Source: Candidatus Coproplasma excrementipullorum (GTDB lineage: Bacteria; Bacillota; Clostridia; Christensenellales; Borkfalkiaceae). From it: a stretch of DNA of 38,866 nucleotides. Of this stretch, positions 1 through 38,866 are shown one piece after another. The notes beneath the pieces were generated by a model. The model had not been told where the DNA came from. It ran no database searches and was given only the letters and a program-made list of their open reading frames with translations. The stretch lies in NCBI GenBank assembly GCA_018714165.1, contig DVNU01000049.1, forward strand, positions 1 through 38,866. The letters run 5' to 3'. Each line of letters starts with the position of its first letter. Position 1 is the first letter of the stretch. Made by a program: the position numbers and the translations under genes.

Positions 1-81
1 TTAAATTTATGTCCAAACTTTGGGGTTCACTTCACAATTGCACGGCTATATTATTTTAAAATAATTGAATGCCAAAAAATA

Positions 82-110
82 TTGACAATAAAAAATCAAG
101 GCATTATAAT
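82..110 (+). promoter_or_regulatory. Sigma-A promoter of ribU
   Basis: TTGACA at 82-87 and TATAAT at 105-110 are separated by exactly 17 nt, a perfect consensus vegetative promoter. Transcription should begin near 117, shortly before the FMN riboswitch. Confidence 0.9.
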
Positions 111-131
111 ATAGCTACAATTTAAAGTAAG

Positions 132-264
132 TTCTTTGGGGCGGGGTGCAATTCCCCACCGGCAGTGATTGCCTGAAGGCATAAGTCTGCGACGAAGGAG
201 TAAAACCCTTCCTGATCGGGTGAAAATCCCGAACCGACGGTATAGTCCGGATGGTAAAAGAATT
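132..264 (+). promoter_or_regulatory. FMN riboswitch (RFN element)
   Basis: The conserved blocks of the RFN element occur in order: GGGGCGGGGTGCAATTCCCC, ACCGGCAGTG, a variable hairpin, CCTGATCGGGTGAAAATCCC, GAACCGACGGTATAGTCCGG and a closing arm ending in AAAAGAA that pairs with the 5' TTCTTT. These build the six-helix FMN-binding core. It lies between a consensus promoter and two strong hairpins ahead of ribU, so FMN binding very likely stops transcription of the riboflavin transporter gene. Confidence 0.97.
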
Positions 265-285
265 ACAAAGCGGTAAAATTTTTCC

Positions 286-314
286 GCGCCCCGCAAATGT
301 GATTTGCGGGGCGC
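286..314 (+). promoter_or_regulatory. First expression-platform hairpin of the FMN riboswitch
   Basis: GCGCCCCGCAAAT and ATTTGCGGGGCGC form a 13-bp stem with a GTG loop. It lacks a strong T-run (TATATTTA follows). Its 3' arm (CGGGGC) can also pair with the 5' arm of the next hairpin (GCCCCG), so it could act as an alternative fold in the switch. That role is inference. Confidence 0.65.
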
Positions 315-330
315 TATATTTAAAAACCGC

Positions 331-369
331 GCCGCCCCGAAAAAATAATTTTTTTTCGGGGCGGCTTTT
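331..369 (+). terminator. Intrinsic terminator in the ribU leader
   Basis: GCCGCCCCG followed by an A-run pairs with a T-run and CGGGGCGGC, and TTTTCTCTTT follows. This is a canonical Rho-independent terminator between the riboswitch and ribU, the probable off-state structure. Confidence 0.85.
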
Positions 370-421
370 CTCTTTCGAAGAATTACTTTAAAAATAAATA
401 TTTTTAAAAGGAGTTCTTTTT

Positions 422-1198
422 ATGCAAACCACCAAAACAGCGGGGGGGGCAAAGTTTTTCAGCTCTACCCGCATCGCGGTAATAGCCGTGCTCTCTGCCA
501 TCGCCGCCGTACTTTACATCTTAAAGTTCCCCATCTCGGTAATCTTCCCGTCGTGGCTCGAACTCAATTTTTCAGACATTCCCGCCCTTATCGGCACCTT
601 TGCCCTCGGCCCCCTTTCCGGAGCTATAATTGTCGCCGTTAAAATCCTTTTGGAACTGCTCTTTACAGGTACTACTACAATGTTCGTCGGCGACTTTGCC
701 GATCTGATACTGGGTTGTGCCTTCGTTGTCCCCGCAGGCCTCATCTACAAGCATAACCGCACATTAAAAGGTGCGCTCCTGGGCTTAATCGTCGGTGCGG
801 TTTGCTCTACGGCGCTTGGCATTCTTGCAAACTGGCTTGTCCTTGTTCCCTTCTATATCCAGTTCTTTTTCGGCGGCAGCTGGGAGCCTCTGCTCGGCAC
901 GATGAGCGCCATCTTCGGCGAAGTCACGCACGAAACATTCTATACATACTACCTCTGGTGCTCGGTGTTGCCCTTCAACGCAATGCGTTGCATCATTGCA
1001 ATAATCGTCGTGCTTCCCATCTATAAGCACATTTCACGCATAATAAACAGGCTAAATGTCCGTCTCGCCCCCAAGGAGAAAACGGAGGAACAGACGCACA
1101 GACAGATGGTGCGTATGTTGGCGATAATCATCGGACTTCTGGTTATAATTACAATTATTATAGTTCTGAGATTCCTCATTGAAGAGGGAATTTTATAA
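422..1198 (+). CDS. ribU: Riboflavin ECF transporter S component RibU
   Basis: Membrane substrate-binding (S) subunit of an energy-coupling factor transporter that imports riboflavin. The 258-residue product is strongly hydrophobic, with about six membrane segments starting near residue 18, a short basic loop near 205-230 (IYKHISRIINRL, then KEKTEEQ) and a last helix near 235-255. This C-terminal extension is longer than in a minimal S component. The start ATG has AAGGAG at 408-413. Control by an FMN riboswitch strongly supports the RibU assignment over other S components. The shared EcfA/EcfT subunits are not in the window. It is monocistronic: a terminator follows at once. Confidence 0.93.
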   Translation: MQTTKTAGGAKFFSSTRIAVIAVLSAIAAVLYILKFPISVIFPSWLELNFSDIPALIGTFALGPLSGAIIVAVKILLELLFTGTTTMFVGDFADLILGCAFVVPAGLIYKHNRTLKGALLGLIVGAVCSTALGILANWLVLVPFYIQFFFGGSWEPLLGTMSAIFGEVTHETFYTYYLWCSVLPFNAMRCIIAIIVVLPIYKHISRIINRLNVRLAPKEKTEEQTHRQMVRMLAIIIGLLVIITIIIVLRFLIEEGIL

Positions 1199-1204
1199 AA
1201 GAAA

Positions 1205-1240
1205 AATGCGCGCGGCCTAAAAGACTGCGCGCATTCCTTT
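1205..1240 (+). terminator. Terminator after ribU
   Basis: AATGCGCGC and GCGCGCATT form a 9-bp stem followed by CCTTTG. The T-run is short, but the hairpin begins seven bases after the ribU stop codon. Confidence 0.7.
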
Positions 1241-1292
1241 GTCCCGCGCACCCAACAATTTTGCTTAATTTTATAAAATTACCACTAAATCA

Positions 1293-1321
1293 TTGCCAAA
1301 ATGCCCTCAAAGCGGTATAAT
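1293..1321 (+). promoter_or_regulatory. Promoter of the tsaE operon, apparently leaderless
   Basis: TTGCCA at 1293-1298, a 17-nt spacer and TATAAT at 1316-1321. The tsaE ATG is at 1330, only 8 nt after the -10 box, so transcription should start one or two bases before the start codon or on it. No Shine-Dalgarno sequence is present. Confidence 0.8.
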
Positions 1322-1329
1322 CAATATGT

Positions 1330-1734
1330 ATGGCGGTTTATTTATCAAGGGGAGAGGAGCAGACTTTCAGGTTTGCCGAACAATACGCCCGCACATTGAA
1401 GGGCGGCGACGTCGTCCTTTTAGAGGGCGAAATGGGCGCGGGCAAAACTGTTTTCGCCCGGGGTGTGGCCCGCGGTCTCGGCATTGCGGACGACATCACA
1501 TCGCCTACATACGCCTATATGAACGATTACTATGGCAAGCTGTACCACTACGACTGTTACCGCCTGTCGTCGGGCGGCCAGGCCGAAGCGTTGGGATTGA
1601 CCGACTACTTCTATGCGGGCGGCGTCTGCCTTATCGAATGGTCGCAGAACATTGCCGACGTGCTCCCCGAAAACTGCAAAAGGGTGACGATAAATAAACT
1701 TTCGCAAAATGCAAGGGAGATAGTCTATGACTGA
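1330..1734 (+). CDS. tsaE: tRNA t6A37 biosynthesis ATPase TsaE
   Basis: P-loop ATPase that partners TsaB and TsaD in making N6-threonylcarbamoyladenosine at position 37 of ANN-decoding tRNAs. The 134-residue product is close to the family length. The Walker A motif GEMGAGKT is at about residues 33-40. It is followed by the family-typical SPTYAYMNDY segment (about 58-67) and a late LIEWSQN block. It overlaps tsaB by 8 nt, the usual arrangement in Bacillota. An upstream in-frame ATG does not exist in a sensible context; the one at 1326 is in another frame. The start at 1330 appears to be used on a leaderless mRNA. Confidence 0.95.
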   Translation: MAVYLSRGEEQTFRFAEQYARTLKGGDVVLLEGEMGAGKTVFARGVARGLGIADDITSPTYAYMNDYYGKLYHYDCYRLSSGGQAEALGLTDYFYAGGVCLIEWSQNIADVLPENCKRVTINKLSQNAREIVYD

Positions 1735-2341
1735 TTTTCTCGCCGTCGACACATCATCAAAATACCTCACGGTAGTTGCAAAAAAAGGCGGCACAACGGT
1801 GGTAAACCATCTGCCCGAATGTGCCATGCGGCACTCCGTAATTCTGATGGACGAAATAGAAAAAACTTTGAAAGAGGCCGCACTATCCCTCAACGAATGT
1901 CATTTCTTTGCCGCCGTCACGGGCCCCGGTTCGTTTACGGGCATAAGAATAGGCCTGTCCACGGTAAAGGGCTTTTGCGTCGGCACTGGCAAGCCGTCCG
2001 TCGCCGTCACCTCGTTCGAACTTATCGCATACAATGTAGAGAGTTTATCGCCCTTCGGCGTCGCTATCGATGCCATGCACGGGCACTACTATTTCCAGAC
2101 CTTTTCCCCCGGCGGCACGCCCCTTTCTGACCCCGCCTATGTTACGGGCGATGAGGTGCAAAATTCAGGCCTGCCTTTATACGGATTTGAGGAGCTTCCG
2201 CTTGAAAACTACACCCGCCTGGAGGCAGGCACCTGTCTGCAGCGGGCGGTGATGCGCTCGGCAAAAAGAGGCTTTTCGCCGCTTTGCGCGCTCTATGTGC
2301 GCAAGAGCCAGGCAGAGGAGGCGCGCAGTGCTCATCCGTGA
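1727..2341 (+). CDS. tsaB: tRNA t6A37 biosynthesis protein TsaB
   Basis: ASKHA-fold scaffold that binds TsaD and is needed for t6A formation on tRNA. The N-terminus LAVDTSSKYLTV is the first phosphate-binding-type strand, and TGPGSFTGIRIGLSTVKGF (about residues 65-83) is the family signature. At 204 residues it is slightly shorter than typical (about 220-230) and its C-terminal half is weakly conserved, as usual. AGGGAGAT stands before the ATG. It sits between tsaE and rimI in one operon. TsaD and TsaC are not in the window. Confidence 0.95.
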   Translation: MTDFLAVDTSSKYLTVVAKKGGTTVVNHLPECAMRHSVILMDEIEKTLKEAALSLNECHFFAAVTGPGSFTGIRIGLSTVKGFCVGTGKPSVAVTSFELIAYNVESLSPFGVAIDAMHGHYYFQTFSPGGTPLSDPAYVTGDEVQNSGLPLYGFEELPLENYTRLEAGTCLQRAVMRSAKRGFSPLCALYVRKSQAEEARSAHP

Positions 2342-2765
2342 GTGGAAGTTTGAAGACATTCTGGTCCTTACGGCGCTGGAGGAGCAGTGCTTTGAAAATG
2401 ACCGCTGGAGCTACCGCACCTTCGCCTCTTGCTATGAAAATCCCGCCTTTTACGGTGTGGTTGCTGTGGACGGTGAGGAGATTATCGGCTACGGCGGCAT
2501 AACCGTCGCGGGCGACAGCGCAGACATCGAAAATATTCTCGTGTCTGAGCGCTATCGCAGAAGCGGTGTAGGCACCCGCATTTTAAGCGCCCTCAACGAT
2601 TACGCCCGCGCAAACGGTGTCAAGGATATATTTTTAGAGGTGCGCGTCTCCAATGCGCCAGCCATGCGCATGTATTTAAAGTGCGGGTTTGTCGGCAGTT
2701 ATGCCCGCACCCGCTATTATTCCGACGGCGAGGACTGCCTGGTCATGAAGCTCGCCCTTGATTGA
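2328..2765 (+). CDS. rimI: Ribosomal protein alanine N-acetyltransferase RimI
   Basis: GNAT-family acetyltransferase; RimI acetylates the N-terminal alanine of ribosomal protein S18, and possibly other proteins. The 145-residue product begins LIREWKFEDILVLTALEEQC, carries the acetyl-CoA-binding segment ERYRRSGVGTRIL near residues 79-91, and ends with the VSNAPAMRMYLKCGF block seen in RimI. I choose the GTG at 2328 because GAGGAGG (2315-2321) lies 6 nt upstream. The longer open frame from 2295 would add an arginine-rich leader inside tsaB. It overlaps tsaB by 14 nt, so translation is probably coupled. Confidence 0.9.
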   Translation: MLIREWKFEDILVLTALEEQCFENDRWSYRTFASCYENPAFYGVVAVDGEEIIGYGGITVAGDSADIENILVSERYRRSGVGTRILSALNDYARANGVKDIFLEVRVSNAPAMRMYLKCGFVGSYARTRYYSDGEDCLVMKLALD

Positions 2766-3529
2766 CTTTGTCTGGCGCCCGCAATTGCGGGCGGAGGAGT
2801 ACGTCCATAATTTTAAGCGGCAGATACGTCAGCCTGTTGCGCAAAGGCGCAGGCAGGCAGATACTCTTTTTGCACGGCTATATGTCCAAAAAAGAGAGTT
2901 TTTACTATCAGACGGCCTGTTTTTCACGGCTCGGCTTCGAGTGCGTCGCGCCCGATTTTCCCGGCTTCGGCGGCTCGGCCGCGATAGACAGCGCGTGGTC
3001 TGTCGGCGACTATGCCGACTGGCTTGCAGACTTTGTGGCGGCGGCGCAATTAAATAACCCGCACATAATCGCACACTCCTTCGGCGCGCGGGTGGCATTC
3101 AAAGCGCTGGCGCGCAGCAACTTTGCCGACCGCCTTGTAATTACGGGCGGCGCCGGGCTGGTTAAACCCCGTTCGGCCGCATATATGCGCAAAGTAAGGG
3201 CATACCGCGCGGTGAAAAGAATAGCTCCGTCCTTCGCCGAAAGGCACTTCGGCAGCGCCGAATACCGCGCCCTGCCGCCGATAATGCGCGCAAGCTACAA
3301 AAAGATTGTCAACGAAGATTTAAGCGGCTGTGCCGCGGGCATAAAGAATAAAACGCTCCTTATCTATGGCAGGGACGACACTGTTACACCGCCTGCCCAG
3401 GAGGGGGAAACCTTTTCAAAGTTAATCGCCGACAGCCAATTGAAGATAATGGACGGCGGTCATTTCTGCTTTTGCGAGCATCCCGAAGAGTTTAATTGCG
3501 CCGCGCTGGCGTTCCTTAACGGAGGATAA
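2762..3529 (+). CDS. Alpha/beta hydrolase, substrate unknown
   Basis: Alpha/beta-hydrolase fold protein. ILFLHGYMSKKESF is the oxyanion-hole HG region. The nucleophile elbow is HSFGAR rather than the usual GxSxG, so the serine sits in an H-S-F-G context. LLIYGRDDTVTP supplies the acid and GGHFCFCEHPEEF the histidine, so the Ser-Asp-His triad is intact. The start is uncertain. A TTG at 2762 overlaps the rimI stop (TTGA) but has no Shine-Dalgarno sequence, while a strong GGAGGAG (2793-2799) points to an ATA or ATT codon at 2807 or 2810. The substrate cannot be told from sequence; its place between rimI and murF is no clear clue. Confidence 0.85.
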   Translation: MTLSGARNCGRRSTSIILSGRYVSLLRKGAGRQILFLHGYMSKKESFYYQTACFSRLGFECVAPDFPGFGGSAAIDSAWSVGDYADWLADFVAAAQLNNPHIIAHSFGARVAFKALARSNFADRLVITGGAGLVKPRSAAYMRKVRAYRAVKRIAPSFAERHFGSAEYRALPPIMRASYKKIVNEDLSGCAAGIKNKTLLIYGRDDTVTPPAQEGETFSKLIADSQLKIMDGGHFCFCEHPEEFNCAALAFLNGG

Positions 3530-3530
3530 A

Positions 3531-5132
3531 ATGGGAATTTTTATATCGCCGCAAAAAACAGTGGAGTGCGTTGTAATCGCGCTGTTTTTTGCATTCGCAA
3601 TGTTGCTTTCCTCGGCAAAATTGCTGGGAATACTGCAATCGTGCACCTATTCCAACAAAAAACTGATAACCTGGGCCAGAAAAAAATACAACTTAACGCT
3701 GGGCAGGCACCTTCTTCTGGCGCTCTGCTGTGCGCTGGCCTCGGCCGTGCTGGCGCTTGCCTTCTCCTTTGCGGGTGAATGGGCGGCGGTAATCAGCCTT
3801 GCAGCCTATCTCATATTCTTTATACTGTTTATTTATGCCGATACCCGCCTGTCCCTGCGCGGCCCGGCAACCCTCACGCCCCGCTTTGCGCGGCTTATGG
3901 CGTCCGTCTGGCTGGTAAACGCAATAATTGCCTATGTGCTTGTAACCCTTCTGAATTTCGCCGACTATCTGTGGGGCAACGCGCTGTTTACAGACTTAAA
4001 ATATGTCTGTCTCGCCATACTGCCCCTGTGCATACTCCTCATCGTCTGTCTTGCAAACGCCCTCATCAAAATTTACGAGGTGCCCCGCAACGCAAAGTAT
4101 GTAAGGAACGCGCGCGCAAAGCTTACAAAAGTTCATCCCGTAATCGTGGGCATAACTGGCAGTTACGGCAAGACGAGCACAAAGATTATCCTGTCGGCAA
4201 TGCTCTCGTCAAAGTATAAAGTTCTGGCCACTCCCCGTTCGCACAATACGCCCCTCGGTGTGGCAAAGACCATAAACGAGGCCGCCCTTGAAAATTTCGA
4301 CGTGTTCATTGCAGAGATGGGCGCCCGCCACGTCGGCGACATAGCCGAACTCTGCGCTCTCTGCCCGCCCGATTATTCAATCATTACGGGCATATGCCCC
4401 CAGCACCTCGAAAGTTTCGGTTCGATGGAAAATATAGTAAAGGGCAAGGGCGAGATTTTGGAGAACACAAAAAACGCGGCCGTTATCGCTGCCGACTGCT
4501 ACGATAATTTCCGGGCTTATCCCTGCAAAAAAATAAAGTGCGACTGCGTCAGCGATGTCAGGTCGGATAGCGAAGGCACCACATTCACGCTCACCTTAGG
4601 CGACAACCAAAGGGTGGTGCACACCAAACTTTTAGGCGCCCACTCCGCGCAGAATATCGGCCTGTGCGCCCGTTGCGCATATGAAATGGGTGTTTCGTTC
4701 GATGATATATGCGGGGCAATTGCCAATCTCAATTATGTTGAACACCGCCTTCAGCTAATAAAGAGCAACGGCGTCAATATAATAGACGACGGCTACAACT
4801 CCAACATCAAGGGTGCGCAGTCTGCGCTCGAAGTGCTCAAAACCTTCGGCGGCAATAAGATTGTAGTAACGCCCGGCCTCGTTGAGCTGGGTATACTCGA
4901 CCGCGACGAAAACGCCGCCCTGGGCGCAAAGCTCGTCGGGTTCGACAATATAATTCTGGTCGGAGAAACTCTCGTCGGCTATGTAAAGAGCGGCTATCTC
5001 GAAGCGGGCGGGGATGAAAGCAAACTTCGCATCGTCCCCACGCTCTATGCCGCAGAAGAGGAGATCAGAGGTATAGTAAAAAAGGGCGACGCCGTACTCT
5101 TTTTGAACGACTTGCCCGACATTTACACCTGA
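3531..5132 (+). CDS. murF: Membrane-anchored MurF-type ligase
   Basis: Mur ligase of the MurF type, which adds D-Ala-D-Ala to UDP-MurNAc-tripeptide using ATP. The P-loop GITGSYGKTS is at residues 207-216. It is followed by HNTPLGVAKTI, the FIAEMGARHVGDI block, an NIVKGKGEIL segment, the AHSAQNIGLCARCAYEMG interdomain region and a C-terminal DDGYNSN/PGLVELG region, all as in MurF. The N-terminal ~190 residues are not the usual soluble UDP-binding domain but about five membrane helices (near 11-33, 60-81, 82-104, 121-145, 155-180). GGAGG precedes the ATG. The next gene is ddl, which makes its dipeptide substrate. A related ligase acting on another substrate cannot be excluded. Confidence 0.85.
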   Translation: MGIFISPQKTVECVVIALFFAFAMLLSSAKLLGILQSCTYSNKKLITWARKKYNLTLGRHLLLALCCALASAVLALAFSFAGEWAAVISLAAYLIFFILFIYADTRLSLRGPATLTPRFARLMASVWLVNAIIAYVLVTLLNFADYLWGNALFTDLKYVCLAILPLCILLIVCLANALIKIYEVPRNAKYVRNARAKLTKVHPVIVGITGSYGKTSTKIILSAMLSSKYKVLATPRSHNTPLGVAKTINEAALENFDVFIAEMGARHVGDIAELCALCPPDYSIITGICPQHLESFGSMENIVKGKGEILENTKNAAVIAADCYDNFRAYPCKKIKCDCVSDVRSDSEGTTFTLTLGDNQRVVHTKLLGAHSAQNIGLCARCAYEMGVSFDDICGAIANLNYVEHRLQLIKSNGVNIIDDGYNSNIKGAQSALEVLKTFGGNKIVVTPGLVELGILDRDENAALGAKLVGFDNIILVGETLVGYVKSGYLEAGGDESKLRIVPTLYAAEEEIRGIVKKGDAVLFLNDLPDIYT

Positions 5133-5162
5133 TTGCGGGCGCAAGCTTAAGATAAATATTAT

Positions 5163-5201
5163 AAAACACCAATGCAGAGTAAAATTTTGCGGAGGTGTTT
5201 T
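5163..5201 (+). promoter_or_regulatory. Hairpin overlapping the ddl ribosome binding site
   Basis: AAAACACC (5163-5170) is the exact reverse complement of GGTGTTTT (5194-5201); the loop is 23 nt. The 3' arm overlaps the end of the ddl Shine-Dalgarno sequence GGAGGT (5191-5196) and is followed by T and C residues, so the structure could hide the site or act as a weak terminator between murF and ddl. A possible promoter (TTGCGG 5133-5138, TATTAT 5157-5162) lies just before it. Confidence 0.4.
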
Positions 5202-5205
5202 TTCT

Positions 5206-6309
5206 ATGTCCAAAAATTTGGCTGCCACCGGCAAAAACATAGCCGTCTTTTTCGGCGGGGTTTCAAGCGAAAACGAAATTTCAATAATCACGGGCACAAT
5301 GGTGTGCAACGTCCTCAAAAAGGGCGGTCAGACCGTCTGGCCCGTGTATATAACGCAGGAGGGGAGGTGTCTTTGCGGCGGCAATCTTGCCGATATTAAA
5401 AATTTTTCCGGCGAAGTCCTGCCCAAGGCGGCGGAGTGTGCGTTCGAAAGGGGCGGGCTGGTCATCCTCTCCAAACGCGGTAAAATCAAGGAACGCGTGC
5501 CGGTCTATGCGGCCGTAAACTGTTGTCACGGCGGCTGGGGCGAGGGCGGCGGCATAAGCGGCCTCTGCGCCGCGCTGTCCATACCACTGGCCTCGGCGGG
5601 CGTATTCGAAAGCTCATCGCTTCTCGATAAATACCTCACAAAAATTATTATGAAGGGCCTGGCCGTTCCAACTGTCGAATATGAGTATTTAAGGGATATA
5701 TGCGGGGCAACGCGCATTAAAAACTTTCCCGTCATGGTCAAACCCGTTCATCTCGGGTCCAGCATCGGGGTGGTAAAGGCGGGCAACGCGGAGGAGCTCT
5801 ATGCCGCGCTTGAAGCCGCCTTTATGCTCGACGACGGCGTCATTGTCGAACGTTACATCGCCGATCGCAGGGAGATAAACTGCGCCGCTTGTTTTGCCGA
5901 CGGCAAGGTGATTACTTCCCCGTGCGAGGAGGTGTTCGGCGGCGATATTTTAAGCTATGACGACAAGTATTCGGGCAACGGCCGCCGCGCCTTTCCCGCA
6001 GAAATCACGCAGGATATGGCCGATAAAATCCGCGGCCTCACCCAAGAGGTCTATTCAAAGCTCAATATGCGCGGAATCGTCCGCTTCGACTTTATTGTGG
6101 AGGGCGACAGCGTGTACTTAAGCGAGGTCAACACCGTGCCGGGTTCGCTCTCGCACTATCTTTTAACACAAAATTTTGAGGAATTTTATAAACTTTTGCT
6201 CACCCTGATAGAGCAGGCCCGCACAGATTTTACCCAAAGCGCCTCAAAAACGCTCATCAACACGGGCATTATCAACAACTTTGCCTCAAACGCTTGCAAG
6301 ATTAAGTAA
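5206..6309 (+). CDS. ddl: D-alanine--D-alanine ligase
   Basis: ATP-grasp ligase that joins two D-alanines for peptidoglycan synthesis. [17 protein letters not shown] near the N-terminus is the first D-Ala-binding block. [19 protein letters not shown] binds ATP, and [20 protein letters not shown] carries the Mg-binding Asp, Glu and Asn. The omega-loop region contains SYDDKYSG, keeping the Lys-Tyr pair typical of D-Ala-D-Ala rather than D-Ala-D-Lac ligases. At 367 residues it is a normal Ddl length. Spacing from murF is 73 nt. GGAGGT lies 9 nt before the ATG. Confidence 0.95.
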
Positions 6310-6323
6310 AAGTATAGTAAAAT
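6294..6323 (+). promoter_or_regulatory. Probable promoter of icd
   Basis: TTGCAA at 6294-6299, an 18-nt spacer and TAAAAT at 6318-6323. It lies at the end of ddl and about 30 nt before the icd start, so icd can be transcribed independently. Confidence 0.6.
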
Positions 6324-6352
6324 GTTTACATACGAAAATTCAGGAGAAGCGA

Positions 6353-7558
6353 ATGGAAAAGATACGCATGACCACGCCCATAGTCGAAATGGACGGCGAC
6401 GAGATGACGCGCGTCCTCTGGCGGTGGATCAAGGAACTTTTGATTGAGCCCTATGTAGATCTTAAGACCGAGTACTACGACCTCGGTCTGCCTGAGCGCG
6501 ACAAAACGGACGACGCCGTAACTGCGGCCTCTGCCGAAGCCACAAAAAAGTGGGGCGTGGCCGTAAAGTGCGCAACAATAACCCCCAACGCACAGAGAGT
6601 GGAGGAATACCACCTCAAAAAGATGTGGAAGTCGCCCAACGGTACCATCCGCAGAATTCTGGACGGCACGGTGTTCCGCGCGCCCATTCTTGTAAAGGGC
6701 ATAACGCCCTATGTGCCCGGCTGGACTAAGCCCATAGTTCTCGCCCGTCACGCCTATGGCGACATCTATAACTCCGTTGAAGCGAGGGTGGAGGACGGCC
6801 AGACGGCCTACCTCGTCGTCGAGGATAAAGACGGCAACGCGGTCTCCCGCCAGGCCATTCATTCCTTCGTTGGCGACGGTATAGTACAGGGTGTACACAA
6901 TCTGGATGCGTCAATCGCCTCCTTTGCGCGCAGCTGTTTCAACTACGCCTTAGAGCATAAAATTCCCGTCTGGTTCGGCGCCAAGGACACCATCTCCAAG
7001 ACCTACGACCACCGCTTCAAGGACATCTTCAACGAAATTTACGAAAAGGAGTATACCGCAAAGTTTGAAGAGGCGGGCATATATTTCCTCTATACTCTCA
7101 TAGACGACGTTGTCGCCCGCGTTATGCGCAGTGAGGGCGGTATGCTCTGGGCGTGCAAAAATTACGACGGCGATGTAATGAGCGACATGGTCGCCACGGC
7201 TTACGGCTCGCTGGGCATGATGAGCTCTGTTCTCGTCTCGCCCGACGGCAAGTACGAATTCGAAGCCGCCCACGGCACAGTCACCCGGCATTATTACAGG
7301 CATTTAAAGGGCGAGGAGACCTCCACAAACTCTGTGGCCACAATCTGGGCGTGGACGGGCGCGCTTGCAAAGCGAGGCGAACTCGACGGCAACCAGCCTT
7401 TGGTCGACTTTGCAAAGAAGCTGGAGAAAGCCACAATGGATACGATTGAGTCGGGCTATATGACGGGCGATTTAATCCCTATGTTCCATCGCGAGGGAAT
7501 AACTCCCGTAAAGCTCAACTCCCGCCAATTCCTCGAAAAGATTGCTGAAAAGTTGTAA
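6353..7558 (+). CDS. icd: NADP-dependent isocitrate dehydrogenase
   Basis: Oxidative decarboxylation of isocitrate to 2-oxoglutarate with NADP. The 401-residue sequence begins [20 protein letters not shown] and matches the type II homodimeric enzyme shared by eukaryotes and some anaerobic bacteria. Visible blocks are [31 protein letters not shown] (substrate Ser, Asn and Arg), [15 protein letters not shown], the [14 protein letters not shown] catalytic and metal region, and [17 protein letters not shown], the NADP-specific loop. I use the ATG at 6353 because AGGAGA stands just upstream; the longer open frame would run into ddl. It has its own likely promoter. The supplied 2-oxoglutarate would feed glutamate synthesis. 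Confidence 0.95.
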
Positions 7559-7559
7559 A

Positions 7560-7949
7560 ATGGATAGACTCAAAGAAGAAAACTTTGTAAAAAGCTTTAT
7601 CAAAAAGGATAAACGCGAAAGGTTGCTATACGAGCTGTCATCGCCAAAAAAGAGGGAGCAGGCAATCCAAAAAATTGCGGGCTCAGTAAATGATAAATGC
7701 ATTGTTTTTTCGGGATCTACAACAGAAAGCCGGCTTAATTCTATGGTTGCCGAAATTATCGGTAAAAATTGTCAATGCTATGTAATATCTGATGGCGAAG
7801 ACGACGGCAATATTTTGCCTTTTGATGAGGCATTCGCCCATCTCTGTGAATGGGGCGGAGCGTATGTACTTCTGTGCGGCACAACTGTCGCCGTGGTAAA
7901 GGAAGAGTATGTTTCAGGGCCGTTTTTTGCAACGGTGCTTAAAAGTTAA
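7560..7949 (+). CDS. Small hypothetical protein, AT-rich gene
   Basis: A 129-residue soluble protein I cannot assign to a named family. It starts with a basic helix-prone region (KSFIKKDKRERLLYELSSP, KKREQAIQKI). A more hydrophobic alpha/beta-like part follows (CIVFSGSTTESRLN, QCYVISDGEDDGNILPFDEA, GGAYVLLCGTTVAVVKEE). The ATG overlaps the end of icd within one base, so it is read through from icd. Codon use is visibly more AT-rich (AAA, TTT and ATT in place of AAG, TTC and ATA) than in its neighbours, which suggests a transferred or fast-evolving gene. A terminator follows. Confidence 0.75.
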   Translation: MDRLKEENFVKSFIKKDKRERLLYELSSPKKREQAIQKIAGSVNDKCIVFSGSTTESRLNSMVAEIIGKNCQCYVISDGEDDGNILPFDEAFAHLCEWGGAYVLLCGTTVAVVKEEYVSGPFFATVLKS

Positions 7950-7963
7950 TAATGATAAAAAAA

Positions 7964-7988
7964 GAGTGCCTCGGCGCTCTTTTTTTTC
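7964..7988 (+). terminator. Terminator after icd and the small hypothetical gene
   Basis: An A-run, then GAGTGCC-TC-GGCGCTC (7 bp with one G-T pair), then a long T-run: a classical Rho-independent terminator, possibly usable from both strands because of the flanking A and T runs. Confidence 0.88.
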
Positions 7989-8068
7989 GCCCGCGCAGAG
8001 CGCGGGCGGCCTGTTTTGCCCAAAATACCGCCCACACAATTTTTTCGCCACAAACCGCTATTTTTTTA

Positions 8069-8097
8069 TTGATATTTGATTATTTATATGATATAAT
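8069..8097 (+). promoter_or_regulatory. Promoter of the hydrogenase operon
   Basis: TTGATA at 8069-8074, a 17-nt spacer and TATAAT at 8092-8097. A leader of about 60 nt follows, with AGGAGG ahead of the first gene. Confidence 0.85.
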
Positions 8098-8166
8098 ATA
8101 AAATGTTGTTGATTAAATAAAGATTTTGCGTCAAAGTCGACGCACAGCATATGATAGGAGGTTGTT

Positions 8167-8664
8167 ATGAAGCAATGTGAGGGCGTTTTGGGCACTGAAG
8201 AGCAGGCCGCAAAGCTCAATGCCGTCATCGAGGAATCCAAATCCACTCCCGGCTGCCTTATGCACATACTCCAGGAGGCGCAGGCCATCTACGGCTATCT
8301 GCCCCTGCCCGTGCAAAAGACAATTGCCGAGGGATTGAATATCTCCCTCTCGGAGGTCTACGGTGTAGCCACTTTTTACTCGCAGTTTTCATTAAAGCCC
8401 AAGGGCAAGTACAAAATTTCAGTCTGCCTCGGCACGGCTTGTTATGTAAAGGGCTCTGATAAAATTTTGCAGGAAGTTGAAAAGGAGCTCGGCATAAAGG
8501 TGGGCGAATGTACTGAGGACGGCCTGTTCTCCATAGACAGCTGCCGTTGTGTAGGCGCCTGCGGCCTCGCACCCGTAATGATGATAAACGAGGACGTCCA
8601 CGGAAGATTGAAGCCCGAAATGGTCAAGGGCATACTCGACAGCTACAGGAGGGAAGAGCAATGA
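8167..8664 (+). CDS. hydC: NuoE-like [2Fe-2S] subunit of the HydABC hydrogenase
   Basis: Small electron-transfer subunit of a trimeric NAD(P)-linked [FeFe] hydrogenase. The 165-residue protein has the NuoE/24-kDa arrangement: a helical N-terminal part, then a thioredoxin-like domain whose cysteines C87, C92, C128 and C132 (CLGTAC and SCRCVGAC) bind a [2Fe-2S] cluster. AGGAGG lies just ahead of the ATG. It is first in a three-gene operon and overlaps hydB by 4 nt (ATGA). In the characterised complexes this subunit belongs to the NADH-oxidising module. The gene order C-B-A matches known HydCBA operons. Confidence 0.9.
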   Translation: MKQCEGVLGTEEQAAKLNAVIEESKSTPGCLMHILQEAQAIYGYLPLPVQKTIAEGLNISLSEVYGVATFYSQFSLKPKGKYKISVCLGTACYVKGSDKILQEVEKELGIKVGECTEDGLFSIDSCRCVGACGLAPVMMINEDVHGRLKPEMVKGILDSYRREEQ

Positions 8665-10553
8665 CCATCCAGCAGATAGATAAAATCCGCACCTCTAAAA
8701 AGGCGCTCATAGACGTAAGGCGCGTCGTCCGCGAACAGGGCGAAAAGCTGGCAAAACAGACGGGATATAGAAAACAGGTTCTCGTCTGCGGCGGCACGGG
8801 CTGTACGTCCTCGCACTCGATGAAGGTCATTGAACAGCTTGAAAAGTCACTGAAGGAACTTAAGCTCGACGACGTTCTCGTCGTAAAGACGGGTTGCTTC
8901 GGCCTGTGCTCTCTCGGTCCCATAATGATAGTCTATCCCGAAGGCGCCTTCTACGCCCAGATGACCCCCGAACACGCCAAAACCGTGGTCGAAACGCACC
9001 TGGTCAAGGGCGGCAAAATAGTCAAGGAGCTCCTGTATCAGGGCACCGTGGCGGAGGACGGCTCTATAATCCCCTTTGCCGAAACGCCCTTCTATAAAAA
9101 GCAGATGCGCATAGCTCTCCGCAACTGCGGCGTCATCGCCCCCGAAGATATCGAGGAGGCCATAGCCGCCGGCGACTATGCCGCACTTGAAAAAGTTCTC
9201 ACTTCCATGACGCCCGACGACGTCATAAACGAAGTCTCCGCATCGGGCCTTCGCGGCCGCGGCGGCGCAGGCTTCCCCACGGGCCGCAAATGGTCGTTTG
9301 CCAAGGCCTCTCAGGGCGACATAAAGTATGTCGTCTGCAACGCCGACGAGGGCGATCCCGGCGCATTCATGGATCGTTCCGTTCTTGAGGGCGACCCCCA
9401 CTGCGTGCTTGAGGCAATGGCGATTGCCGGTTATGCGATAGGCGCTCATCAGGGCTATATATATGTCCGTGCAGAATATCCCGTTGCGGTCGCAAGACTC
9501 AATATAGCCATAAACCAGGCGCGCGAATACGGCCTGCTCGGCAAAAACATTCTCGGCCTCGGCTTTGATTTCGACATTGAAATCCGCCTCGGCGCCGGCG
9601 CATTCGTCTGCGGCGAGGAGACGGCGCTTCTTACCTCTATCGAAGGTCACCGCGGCGAGCCCCGTCCCCGTCCGCCCTTCCCCGCAGTAAAGGGCCTGTT
9701 TGACAAACCTACCATTATAAATAACGTCGAAACCTGGGCCAACATCAATCCCATAATCGTCAACGGCGCGGCGTGGTTTGCGCGCATAGGCACGCGCACT
9801 TCCGCGGGCACGAAGGTGTTCGCCCTCGGCGGCAAGATAACCAACGTCGGCCTTGTCGAAGTGCCCATGGGCACAACCTTGCGCGAGATAGTGGAGGAGA
9901 TAGGCGGCGGCATCCCCAACGGCAAAAAATTCAAGGCGGCCCAGACGGGCGGCCCTTCGGGCGGCTGTATTCCCGCCGAGTGTATAGATACTCCCATAGA
10001 TTACGACAGCTTGCTCGCCATAGGTTCTATGATGGGTTCGGGCGGCATGATAATTCTGGACGAAAACGACTGCATGGTCGATATCTCCAAATTCTACCTC
10101 GAATTCACCGCCGACGAGAGCTGCGGCAAGTGTACGCCCTGCCGCATAGGCACCAAGAGGCTCTTGCAGCTCCTCACAAAGATAACCGAAGGCAAGGGCG
10201 AACCCGAAGATCTGGTAAAGATAGAGGAGCTCGCCTCACACATGAAGCAGTCCTCACTGTGCGCCCTCGGCCAGTCGGCGCCCAACCCCATACTTTCAAC
10301 CCTGCGCTACTTCCGCCAGGAATATGTCGACCACATCGAAAAGAAGCACTGCGACGCGGGCGTATGTAAGGCACTCCTTACTTATTCCATCGACCCCGAA
10401 AAGTGCCGCGGCTGTACGCTGTGCGCGCGCAACTGCCCCACGCACGCCATCACAGGCAAGGTGCGCGAGGCTCACGTCATCGACAAAGATATCTGCATAA
10501 AATGCGGGCTGTGCCTTGCAAACTGCAAGTTCGGCGCAGTGGTAAGGAATTGA
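8661..10553 (+). CDS. hydB: NuoF-like flavin/NAD(P)-binding hydrogenase subunit HydB
   Basis: Flavoprotein subunit that exchanges electrons between NAD(H) and the iron-sulfur chain, and the proposed bifurcation site in HydABC. Domains in order: a thioredoxin-like [2Fe-2S] domain (C43, C48, C79, C83); a NuoF core with GLRGRGGAGFPTGRKW at about 197-212 and CNADEGDPGAFMDRS for FMN and NAD binding; an SLBB-like domain; SCGKCTPCRIGT for one [4Fe-4S] cluster; and a C-terminal two-cluster ferredoxin domain (CRGCTLCARNCP and CIKCGLCLANC). The 630-residue length fits. The start at 8661 has GGAGGGA upstream and overlaps the hydC stop. Confidence 0.95.
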   Translation: MTIQQIDKIRTSKKALIDVRRVVREQGEKLAKQTGYRKQVLVCGGTGCTSSHSMKVIEQLEKSLKELKLDDVLVVKTGCFGLCSLGPIMIVYPEGAFYAQMTPEHAKTVVETHLVKGGKIVKELLYQGTVAEDGSIIPFAETPFYKKQMRIALRNCGVIAPEDIEEAIAAGDYAALEKVLTSMTPDDVINEVSASGLRGRGGAGFPTGRKWSFAKASQGDIKYVVCNADEGDPGAFMDRSVLEGDPHCVLEAMAIAGYAIGAHQGYIYVRAEYPVAVARLNIAINQAREYGLLGKNILGLGFDFDIEIRLGAGAFVCGEETALLTSIEGHRGEPRPRPPFPAVKGLFDKPTIINNVETWANINPIIVNGAAWFARIGTRTSAGTKVFALGGKITNVGLVEVPMGTTLREIVEEIGGGIPNGKKFKAAQTGGPSGGCIPAECIDTPIDYDSLLAIGSMMGSGGMIILDENDCMVDISKFYLEFTADESCGKCTPCRIGTKRLLQLLTKITEGKGEPEDLVKIEELASHMKQSSLCALGQSAPNPILSTLRYFRQEYVDHIEKKHCDAGVCKALLTYSIDPEKCRGCTLCARNCPTHAITGKVREAHVIDKDICIKCGLCLANCKFGAVVRN

Positions 10554-10563
10554 GGTGAATAAA

Positions 10564-12294
10564 ATGGCCAAAGACGTAACTTTAACTATAAACAACATTT
10601 CAGTCACCGTTCCCGAAGGAACTACAATACTTGAGGCGGCCCGCAAGGCACATATAGTCATACCCACCCTGTGCTATTTAAAGGATGTCTCCTGCGTCGG
10701 CTCCTGCCGTATGTGCGTGGTTGAGGCCACGGGCGCGCGCGGCCTCGTCGCCGCCTGCGTTTACCCTGTAGCCGAAGGTATGGAGGTGCGCACCAATACC
10801 GAAAAGTGCCGCGAAAGCAGGAAGATGACACTTGAACTGCTCCTTTCCAAGCACAAAAAGAAGTGCCTCTCCTGCGAACGCAACCACAACTGCGAACTTC
10901 AGAAGTTGTCTTTAGGCTACGGCGTGGATGAGGACAGATTCAATGGCGAGGACTTCGTCCTGCCCATAGACGACTCCGCGCCCTACGTCGTGCGCGACAA
11001 CGACAAGTGCATCAACTGTATGCGCTGTGTGGCGGCCTGCCGCAAACAGCACGTCAACGCCATAGGCCCCATCGGCCGCGGCTTCAACGTGCACATTGGC
11101 TCGGCTTTCGATATGCCCCTTGCCGAGTCGGTCTGCGTCGGTTGCGGCCAGTGCATAGTTGCCTGCCCCGTCGGCGCCCTGTCCGAGCGCTCTACCATAG
11201 ACGAGGTGTGGAAGGCCTTCGCCGACCCCACAAAGAAGGTAGTGTTCTTCACGGCGCCCTCCGTCCGCGCGACGCTGGGCGAGGCCTTCGATATGCCCAT
11301 AGGCACCAATGTCGAGGGCAAAATGGTGGCCGCAATCCGCCGTCTGGGTCAGTGCGAGGTGTTCAATCTGGACGTCACCGCCGACCTGACGATAATGGAG
11401 GAGGCCTCCGAGCTCATAAACAGAATCAAGACGGGCAAGCCCATGCCCATGTTCACCTCCTGCTGTCCCGCATGGGTCAAGTTTGTAGAGCAGAAGTATC
11501 CCGAAATGATACCCAACCTCTCCACCTGCAAGTCCCCACAGCAGATGTTCGGCGCCCTCCTCAAGACCTATTGGTGCGAAAAACACCACATAAGGCCCGA
11601 AGATCTGTTCACCGTATCCGTCATTCCCTGCACGGCCAAGAAGTATGAGTGCCACCGCGAGGAGATGGAGGGCGAAGTCAATGCCGCAATCACCACGCGC
11701 GAACTCGCGCGCATGATCAAGACAGCGGGCATCGAGTTCACCAAACTGCCCGACGAGGAGTTCGATAATCCCTTCTCCATAGCCACAGGCGGCGGCACGA
11801 TATTCGGTGCGACGGGCGGCGTGATGGAGGCGGCTCTGCGTACTGCCGCGCATATGCTCGACGGCAATTTCGAGGTGCTGGACTTCTTTGCCGTCCGCGG
11901 CTCCAACCCCATAAAGGAGGCCACCTACCTCGTTGCAGGCCACACCTTAAAGGTGGCTGTAGCTTCGGGACTTGAAAACGCCGTAACGTTGCTTGAGCAG
12001 ATCAAGAGCGGCGAAAAGAAGTACGACTTTGTCGAGATAATGGCTTGCCCCGGCGGCTGTGTAAACGGCGGCGGTCAGCCTACTTTGTCCGACAGTGTGC
12101 GCAACGCCAGCGATATAAACTTAAAGGAGGCCCGCGCAAAGGTTTTATACCTCTCCGACGGTCACGCCGATATCCGCCGTTCGTCAAGCTCTCCCGTAAT
12201 GGATATGCTGTACGAGGACTATTTCATCTTCCCCAACAGCCACAAGGCCCACGAGGTTCTGCACACAAATTATAAGGCAAATAAGCGAATATAA
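10564..12294 (+). CDS. hydA: [FeFe] hydrogenase catalytic subunit HydA
   Basis: Catalytic subunit that forms or oxidises H2. N-terminal [2Fe-2S] domain (C37, C45, C48 and a later Cys), then an HxxxCxxC...C cluster ligand set (H97, C101, C104, C110), then two [4Fe-4S] clusters (CINCMRCVAAC; CVGCGQCIVACP). The H-cluster motifs are L1 TSCCPAW (about 298-304), L2 IPCTAKKYE (about 354-362) and L3 MACPGGCVNGGGQP (about 493-506). A small-subunit-like C-terminal tail follows. The ATG at 10564 lies 7 nt from GAGGTG; a GTG at 10555 is a less likely start. With hydB and hydC this suggests a group A3 enzyme coupling NADH and reduced ferredoxin to H2. Maturases HydEFG are not in the window. Confidence 0.96.
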   Translation: MAKDVTLTINNISVTVPEGTTILEAARKAHIVIPTLCYLKDVSCVGSCRMCVVEATGARGLVAACVYPVAEGMEVRTNTEKCRESRKMTLELLLSKHKKKCLSCERNHNCELQKLSLGYGVDEDRFNGEDFVLPIDDSAPYVVRDNDKCINCMRCVAACRKQHVNAIGPIGRGFNVHIGSAFDMPLAESVCVGCGQCIVACPVGALSERSTIDEVWKAFADPTKKVVFFTAPSVRATLGEAFDMPIGTNVEGKMVAAIRRLGQCEVFNLDVTADLTIMEEASELINRIKTGKPMPMFTSCCPAWVKFVEQKYPEMIPNLSTCKSPQQMFGALLKTYWCEKHHIRPEDLFTVSVIPCTAKKYECHREEMEGEVNAAITTRELARMIKTAGIEFTKLPDEEFDNPFSIATGGGTIFGATGGVMEAALRTAAHMLDGNFEVLDFFAVRGSNPIKEATYLVAGHTLKVAVASGLENAVTLLEQIKSGEKKYDFVEIMACPGGCVNGGGQPTLSDSVRNASDINLKEARAKVLYLSDGHADIRRSSSSPVMDMLYEDYFIFPNSHKAHEVLHTNYKANKRI

Positions 12295-12326
12295 AATAAT
12301 TAATGCAAATGCGTAAATGTTGCAAG

Positions 12327-12360
12327 TGCCGCGGGCGAACTTTGTTCGCCCGCGGTATTT
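12327..12360 (+). terminator. Terminator of the hydrogenase operon
   Basis: TGCCGCGGGCGAAC and GTTCGCCCGCGGTA form a 14-bp stem (one G-T pair) with a TTT loop, followed by TTTATTCTTCC. Confidence 0.8.
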
Positions 12361-12367
12361 ATTCTTC

Positions 12368-12447
12368 CTCCCGTTGTCATATTGAGCAGCTCGCCTCAGG
12401 CGGGCGTCGTCGGATATATCTTGCTCGTTTACGCGCGGCAACGGGAG
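12368..12447. repeat. Short inverted-repeat element
   Basis: CTCCCGTTG (12368-12376) and CAACGGGAG (12439-12447) are perfect inverted ends of an 80-bp element with an internal GCCTCAGGCGGGC stretch. The inner sequence next to the left end (TTGTCAT, then TTGAGC) resembles the start of the element at 29273-29337 (TTGTCAT, then TTCGACC). Both look like members of a small dispersed palindromic repeat family, without coding capacity. Confidence 0.5.
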
Positions 12448-12490
12448 AAAAAATGTTTACTAACATCGATTTCAAATGCCGTTAATTTCC

Positions 12491-12519
12491 TTGACAAATA
12501 AAACGTACTATGATAATAT
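12491..12519 (+). promoter_or_regulatory. Strong promoter upstream of a short leader transcript
   Basis: TTGACA at 12491-12496, a 17-nt spacer and TAATAT at 12514-12519. The predicted start near 12526 places AGGAGG (12528-12533) at the extreme 5' end of the RNA. Confidence 0.85.
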
Positions 12520-12525
12520 ATACGC

Positions 12526-12650
12526 ATAGGAGGATTTAAGCATAGTGGACGACAGCCCAAGTAACGTTCCCCGACGTGCGTTAAGCTTAATACTTGATTT
12601 TGCTAAACATAACTTTTCTGCGCCAAAGGCAGAGGGGTTGTGTTTTTTGT
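12526..12650 (+). ncRNA. Possible structured leader or small RNA, unknown class
   Basis: The RNA from the strong promoter can fold into a multibranched form. A closing helix ACAGCCC/GGGTTGT (12552-12558 with 12635-12641) holds an arm CAAGTA/TACTTG (12558-12563 with 12591-12596). That arm encloses an ACGT...ACGT hairpin and the palindrome TTAAGCTTAA. A further hairpin is CTGCGCC-AAA-GGCAG. The closing helix is followed by GTTTTTTG, as in a terminator. I match it to no riboswitch or RNA family I know. The same stretch can be read as a 43-codon frame, so the RNA interpretation is tentative. Confidence 0.35.
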
Positions 12651-12676
12651 GTTGTAAAAAAGTAGAAAATAAATAA
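12545..12676 (+). CDS. Possible 43-residue small protein
   Basis: A GTG-initiated frame follows AGGAGG (12528-12533) at an 11-nt spacing, which is long but usable. The product would begin MDDSPSNVPRRALSLILDFA and end with a Cys-rich, basic CFLCCKKVENK tail. It lies between a consensus promoter and the CNNM-family gene. It could be a true small protein, a leader peptide, or a chance frame through a structured RNA. No homologue comes to mind. Confidence 0.3.
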   Translation: MDDSPSNVPRRALSLILDFAKHNFSAPKAEGLCFLCCKKVENK

Positions 12677-12745
12677 AATTCCAGGTTTTTTTACTTCCAC
12701 AATGCGCGCAAAATCAATCGATGCGCGCTGTATGCTAAACTTATC

Positions 12746-14230
12746 ATGGATGCAGGCCAAATAGTCCTGTCACTCGTACTTCAGGTTGTGCTGATATTTT
12801 TAAATGCAATCTTCGCCAGTGCAGAAATTGCGGTAATATCGGCCAACGCTACCAAAATGGAAAAGCTCGCCGAGGACGGCAGCAAGCGTGCGAAGCGCAT
12901 TGTACGCCTCACAAAGAACTCTTCCAAATTTCTTTCAACCATTCAGGTTGCCATAACTCTCGCATCATTGCTCGGTTCGGCATTTGCCGCCGATTCATTC
13001 GCGGAACCTTTGACCAATGCAATGATTGGTGCGCCCGGCCCTGAAAATGCAAACTATTATAATGTGGTAAGTACAATAGTGATGATTGTCATCACGCTCA
13101 TCCTTTCGTACTTCTCCATAGTTTTCGGCGAGCTTGTGCCCAAGCGCATAGCAATGCGCAATGCCGAAAAACTTTCCTTAATCCTTTCGGGCATACTCAA
13201 CTTCGTCTCATATGCCTTTGCACCCTTCGTCTGGCTCTTAACCGTCTCCGCAAACGGTATCCTGCGTCTCTTCGGCATCAAGCCCGAAGATTCTGGCGAA
13301 GAGGTAACCGAGGAGGAGATCAAGCTCATGGCCGAAGCCGGCAGTGAAAAGGGCTCGATAGACGAAAACGAGAACGAATTCATTCAGAACATCTTCGAAT
13401 TCAAGGAAAACGACGTCGGCGAGGTCTGCACCCACCGTAAGGATGTCGATTTCCTCTTCGAGCGCGACGATCCCTCCGTATGGGAGGAGACAATCAAACA
13501 GTCCAGCCATACATACTATCCCGTCTGCGGCAGGGATACGGACGATGTTATAGGCGTCTTAAACACCAAAATTTACTTCCGCTTAAACGATAAATCCAAG
13601 GAGAATGTGCGCGCCCAGGCGGTAATGCCCCCCGTGTTCATCTCCGAGACTATGCAGGCCGACGACCTCTTTTACCGCATGAAGACGACGCGCGAATACT
13701 TCGCCATCGTCCTCGACGAGTACGGCGGCATAAACGGCATTGTAACGCTGCACGATCTTTTGGAACTCCTCGTCGGCGACCTCAACGAAAAGGGGGAAGC
13801 CCCCGAATACGAAATAAAACAGCTCTCCGAGGATACGTGGGAAGTGACGGGTCTTGCACCCTTCGACGAAGTTTGCGAAGCTATGGAGCTCAAACTTCCC
13901 GAAGAAGAGGAGGCCGACTTCGAAACTTTTGCAGGCTATGTGTATGAAATGCTGGGCGAAGTCCCCGACGACGGCGAAACCTGCGAGTGTGAGGACGACT
14001 ATGTAAAGGTGCAGGTGCTCACCGTTGCCGAACACCGCATCGAAAGGATGCTCATCACCAAAAAGCAAAAGTCCGTCGCCGAAGATGAGGAGGAAGAGGA
14101 CGACAAAAAGTTCCGCCTCTTCAAGAAGGATAAGGACGATGAGGAAGAAAAGGACGAAAAGTCCGACAAAAAGGACGACGCCCCCAAGGAAGTCTCCTAC
14201 ATTCCAACCGACGAGCCTCACGGCGATTAA
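12746..14230 (+). CDS. CNNM/CorC-family membrane protein with CBS domains
   Basis: Hemolysin-C/CNNM-type membrane protein; characterised relatives export Mg2+ or affect Mg2+ and Co2+ handling. The N-terminal DUF21 domain has about three or four membrane segments (near 5-27, 60-85, 105-135, 140-175) and includes LNAIFASAEIAVISAN and FGELVPKRIAMRNAEK. A CBS-domain pair follows (about 205-335, with DEYGGINGIVTLHDLLELLVGD), then a CorC/HlyC C-terminal domain (about 345-430). The tail of about 60 residues is extremely acidic and lysine-rich. There is no Shine-Dalgarno sequence at the ATG. Transport and substrate are inferred from family only. Confidence 0.88.
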   Translation: MDAGQIVLSLVLQVVLIFLNAIFASAEIAVISANATKMEKLAEDGSKRAKRIVRLTKNSSKFLSTIQVAITLASLLGSAFAADSFAEPLTNAMIGAPGPENANYYNVVSTIVMIVITLILSYFSIVFGELVPKRIAMRNAEKLSLILSGILNFVSYAFAPFVWLLTVSANGILRLFGIKPEDSGEEVTEEEIKLMAEAGSEKGSIDENENEFIQNIFEFKENDVGEVCTHRKDVDFLFERDDPSVWEETIKQSSHTYYPVCGRDTDDVIGVLNTKIYFRLNDKSKENVRAQAVMPPVFISETMQADDLFYRMKTTREYFAIVLDEYGGINGIVTLHDLLELLVGDLNEKGEAPEYEIKQLSEDTWEVTGLAPFDEVCEAMELKLPEEEEADFETFAGYVYEMLGEVPDDGETCECEDDYVKVQVLTVAEHRIERMLITKKQKSVAEDEEEEDDKKFRLFKKDKDDEEEKDEKSDKKDDAPKEVSYIPTDEPHGD

Positions 14231-14265
14231 TTTGCGGCAAAATAAGGTTAAAATTTAAAAGCGGC

Positions 14266-14296
14266 GCGGCGGACTGCATTGCAGTCCGCCGCTTTT
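14266..14296. terminator. Convergent terminator hairpin 1
   Basis: GCGGCGGACTGC, an ATT loop and GCAGTCCGCCGC, then TTTT; on the opposite strand an A/T-rich run also follows. It lies between the CNNM-family gene and the convergent ldh gene and may serve both strands. Confidence 0.8.
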
Positions 14297-14318
14297 CCAT
14301 TTTATCGATAACAGCAGT

Positions 14319-14360
14319 GCCGCGGGCGGACAATTTTAATTGTCCGCCCGCGGCTTATTT
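14319..14360. terminator. Convergent terminator hairpin 2
   Basis: A 17-bp perfect stem: GCCGCGGGCGGACAATT (14319-14335) with AATTGTCCGCCCGCGGC (14338-14354) and a TT loop, followed by TTATTTGTG. It is placed to terminate either the CNNM-family gene or the opposite-strand ldh gene. Confidence 0.75.
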
Positions 14361-14382
14361 GTGTATTGAATTAAACTATGTA

Positions 14383-15363
14383 TCACCCGTTTATCTCGTA
14401 GGGGTTGTCCTTGCCGGCGCCGAAGAGTGCCAGGCTCTTCAATCCGCAGTCGACCATTGCCGAGGTTGCCTCCTCGGTGAAGAAGGCATAGTGAGAGGTG
14501 AATATCACGTTGGGAAACTGCTTTAAGTAGAACACGTCGCGCTTGTTGACTATCCTTGCGCGCAGGTCGATGTGCGCAATTCCTTCCTCCTGCTCGATGG
14601 TGTCCAGGCCCGCGCCGCCGATTTTTTCGTTTTCCAGCGCCTCAATCAGCGCGTCGGTATCAATCAGTCCGCCGCGTGCGGTGTTTATTATCAGCACGCC
14701 GTCCTTCATTTTGGCAATGGCTTTGGCGTCGATCATATGCCTGTTTGAGGGGGTAAGTGGCACGTGCAGCGAAATTATATCACTCTCTTTATACAGCGTA
14801 TCCAGGTCGACAAAGGTCGCGCCGTCAACATGGTCTTTGGCATAGGGGTCGTAGGCCAGCACTCTGCACCCGAAGCCCTGAAGGTTGCCTATAACGGCTC
14901 TGCCTATCTTGCCCGCGCCTATCACGCCTATGGCCAGGTTTCTCATCTCCCTGCCGCACATTCCGTCCAGCGAAAAGTCGTTCACCAGCGCGCGGCAGAC
15001 CGAAATTTTTGCCTTCCGGAGCAGCATCAGCATAAGCATAACGGCAAAGTCGGCCACGTTGTAGGGCTCATAGTATGCGTTGCTTACGCGTATTCCGTAC
15101 TTTTTGCAGGCCTCTAGGTCTATGTGGTTGAATCCCACCGTGCGTGTCGCCAAAAACTTTACGCCAAACTCTGCAAGTTTTCTGATCATCGGCTCGGAGA
15201 GGTCGGAAAATCCAAGCGTCGTTATGCCCTCGCAACCCTTTACCCATTCAACGTTTTGCGCCGACATATTGTCGGGGTAAAGGTCAACTTCCAGGCCGTA
15301 ATCCTTGGCCCTTTCAAAATCTTTAAGTTCGTAATCTTTTACTTCAAATGCTGCAATTCTCAT
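14383..15363 (-). CDS. ldhA: D-lactate dehydrogenase, VanH-like D-2-hydroxyacid dehydrogenase
   Basis: NAD-dependent reduction of pyruvate to D-lactate is the likely reaction. The 326-residue protein has the family layout: a split substrate domain, the NAD-binding GVIGAGKIGRAV loop, and NTARGGLIDTDAL with the catalytic Arg. LDTIEQEEGI carries the catalytic Glu and FTSHYAFFTEEA the catalytic His. The FYLKQFPNVI segment is characteristic of the D-LDH/VanH branch. The start is the ATG at 15361-15363. A second in-frame ATG two codons upstream abuts the -10 box and cannot be transcribed from that promoter. It is a monocistronic minus-strand gene, divergent from the exonuclease gene. No van genes are nearby. 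Confidence 0.9.
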   Translation of the reverse strand: MRIAAFEVKDYELKDFERAKDYGLEVDLYPDNMSAQNVEWVKGCEGITTLGFSDLSEPMIRKLAEFGVKFLATRTVGFNHIDLEACKKYGIRVSNAYYEPYNVADFAVMLMLMLLRKAKISVCRALVNDFSLDGMCGREMRNLAIGVIGAGKIGRAVIGNLQGFGCRVLAYDPYAKDHVDGATFVDLDTLYKESDIISLHVPLTPSNRHMIDAKAIAKMKDGVLIINTARGGLIDTDALIEALENEKIGGAGLDTIEQEEGIAHIDLRARIVNKRDVFYLKQFPNVIFTSHYAFFTEEATSAMVDCGLKSLALFGAGKDNPYEING

Positions 15364-15369
15364 ATGCAT

Positions 15370-15398
15370 ACAATACCACTTATGCATAATTTTGTCAA
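15370..15398 (-). promoter_or_regulatory. Leaderless promoter of ldhA
   Basis: Read on the minus strand: TTGACA (15393-15398), a 17-nt spacer, TATTGT (15370-15375), then six bases (ATGCAT) and the ATG at 15363. Transcription should start at or next to that ATG, with no Shine-Dalgarno sequence. Confidence 0.78.
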
Positions 15399-15455
15399 CT
15401 GTCCCCGCCCGCCTCAGCTTATTTATTTTTGTGCGCTTACGCCCCTCTAAATGCA

Positions 15456-15484
15456 TTGCAAATATCGCACGCTTTTGGTATAAT
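15456..15484 (+). promoter_or_regulatory. Leaderless promoter of the exonuclease gene
   Basis: TTGCAA at 15456-15461, a 17-nt spacer, TATAAT at 15479-15484 and an ATG 8 nt later at 15493. The geometry is the same as at tsaE. Confidence 0.8.
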
Positions 15485-15492
15485 GATAAGGT

Positions 15493-16443
15493 ATGAACTT
15501 AGTCTTTTTCGATATTGAATGCGCAAGCGTGCACAAGACCATTGCAAAAATTTGCGCGTTCGGTTACGTCGTCTGCGACGAACAATTCAATATCATCAAA
15601 AAGGAGGACATCCTCATCAACCCCAAGGGCGGATTCCACCTCACCGACAGGCGGGGGGAGAAGGGCCTTGAGCTTCCCTACGACTATGCAGAATTCAAAA
15701 AGCACCCGCCCTTCCCCGCGGTGTATTCCTTTATCAAGGAACTGCTGGAGGATAAGAACAACCTCGTATTCGGCCACGCCATTTTAAACGACGTAAAGTA
15801 TCTCGATTTGGAGACCCGCCGTTTCCACCTTCCGTCCTTCAACTTCCGCTTTCTGGACAGTCAGATAATGTATATGACCCACGTAAACGACTTCTCGCGG
15901 CAGTTCGGCCTGGAGTACATAACCGAAAATTTAAATGTCGTGTTCACTCCCCACCGCGCGGCGGACGACGCCTACGCCACGATGAAGATAGTTGAAGAGC
16001 TCTGCCGCATACGCGGCGTCGGCCCCCTCGATTTGGCCGCCGACCTCGGCATAAAGCTAGGCAAGATACGCGACCACAATATAGTCAAGCCCACATCGTC
16101 GGCCTTCGAAAAGCACGTCAAAGACCGCGAGGCCGCGCGCGAAATGCGCAGCCGCAACCGCACCAAATTTTATATATACTTAAGCCGCCGCAAGCGCAAA
16201 AAGGGCGGCAGACTGTACGGCGAGGTGTTTACATTCTCGCGCAACCTGGAGGACGACGTGGACCAGTCCATTCCCCTCGTCGGCGCCATATACGAGGAGG
16301 GCGGCGTGTATTCTCAGAAGCTCAACGACTGCACAATATATGTCTGCGACGATGACGACGGCACCGTCCGCACCAAAAACGCCCGCCAGTTGGGCGATAT
16401 GCGCATAATTACGCCCGCAGAACTGAAGGAGATGTTCAATTGA
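15493..16443 (+). CDS. DEDDh 3'-5' exonuclease with C-terminal BRCT-like domain
   Basis: A DnaQ/epsilon-type exonuclease domain occupies about residues 1-180. FDIECAS gives the first Asp-Glu pair, VFGHAILNDVKYL the second Asp, and HRAADDAYAT the final His-x4-Asp. After a basic linker (about 200-225), residues 230-316 look like a BRCT domain (GEVFTFSRNLE, YEEGGVYSQKLNDCTIYVC, RTKNARQLGDMRIITPAEL). Such proteins are probably DNA repair or proofreading nucleases, but the exact role is unknown. The ATG is used on an apparently leaderless mRNA. It overlaps the next gene by one base (TGATG). Confidence 0.85.
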   Translation: MNLVFFDIECASVHKTIAKICAFGYVVCDEQFNIIKKEDILINPKGGFHLTDRRGEKGLELPYDYAEFKKHPPFPAVYSFIKELLEDKNNLVFGHAILNDVKYLDLETRRFHLPSFNFRFLDSQIMYMTHVNDFSRQFGLEYITENLNVVFTPHRAADDAYATMKIVEELCRIRGVGPLDLAADLGIKLGKIRDHNIVKPTSSAFEKHVKDREAAREMRSRNRTKFYIYLSRRKRKKGGRLYGEVFTFSRNLEDDVDQSIPLVGAIYEEGGVYSQKLNDCTIYVCDDDDGTVRTKNARQLGDMRIITPAELKEMFN

Positions 16444-17711
16444 TGCCCCTTCCCCAAGCCTTTACAGAGCGTATGAAGGCCGACCTCGGCGACGAGGCAC
16501 AGGCCTTTTTCTCTTCATATGATCAGCCCGCTGCAAAGGGCATACGCGTAAATACGCTCAAACTTTCGGTTGAACAGTTCAAAACGCTCTCACCCTTTGC
16601 GCTCACCCCAGTGCCGTGGGAGGAGTGCGGATTCTACGTCGACGAAAAGCCCGGCAAGACCGTATATCACGCCGCAGGCGCTTACTATGTGCAGGAGCCC
16701 TCGGCCATGTGTGCCGCGCCCCTTTTGGCCGTCTGTCCTGGCGACACCGTCCTCGACCTCTGTTCGGCTCCGGGCGGCAAGGGCACCCAGCTCGCGCAGG
16801 CAATGAAGGGGGAGGGGGTAATCGTCCTCAACGAAATCAACTTTTCGCGCGCAAAAATACTCTCGTCCAACGTCGAGCGGCTGGGCGTTGAAAATGCGAT
16901 AGTCACCTGCGCTCCTCCTGCAAAGCTGGCGCAAAACTGCGCGGGTTTGTTCGATAAAATTCTCGTCGACGCTCCCTGTTCGGGTGAGGGAATGTTCAAA
17001 AAGGAGCCCAACGCCATAGACGAGTGGAGCCCGGGCAACGTTGAAATGTGCGCACAGCGCCAGGCAGAAATTTTAGACTGCGCCGCGCAATTGCTGGCGC
17101 CGGGCGGCCTCATGGTCTATTCCACCTGCACCTTTGCAAGTGCGGAGGACGAGGAGCAGACAGCAGCATTCCTCAACAGGCACACAAATTTTGAACTGAT
17201 AGAGGAGCACAAGCTCTATCCCCACAGGGTGCGCGGTGAGGGACACTATGCCGCTCTGCTCAAAAAGAACGGCGGCGAAGGCGGCCGGGCAAAATGTATG
17301 AAGCTTCGTGCCGATCGTCAGGCGGCCGCACTTTTTGCCGACTTCAGCTCGCGCTGTTTGCACCGCGACTTTAAAAATCTGCACTCGGTTGAAAACAGGC
17401 TGTACAGCCTGCCCGACGGCGCCTTCGACTGCGGCGTCCAGACCCTCCGCGCAGGCATCTGCCTCGGCGAGGTAATAAGGGGCCGGTTCGAGCCCTCGCA
17501 CTCTCTGGCAATGTGTCTGAAGGAGGGAGAGGCGCACTTCATTCCCCTCGATGAAGCCGCCGCCCTCAAATACCTTTCGGGCAACACGTTTGAGTGCGAT
17601 GCCGACATAAACGGCTGGGCCGTCGCCTCATATATGGGCCTCCCGCTGGGCTGGGTAAAGGTCTCCGGCGGCGTCGCCAAAAACCACCTTCCTAAGGGCG
17701 TGCGCATTTAA
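16443..17711 (+). CDS. RsmF/NOL1-NOP2-Sun family rRNA cytosine-C5 methyltransferase
   Basis: SAM-dependent RNA m5C methyltransferase. After an N-terminal segment, the SAM-binding motif LDLCSAPGGKGTQLAQAM is at about 104-121. DAPCSGEGMFKKEP (about 179-192) carries the motif IV cysteine and YSTCTFASAEDEEQ (about 225-238) the motif VI cysteine. The C-terminal ~150 residues, ending in GLPLGWVKVSGGVAKNHLPK, match the RsmF-type extension with a PUA-like fold. At 422 residues it fits RsmF (16S rRNA m5C1407) or the related YebU/NSUN-like enzymes of Bacillota; the target base is inferred. It is translationally coupled to the exonuclease gene, with AAGGAG upstream. Confidence 0.88.
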   Translation: MPLPQAFTERMKADLGDEAQAFFSSYDQPAAKGIRVNTLKLSVEQFKTLSPFALTPVPWEECGFYVDEKPGKTVYHAAGAYYVQEPSAMCAAPLLAVCPGDTVLDLCSAPGGKGTQLAQAMKGEGVIVLNEINFSRAKILSSNVERLGVENAIVTCAPPAKLAQNCAGLFDKILVDAPCSGEGMFKKEPNAIDEWSPGNVEMCAQRQAEILDCAAQLLAPGGLMVYSTCTFASAEDEEQTAAFLNRHTNFELIEEHKLYPHRVRGEGHYAALLKKNGGEGGRAKCMKLRADRQAAALFADFSSRCLHRDFKNLHSVENRLYSLPDGAFDCGVQTLRAGICLGEVIRGRFEPSHSLAMCLKEGEAHFIPLDEAAALKYLSGNTFECDADINGWAVASYMGLPLGWVKVSGGVAKNHLPKGVRI

Positions 17712-17734
17712 CAGAACAAATATTTTTAATAACA

Positions 17735-17771
17735 GGGCGGGCCGCAACGCTTAAAGCGTTGCGGCCCGCCC
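17735..17771 (+). terminator. Terminator of the exonuclease-methyltransferase operon
   Basis: GGGCGGGCCGCAACGC and GCGTTGCGGCCCGCCC form a 16-bp stem with a TTAAA loop, then TCATTTAAT. The T-run is weak but the hairpin is very stable. Confidence 0.7.
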
Positions 17772-17800
17772 TCATTTAATAAGTACATAGTACAAATAAA

Positions 17801-17828
17801 GGCGGCGCGCAAAGTTTTGCGCGCCGCC
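17801..17828 (-). terminator. Terminator of the large surface-protein gene
   Basis: GGCGGCGCGCAAA and TTTGCGCGCCGCC form a 13-bp stem. On the minus strand it lies 27 nt past the stop codon and is followed by TTTATTTGT. A CTTTT run on the other side suggests it may work in both directions. Confidence 0.75.
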
Positions 17829-17855
17829 CTTTTCACCGCTTACCGCGGCTTATAT

Positions 17856-20800
17856 TTAGTTGTTTTCCTCAGAACCGCCATCGGGCTTGTTGTCGCCTTC
17901 GGTGCTTTCCGAGGTGGTTTCAACCTCATCTGAAGTGTTTTCAACTTCTTCCGTAGTGGTTTCACCCTCTTGTGCAGGTACTGTGCTTTCTCCGTCATCA
18001 ACGGGAACTTCTGCGGGAGCCTCACCCTCGGCAGCGTTGTTCTCATCGCCGTTTATGGGTGTTTCGCCGTGCTCCTTTACATACGTTCTCACATAGCGCC
18101 TGTTCTTCTTATAATTGTAGGTGTTTTTGCCCACCTTGGTCTTTACCCTTACCCTCTTGCGCACGTCTCTGAATATGAGCACTGCAATGGCAATCAGGAT
18201 GGCTACAACCATTATTATCGAGGAGGCCAACAGCCATACGTTGGTTGCGTCGGCGGGGGTGGTCTCTTCCTCATCCTCAGGAGTGTCCGGTGTGGATGTT
18301 ATCGAGATATCCTTGTCGAGCGTCGAGTAATCTATGAACATATTGAGCATGGGTGAACCGTTGGTGTCCGTGCCCTCTGCATTCATAGTGTCGTTTACTT
18401 TCAGTACTGCAAGCTCTTCGGAGTACTCGCCGTAGGAGTAGTTATAGCCCGTCTCGCCCTCTTCGGCCGTATCCTCGTTGAAGGGGATGTACGCCGTCGA
18501 ATCGTACAGCGTGTAGGTGTAATACTGCGCCTCATAGTCATACAGCGATATTTTATCGCCGAGCGACTCGTAGTATGCAATGTTCTCTTCGTTCGAATCG
18601 AATACTATGTCGGGGTTTTCAGCGCGCAGGGCATTTCTGTATGCCTCTATTATCTCACTCGAATAGTGCGAGAGGAGGGAGGTGTAGGTGTCCTCGTCCA
18701 GGCTTACGGCGCTGTAGTCAAACAGCACATAGCTGCCCTCGTCCACACCATCGGTATAAGCGCTGTCGCGCGTGCCGCTCCAGAGCTCAAGCCTGTAGTT
18801 TTTGTCCTCGCTGCCCGTGCGGATAAAGAAGTTAACCGTTATCCACTTATTGGCAAGCGGGCTGTTTTCCTCCCTCGCGTCAATGGTGAAGGAGTAGGGC
18901 GTGCTCTCATGAGCCTCATATCTGGGTTCGGCAACTGTTATGTCGAATGTCTTAACCTGTTTGCTCTCATCGGGTTCGCCGTCAACAAAGTAGCTATAAA
19001 CGGCGCCGCCGTCAATGCCTGAAACATAGCGGTAAACTCTTTCGCCGGCAGATGTAACCAGGTTGTGAGCGGCATAAGTTGTAAGATTTGCGTCTGCATA
19101 ATATGTCTCGCCTTCTACAAGATTATCGAAGGAGACAAGCCCATCCTCTGTGTAGTAATCTGCGTGTTCGTCGTAGTACTCTCTTTCAAGATTGTACAGG
19201 TTGGCGTACAGGTTGCCGTTTTCGTCCTCATACAGGCCGTCGCTGCGCAGCGTGTAGGCAATGTTTTTAAGCAGGTCGTCCCTTGAAGCGTCCTCTGCGG
19301 GCTCTCCCTTGAGCACGTTTCCGTCGTTGTCGTACCAGAAGGTGTAGCGGGGAGTGCCGAATGTCAGGGGATTCCTGCTGTCGGGGTCTACAAGGTACAC
19401 GGTGGCAATCGCGCCCTGCGAAACCTTTACCCTAACGCTCACTGCGGTGTAGCTGTCAGCGCTCACCGTTGAGGAGTTGCCTATATAGCCGTAGTTGTTG
19501 ACCTGCGTCTCGGCAAACGTTCTAACGGTATTTACAATCAACAGGGGCTGGGTGGAGGTAGCGCCTACCGCCGTGTTCCAGTCGGCCGCCTCGCCGAACA
19601 GCGCCTCAAGCGCGCTGTTGGAGCCAAGTTCGGTCAGCAGCTGGCTGTAGGTCTCCTTATAGGTCTCAAAGTAATCCTTATTGATAAGGCCTGCGTATTC
19701 GTAGCCGTTGGGGCTGTGGTAGTCCCTGTTGGTCTCGTCAATCTCAACCGAGCCGCTCTGCACCATCGCGCTTCCGCCGTTCACGCCGTTATAGCTCGAA
19801 GGGCGGGCCATCTCGGTTTCAATGTCGTTGAAGTTGCCGAATGTATCGTCGAATGTATTCTCAGTGGAGGACTCTTCGGATATGGTTATGGTTGCGGCCC
19901 TCGTGTCCGTATCGGCATAGCCGTAGGCCGTCTCATCGACGGTCAGCACGGACATATTGGTCACTGCCACCCAGCCGGGATAGTAGCTGGAGGAGGTGGT
20001 GTCCTTTATAGTGGTGGGGCCGTAGTTTACAACAATTTCAAACTGCTGGTCTTCATCGGTGCTCTCAAGCGTGTTGGATACAAGCACATAGCACTGAACC
20101 CAGTCTTTGTATACGTTCTCTTCATCGTTGATGGTCACCGCGTCCACCGTCGTGGAATCGACTTCCATCGAGCCTGAGTTGCTCGTCTTGCCGACCTGCC
20201 TTACGGATATGGATACGGTCGTCTTTTCGTTGAGCTCGCTCGTCTTTACCCAGAAGGATACAATCTTGTATTCGCCGCCGGCAATGGTGAACGACGGGTC
20301 GGAGATTACGCTCTCATACGCCGCGCCCCTCACGCTCAGCATAAGCAGGGTGCTCACGCCGTCAGGCGCGCCGGGCAGACCTGCCGCCGTCTTCAGCGCC
20401 TCGTTCAGGTCGTCCTCGTATGCTCCGCCGATTTCGCTCGTCCAGGAATCGGAAGAGGTTACTGTCAGGTTTGCCAGAATATCATCGCTTATATTTACGG
20501 CCTTGTTGCCGGTCAGGTCGCGGGGAACATATGTGTCACCGTCGGGGCTGTTTAAGGTGATGTCACCCAATGTGGGCACTTCGTTTTTGCTGACAACATA
20601 GTTGTCGTCGTCAACGGTAAGTCCGGCCGAAAGATTGTTGCTGTCAAAAACAATGCCGGTTGCATCCTCTTTAGCAGTCGTCAGGTCGAGGTGATAGTCA
20701 TAATTTTCGCTGTAATGGGTTATGGTAGTTGCGTTGCCGTCCGAGCCCTGGTTGATGAGCTCCTCATCCACGCGGTAAACCTTGTCCTCGCCCTCGTCTA

Positions 20801-22007
20801 AAAGGCCGCAGGTTGTTTCAGATACAATCTGGTCAAACGTCGTGCCGTCGGTGTATTCTGCCTCAGCCGCTTCAACCATCGCATCGACGCTGAGATACTT
20901 TTCATACTCTATGTCGTCAAAGAAGGCATAACCTTCAAGCGTGTAAACGCTCGCCTCTCCCAGGCCTACGGTCAGGGTGATGGTCGTCTCGGCGTAGTTG
21001 CAGGCGCTCACATATACGGTGTACTGTACCCAGCCGTTGTTGCCCAGCTTCCATTCGCCCGTGGTTTCGTCGTATTGGTTGAGCCTCTCGGTGTTTATGT
21101 TTTCAATTCTGAACGAATCGAGCGCTGTGCCGCCGACGGTCTGCGCAACCTCGATGTACGCGCCGCGCTGGTCTAAAACCTCGGTGCGGGTGTTCGTGTT
21201 GCCGCCGTAATACAGATCGCTCGTCTTTACCCAAACCGAAAGTTTTGCCGCAGTGTTGGCCTCAAGGGTGAGTGTGGTGGATGAGGAGAAGTAGGTCTGC
21301 GTGCCCTGCAAGTCGTCGTCCACCCAGTTGTGGATCATCAGAACGTTGGTCTCGAGCTTGCTTTCGGCCTCCATTGCGGAGTCGGTGTAGTAGTTTCCGT
21401 CCTCATCCTCGTAGTAGGTCACCACGTTGCCCTGGGCGTCGTACAGTGTTTCGCCGTCGTCGCCTATGCGGTATTCGTGCGTGTAGGGGTTGTCTATATA
21501 CTCGGCTTCGCTGTCGAAGATATAGTCGTCGGTGACGTCGTCATCGTCGTCGTCCTCATTCTCGGTTATGGCCGAGGAGGGATCTCTCAGGGGCAGATCG
21601 AAGGGGGTTCCGCCATAGTCGATGTAATCTTCGTCGTCCTCGTCGAGGGCGTCGTTGTCCCACATCGCCTGGGGAAGTTCGGGGTCGGTCAGTCTGTTCC
21701 AGGCTGTGGCCGTTGTGCCGATTATGCCCGAAGCGGAGCCTGACTCCGTCGCGCTGCTGCCCGTGCCGCTTGACCAGCTGTCGGGCGTGCCCAAAATATA
21801 AGTGCCGTCATTGTCCTCGAAAAATTCAAAGTTGCCGTTTTTAAGCGTCTGCTCGTCCACGCGGGTAGAGGCGTTCTGATCTTCCTCCTCTGTGGTCGTC
21901 GTGTCAGCGCATGCGCTTGCAAACATGGCAAACGAAGCCGCTATTGCCACTAAGCCGCACACGGCCGATCTGTACTTTGCATTTCTCTTTTTAAATTTTT
22001 TGCTCAT
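17856..22007 (-). CDS. Large acidic surface-anchored protein with jelly-roll-like modules
   Basis: A 1383-residue exported protein. A basic N-terminus and hydrophobic core (VCGLVAIAASFAMFASAC) make a signal peptide. The ASAC end could be a weak lipobox, followed by a Thr/Glu-rich stretch. At least three extracellular modules resemble carbohydrate-binding jelly rolls, each with a KxSVWVKTS-like strand: about 200-365 (KLSVWVKTSDLYYGG, ending FFDDIEYEKY), about 540-720 (VSFWVKTSELNEKT) and about 880-1150 (VSVRVKVSQGAIATVY). One C-terminal membrane helix (near 1255-1278) is followed by a basic patch and an acidic, Glu/Thr-rich cytoplasmic tail of about 80 residues. AAGGAAA precedes the ATG. Ligand and role are unknown; surface glycan binding is inference. 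Confidence 0.8.
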   Translation of the reverse strand: MSKKFKKRNAKYRSAVCGLVAIAASFAMFASACADTTTTEEEDQNASTRVDEQTLKNGNFEFFEDNDGTYILGTPDSWSSGTGSSATESGSASGIIGTTATAWNRLTDPELPQAMWDNDALDEDDEDYIDYGGTPFDLPLRDPSSAITENEDDDDDDVTDDYIFDSEAEYIDNPYTHEYRIGDDGETLYDAQGNVVTYYEDEDGNYYTDSAMEAESKLETNVLMIHNWVDDDLQGTQTYFSSSTTLTLEANTAAKLSVWVKTSDLYYGGNTNTRTEVLDQRGAYIEVAQTVGGTALDSFRIENINTERLNQYDETTGEWKLGNNGWVQYTVYVSACNYAETTITLTVGLGEASVYTLEGYAFFDDIEYEKYLSVDAMVEAAEAEYTDGTTFDQIVSETTCGLLDEGEDKVYRVDEELINQGSDGNATTITHYSENYDYHLDLTTAKEDATGIVFDSNNLSAGLTVDDDNYVVSKNEVPTLGDITLNSPDGDTYVPRDLTGNKAVNISDDILANLTVTSSDSWTSEIGGAYEDDLNEALKTAAGLPGAPDGVSTLLMLSVRGAAYESVISDPSFTIAGGEYKIVSFWVKTSELNEKTTVSISVRQVGKTSNSGSMEVDSTTVDAVTINDEENVYKDWVQCYVLVSNTLESTDEDQQFEIVVNYGPTTIKDTTSSSYYPGWVAVTNMSVLTVDETAYGYADTDTRAATITISEESSTENTFDDTFGNFNDIETEMARPSSYNGVNGGSAMVQSGSVEIDETNRDYHSPNGYEYAGLINKDYFETYKETYSQLLTELGSNSALEALFGEAADWNTAVGATSTQPLLIVNTVRTFAETQVNNYGYIGNSSTVSADSYTAVSVRVKVSQGAIATVYLVDPDSRNPLTFGTPRYTFWYDNDGNVLKGEPAEDASRDDLLKNIAYTLRSDGLYEDENGNLYANLYNLEREYYDEHADYYTEDGLVSFDNLVEGETYYADANLTTYAAHNLVTSAGERVYRYVSGIDGGAVYSYFVDGEPDESKQVKTFDITVAEPRYEAHESTPYSFTIDAREENSPLANKWITVNFFIRTGSEDKNYRLELWSGTRDSAYTDGVDEGSYVLFDYSAVSLDEDTYTSLLSHYSSEIIEAYRNALRAENPDIVFDSNEENIAYYESLGDKISLYDYEAQYYTYTLYDSTAYIPFNEDTAEEGETGYNYSYGEYSEELAVLKVNDTMNAEGTDTNGSPMLNMFIDYSTLDKDISITSTPDTPEDEEETTPADATNVWLLASSIIMVVAILIAIAVLIFRDVRKRVRVKTKVGKNTYNYKKNRRYVRTYVKEHGETPINGDENNAAEGEAPAEVPVDDGESTVPAQEGETTTEEVENTSDEVETTSESTEGDNKPDGGSEENN

Positions 22008-22034
22008 ATCTGTTTCCTTAAAAATAGTTGCAAA

Positions 22035-22063
22035 ATTTTAACATCGCGCGTCGGTTGCGGCAA
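22035..22063 (-). promoter_or_regulatory. Promoter of the large surface-protein gene
   Basis: Minus strand: TTGCCG (22058-22063), a 17-nt spacer and TAAAAT (22035-22040). The leader is about 20 nt and contains AAGGAAA, so this gene is not leaderless. The rest of the 180-nt gap to the next gene shows nothing recognisable. Confidence 0.75.
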
Positions 22064-22189
22064 TTATCGTCCGCAGTCCGACCGTACCATTACATTTTAA
22101 TATAAATCGACCTTTTAAGCAACTATTTCTGAGTGAAAATCAAGCAAAAATTAAAATAATACTCTAATATTTGCGCAAACTTATTGCAT

Positions 22190-22561
22190 ATGAACAAGCA
22201 TAGCGTGGCGGCAAATGTCAAAGAGCGCTTATTGAGCGGTTCGCTCATAGGCATAATAAACGGACTGTTCGGCGGAGGCGGGGGGATGATAGCCGTTCCC
22301 GTGCTCACGGAGCTGTTAGGTTATCCCCAAAAGGAGGCCCACGCCACGGCCATCGCCGTAATTGCGCCCGTGTGCGCGGTCAGCGCGGTGTCGTATATAA
22401 TCGGCGGGTATGCATACCTCTCAGTAATAATCCCCGCAGCACTCGGCAATGTTGCCGGCGGAGTGCTCGGCGCCAGGCTTTTGGGCAAGCTGCCCCAGAT
22501 CGTCGTGCAACTGTGCTTTGTGGTCGTAATGCTCGCGGCGGGCATAAGGATGATGATATGA
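22190..22561 (+). CDS. Half-size TSUP (TauE/SafE) permease, first subunit
   Basis: A 123-residue membrane protein with about four helices and the family glycine motif NGLFGGGGGMIAVPVL near residues 25-40. TSUP permeases, implicated in export or uptake of sulfite, sulfonates and similar anions, normally have about 250 residues made of two such repeats. Here each repeat is its own gene. I chose the ATG at 22190; a TTG two codons upstream is also in frame. No Shine-Dalgarno sequence is visible. It probably pairs with the next gene product to make a complete transporter; the substrate is unknown. Confidence 0.82.
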   Translation: MNKHSVAANVKERLLSGSLIGIINGLFGGGGGMIAVPVLTELLGYPQKEAHATAIAVIAPVCAVSAVSYIIGGYAYLSVIIPAALGNVAGGVLGARLLGKLPQIVVQLCFVVVMLAAGIRMMI

Positions 22562-22562
22562 T

Positions 22563-22934
22563 ATGGCCTTTTTAATTTATCTGGCTGCAGGCTTTTTGTC
22601 TGGCCTTGTCGGCGGCATGGGAATGGGCGGGGGAACAATTATGATCCCCGCCCTCACGGTGCTTTGCGGCGTCGGCCAGCACGTCGCACAGGTCACAAAC
22701 CTCATATCCTTTCTGCCTATGTCGGCCTTTTCGCTTGCCGTCCACAAAAAGCAGGGCCTCATCCGCACCCGGGGCCTGCTCTGGCTGATATTGCCCGCCG
22801 TCATAACTTCCGTGCTCGGCGGACTTATCGCGCTCATACTCCCGTCCGATATCCTTCGCCGCCTATTCGGCGCATTCCTGGTAGTTCTGGCGGTGCGCGG
22901 CGCTCTTTCGCTCATTCGTCCGAACGGCGGATGA
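22563..22934 (+). CDS. Half-size TSUP (TauE/SafE) permease, second subunit
   Basis: A 123-residue membrane protein with about four helices and the second version of the family motif, LVGGMGMGGGTIMIPAL, near residues 15-31. A basic loop, HKKQGLIRTRG, lies mid-protein. It starts one base after the stop of the first half, in the same operon and in a different frame. The frames end and start cleanly with separate start codons, so this looks like a genuine two-gene arrangement rather than a broken gene, though an old split is possible. It converges on the flippase gene with a 23-nt gap. Confidence 0.82.
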   Translation: MAFLIYLAAGFLSGLVGGMGMGGGTIMIPALTVLCGVGQHVAQVTNLISFLPMSAFSLAVHKKQGLIRTRGLLWLILPAVITSVLGGLIALILPSDILRRLFGAFLVVLAVRGALSLIRPNGG

Positions 22935-22957
22935 GCGAAAGTGAATAGAGAATAACC

Positions 22958-24454
22958 TCACCTTCTCCTGAACAACTTCTTTACGGGCTCGATGCTCACC
23001 ATTCCCAGTCCCCAAAAGGCCGTAAGGGTAAACGCCGTTACGGCGCCGCCGCAGATAATCACTTTTAAAACGGGCGTCAGTTCAGCTGTCAGTCTGCGCA
23101 AAAGCAGTCCGAACAGACTGCCGAACACGCATATCGCCGCGCTCGCCGCCAGGTGCTTAAAATACGCCGCGTCGGGGCATTTCTTTCTCAGCAGGTGCAA
23201 ATTGAGCGCCGCCGTTATCACATAGCTGCCCGCCAGCCCTATCATATAAGAATATATGCCCGCAATCGGCGTCAGGGCAAATATGCATACAAGCATAAAC
23301 AGCGCGCCGATGAAGAAGTAGATCAACGTTTTGACTTCGCAGTTCATAGAGTTGAGCGCCGTCGTCGTTATCATCGAAATGCACAGCGGCAATAGCATAA
23401 ATGCAAACTTTGTTATAACTTCGCCGCTGAACGCGTTGCCGAACAGCATTATGCCTATGTCCCCGCCCAGCGTGAAAAGTGCGGGTATCAGCAGGGCGGC
23501 TATGAACACGGCGGCCTTGATTGTCTTTTCAATGTCTCTCTTAAGTCTGTCCCCGCGCCCGGCGTAGTAATGCTCGCTCATCTCCGGTGCTACGACCACT
23601 GCAATCGAACCTATCAGCGAGTTTGGTATCATCAGCACAGGCAGGCTCATGCCCGTCACCGCGCCGTACAGGGCCAGCGCCTCGGAGCTGTCGTATCCGC
23701 ACGCGCCTATAAGCAGGGCGGGCAGGAAGGTAGCCACTACCGAATTCAGCAGTGAGGTGGAGGTGCGCATTGCCGTTATGGGCATGGCCGAGGCGAGCAG
23801 GGGTCTCAGCTGGCTCTTGGGGTTTACAAATTTTCCGCCGTGCATCAGGTACCAGCCTACCGAAACCAAAAATGAAAATATGTACGATATCAGCGCTGCC
23901 GCGGTTGCGCGGTACGCCCCGTCCGTCGGCGACGTTGCCGAAAACACCAGAACCGTGCCCAGTATTACCATCACGCTGTCCTCGGCCAGTTCTATGAGTG
24001 AGTAGGGCATAAACTGTTTGTTGCCCCAGAAAGTTCCCCTCATCACGGCGTATACTGAGGTGAGTATGAGCCCGGGCAACAGCAGAATAAAGATGTTCAG
24101 GCTCTCTTTGTCGGGGAACAGAAAGGCCAGGAGGTTTCGCCCGAAAAATATTATTATCGCCGCGGGAACGGTGAACATCAGCGTGCTCACCACGCCCGCC
24201 GTCACCACGGCGTGCTTGCCCGCCGCCGAACCTGTAGCGCTCTGCTTGGCTATCATGCGAGAAACGGTCACGGGTATCCCGCTCGACGCCGCCGTCAGAA
24301 AGACCGAAAATACCGAAAGGCATATCTGGTAAATACCTATGCCCTCGGCTCCTATGAGGCGCGAAAGTATTATTCTGTACGCAAACGACAGCGTCTTTTC
24401 TATCGTCGAAAATACTGTCACCTGCGCCGCCGACTTGTAAACATTGCTTGCCAT
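22958..24454 (-). CDS. SpoVB/MurJ-like polysaccharide flippase of the MOP superfamily
   Basis: A 498-residue membrane protein with about 14 helices, of the family that includes SpoVB and MurJ. Family members move lipid-linked oligosaccharides such as lipid II across the membrane. The N-terminus (KSAAQVTVFSTIEKTLSFAYRIILSRLIGAEGIGIYQ) and the MRGTFWGNKQFMPYSLIEL segment are typical of SpoVB-like proteins of Clostridia. Whether it serves spore cortex, peptidoglycan or another surface glycan cannot be told here. The ATG follows a TAAAAT box by 8 nt without a Shine-Dalgarno sequence. It is divergent from the small hypothetical gene at 24528. Confidence 0.87.
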   Translation of the reverse strand: MASNVYKSAAQVTVFSTIEKTLSFAYRIILSRLIGAEGIGIYQICLSVFSVFLTAASSGIPVTVSRMIAKQSATGSAAGKHAVVTAGVVSTLMFTVPAAIIIFFGRNLLAFLFPDKESLNIFILLLPGLILTSVYAVMRGTFWGNKQFMPYSLIELAEDSVMVILGTVLVFSATSPTDGAYRATAAALISYIFSFLVSVGWYLMHGGKFVNPKSQLRPLLASAMPITAMRTSTSLLNSVVATFLPALLIGACGYDSSEALALYGAVTGMSLPVLMIPNSLIGSIAVVVAPEMSEHYYAGRGDRLKRDIEKTIKAAVFIAALLIPALFTLGGDIGIMLFGNAFSGEVITKFAFMLLPLCISMITTTALNSMNCEVKTLIYFFIGALFMLVCIFALTPIAGIYSYMIGLAGSYVITAALNLHLLRKKCPDAAYFKHLAASAAICVFGSLFGLLLRRLTAELTPVLKVIICGGAVTAFTLTAFWGLGMVSIEPVKKLFRRR

Positions 24455-24462
24455 TACGCTCT

Positions 24463-24468
24463 ATTTTA
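24463..24468 (-). promoter_or_regulatory. -10 box of the leaderless flippase promoter
   Basis: On the minus strand TAAAAT ends 8 nt before the ATG, the same distance as at tsaE and the exonuclease gene. The -35 region is poor: TTAACA lies about 20 nt upstream of the -10 box. Confidence 0.5.
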
Positions 24469-24527
24469 CAATTTTTTTTGTCGGAATATGTTAACAAAAG
24501 TACAAGTTTGCCGCATATGTTATATAA

Positions 24528-24815
24528 ATGTCACAACTTGTATGCGACCGCCCGCGCTTCGTGCGCATATCGGGCGGCAATGCGCGCCTTGCCGAAAAGC
24601 TGTTCGGCTGTCCCATGCCCTTTGGCCTGGACGGTCAGATAAATGTGGTAACGCCCGCGCCCTGCCGGGTGTGCACGGCGGGGCCGTTTGACGACTTTGA
24701 AAGTATAGCCGCAAAGACAGGCAGGGAGGGGGCAAAGCTCGCCGCCTTCAACGGCGGCGTCGTATACCCCTGCCGCAGGATATACCTGTATGACGCGTCG
24801 GAGGCTTCGCAGTGA
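24528..24815 (+). CDS. Small hypothetical protein
   Basis: A 95-residue frame with codon use like the neighbouring genes. It begins MSQLVCDRPRFVRISGGNAR and contains CPMPFGLDGQINVVTPAPC, then CTAGPFDDFESI and a C-terminal NGGVVYPCRRIYLYDASEA. Five cysteines are present and there is no signal peptide or membrane helix. I recognise no family. It is transcribed divergently from the flippase gene; a TATGTT box 6 nt before the ATG hints at another leaderless start. Its end overlaps the first box of the hairpin array by 4 nt. Confidence 0.5.
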   Translation: MSQLVCDRPRFVRISGGNARLAEKLFGCPMPFGLDGQINVVTPAPCRVCTAGPFDDFESIAAKTGREGAKLAAFNGGVVYPCRRIYLYDASEASQ

Positions 24816-25071
24816 AATGCGCGGGCATTGCCCGCGCGTGAAATTCCGCTTGCGCGGAGTGAAATACCACCTCAACCTCTCATTTTAATTGGTCATATCA
24901 AAGGTGGTGTGAAATGCAACCTTTCAGGTTGCGTTGAGGTGAGTATCTTTGCGGCATAGCCGCATAATTTATACCATAACGCACAGCGCAGCTGTGTATT
25001 TCACAAACGCGAAGCGTTTATTTCACACGCAGAAGGCGTATTTCACGCAGAGCGCCGCTCTGCATTTTCAC
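24812..25071. repeat. Array of short hairpins separated by GTGAAAT/ATTTCAC boxes
   Basis: Four GTGAAAT boxes (24812, 24838, 24859, 24909) on the left are mirrored by ATTTCAC boxes (24998, 25020, 25040) and ATTTTCAC (25064) on the right. Between them sit hairpins of different sequence: GCGCGGGC-ATT-GCCCGCGC, TCCGC-TTG-CGCGGA, GCAACC-TTTCA-GGTTGC, GCGGC-ATA-GCCGC, CACAGC-GCA-GCTGTG, AAACGC-GAA-GCGTTT, ACGC-AGAAG-GCGT and GCAGAGC-GCC-GCTCTGC. The middle has CACCTCAAC/GTTGAGGTG and CCACCT/AGGTGG as alternative stems. There is no reading frame of note. It looks like a nested palindromic, possibly mobile, element. Confidence 0.75.
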
Positions 25072-25088
25072 CAGAATGTCTGCCGCCT

Positions 25089-25110
25089 CTAACCCCTAAC
25101 CCCTAATCCC
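25089..25110. repeat. Short CTAACCC tandem repeat
   Basis: Three near-copies of a CTAACCCC unit (the last is CTAATCCC). Two related units, CCCTAACCCCTAA, occur beside the palindromic element at 29345-29357. Function unknown. Confidence 0.6.
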
Positions 25111-25184
25111 TGCATAATAACACATTCCCGTAAACTTTCATAAAATATATTAACCCAACCAACAAATTTTTACGGAGGTAAAAA

Positions 25185-25844
25185 ATGTCATTTTTTTCCA
25201 ATTTTCAGTCGTCGCAGTGTCCGGGCACGATATCGGGCAATGCGTTGAACGGATTGTGCGAAAAGGTCTGCATACAGGCACAGAAAATTTTTGACGCATG
25301 CATCAAGCAGATTCAGATCGAAAATTATACTCTCACCCTCACAGATCTCACACCCGCCAATCCTACATATCCTTTAACTTTTGTCAGCGCCCGTTCCACA
25401 ACGTCGGCAGGCACAATAACTTCCCTCTCGGTAGACCGCCTTGCAGATAAGCCGGGCTGTGCCCGCGTTCAGGCAACTATCTCCATTCCCGTAGAAGTCG
25501 CTTACACCGACGCGACCGGAGCGGAGGGGGTGGCACAGGCCACAATCTCCGTCTCTGAAGACGTCCTTCTGTTCGTCCCCGCGCCGTCCATTATGCCCTA
25601 CAGGGTCACGGCCGAAGCCTCTGCGGTGTGCGCCGAAGGCACCTTCAATTCCGACAGCGGAACCTTCACGGTCAATGCCTGCATAACTGTAATTTTAAAG
25701 ATCTCAACCGACGTGCAGATACTTCTGCCCTCTTACGGCTATTGCGCCATTCCGCCCGCTCAGGACTACTCACAGGAGGTGTGCGCAGGCTTTTTCGAAC
25801 TGCCTTTGTACCCCCAGGCAAAGTCCTGCAACAAATGTAAATAA
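25185..25844 (+). CDS. Cysteine-containing hypothetical protein
   Basis: A 219-residue protein of unknown function, without signal peptide or membrane segment. It opens with SFFSNFQSSQCPGTISGNAL, then the short helix-like motif GLCEKVCIQAQKIFDACIKQ (about 23-42). A beta-rich middle follows, with many Thr, Val and Ile, and the C-terminus has paired cysteines (CAIPP, EVCAGFF and a final SCNKCK). Conserved cysteines at both ends with a beta-sheet core suggest a secreted or structural coat-like protein, but that is inference. Start: GGAGGT 8 nt before the ATG. It is monocistronic with its own terminator. Confidence 0.75.
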   Translation: MSFFSNFQSSQCPGTISGNALNGLCEKVCIQAQKIFDACIKQIQIENYTLTLTDLTPANPTYPLTFVSARSTTSAGTITSLSVDRLADKPGCARVQATISIPVEVAYTDATGAEGVAQATISVSEDVLLFVPAPSIMPYRVTAEASAVCAEGTFNSDSGTFTVNACITVILKISTDVQILLPSYGYCAIPPAQDYSQEVCAGFFELPLYPQAKSCNKCK

Positions 25845-25857
25845 TGATAGTGCACAG

Positions 25858-25887
25858 TGCGGCGCAACCTGCGGTTGCGCCGCATTT
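25858..25887 (+). terminator. Terminator after the cysteine-containing hypothetical gene
   Basis: TGCGGCGCAACC and GGTTGCGCCGCA form a 12-bp stem with a TGC loop, followed by TTTC. The following 130 nt to the phosphoesterase gene are AT-rich and hold only its promoter. Confidence 0.75.
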
Positions 25888-26012
25888 CAGCCTGTTTCAG
25901 TGTTATTTATAGTACTATGTCACACATAATTGCCCAAATAATAAACATAATTTAATATTTTGTCTATTATTTTTTTGACTAATGAAAAACACTTTCAAAG
26001 TTCAAAAAAGTG

Positions 26013-26021
26013 TGTTACAAT
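26013..26021 (+). promoter_or_regulatory. Extended -10 promoter of the phosphoesterase gene, leaderless
   Basis: TG-T-TACAAT is an extended -10 element ending 6 nt before the ATG at 26028. A weak -35 (TTTCAA, 25993-25998) lies 17 nt upstream of the -10 box. Confidence 0.6.
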
Positions 26022-26027
26022 GTAAAT

Positions 26028-26723
26028 ATGAAAATTTTCGCCATAAGCGATCTGCATCTTTCGGGCCTTGCGGACAAGCCGATGAACATTTTCGGCAGCA
26101 ACTGGGAGGGGCATTTCGACAAGATAAAATCCGACTGGCTCTCTAAAGTCGGGGCTGAGGATGTCGTGCTCATCTGCGGCGACATCAGTTGGGGCACCAC
26201 GCTTGAGGAGGGTCTGTACGATATAAATTCCTTAAAGACTCTTCCCGGCAAAAAGGTGTTTATCCGCGGCAATCACGACTACTGGTGGAACGGCATAACC
26301 AAGCTCCGCCGCGCCGCGCCTGACGATACGTTTTATTTTCTCCAGAACGACTGCGTAAAGTTTGATAACGTCATCATCTGCGGCTCGCGCGGCTGGACTT
26401 GCCCCGGAAGTCCCGACTACACCGAACACGACGAAAAGCTGTACCTGCGCGAGGCCGAGCGCTTTAAACTGTGTTTCAAAGAGGTGGAAAAAATCAGGGA
26501 GGAGGGCGATGTGCTCATTGCGCTCATACACTACCCGCCCATGGGGCTCAAGCTTCAGCCCACGCTGTTCACACAGCTGTTCGAAGAGAACGGCGTAAAC
26601 AAAGCGGTGTTCGGTCATCTTCACGGCGATGTGTATTTTCCCTTCAGGCACGTTAAAAACGGAGTGGAGTACATTCTCACCTCGTGTGATAAGGTCGGCT
26701 TTACTTTGCAAAGAATTTTATAA
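26028..26723 (+). CDS. Calcineurin-like metallophosphoesterase
   Basis: Two-metal phosphoesterase with all five family motifs: ISDLHLSG at the N-terminus, CGDISWG, RGNHDYWW, IHYPPMG and FGHLHGDVYF. The 231-residue length and the NHDYWWNGITKLRR and YFLQND segments match a group of uncharacterised Bacillota phosphohydrolases; the substrate is unknown. I place the start at the ATG at 26028, directly before the first motif. A GTG at 26010 is in frame, but it lies in the promoter. Monocistronic. Confidence 0.9.
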   Translation: MKIFAISDLHLSGLADKPMNIFGSNWEGHFDKIKSDWLSKVGAEDVVLICGDISWGTTLEEGLYDINSLKTLPGKKVFIRGNHDYWWNGITKLRRAAPDDTFYFLQNDCVKFDNVIICGSRGWTCPGSPDYTEHDEKLYLREAERFKLCFKEVEKIREEGDVLIALIHYPPMGLKLQPTLFTQLFEENGVNKAVFGHLHGDVYFPFRHVKNGVEYILTSCDKVGFTLQRIL

Positions 26724-26740
26724 AAATTTTGCTTTTTCCC

Positions 26741-26769
26741 TTTACATTTCACCCTTTTAATGGTATACT
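26741..26769 (+). promoter_or_regulatory. Promoter of the pyr operon
   Basis: TTTACA at 26741-26746, a 17-nt spacer and TATACT at 26764-26769, extended by an upstream TGG. The start near 26776 gives a leader of about 270 nt before pyrB. Confidence 0.83.
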
Positions 26770-26775
26770 CTTTTA

Positions 26776-27035
26776 AAATATCTATGTAACCGGCGGGAAT
26801 GAAATTGGCTATTTCCAGAGCACAAAGGAATAATATTGTTGACTGACGCAAAGCGGACTTAATTATCTCTTTTATTATGTGGTAATTATTTCCGCTTTTT
26901 TTATGCGTTTCGGCGCGATATGCACTTCGCATTACGGCGTCGCGCTGTGGCAACCTTCAGTCAAATACGTCTGTATATGCCCTTCAGGTTTTCCTCGCGC
27001 TTCTTGTCCTGCTCAACTTCGAAAAATTTAAATTT
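26776..27035 (+). promoter_or_regulatory. Attenuator-like leader of the pyr operon
   Basis: The long untranslated leader contains an intrinsic terminator (26850-26902) and a second hairpin, GCGCGA...TCGCGC (26913-26945), with an inner ATGC/GCAT stem. TTGACTG (26839-26845) is complementary to CAGTCAA (26958-26964), so the terminator is bracketed by a possible alternative pairing. TTTCCAGAGCACAAAGGAA (from 26812) resembles only loosely the CCAGAG core of PyrR-binding sites. Pyrimidine-dependent attenuation is likely by analogy with other Bacillota pyr operons, but no pyrR gene is in view. Confidence 0.55.
26850..26902 (+). terminator. Leader terminator of the pyr operon
   Basis: AAAGCGGA pairs with TCCGCTTT and the stem continues through TAATTA/TAATTA, with a run of T after it. 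It lies between the promoter and pyrB, so it must be regulated or leaky. Confidence 0.75.
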
Positions 27036-27049
27036 AAGGATAAACAACA

Positions 27050-27982
27050 ATGCTCAAATCAAAAGATCTGCTGGGGCTTCGCGATATCACCCCGCAGGAG
27101 ATTACGGAGATTTTAGACCTGGCCGCCTCGTACAAACAGCAGGTTAAGTCGGGTCACAAAAAGTTTTCAGACCTTTCGGGTAAGACTTTAGTCACGCTTT
27201 TCTATGAAAACAGCACGCGCACCCGCACGTCGTTCGAGCTAGCGGGCAAGTATTTAGGCGCTCACGAGGTCAACATCTCGGCCTCGTCCAGCTCCGTGCA
27301 GAAGGGTGAAACGCTTATCGACACGGGCAAAACGCTCGACGCATTGCAGACCGACTTCATCGCCATCCGCCATCCCATGGCGGGCGCGCCCCATCTGCTT
27401 GCAAAAACGGTAAAGGCCTCCGTCCTCAACGGCGGCGACGGCATGAACGAGCACCCCACCCAGGCCCTCCTGGATATGCTCACCATGCGCGAAACCTTCG
27501 GCTCGCTCACAGTCCTCAAGGTCGCCATTCTCGGCGATATCAAGCACAGCCGCGTGGCCAAGTCCAACCTCTTCGGCCTGACCAAGATGGGCGCCCAGGT
27601 TTGGGTATACGCCCCCAAAACGCTCATACCTTCGGGCTTCGATAAACTGGGCGCGCACATTGCCAAGTCGCGCGAGGAGGCCATCGACAGCGCAAACGTA
27701 GTCATGGGCCTGCGAATCCAGCTCGAACGCCAGTCCGGCGGGCTGTTCCCTTCGCTTTCGGAGTACTCGCAGTTCTACGGCGTAAAGGACAGTATGTTAA
27801 AACTCGCCTCGCCCAACGCCATAGTCATGCACCCCGGCCCCGTCAACCGCGGCATAGAGCTCACGCCCACCTTAATAGACGGCGACCAGAGCAGGATTGA
27901 AGATCAGGTTACGTCGGGTCTGTGCGTGCGCATGGCCGCGCTTAAACTTTTAATGCAGTACAGGGAGAGCAACAACCTATGA
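27050..27982 (+). CDS. pyrB: Aspartate carbamoyltransferase catalytic subunit
   Basis: Condenses carbamoyl phosphate with aspartate, the committed step of pyrimidine synthesis. STRTRTSFELAGKYLG (about 52-67) is the carbamoyl-phosphate site, and HPTQALLDMLTMRE is the second family signature. PGPVNRGIEL carries the 230s-loop-like aspartate-binding region. The 310-residue length fits. AAGGA precedes the ATG. No pyrI regulatory gene is present, as in Bacillus-type operons, so control probably lies in the RNA leader. It overlaps pyrC by 4 nt. Confidence 0.96.
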   Translation: MLKSKDLLGLRDITPQEITEILDLAASYKQQVKSGHKKFSDLSGKTLVTLFYENSTRTRTSFELAGKYLGAHEVNISASSSSVQKGETLIDTGKTLDALQTDFIAIRHPMAGAPHLLAKTVKASVLNGGDGMNEHPTQALLDMLTMRETFGSLTVLKVAILGDIKHSRVAKSNLFGLTKMGAQVWVYAPKTLIPSGFDKLGAHIAKSREEAIDSANVVMGLRIQLERQSGGLFPSLSEYSQFYGVKDSMLKLASPNAIVMHPGPVNRGIELTPTLIDGDQSRIEDQVTSGLCVRMAALKLLMQYRESNNL

Positions 27983-29256
27983 AAACGCTAATAAGAAACG
28001 GCAGCGTGGTCTTAAAGGACAGCGTCAAAAAGGCCGACATTCTCATCGAAGATGACAGGATAATTGCAATCGGCGGCAACATTTCGGTTGCCGACAATAT
28101 AATAGATGCCACAGGCAAGACGGTCATTCCGGGCATAATAGATATGCACGTGCATCTCCGCGAGCCCGGCTTCGAGGGCAAGGAGGACATTGCCTCCGGT
28201 TCCCTCGCCGCGGTGGCGGGGGGCGTGACGCAGGTCTGCTGTATGCCAAACACCAACCCCGTGTGCGACAACGCCGTTGTCGTCAACTACATCATAAACA
28301 GGGCGAAGGAGGTTGACCTCTGCAAAGTCCGTCCCATCGGCGCCATAACGCGCGGCGAGGCAGGTGAAAGCCTTGCCGACATAGGCAAAATGGCCAAGGC
28401 GGGCGCCGTTGCTCTCTCTGACGACGGCAAGTCGGTAATGAACTCCAACATAATGCGCCTTGCAATGGAGTACGCCTCCGACTTCAACTTAAAGTGTCTG
28501 TGCCACTGCGAGGATACAACGCTTGTCGACGGCGGCGTGGTAAACGAGGGCTACAACTCCACGGTAAGCGGCCTCAAGGGCCAGCTTCGCGCCGTAGAGG
28601 ACATTATGATCTCCCGCGATATCTGCCTGGCGCAGAGCCTCGACCTTCCCGTTCACATCTGCCATGTGTCCACCTGGTCGGGCGTGGAGATAATCCGCTC
28701 GGCAAAGAAAAACGGCGTAAAAGTTACGGCGGAAACCTGCCCGCACTACTTTATCTTAACCGATGATATAATTACGGATTTCGACACATATACAAAAGTA
28801 AGCCCGCCCGTAAGGGAGGAGCGCGACCGCCAGGCCATAATCGAGGGCTTGAAGGACGGCACGCTCGACTGCATAGTCACCGACCACGCGCCCCACTCAA
28901 AGAAGGATAAAGAGGTGGAATACAACCTCGCCGCCTTCGGTATGAGCGGAATTGAGACGAGCTTTGCGCTCAGCTACACCTATCTTGTAAAGAGCGGCAT
29001 AATGACTCTTCCCCAATTAATGGGCAAGATGAGCTACAATCCCGCGCATGTCCTCGGCCTTGAGGGCGGGGAGATCAGGGTGGGCGGCGTTGCCGATCTG
29101 GCCATAGTCGACCTCGACGCTAGTTACGAAATAGACGGCAACAAGTTCTACTCCAAGGGCAAAAACACGCCCTTCAACGGTTACAAGGTCTACGGCAGAG
29201 TAGAAAAGACGCTTGTCGACGGCAAAGTCAAATTCGATTTAAGCAAAATGCAGTAA
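27979..29256 (+). CDS. pyrC: Dihydroorotase, multifunctional-complex type
   Basis: Zinc amidohydrolase that cyclises carbamoyl-aspartate to dihydroorotate. DMHVHLREPGFEGKEDI holds the first metal histidines. CMPNTNPVCDN, CHCEDTTL, HICHVSTW and IVTDHAPHSKKDKE follow in the class I order and give the other metal and catalytic residues. 425 residues. ATGA overlap with pyrB and GGGAG upstream indicate coupled translation. The next gene is 139 nt away, across a palindromic repeat. Confidence 0.96.
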   Translation: MKTLIRNGSVVLKDSVKKADILIEDDRIIAIGGNISVADNIIDATGKTVIPGIIDMHVHLREPGFEGKEDIASGSLAAVAGGVTQVCCMPNTNPVCDNAVVVNYIINRAKEVDLCKVRPIGAITRGEAGESLADIGKMAKAGAVALSDDGKSVMNSNIMRLAMEYASDFNLKCLCHCEDTTLVDGGVVNEGYNSTVSGLKGQLRAVEDIMISRDICLAQSLDLPVHICHVSTWSGVEIIRSAKKNGVKVTAETCPHYFILTDDIITDFDTYTKVSPPVREERDRQAIIEGLKDGTLDCIVTDHAPHSKKDKEVEYNLAAFGMSGIETSFALSYTYLVKSGIMTLPQLMGKMSYNPAHVLGLEGGEIRVGGVADLAIVDLDASYEIDGNKFYSKGKNTPFNGYKVYGRVEKTLVDGKVKFDLSKMQ

Positions 29257-29272
29257 ATATTTTGCTCCGCAG

Positions 29273-29337
29273 TATTCCCTTTGTCATTTCGACCGTAGCG
29301 GAGAAATCTCGTCGCATAGCGACGGACAAAGGGAATA
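29273..29337. repeat. Palindromic repeat element in the pyr operon
   Basis: TATTCCCTTTGTC (29273-29285) and GACAAAGGGAATA (29325-29337) are perfect 13-bp inverted ends. Inside are the TTTCGACCGTAGCGGAGAAATC block and the hairpin CGTCGC-ATA-GCGACG. It resembles a dispersed REP/MITE-like element inserted between pyrC and pyrF. It is followed by a short CCCTAACCCCTAA stretch. As the pyr genes continue downstream, it is probably transcribed. Confidence 0.7.
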
Positions 29338-29383
29338 ATCGCCATCCCTAACCCCTAAAACATTAAATAAATATAATAAATAC

Positions 29384-29419
29384 AAGGGTATTATTATGAT
29401 AAAGGGTATTATTATGATA
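29384..29419 (+). repeat. 18-bp tandem duplication of the pyrF start region
   Basis: AAGGGTATTATTATGATA occurs twice head to tail (29384-29401 and 29402-29419). Each copy carries a Shine-Dalgarno-like AAGGG and an ATG. The unit is 18 bp, so both ATGs are in the pyrF frame. Confidence 0.9.
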
Positions 29420-30328
29420 GATAAACTTATTGAAAGGATAGTTGAATTACAAAACCCCACCTGTGTGGGACTGGACACCGACTTTTCGTATCTCCCCGAA
29501 GAGCTGAGGGAGGGTATAGCCACATTCGAGGGCGTCGCCGAGGGCCTCATCGAGTTCAATATGAACATCATCGATAAGGTCTGCGACATCGTTCCCGCCG
29601 TAAAAGTTCAGGTGGCCTACTACGAACAATACGGCTACGAGGGTCTGCGCGCCTTCGACTACACCGTCAACTACGCCACGGGCAGGGGAATGTATGTAAT
29701 TGCCGACTGCAAGCGCAACGACATCGGCTCCACGGCTTCCTGCTATTCCAAGGCCTACCTTGGCAAGACGGACATCAACGGCAAAAAGATTAAGGCCTTC
29801 CCTGCCGATATGCTCACCGTAAACGGCTACCTCGGCACCGACGGCATCGCACCCTTTGTAGAGGACTGCAAAAAGAACAACAAGGGCATCTTCGTCCTCG
29901 TCAAGACCTCCAACCCCTCGTCGGGCGAGCTTCAGAACTTAAAGCTCGAAAACGGCAGGTACATCTACGAACAGATGGGTCAGCTTGTCGAAGAGTGGGG
30001 CAAGGATACGATTGGCAAGTACGGCTATTCCGATGTCGGCGCGGTCGTGGGTGCAACCCATCCGGAGGAGGCGGCTAACCTTCGTTCACAGCTCAAAAAC
30101 ACCTTCTTCTTAATCCCCGGCTACGGCGCGCAGGGCGGCAATGCACAGATGCTCAAGTGTTGCTTTGACGAGCGCGGCCTGGGCGGCATAGTCAACAATT
30201 CGCGCGGAATAATCTGCGCATACAAAAAGCCTCAGTACAGCGGCATGACTTATGCCGAGGCGGCCCGCGCGGCCTGCATAGATATGCAGCAGGATCTTGC
30301 CTCTGCAATAGGTAAAATGGGCAGATGA
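29414..30328 (+). CDS. pyrF: Orotidine 5'-phosphate decarboxylase
   Basis: Decarboxylates OMP to UMP. CVGLDTDFSYLP opens the barrel and VIADCKRNDIGSTA carries the Asp-x-Lys-x-x-Asp catalytic set. NGYLGTDGIAPF, VLVKTSNPSSGELQ and LIPGYGAQGGN are typical of the roughly 300-residue PyrF subgroup rather than the short Bacillus form. I use the second ATG (29414), which matches the usual family N-terminus; the ATG at 29396, created by the duplication, would add six residues. ATGA overlap with pyrK. Confidence 0.95.
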   Translation: MIDKLIERIVELQNPTCVGLDTDFSYLPEELREGIATFEGVAEGLIEFNMNIIDKVCDIVPAVKVQVAYYEQYGYEGLRAFDYTVNYATGRGMYVIADCKRNDIGSTASCYSKAYLGKTDINGKKIKAFPADMLTVNGYLGTDGIAPFVEDCKKNNKGIFVLVKTSNPSSGELQNLKLENGRYIYEQMGQLVEEWGKDTIGKYGYSDVGAVVGATHPEEAANLRSQLKNTFFLIPGYGAQGGNAQMLKCCFDERGLGGIVNNSRGIICAYKKPQYSGMTYAEAARAACIDMQQDLASAIGKMGR

Positions 30329-31086
30329 AAGAACTCGTTTCAATTGTAAAGAACAATAAACAGCTTGCCCGCGGCATCTATGCCATGACTGTCACCCTCC
30401 CCGAAGAGGTGCCCGTCAGGGGCGGCCAGTTTTTAAATATCTCCACGGGCAACCCCGCCCACCTTTTAAAGCGCCCCTTCGGCATAATGAGGAAGGAGGG
30501 GTGCGATGTCACATTCTGCTATCAGCTAAAGGGCGAGGGCACAGTTTGTCTCTCCAACGCCAAGGCCGGCGATAAGCTTGCGGTAACCCTTCCCCTAGGC
30601 AACGGCTTTGATATCCCCCAAAGCGCGCAAAAGGTCGCGGTAGTCGGCGGCGGTGTGGGCATCTTCCCTCTTCTGTCCGTCATCGAAAGCGTTAAGGGCA
30701 AGCAATACTATTCCTACATAGGTTTCCGCGGCGCCGAATACGCCTGCCTTACTGATGATTTCAAGGCGGCCAGCAAAAAGCTGACAATCGTCACGGACGA
30801 CGGCTCCATAGGTGCAAAGACAAACGCCGTCTCGGCATTTTTGTGCGAGTACGAAGAGGTAAAGCCCGACCTCATAATCTCCTGCGGCCCGCCCGTAATG
30901 CTCCGCGCGCTAAAGGCGCAGTTGAAGGAGAGGGGCATTTCAACTCCCTGCCTTGTCTCCCTGGAGGAGCGTATGGGATGCGGCATAGGCGCCTGCCTCG
31001 TCTGCGTGTGCGGTAAGAGTGACGGCACCAATGCCCGCGTCTGCAAGGACGGCCCCGTATTTGATATCAATGAGGTCGAAATTTGA
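30325..31086 (+). CDS. pyrK: Dihydroorotate dehydrogenase electron transfer subunit
   Basis: FAD and [2Fe-2S] subunit that links the PyrD reaction to NAD. An N-terminal ferredoxin-reductase-like beta barrel holds HLLKRPFGIM for FAD. VAVVGGGVGIFPLLSV is the nucleotide-binding loop, and CGPPVMLRAL is a reductase signature. EERMGCGIGACLVCVC with a later RVCKDGP binds the [2Fe-2S] cluster. 253 residues, normal length. In the standard order pyrD would follow directly; here an AT-rich gene intervenes. Confidence 0.95.
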   Translation: MKELVSIVKNNKQLARGIYAMTVTLPEEVPVRGGQFLNISTGNPAHLLKRPFGIMRKEGCDVTFCYQLKGEGTVCLSNAKAGDKLAVTLPLGNGFDIPQSAQKVAVVGGGVGIFPLLSVIESVKGKQYYSYIGFRGAEYACLTDDFKAASKKLTIVTDDGSIGAKTNAVSAFLCEYEEVKPDLIISCGPPVMLRALKAQLKERGISTPCLVSLEERMGCGIGACLVCVCGKSDGTNARVCKDGPVFDINEVEI

Positions 31087-31565
31087 TTGATGAAATTATT
31101 GCTTTGAAAAGTAAAGCAAGAATTACTTTAATGTTTATATTAATGCCTATAGTTGTGGCATTTTTAGTTGCATGGGCAGTGATGCTTATAATTCTTAGTC
31201 TTGATCAACAGCTCGCTGAACAGCTCGGCACTCCGCCGCTTTGGGTCACCATTTTATATTTTGCTTTTGGCTTTTTTATTCTCGCTTTGGGTATAATTTT
31301 TATGATTGGGTATTTTCGTTTGCCAAAAGTTCTTATTTACAGGAGTGGGGACCAAATCAACTTTTGCGGAAAATTTTATAAAATAAGCGATATAGATAAA
31401 ATTGACTTCAAAGAAGTCTATTATGCCGCTATTCCATTGAGCACAATAAAGATTATTTTAAAGGACGGTACGGTTCTCAAAAACAAATATATTGCCGATA
31501 CGTTTGCAGTCAATCAAAAATTGATGGAAATATTGTTTGTTTATAAAGAAATGAGGAATAAATAA
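31083..31565 (+). CDS. Small membrane protein of unknown function within the pyr operon
   Basis: A 160-residue protein. It has two membrane helices (about 15-40 and 57-82) and a C-terminal cytoplasmic part of about 75 residues that looks beta-rich, PH-domain-like (KVLIYRSGDQINFCGKFYKI, IDKIDFKEV, TIKIILKDGTVLKN). The start is a TTG overlapping the pyrK stop (TTGA), with GAGGT 6 nt upstream. Base use is clearly more AT-rich than in the surrounding pyr genes. It separates pyrK from pyrD, whose products form one enzyme, so it looks like an insertion. No pyrimidine role can be claimed. Confidence 0.7.
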   Translation: MIDEIIALKSKARITLMFILMPIVVAFLVAWAVMLIILSLDQQLAEQLGTPPLWVTILYFAFGFFILALGIIFMIGYFRLPKVLIYRSGDQINFCGKFYKISDIDKIDFKEVYYAAIPLSTIKIILKDGTVLKNKYIADTFAVNQKLMEILFVYKEMRNK

Positions 31566-31574
31566 TTAAATAAA

Positions 31575-32486
31575 ATGGCAAATTTAAAGGTCAATATCTG
31601 CGGGGTGGAGTTCAAAAACCCCGTAATCGCCGCAAGCGGCACATACGGTTTCGGCAGGGAATTTGAAGAGATTTACGACATCTCGTGCATAGGCGGCGTG
31701 TCCACCAAGGGCACCACGCTTGAGCCACGCCTCGGCAACCCCGTACCCCGAATTGCAGAGGGCAGTTCGGTAATTTTAAACGCCGTCGGCCTTCAGAATC
31801 CGGGCGTTGAGCATTTCATTAAGGACGATCTGCCCTTTTTAAAGGATAAGGGCGTCGTCATCATCGCCAACGTTGCGGGCAACACGCTTGAAGATTATCA
31901 GCTCATCTGCCGCCGCTTAAACGGCCTGGTGGACATGGTGGAGCTCAACATCTCCTGTCCCAACGTTCACGCGGGCGGAATGGCACTCGGCATCAAACCG
32001 CAAAATATCAGGGAAGTAACTTCCCTCACCAAGGCTGAGCTTACAAAAACGCCTTTAATCGTCAAGCTCTCGCCAAATGTGGAGAGCATTCCCGTCAATG
32101 CGCGGGCGGCGGAGGAGGGCGGTGCCGACTGCATTTCACTCGTCAATACCTTCACCGGAATGGTCATCGACCTGGAGCGGCGCAAACCCATTATCGCCAA
32201 CAACACGGGCGGCGTTTCGGGCGCGGGCATAAAGCCCATTGCGCTTCGTATGGTCTACGAGGCGGCTCACGCCGTAAGCATTCCTGTAATCGGCATGGGC
32301 GGCATAGCCACCGGGTGCGACGCTTTGGAATTTATGTGTGCGGGCGCAAAGGCGGTGCAGGTAGGCACGGCAAATTTCACCGATTCCTTAGCTATGCCTC
32401 GCATAATTAAAGAAATGAACGACTGGCTCGACAGTCACAACATTTCCGACATAAACGACATCGTCGACACATTAAAGTTAAATTAA
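31575..32486 (+). CDS. pyrD: Dihydroorotate dehydrogenase B, catalytic subunit
   Basis: FMN enzyme that oxidises dihydroorotate to orotate and works with PyrK. NPVIAASGTYGFG at the N-terminus, VELNISCPNVHAGG (the region of the class 1 catalytic Cys), VKLSPNV, NNTGGVSGAGIKPIALRMV and GMGGIATGCDALEF follow in order. 303 residues. There is no Shine-Dalgarno sequence in the AATTAAATAAA before the ATG, unlike other genes of this operon. This may reflect the AT-rich insertion just upstream. Confidence 0.96.
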   Translation: MANLKVNICGVEFKNPVIAASGTYGFGREFEEIYDISCIGGVSTKGTTLEPRLGNPVPRIAEGSSVILNAVGLQNPGVEHFIKDDLPFLKDKGVVIIANVAGNTLEDYQLICRRLNGLVDMVELNISCPNVHAGGMALGIKPQNIREVTSLTKAELTKTPLIVKLSPNVESIPVNARAAEEGGADCISLVNTFTGMVIDLERRKPIIANNTGGVSGAGIKPIALRMVYEAAHAVSIPVIGMGGIATGCDALEFMCAGAKAVQVGTANFTDSLAMPRIIKEMNDWLDSHNISDINDIVDTLKLN

Positions 32487-32496
32487 TAGTTTTCTC

Positions 32497-32509
32497 GCGG
32501 CATAGCCGC
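32497..32509 (+). repeat. GCGGC-ATA-GCCGC hairpin shared with the 24.8-kb array
   Basis: The hairpin and its flank (GCGGCATAGCCGCA, then CAACTTAC) match 24951-24972 (GCGGCATAGCCGCA, then TAATTTAT) with C-to-T type differences only. It stands just before the 175-nt structured element. Confidence 0.6.
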
Positions 32510-32520
32510 ACAACTTACGT

Positions 32521-32695
32521 TTTCACCCGAAATCGCACTTTCGGGTGAAAGGCCACAATTTGCGAATCCTTTCGCCTCAGCGGGGTGAATGGGCGCAATT
32601 ATATAAAAGAGGGCAAAAAAATATTGCGCCCGGAGGGGCAGCGCCCCTAAAAAATAACGGCAAGTCGCAGGCGTCGCCAGCTAAGACTTGCGTTA
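32521..32695 (+). ncRNA. Novel 175-nt structured element, copy A
   Basis: Five hairpins in series. H1: TTTCACCCGAAA/TTTCGGGTGAAA, 6-nt loop. H2: GCGAA/TTCGC, 4-nt loop (32562-32575). Then the joint CTCAGCGGGGTGAAT (32576-32590). H3: GGGCGCAAT/ATTGCGCCC with a 23-nt loop starting TATATAA (32591-32631). H4: AGGGG/CCCCT (32634-32648). H5: TAACG-g-CAAGTC/GACTTG-CGTTA (32655-32695). A second copy at 34312-34486 keeps every helix with changed base pairs. The last stem abuts the pyrE Shine-Dalgarno sequence AGGAGG (32696-32701), so it could influence pyrE translation. Class unknown to me. Confidence 0.7.
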
Positions 32696-32705
32696 AGGAG
32701 GAATT

Positions 32706-33362
32706 ATGACATATAAGCAACAATTCATCAAATTCATGGTAGAAAGCGGCGTTCTTAAGTTCGGCCGGTTCACGCTTAAAAGCGGCCGCCTTGCGCCCTA
32801 CTTCATCAACACGGGTAACTACAAGACGGGTCAGCAACTTGCCCGCCTCGGCGAGTATTACGCCGCCTGCATAGCCGAAAACAAGGTGGAAGCGGACACT
32901 TTAGTCGGCCCCGCATACAAGGGTATTCCCCTTGCGGTCACAACTGCCGTGTCCCTCTGGAACAACCACAAAATTAATGTCAACTACTGCTTCGACAGAA
33001 AAGAGGTAAAGGACCACGGCGAAGGCGGTCTGTTCGTCGGCCGCCAGCTTGAGGACGGCGAAAAAGTGCTCATTGTAGAGGATGTAATGACGTCCGGTAA
33101 GGCTCTCCGCGAAATCCTTCCCAAGCTCGAACAGCAGGCAAATGTGCAGGTTGCCGGCATGGTCATCTCCGTTGACCGTATGGAAAAGGGCCTCAATTCC
33201 GACCTCTCCGCCGTGCAGGAAGTCTTGCGCGATTTCGGCATAAAGGTCTATTCCATAGTCACAATGCAGGATATAATCGATGCAATCGAACAGGGAATTA
33301 TCGAAGGTAAGGAATACCTTACCGCAATGAAGGAGTACCGCGCCCAGTACGGCGTAAACTGA
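32706..33362 (+). CDS. pyrE: Orotate phosphoribosyltransferase
   Basis: Joins orotate to PRPP to give OMP. It has LKSGRLAPYFINTGNYKTG near the N-terminus, the KGIPLAVTTAVSL segment, the flexible-loop FDRKEVKDHGEGG and the PRPP-binding VLIVEDVMTSGKAL (about 119-132). The 218-residue length fits the family. AGGAGG lies 4 nt before the ATG and is preceded directly by the last helix of structured element A. It is the last gene of the pyr operon, with a strong terminator after it. carAB and pyrR are not in the window. Confidence 0.96.
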   Translation: MTYKQQFIKFMVESGVLKFGRFTLKSGRLAPYFINTGNYKTGQQLARLGEYYAACIAENKVEADTLVGPAYKGIPLAVTTAVSLWNNHKINVNYCFDRKEVKDHGEGGLFVGRQLEDGEKVLIVEDVMTSGKALREILPKLEQQANVQVAGMVISVDRMEKGLNSDLSAVQEVLRDFGIKVYSIVTMQDIIDAIEQGIIEGKEYLTAMKEYRAQYGVN

Positions 33363-33376
33363 AATTGACAAAATTC

Positions 33377-33418
33377 AAAGCGGCCGACGGCGAAAAATTT
33401 CGCCGTCGGCCGCTTTTT
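33377..33418 (+). terminator. Terminator of the pyr operon
   Basis: AAAGCGGCCGACGGCGAAA and TTTCGCCGTCGGCCGCTTT form a 19-bp perfect stem with an AA loop, ending in TTTTTGT. The flanks would also let it stop transcription arriving on the minus strand from the deacetylase gene. Confidence 0.92.
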
Positions 33419-33499
33419 GTATAAAGGACCTCCAGAGCCTCCCAATGTTGCAGTCAAAGTATCCGGCCGACTTTTCAGACGACAATTGTGTCCATATAT

Positions 33500-34192
33500 T
33501 TAAAATGTACAAAACACATACCCCGCGCCCCTGTAGTAGGCAATGATGTCCTTGAGAGCGGCTGCGGTGGAGGTCTTGTTTGTGCTGTCGTGGCAGAGCA
33601 GAACAACGTGGTTTCTGTCTGCAGAGGTGCTCTTTGCGGCATTCAGCAAATCCGCCGCCGTTGCGTTTACCATCTCCGCATCGCGGACCGAGGCGTTCCA
33701 GTCCACATATCTGTAGCCCGCGCCCGTCACCGCGCCCACAAGCTCGCCGCTCAGGTTAAAACTGCCGCCGGGAAATCTGTAAACAGCGCTCTTTACTCCC
33801 GTGATATCCTCAATCAGTGCGTTGCACCTTTCTATGTCGCTTAAAAGAGCGGCGGGGGAGGCGTAAATTTTTTTGTAATCGTGCGTGTAACTGTGCACGC
33901 CTATGGTGTGCCCCTCGTCAAAGGCGCGCTTTACAATGGGGCGGCGGGTCTCCGCGCTCTTGCCCACAATAAAAAATGTCGCCTTAATGCCCTCGTCTTT
34001 CAACGTGTCCAGAATTTTCGGCGTAACCCTGTCGCTCGGCCCGTCGTCAAAGGTCAGGTATACACAGCTCTGCTGACTGTCCGCATAGCTTATTTTCATC
34101 TGTGTCGACTGGGCCAGCAAACCAAAGTAATGCATAAGTATGGCCGAAAAAATAATCATAAACGCGGTAAACGCGCCTATCTTTCTGTTCAT
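33500..34192 (-). CDS. Polysaccharide deacetylase (NodB domain), membrane anchored
   Basis: Carbohydrate esterase family 4 protein; relatives deacetylate peptidoglycan, chitin-like or other N-acetylated glycans outside the cell. One N-terminal hydrophobic segment (about 5-27) acts as anchor or signal. The NodB motifs are complete: TFDDGPS, HSYTHDY with both metal histidines, RFPGGS, VDWN and LLCHD. At 230 residues it is a minimal enzyme. I take the ATG at 34192 because it lies just before the membrane segment; longer open sequence upstream adds no sensible N-terminus. A weak TTGTAT/CAAAAT pair with a 6-nt gap hints at another leaderless start. Confidence 0.9.
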   Translation of the reverse strand: MNRKIGAFTAFMIIFSAILMHYFGLLAQSTQMKISYADSQQSCVYLTFDDGPSDRVTPKILDTLKDEGIKATFFIVGKSAETRRPIVKRAFDEGHTIGVHSYTHDYKKIYASPAALLSDIERCNALIEDITGVKSAVYRFPGGSFNLSGELVGAVTGAGYRYVDWNASVRDAEMVNATAADLLNAAKSTSADRNHVVLLCHDSTNKTSTAAALKDIIAYYRGAGYVFCTF

Positions 34193-34274
34193 ACCTATAT
34201 TTTGCGCACATTTCCAAAAAATACAAGTGCGGGGCGGCAAATTCTTGCCGCGCCGCTCATAACTTATATTTAAT

Positions 34275-34292
34275 CAGCCAAGACTTGCGTAA
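34275..34292 (+). repeat. Fragment of a third structured-element copy
   Basis: CAGCCAAGACTTGCGTAA matches the 3' arm of helix 5 of copy A (CAGCTAAGACTTGCGTTAA) with one substitution and one missing T. It sits 20 nt upstream of copy B. It resembles copy A more than copy B, so it looks like the tail of a further copy. Confidence 0.45.
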
Positions 34293-34311
34293 ATTTAAAA
34301 ATAAATAAACG

Positions 34312-34486
34312 GCGCTGCGTGAAGGCGCGACTTCACGCAGCGCAACTCAATTTGTCGATACCTCGACCTCAGCGGGGTGAATTGCCGCGATTATATAATC
34401 GTGAGCTAAACCAAATCGCGGCAAGCGGGGCAGGCCCCGTAGATAACGGAAAGTGGATGCCCTCGGCCAGGGCACCACTTTCGTTA
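34312..34486 (+). ncRNA. Novel 175-nt structured element, copy B
   Basis: Same architecture as copy A, in the same orientation. H1: GCGCTGCGTGAAG/CTTCACGCAGCGC, 6-nt loop. H2: GTCGA/TCGAC (34354-34367). The identical joint CTCAGCGGGGTGAAT (34368-34382). H3: TGCCGCGAT/ATCGCGGCA with a 23-nt loop starting TATATAA (34383-34423). H4: CGGGG/CCCCG (34426-34439). H5: TAACG-g-AAAGTGG/CCACTTT-CGTTA with an inner TGCCCT/AGGGCA stem (34444-34486). It ends 3 bp before the stop codon of the opposite-strand XRE gene and precedes no plus-strand gene, which argues against a simple cis-regulator. Confidence 0.7.
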
Positions 34487-34488
34487 AT

Positions 34489-35097
34489 CTACTTCCTCCA
34501 AAAGCTCTTGCACCAGCTCTTTTTTCCGCAGTGCGGGCATTTAAGCCGCCTCTTTGTCATAGTATGCATTCCCCAAACATAGGCCGATGGCGTGGCGGCA
34601 AACTTAGTCCCGCATTCGGGACACTCAAAAATTTCACTGCTTATACCAACAATTAGTATTACCATCACGTTTGCTATCATCGAAAGCAGGGCGCATACTA
34701 TAAGCGTTATCCTCAGCCAGTTGTCAATGGCTGCATAGCCTGCGCACACTACTGCGAGTCCCAGGCAGGAAATTATGGTGAGTATAAAGGAAACAAAACA
34801 AGTTATGCTCTTTGCTTTGGGGCTGCACTTGTCGGCGGTCAGCGCGGCAAAATTTTCCTCGGCCTTCTCTATGTATTGCTTTTCGTCCAGTTTCTGCCCC
34901 GAAAGCAGTTCGTTTACCGTTATACCCAAAGCTTTACTTAAGGGGAGCATAATTCCCACGTCAGGCAGGCCGTTTCCCGTCTCCCATTTGGAGACAGTTT
35001 TTTCGGAGATGTTCAGCTCTTCCGCCAGCTCCCTTTGGGTGAGTCCCCGCTCCTTGCGCATAGCCTTAATAAATTGTCCCGTCAACGTTTGGTCCAT
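34489..35097 (-). CDS. XRE-family regulator with membrane helices and zinc ribbon
   Basis: A 202-residue protein in three parts. An N-terminal XRE helix-turn-helix (about 8-62) contains GLTQRELAEELNISEKTVSK, WETGNGLPDVGIMLPLSKAL and GITVNELLSG. Two membrane helices follow (about 97-123 and 128-152). The C-terminal zinc ribbon has two CxxC pairs (CPECG and CPHCG). The regulator may thus be tethered to the membrane. AGGAGGAGG precedes the ATG. It is divergent from an ABC exporter operon across 242 bp, the natural candidate target; the signal sensed is unknown. Confidence 0.88.
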   Translation of the reverse strand: MDQTLTGQFIKAMRKERGLTQRELAEELNISEKTVSKWETGNGLPDVGIMLPLSKALGITVNELLSGQKLDEKQYIEKAEENFAALTADKCSPKAKSITCFVSFILTIISCLGLAVVCAGYAAIDNWLRITLIVCALLSMIANVMVILIVGISSEIFECPECGTKFAATPSAYVWGMHTMTKRRLKCPHCGKKSWCKSFWRK

Positions 35098-35129
35098 AGT
35101 CCTCCTCCTGATTGGCTTTTTGTAAATAC

Positions 35130-35138
35130 ATTATACCA
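35130..35138 (-). promoter_or_regulatory. Extended -10 promoter of the XRE gene
   Basis: Minus strand: TGG-TATAAT, a full extended -10 element, about 33 nt before the start codon. No good -35 box is visible. Confidence 0.65.
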
Positions 35139-35270
35139 CTTAAGTGCCGCGCTTGTACACCCACGCTCCGTAGAGTCGGGCATTTTTTGTGATAAAATGT
35201 AAAATAAAAATATTATAAATTTTCTGTGAGCAATTTTTCATTATTAATTAATAAAAAATTAGTGTCAGTA

Positions 35271-35279
35271 TGGTATAAT
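35271..35279 (+). promoter_or_regulatory. Extended -10 promoter of the ABC exporter operon
   Basis: TGG-TATAAT at 35271-35279 is the same extended -10 as in the divergent XRE promoter. The leader is about 55 nt with CGGGAG (35327-35332) before the ATG. The flanking AT-rich DNA contains TTATTAATTAATAA-like palindromic sequence that could be an operator. Confidence 0.7.
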
Positions 35280-35339
35280 GTGGTTATATTTGAACCATGG
35301 TCATTTTTTCAGAAAATTTTATCAAACGGGAGACGGTAA

Positions 35340-37079
35340 ATGTTTAAGCTTTACAAAAATCTGAAGCTGCTCGACTGGTTGCTCGTGGCGCTCATCGTCG
35401 GCATTACCGTTGCGCAGGTCTACTTCACCATGGAGCTCACCGACCAGATTTCCGCAATAATCGGCGCCATTCAGTCGGTGGAACTCGGCACCGGCACCAC
35501 AGCTGATATATGGCGTGAAGGCGGACTGATGCTTGCGTTTGCGGTCTGCAGTTCGCTGTGCCAGGTAGTCAGCGGTATAGCGGCGTCCTTCGTCGCCAGC
35601 AGACTTTCGGCTATGCTCAGGGGCAAGGTGTACTCAAAGGTAGAGAGTTTCTCTATCGCGGAAATAAATAAATTTTCCACGGCTTCGCTCATAACCCGCA
35701 CGACAAACGATATTCAGCAGATACATATGGCGAATATCCTCGTGCTCAGGATGTTGGTGTACGCGCCCGTCATGGCGATATGGGCGATATGTAAAATCAA
35801 CGACTCCAGCGCAGAGCTGACTACGGCAACGGCCGTTGCGGTCGTCGTCCTGGTCGTCCTGATAATTGCCATAATGCTGACGGTTCTCCCCAAATTCAAG
35901 CTCATGCAGAAGCTGACCGACAGGCTCAACGGCGTAACGCGTGAAAATCTCACCGGCATACGCGTAGTCCGCGCATACAATGCCGAAGATTACCAGGAGG
36001 ACAAATTCAATAAAGTCAACGGCGATTTCACCAAAACCCAGCTCTTTACAGGCCGCGTGACCGCGCTTATGAGCCCCGTCATGATGCTCGTAATGAACGG
36101 CCTCACCCTTGCCATATACTGGATAGGCGCGTCGCTTATGAACGCGGGTGAAATTCAATACCAGACCATCGTCTCGTTCATGACTCTCGCCTCGCAGGTG
36201 GTAATGGCCTTTTTAATGCTGCTCATGATGTTCATTCTTCTGCCCCGCGCGCAGGTTGCGGCCAAACGAATAAACGAAGTGCTCGAAACTCCCCTTTCGA
36301 TAGCCGACCCTGAAGAAGAACAGCCCGTCACCGAAAAGGGCACTGTTGAGTTCAGGGACGTAAGTTTCCGCTATCCCGATGCCGAGGCCGCAGTTTTCGA
36401 ACATATTTCCTTTAAGGCCGAAAAGGGTCAGACGGTCGCCTTCATAGGCAGTACGGGCAGCGGCAAGTCGACGCTGATAAACCTCGTTCCCCGCTTTTAC
36501 GACGCAACCGAGGGCGAAGTGCTCATCGACGGCGTCAACGTCAAAAATTTAAAGCAGAGCACCATTCACGACAAAATAGGCTATGTTCCCCAAAAGAGCG
36601 TGCTCTTCACGGGAACTGTGGCCGACAACATAAACTTCGGCGGCAAGGCAAACCGCGAAGAGGTTATTGAGGCGGCAAAAATCGCCGAGGCCGACGGATT
36701 CATAAACGAGATGGAAGAGGGGTACGACAGCCCCATCGCCCAGGGCGGCAAAAACGTTTCGGGCGGACAAAAACAAAGAATTTCCATCGCCCGCGCCGTT
36801 GCGGCCAAACCTGAAATTATGATTTTCGACGACAGCTTTTCCGCGCTCGACTACAAGACGGACAAAAAGGTACGCCAGAATTTAAAGGATTACCTGGGCG
36901 AAACGACCAATCTCATCGTCGCCCAGCGCATAGGAACAATAATGGACGCCGATAAGATTATTGTGCTCGACAAGGGCAAAGCCGTCGGCGAGGGTACGCA
37001 CGCCGAACTTTTAAAGACGTGCGACGTCTACAGAGAGATAGCTCTTTCGCAGCTGTCGAAGGAGGAACTTGGCCTATGA
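35340..37079 (+). CDS. ABC exporter half-transporter with degenerate nucleotide site
   Basis: A 579-residue type IV ABC half-transporter: a six-helix membrane domain (about 1-310) and a C-terminal ATPase. Walker A GSTGSGKST is at 370-378, the signature VSGGQKQR at about 473-480 and Walker B IMIFDDS at 493-499. The catalytic Glu is replaced by Asp (D498) and the switch His by Gln (Q529, VAQRIG). These are the usual changes in the degenerate half of heterodimeric exporters such as TM287/288 or BmrCD. It overlaps the next gene by 4 nt, so the two products form a heterodimer. Substrate unknown; multidrug or peptide export is possible. Confidence 0.93.
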   Translation: MFKLYKNLKLLDWLLVALIVGITVAQVYFTMELTDQISAIIGAIQSVELGTGTTADIWREGGLMLAFAVCSSLCQVVSGIAASFVASRLSAMLRGKVYSKVESFSIAEINKFSTASLITRTTNDIQQIHMANILVLRMLVYAPVMAIWAICKINDSSAELTTATAVAVVVLVVLIIAIMLTVLPKFKLMQKLTDRLNGVTRENLTGIRVVRAYNAEDYQEDKFNKVNGDFTKTQLFTGRVTALMSPVMMLVMNGLTLAIYWIGASLMNAGEIQYQTIVSFMTLASQVVMAFLMLLMMFILLPRAQVAAKRINEVLETPLSIADPEEEQPVTEKGTVEFRDVSFRYPDAEAAVFEHISFKAEKGQTVAFIGSTGSGKSTLINLVPRFYDATEGEVLIDGVNVKNLKQSTIHDKIGYVPQKSVLFTGTVADNINFGGKANREEVIEAAKIAEADGFINEMEEGYDSPIAQGGKNVSGGQKQRISIARAVAAKPEIMIFDDSFSALDYKTDKKVRQNLKDYLGETTNLIVAQRIGTIMDADKIIVLDKGKAVGEGTHAELLKTCDVYREIALSQLSKEELGL

Positions 37080-38866
37080 GTCCCAGACCTGCAAGATATA
37101 ACGGAGCAAAGCTCAATAAGGGCGAATTCAGCAAAAACATAACAAAACTCGCGGCATATATGCGCCGCTATCTCGTTCCCATAGCCGTGTCGCTCATATT
37201 TACCGTTGCGGCAACGGTAATATCCATCTATGCCCCGCAGGTGCTCTCCGACCTCGTGGACGTCATAACGGGCGGCATTACAATGACGGGCGTCAACATA
37301 GACATGACCGAGCTTGCGCGCTTTGCCATAATCCTCATCGTGTTCTACGTCTGCAACGCGCTATGCACATATGTTTCTAGCTTCATTATGACTACCATGT
37401 CGCAGACTATGTGCCGCGGTTTGCGCTCGGAGATATCAAATAAAATCAACAAGGTGCCATTAAAATACTTCGATTCGCACCCCTACGGCGACACTCTTTC
37501 CAGGGTTACCAACGATGTAGATACGATAGGCAACTCAATGCAGCAGGCAGTTTCTATGGTCGTGCAGTCGGTGTGTATGCTCATCTGCGTGCTCATCGCC
37601 ATGTTTGTAACCTGCTGGCAGCTCGCCCTTTCTGTGCTGATAATCGTGCCTTTAATGGCCGTACTGCTGTTTGTAATAATGAAGTTCTCCCAGCCTCAGT
37701 TCAGAAAGCAACAGGACGAACTTGCCGTCCTCAACGGCAAGGTGGAGGAAAATTATTCGGGTCAGCTCGTCATCAAGGCTTTCAATGCCGAGGGCCGCAC
37801 GGGCGCTGACTTTGAGGGCAGCAACGCAAGGCTCAAAAAGAGCACTTTCCTCTCGCAGGCGCTGTCCGGCATAATGCAACCTGCAATGAACTTCATTTCA
37901 TACTTCGCTTACGCCGCGGTGTGCGTGGTGGCGGGCATAATGATAAGCGATCCTGCAAGCGGCGTAACTTTCGGCACGCTGTCTGCCTTCCTTGTATACG
38001 TCAATCTGTTCCAGAGCCCTCTGTCCCAGATAGCCCAGGCGGCAAACGTTCTGCAGAGCGCGGCCGCGGCGAGCGGCAGGGTTTTTTCATTCCTCGATGA
38101 GGAGGAACTGTCCGACGAAAGCGAAAAGTCTCGCAAGCTTACCGATGGCGTGCGCGGCGAGGTTGAATTCCGCCATGTCCGCTTCGGCTACAACGACGAA
38201 AGGGTAATCATCCTCGATTTCTCCGCCAAGGTTCAACCCGGTTGGAAGGTGGCAATCGTCGGCCCCACTGGCGCCGGCAAGACTACTATGGTCAATCTGC
38301 TGATGCGCTTTTACGAGGTCAACGGCGGCGACATTTTGATCGACGGCGTTTCGGTAAAGGATATGCCGAGGGAGGAGGTGCACGACCTGTTCGGCATGGT
38401 ATTGCAGGACACATGGATGTTCGAGGGCACCTTGCGCGAAAATATCGTCTATTCAAAACAGGCCACCGACGAGCAGGTGCGCGCCGCATGCGACGCCGCG
38501 GGCATAACACATTTCATATCCACCCAGCCCGGCGGGCTCGATCACTATGTCGAAAACGGCGACGAAATTTCAGGCGGACAAAAACAGCTCATAACTATAG
38601 CTCGCGCCATAATCAAGGACGCGCCGATGCTCATTCTCGACGAGGCAACCTCAAACGTCGATACCCGCACGGAGGAACTCATTCAGACGGCTATGGATAA
38701 CCTTACGAGCGGCAGAACGAGCTTTGTCATCGCGCACAGACTGTCGACAATAAAAAATGCCGACCTCATACTGGTTTTGCGCGACGGAAATATTGTCGAG
38801 CAGGGCAAACACGAAGAGTTGCTCGCCCAAAACGGCTTCTACGCCAATCTGTACAACGCCCAGTTC
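37076..38866 (+). CDS. ABC exporter half-transporter, canonical partner (3' end missing)
   Basis: 597 codons are visible and the frame is still open at the window edge. A longer cytoplasmic N-terminus precedes six membrane helices (about 30-330). The ATPase keeps all catalytic residues: Walker A GPTGAGKTT (about 396-404), signature ISGGQKQL, Walker B MLILDEATSNVD with the catalytic Glu, and switch His in VIAHRLST. It therefore supplies the active residues that its partner lacks. The start ATG overlaps the partner's stop (ATGA), with GGAGG upstream. Only a short C-terminal tail should be missing. Confidence 0.93.
   Translation, partial: MSPRPARYNGAKLNKGEFSKNITKLAAYMRRYLVPIAVSLIFTVAATVISIYAPQVLSDLVDVITGGITMTGVNIDMTELARFAIILIVFYVCNALCTYVSSFIMTTMSQTMCRGLRSEISNKINKVPLKYFDSHPYGDTLSRVTNDVDTIGNSMQQAVSMVVQSVCMLICVLIAMFVTCWQLALSVLIIVPLMAVLLFVIMKFSQPQFRKQQDELAVLNGKVEENYSGQLVIKAFNAEGRTGADFEGSNARLKKSTFLSQALSGIMQPAMNFISYFAYAAVCVVAGIMISDPASGVTFGTLSAFLVYVNLFQSPLSQIAQAANVLQSAAAASGRVFSFLDEEELSDESEKSRKLTDGVRGEVEFRHVRFGYNDERVIILDFSAKVQPGWKVAIVGPTGAGKTTMVNLLMRFYEVNGGDILIDGVSVKDMPREEVHDLFGMVLQDTWMFEGTLRENIVYSKQATDEQVRAACDAAGITHFISTQPGGLDHYVENGDEISGGQKQLITIARAIIKDAPMLILDEATSNVDTRTEELIQTAMDNLTSGRTSFVIAHRLSTIKNADLILVLRDGNIVEQGKHEELLAQNGFYANLYNAQF

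Follow-up and report, generated by a model that had tools for sequence, protein, structure and literature searches.

In Candidatus Coproplasma excrementipullorum, a series of five hairpins (H1 to H5) separates a dihydroorotate dehydrogenase gene from the phosphoribosyltransferase gene that follows, and recurs once more within the same window (the whole stretch of 38,866 nt analysed here), raising the question of what kind of element this is and what keeps its fold. Several bacteria carry interspersed repeats that are structured, and often neither the agent that spreads them nor the purpose of the fold is known. The initial annotation had seen two copies of a 175-nt fold and selection acting on it, with its origin left between a trans-acting RNA, a mobile-element RNA and a processed hairpin element; that interpretation is partly supported, and the observation itself is confirmed as much larger than first reported. 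The reading we favour, at a probability of about 0.7, is of a Candidatus Coproplasma family of modular mobile elements, ~190 nt long and non-autonomous, that act as a folded single strand.

A repeat family of the genus

Both copies (A and B), with their stems, loops and identical joint, lie just where they had been annotated (Table 1). A covariance-model search, the model being trained on 15 copies with A and B among the training rows, places them in a set of at least 42 strong copies within the 1.7-Mb genome, in an assembly that is 81% complete. There were 65 model matches at E<=1, of which 42 score at least 80 bits and 23 score below that, weak or partial copies being common, and the matches are largely complete elements or H5 alone, with no graded series of 5' truncations. 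Copies occur in 34 of the 37 genomes examined of the genus, a group of gut Clostridia, giving at least 575 matches over the 37 and at least 43 in each of five genomes, and the 34 together with the three lacking copies form a set in which the mobilising enzyme can be sought by gene presence.

The repeat is dispersed, its many intergenic copies adjoining unrelated genes, and it is confined to the lineage and absent from orthologous sites of relatives, as in lineage-specific interspersed structured repeats. One genome from the family and another from the order carry related elements that share its plan or its ends; H1 and H5 are common to related elements with different interiors, and a nested sibling element occurs. 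A phage collection searched with copy A and a plasmid collection searched with copy B gave no match, the element was in none of the examined stretches of 15 viral contigs sharing a 15-mer, and titles and abstract openings in the literature yielded nothing on this repeat. Since the copies are dispersed, missing at orthologous sites, arranged in tandem arrays and accompanied by the nested sibling, the mobile element among the origins first proposed fits best, whereas the presence of at least 42 copies beside unrelated genes is not accounted for by a fixed trans-acting RNA.

Table 1. Positions in the window of the two copies, their parts and the neighbouring genes
Feature	Position	Strand	Remark
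Dihydroorotate dehydrogenase (pyrD-like), neighbour	31575..32486	+	PF01180, E 1.2e-80
Small additional hairpin GCGGC ATA GCCGC, directly 5' of copy A	32497..32510	+	Direct reading
Copy A, model positions 1-186	32512..32697	+	177.3 bits, E 1.0e-55, own genome
H1, copy A	32521..32551	+	
CAATTT, H1-H2 linker, copy A	32556..32561	+	Nearly invariant
H2, copy A	32562..32575	+	
J2/3 CGGGGTG, copy A	32581..32587	+	Proposed third strand
H3, copy A	32590..32632	+	23-nt loop
H4, copy A	32634..32647	+	
H5, copy A	32655..32695	+	TAACG, bulged G at 32660, CGTTA
Phosphoribosyltransferase, neighbour	32706..33362	+	PF00156, E 1.5e-14
Polysaccharide deacetylase, neighbour	33500..34240	-	PF01522, E 9.4e-32
Stray H5 3' arm CAGCCAAGACTTGCGTAAA, 5' of copy B	34275..34293	+	Probably a remnant of another copy
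Copy B, model positions 1-186	34303..34488	+	186.7 bits, E 7.6e-59
H1, copy B	34312..34343	+	
H2, copy B	34354..34367	+	
J2/3 CGGGGTG, copy B	34373..34379	+	Proposed third strand
H3, copy B	34382..34424	+	
H4, copy B	34426..34439	+	
H5, copy B	34444..34486	+	Bulged G at 34449
Helix-turn-helix protein, neighbour	34489..35097	-	PF01381, E 1.7e-15

The fold and its mirror-image joint

Folding against shuffled sequences gave z scores of -4.26 for copy A and -7.38 for copy B, with none of 200 shuffles as good in either case. In 15 copies aligned by MAFFT, structure not being used, 91.8% of cells are paired as against 75.0% when shuffled and 39-47% when slid, and two-sided changes are seen in 29 of 42 pairs; further pair types give a weaker signal (46 versus 40.1, with 10 of 500 shuffles reaching 46). 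A larger set of 113 copies (107 distinct) was aligned to the model, an alignment that leans towards the model, and there 94.6% of cells of the 42 predicted pairs are paired, slid controls giving 40-50%, and 40 of the 42 pairs have two-sided changes. Selection on a single-strand fold, as RNA or single-stranded DNA, is strongly supported by this compensatory change. Evidence as to the strand is mild, with G-T versus A-C cells at 93 to 64 in the A3 alignment and 21 to 13 in A2.

The 175-nt fold is real, and the unit exceeds the limits drawn for it, H1 being preceded by an AT-rich leader of ~10-15 nt and the far end lying at CGTTAA. H2 likewise holds except for its first pair. This one is in doubt, since the C in it covaries with a different base, the G five positions further along, across a CTCA loop (CG in 70 and GC in 16 of 89 rows). 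Many copies have an internal loop in H1, and H5 carries a bulged base and terminal pairs that vary among copies yet stay paired (TAACG/CGTTA, TCACG/CGTGA, TCGT/ACGA). Small hairpins like that just 5' of copy A stand 5' of several copies with a GTTTT-type H1.

A further regularity concerns J2/3, the joint after H2, which covaries with the H4 5' arm as a mirror image (G-G, A-A, T-A or T-C). Copy A has the exact mirror image except for T against A once, and copy B has T against C at one H4 position. The code, set down for the Coproplasma alignment after the data were seen, is obeyed in 88.3% of cells against 71.6% permuted (sd 1.2; the maximum of 2000 being 75.3), and in 28-48% of cells in eight shifted registers. 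Among 44 non-overlapping nearest-neighbour pairs of copies, columns 73/125 change jointly in 14 of the 18 contrasts showing any change (p 1.7e-7; the smallest p among 318 background column pairs is 0.007), and the outer positions 70/128, 74/124 and 76/122 gave no significant contrast. Two combinations fall outside the code: 69 of 89 rows have C opposite C at 70/128, and 5 rows have A opposite C at 73/125. A diverged element of the same plan, present in 12 copies in a genome of another family of the order (G041), served as an independent test with the code fixed beforehand: 95 of 105 cells obey it, as against 84.6% permuted (sd 2.0), with 0.6% of 5000 permutations reaching the observed count, and the helices there are 93.6% paired with two-sided changes in 8 of 35 pairs. 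The same mirror rule thus holds in another family.

In a purine-motif triple the third strand runs antiparallel to the purine strand and follows the code G.GC, A.AT, T.AT, T.CG. The covariation has both this direction and this code, which is what a purine-motif third strand lying on H4 would produce, and a stretch of the element seems to be three-stranded. With hundreds of natural variants to hand, covariation is able to reveal a contact other than Watson-Crick from sequence alone, and, should the triple prove correct, a mobile element would here contain an unusual natural triplex of the purine motif.

Insertion sites and possible means of movement

Copies form head-to-tail arrays, all in the same direction, with units mostly within a few bases of each other and without cassettes. 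Matched flanks in relatives are mostly 15-30% diverged, and so exact ends were taken from arrays and not from near-identical empty sites, none of which was found; no clean target duplication was established among the insertion sites compared. One site (d) has full copies in two relatives too, so that copies can be old. The only terminal inverted match, seen in part of the copies, is 6 nt long (TTAACG/CGTTAA). At the site of copy A (between pyrD and what we take to be a pyrE-like gene) and at one other (site a), TTAA would fit both ends; copy ends read GTTA in 50 of 100, others being GTGA, ACGA and so on.

The 3' end abuts the next gene at a median of 5 nt versus 203 nt and lies within 25 nt of it in 28 of 36 copies. 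H5 touches or runs into probable ribosome-binding sites, in one case an inferred GTG start, and in others a stop codon: directly 3' of H5 in copy A comes an A and then GGAGG, a likely ribosome-binding site of the next gene, and the convergent gene beside copy B has its stop codon 2 nt beyond the end of H5. Element and next gene were oriented +/+ in 11, +/- in 11, -/- in 9 and -/+ in 5 of 36 clean rows.

At another site (c) the sequence to the left of the copy and that at the element's end are nearly identical to each other and to the start region in two relatives, suggesting a general rule by which the H5 3' arm is copied from or matched to its target. Over 98 copies, the left flank belonging to the copy itself scores above the average for the other copies in just 52, and the mean score of 7.3 versus 6.0 permuted (sd 0.16) is raised by ~20 cases, mostly arrays and remnants, and so the rule was rejected. 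Isolated 3' ends as footprints were also set aside, an 11-nt pattern having 26 hits in the genome (12 in copies) versus 9 for its reverse, which is no clear enrichment outside copies. Beside copies such ends are enriched: upstream flanks match an H5 3' arm at 14 of 16 positions or better in 19 of 71 cases, full arrays included, as against 1 of 71 downstream flanks and 0 of 71 in two controls.

For an enzyme, the Y1 transposase domain (Y1_Tnp, PF01797) has no match in the C. excrementipullorum genome and occurs in 10 of 41 genus genomes, among them just one (G028, one match) of the 13 with at least 24 copies; a reverse transcriptase domain (RVT_1) occurs in 15 of 41 and in three of those 13, the match in the present genome being single and weak (E 3.9e-7). 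Neither presence tracks copy number, and neither stands as the likely mobiliser. In a five-copy cluster (L160) the adjoining ORFs look housekeeping by eye, with no transposase seen.

Among other explanations, a domesticated cis-acting RNA, in which elements that once spread were kept because a putatively transcribed fold at the gene edge affects a neighbour's translation, RNA decay or termination, would account for the closeness of the 3' end and H5 to genes and for a core fold conserved into another family. Both orientations to the next gene occur, however, the genes that adjoin the copies are unrelated, relatives lack the copies, and weak or partial ones are common, and so we hold it unlikely. 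An RNA retroelement comparable to a SINE, whose folded RNA a reverse transcriptase acting in trans would copy to DNA and insert, is more improbable still: the tertiary-contact signature would suit it, and isolated H5 or H5 3' arms resemble extreme 5' truncations, but the ladder of such truncations is absent and RVT_1 is scarce where copies are many. Integron attC sites have a conserved AAC..GTT core at the hairpin base. The bulge in H5, the AAC/GTT ends of part of the copies and the same-direction arrays would suit an integron not yet described, in which a tyrosine recombinase acts on an attC-like site in folded single-strand form and arrays grow at one end; with half of the ends departing from GTTA and mostly no cassettes between units, this is very improbable.

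On the favoured reading of mobile elements, the unit consists of an AT-rich leader, H1, CAATTT, a compact core (H2, J2/3, H3, H4) and the bulged terminal H5, ending in CGTTAA, CGTGAA or similar. Its + strand would act folded, as single-strand DNA or RNA, with J2/3 lying on H4 as the third strand. H1 and H5, shared as they are with relatives having other interiors, may be the ends that a trans-acting enzyme recognises, and new units would tend to join the 3' end of older units or gene edges. More speculatively, and we think it rather doubtful, the family could represent a new kind of single-strand mobile system that moves as the folded strand, with a natural antiparallel purine-motif triple helix of five to nine layers (J2/3 on H4) as a core kept in two bacterial families, an enzyme other than a Y1 transposase or a reverse transcriptase recognising the end hairpins, and H5 terminal pairs re-set between lineages (TAACG, TCACG, TCGT, TCGCT), shifting where the next unit is added.

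Comparison with known systems

Rfam has no family that fits the element: the whole window and 19 further loci gave no match over it at the gathering score; at E up to 10 over 32400-34600 the sole match within a copy is suhB on the minus strand, taken as chance at 19.6 bits against a gathering score of 41. The window does hold a Gut-1 RNA (RF01706), and such an RNA lies 165 nt from a copy at one locus (L020) and ~1.2 kb from a copy at another (L015); it too has several hairpins on one strand, and its model is another than that of the element.

IS200/IS605 elements, PATEs and REP/RAYT have hairpins near their ends with unpaired bases on one strand and non-autonomous derivatives, and insert without clear target duplication. 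The near-end hairpins and unpaired bases of the Coproplasma element are alike, and it may work alike, although Y1_Tnp is absent from 12 of the 13 copy-rich genomes. A classical MITE of a DDE transposon has terminal inverted repeats and a target duplication; the Coproplasma element shows the short terminal match in part of its copies, and TTAA would fit both ends at two of its sites.

BOX, RUP and SPRITE of Streptococcus pneumoniae are small interspersed repeats, mostly <200 bp and nearly confined to one lineage, which the authors regard as parasitic, BOX being modular and predicted to fold (PMC3049150). By description the present element is likewise small and lineage-bound, and modular and folding as BOX is; terminal inverted repeats and target duplications are reported for BOX and RUP (PMC3049150), in contrast to the 6 nt found here, and the passages of PMC3049150 on these repeats mention no mirror covariation. 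The bcr1-bcr18 repeats of the Bacillus cereus group are again intergenic families of one lineage, partly structured, with bcr1-3 MITE-like, bcr10 and bcr18 having conserved secondary structure and 40-51% of copies part of an mRNA (PMC3446304). They belong to another lineage, and the five-helix fold, bulged terminal hairpin and tandem arrays are not described for them in the corresponding parts of PMC3446304. On the best reading, then, the Coproplasma element would be comparable in kind with BOX or bcr1.

Fold and distribution of the repeat

The stems, loops and joint of copies A and B described in the initial annotation were all found in place when the window was read directly, and each copy folds more stably than its dinucleotide-shuffled versions (z −4.26 for A, −7.38 for B), in keeping with its claim of selection on the fold. 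In a structure-free MAFFT alignment of 15 copies 91.8% of cells pair, against 75.0% when shuffled and 39-47% when pairing partners are slid out of register, and both bases are altered (two-sided change) in 29 of 42 pairs. With 113 copies (107 distinct) 94.6% of cells are paired against 69.9% shuffled and 40-50% slid, two-sided changes reach 40 of 42 pairs and the covariation score is 0.571 against 0.05-0.10 slid, although this alignment was fitted to the covariance model R1 and so its figures lean on the model. The bulged base of the terminal hairpin H5 is retained there although the surrounding pairs change. Read on the + strand, the helices contain more G-T than A-C cells (93 against 64 with 113 copies; 21 against 13 with the 15 copies aligned by MAFFT), and so this strand is mildly favoured as the folding strand.

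The absence of a known family also held, Rfam giving nothing at gathering score over the element, either in the window or at 19 further loci; at E up to 10 across 32400-34600, suhB alone appeared inside copy A, on the minus strand and at 19.6 bits, far under the cut-off. With up to two mismatches allowed, the own genome has 24 occurrences of the 15-nt joint and none of its reversed pattern, 21 of the 24 being the element as judged by eye. R1, built from 15 standard copies aligned with MAFFT and given its structure by hand, bore out the expectation of further copies in own and related genomes alike, with at least 65 own-genome matches at E≤1 and at least 42 of 80 bits or more (150 of 563 candidates scored). 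Matches at E≤0.01 are present in 34 of the 37 genus genomes examined, at least 575 in total and at least 43 in each of five genomes. A stricter sequence pattern matched 14 named contigs, in all of which R1 confirms the element; a phage collection searched with copy A and a plasmid collection searched with copy B gave no match.

Outside the genus, one of 24 same-order genomes has an R1 match (G041, of another family), and a class-wide sample of 291 genomes, searched at E≤1e-4 under the stricter filter settings applied to large sets, gave the own genome, G256 within the genus and G298, of another genus in the same family. Laxer filters (E≤0.01) on four genomes gave 13 matches each in G298 and G041, three in G256 and none in G277. 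The G298 units have H1, CAATTT and H5 in common with the element and a different interior; at L264, L266 and L272-L290 short, reiterated copies of the 3' end come after several units (TTCGTGAA..). G041 carries at least 12 copies of a diverged element (L269-L291) that shares the plan: leader, H1, H2, joint, H3 and H4 follow one another as in the main element but differ in sequence. Its helices have 93.6% of cells paired against 88.7% shuffled and 37-63% slid (12 of 13 loci, 35 pairs), with two-sided changes in 8 of 35 pairs, a count that one of 500 shuffles reaches; further pair types were not above shuffles (12 loci, 35 pairs).

A mirror relation between J2/3 and H4

A mutual-information scan of all column pairs in 89 rows puts the Watson-Crick pairs of R1 on top, and also links columns 73/125, 72/126 and 75/123, none of them complementary: the bases are identical (G/G, A/A) or T stands against A or C. 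One column of each pair lies in the joint J2/3 and the other in the 5' arm of H4, the arm running in reverse, and so J2/3 is a mirror image of H4, as in CGAGGTG/GAGGAGC, CGGTGTG/GAGCGGC and CGGAGGG/GGGAGGC. The mirror code, formulated post hoc from these data, is obeyed in 88.3% of cells against 71.6% with rows permuted (maximum of 2000, 75.3%), and in 28-48% in eight shifted registers. Nearest-neighbour rows were compared in 44 non-overlapping contrasts, with identities of 0.51-1.0 when the tested columns are set aside. Among contrasts showing any change, columns 73/125 change jointly in 14 of 18 (p 1.7e-7), 72/126 in 6 of 11 (p 1.4e-4), 75/123 in 8 of 19 (p 0.004) and 71/127 in 6 of 15 (p 0.014), the smallest p among 318 background column pairs being 0.007; 70/128, 74/124 and 76/122 gave no significant joint change in these contrasts.

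In G041 the joint and H4 are longer, and again mutually mirror-image (joint ATTGGGGTG against H4 arm AAAGGGGAG). With the code fixed before this test, and joints and arms compared from their common end, 95 of 105 cells obey it against 84.6% with pairs permuted (sd 2.0), a level that 0.6% of 5000 permutations reach. The joint's T count (one or two) equals the arm's A count in 11 of 12 copies, the exception being L270. J2/3 comes in beside the junction of H3 with H4 and runs antiparallel to H4's purine-rich arm, an arrangement that would, with this base code, make a purine-motif, reverse-Hoogsteen triple in which J2/3 is the third strand on H4.

Insertion sites, gene edges and modules

At the pyrD-pyrE junction, the site of copy A, the element was not seen in 21 relatives (of 29 loci, those giving both flanks). 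Three partial R1 matches of 11-17 bits (L097, L099, L102), the only ones across these whole loci, lie some 75-90 nt past the start of pyrE and were taken as chance in coding DNA. One relative (G029, L085) has another long inverted repeat, ATGTCATTTCGA..CGAAATGACAT, at copy A's site. For four further sites joined flanks were searched and 15 stretches fetched and compared: site a has three empties; site b four, a fifth relative being interrupted elsewhere by another insertion; site c four and one copy (L257, 114.6 bits); and site d one, with one H5-like hairpin among the fetched stretches and full copies also in G001 and G027.

Head-to-tail arrays with short AT-rich spacers (G028, G036, G013 and others) set the element's ends at the AT-rich leader (about TTTYTAAAATAATTAACG) and at CGTTAA or CGTGAA. 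Another H5 3' arm lies directly upstream in 19 of 71 copies, against one downstream and none in two controls. At L158 the element's 3' end is briefly reiterated (TTTGCGTTAA) 3' of the last unit, with 4-nt spacers. Among the 36 of 46 own-genome copies with both neighbours called, the median gap to a gene is 5 nt on the 3' side and 203 nt on the 5' side, 28 against 4 having gaps of at most 25 nt, and the 3' gap is the smaller in 33; the ORF calls come from a basic script, with start-site errors the likely cause of some negative gaps. The bias is seen alike where the neighbour starts and where it ends, and by eye H5 seems to provide the stop codon in some copies and in others to overlap a GTG start or a likely ribosome-binding site. 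Most simply, new units would be joined to the 3' end of older units or to gene edges. At site c (L014 right end; L254, L256) a nearly identical 17-nt sequence is present in the left flank, at the end of the element and in two relatives' start region. The element thus seems to terminate there with a duplicate of the ribosome-binding site and GTG start, a pattern not borne out across copies as a general rule.

H1 has at least three sequence types, L001, L005 and L137 carry a long insert within the H4 loop, and other copies hold a sibling element within the H3 loop. The sibling, partly nested in main-element copies in the own genome, has a leader of the same kind and a bulged H5 of the same build (ends TCGCT/AGCGA), with a different first hairpin. 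The ends are common to these relatives and recognition is therefore placed there, H1 and H5 being the proposed recognition part. A lone H5 hairpin lies just upstream of a short ORF (L149, G000:C13:8155-8202). Gut-1 RNA lies 165 nt (L020) and about 1.2 kb (L015) from a copy.

Further features of the window, the own genome and the element loci
Feature	Location	Strand	Source or remark
Sibling repeat, own genome (G000)	C28:7144, C30:51076, C33:19126, C50:532, C52:24146, C84:4952		near matches L292-L301
Gut-1 RNA (RF01706)	window 24810-24920	+	Rfam
Gut-1 RNA (RF01706)	L020 1197-1273	+	Rfam
Gut-1 RNA (RF01706)	L015 114-195	-	Rfam
FMN riboswitch	window 128-266	+	Rfam, 110 bits
SAM riboswitch	L022 1241-1327	-	Rfam; ~65 nt downstream of copy, same strand
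Site c	upstream of phosphoglucomutase/phosphomannomutase-family gene		PF02878

Candidate enzymes and classification

Neither enzyme domain searched for follows copy number: with some assemblies incomplete (own genome 81%), Y1_Tnp was found in one of 13 genomes with at least 24 copies (G028) and 10 of 41 genus genomes overall, and RVT_1 in three of the 13 (own weakly, G014, G024) and 15 of the 41. The tertiary signature is unusual and recurs in a second bacterial family, which makes this variant worth following. The element is a new family of structured interspersed single-lineage repeats, a known kind to which BOX (PMC3049150) and bcr1 (PMC3446304) belong.
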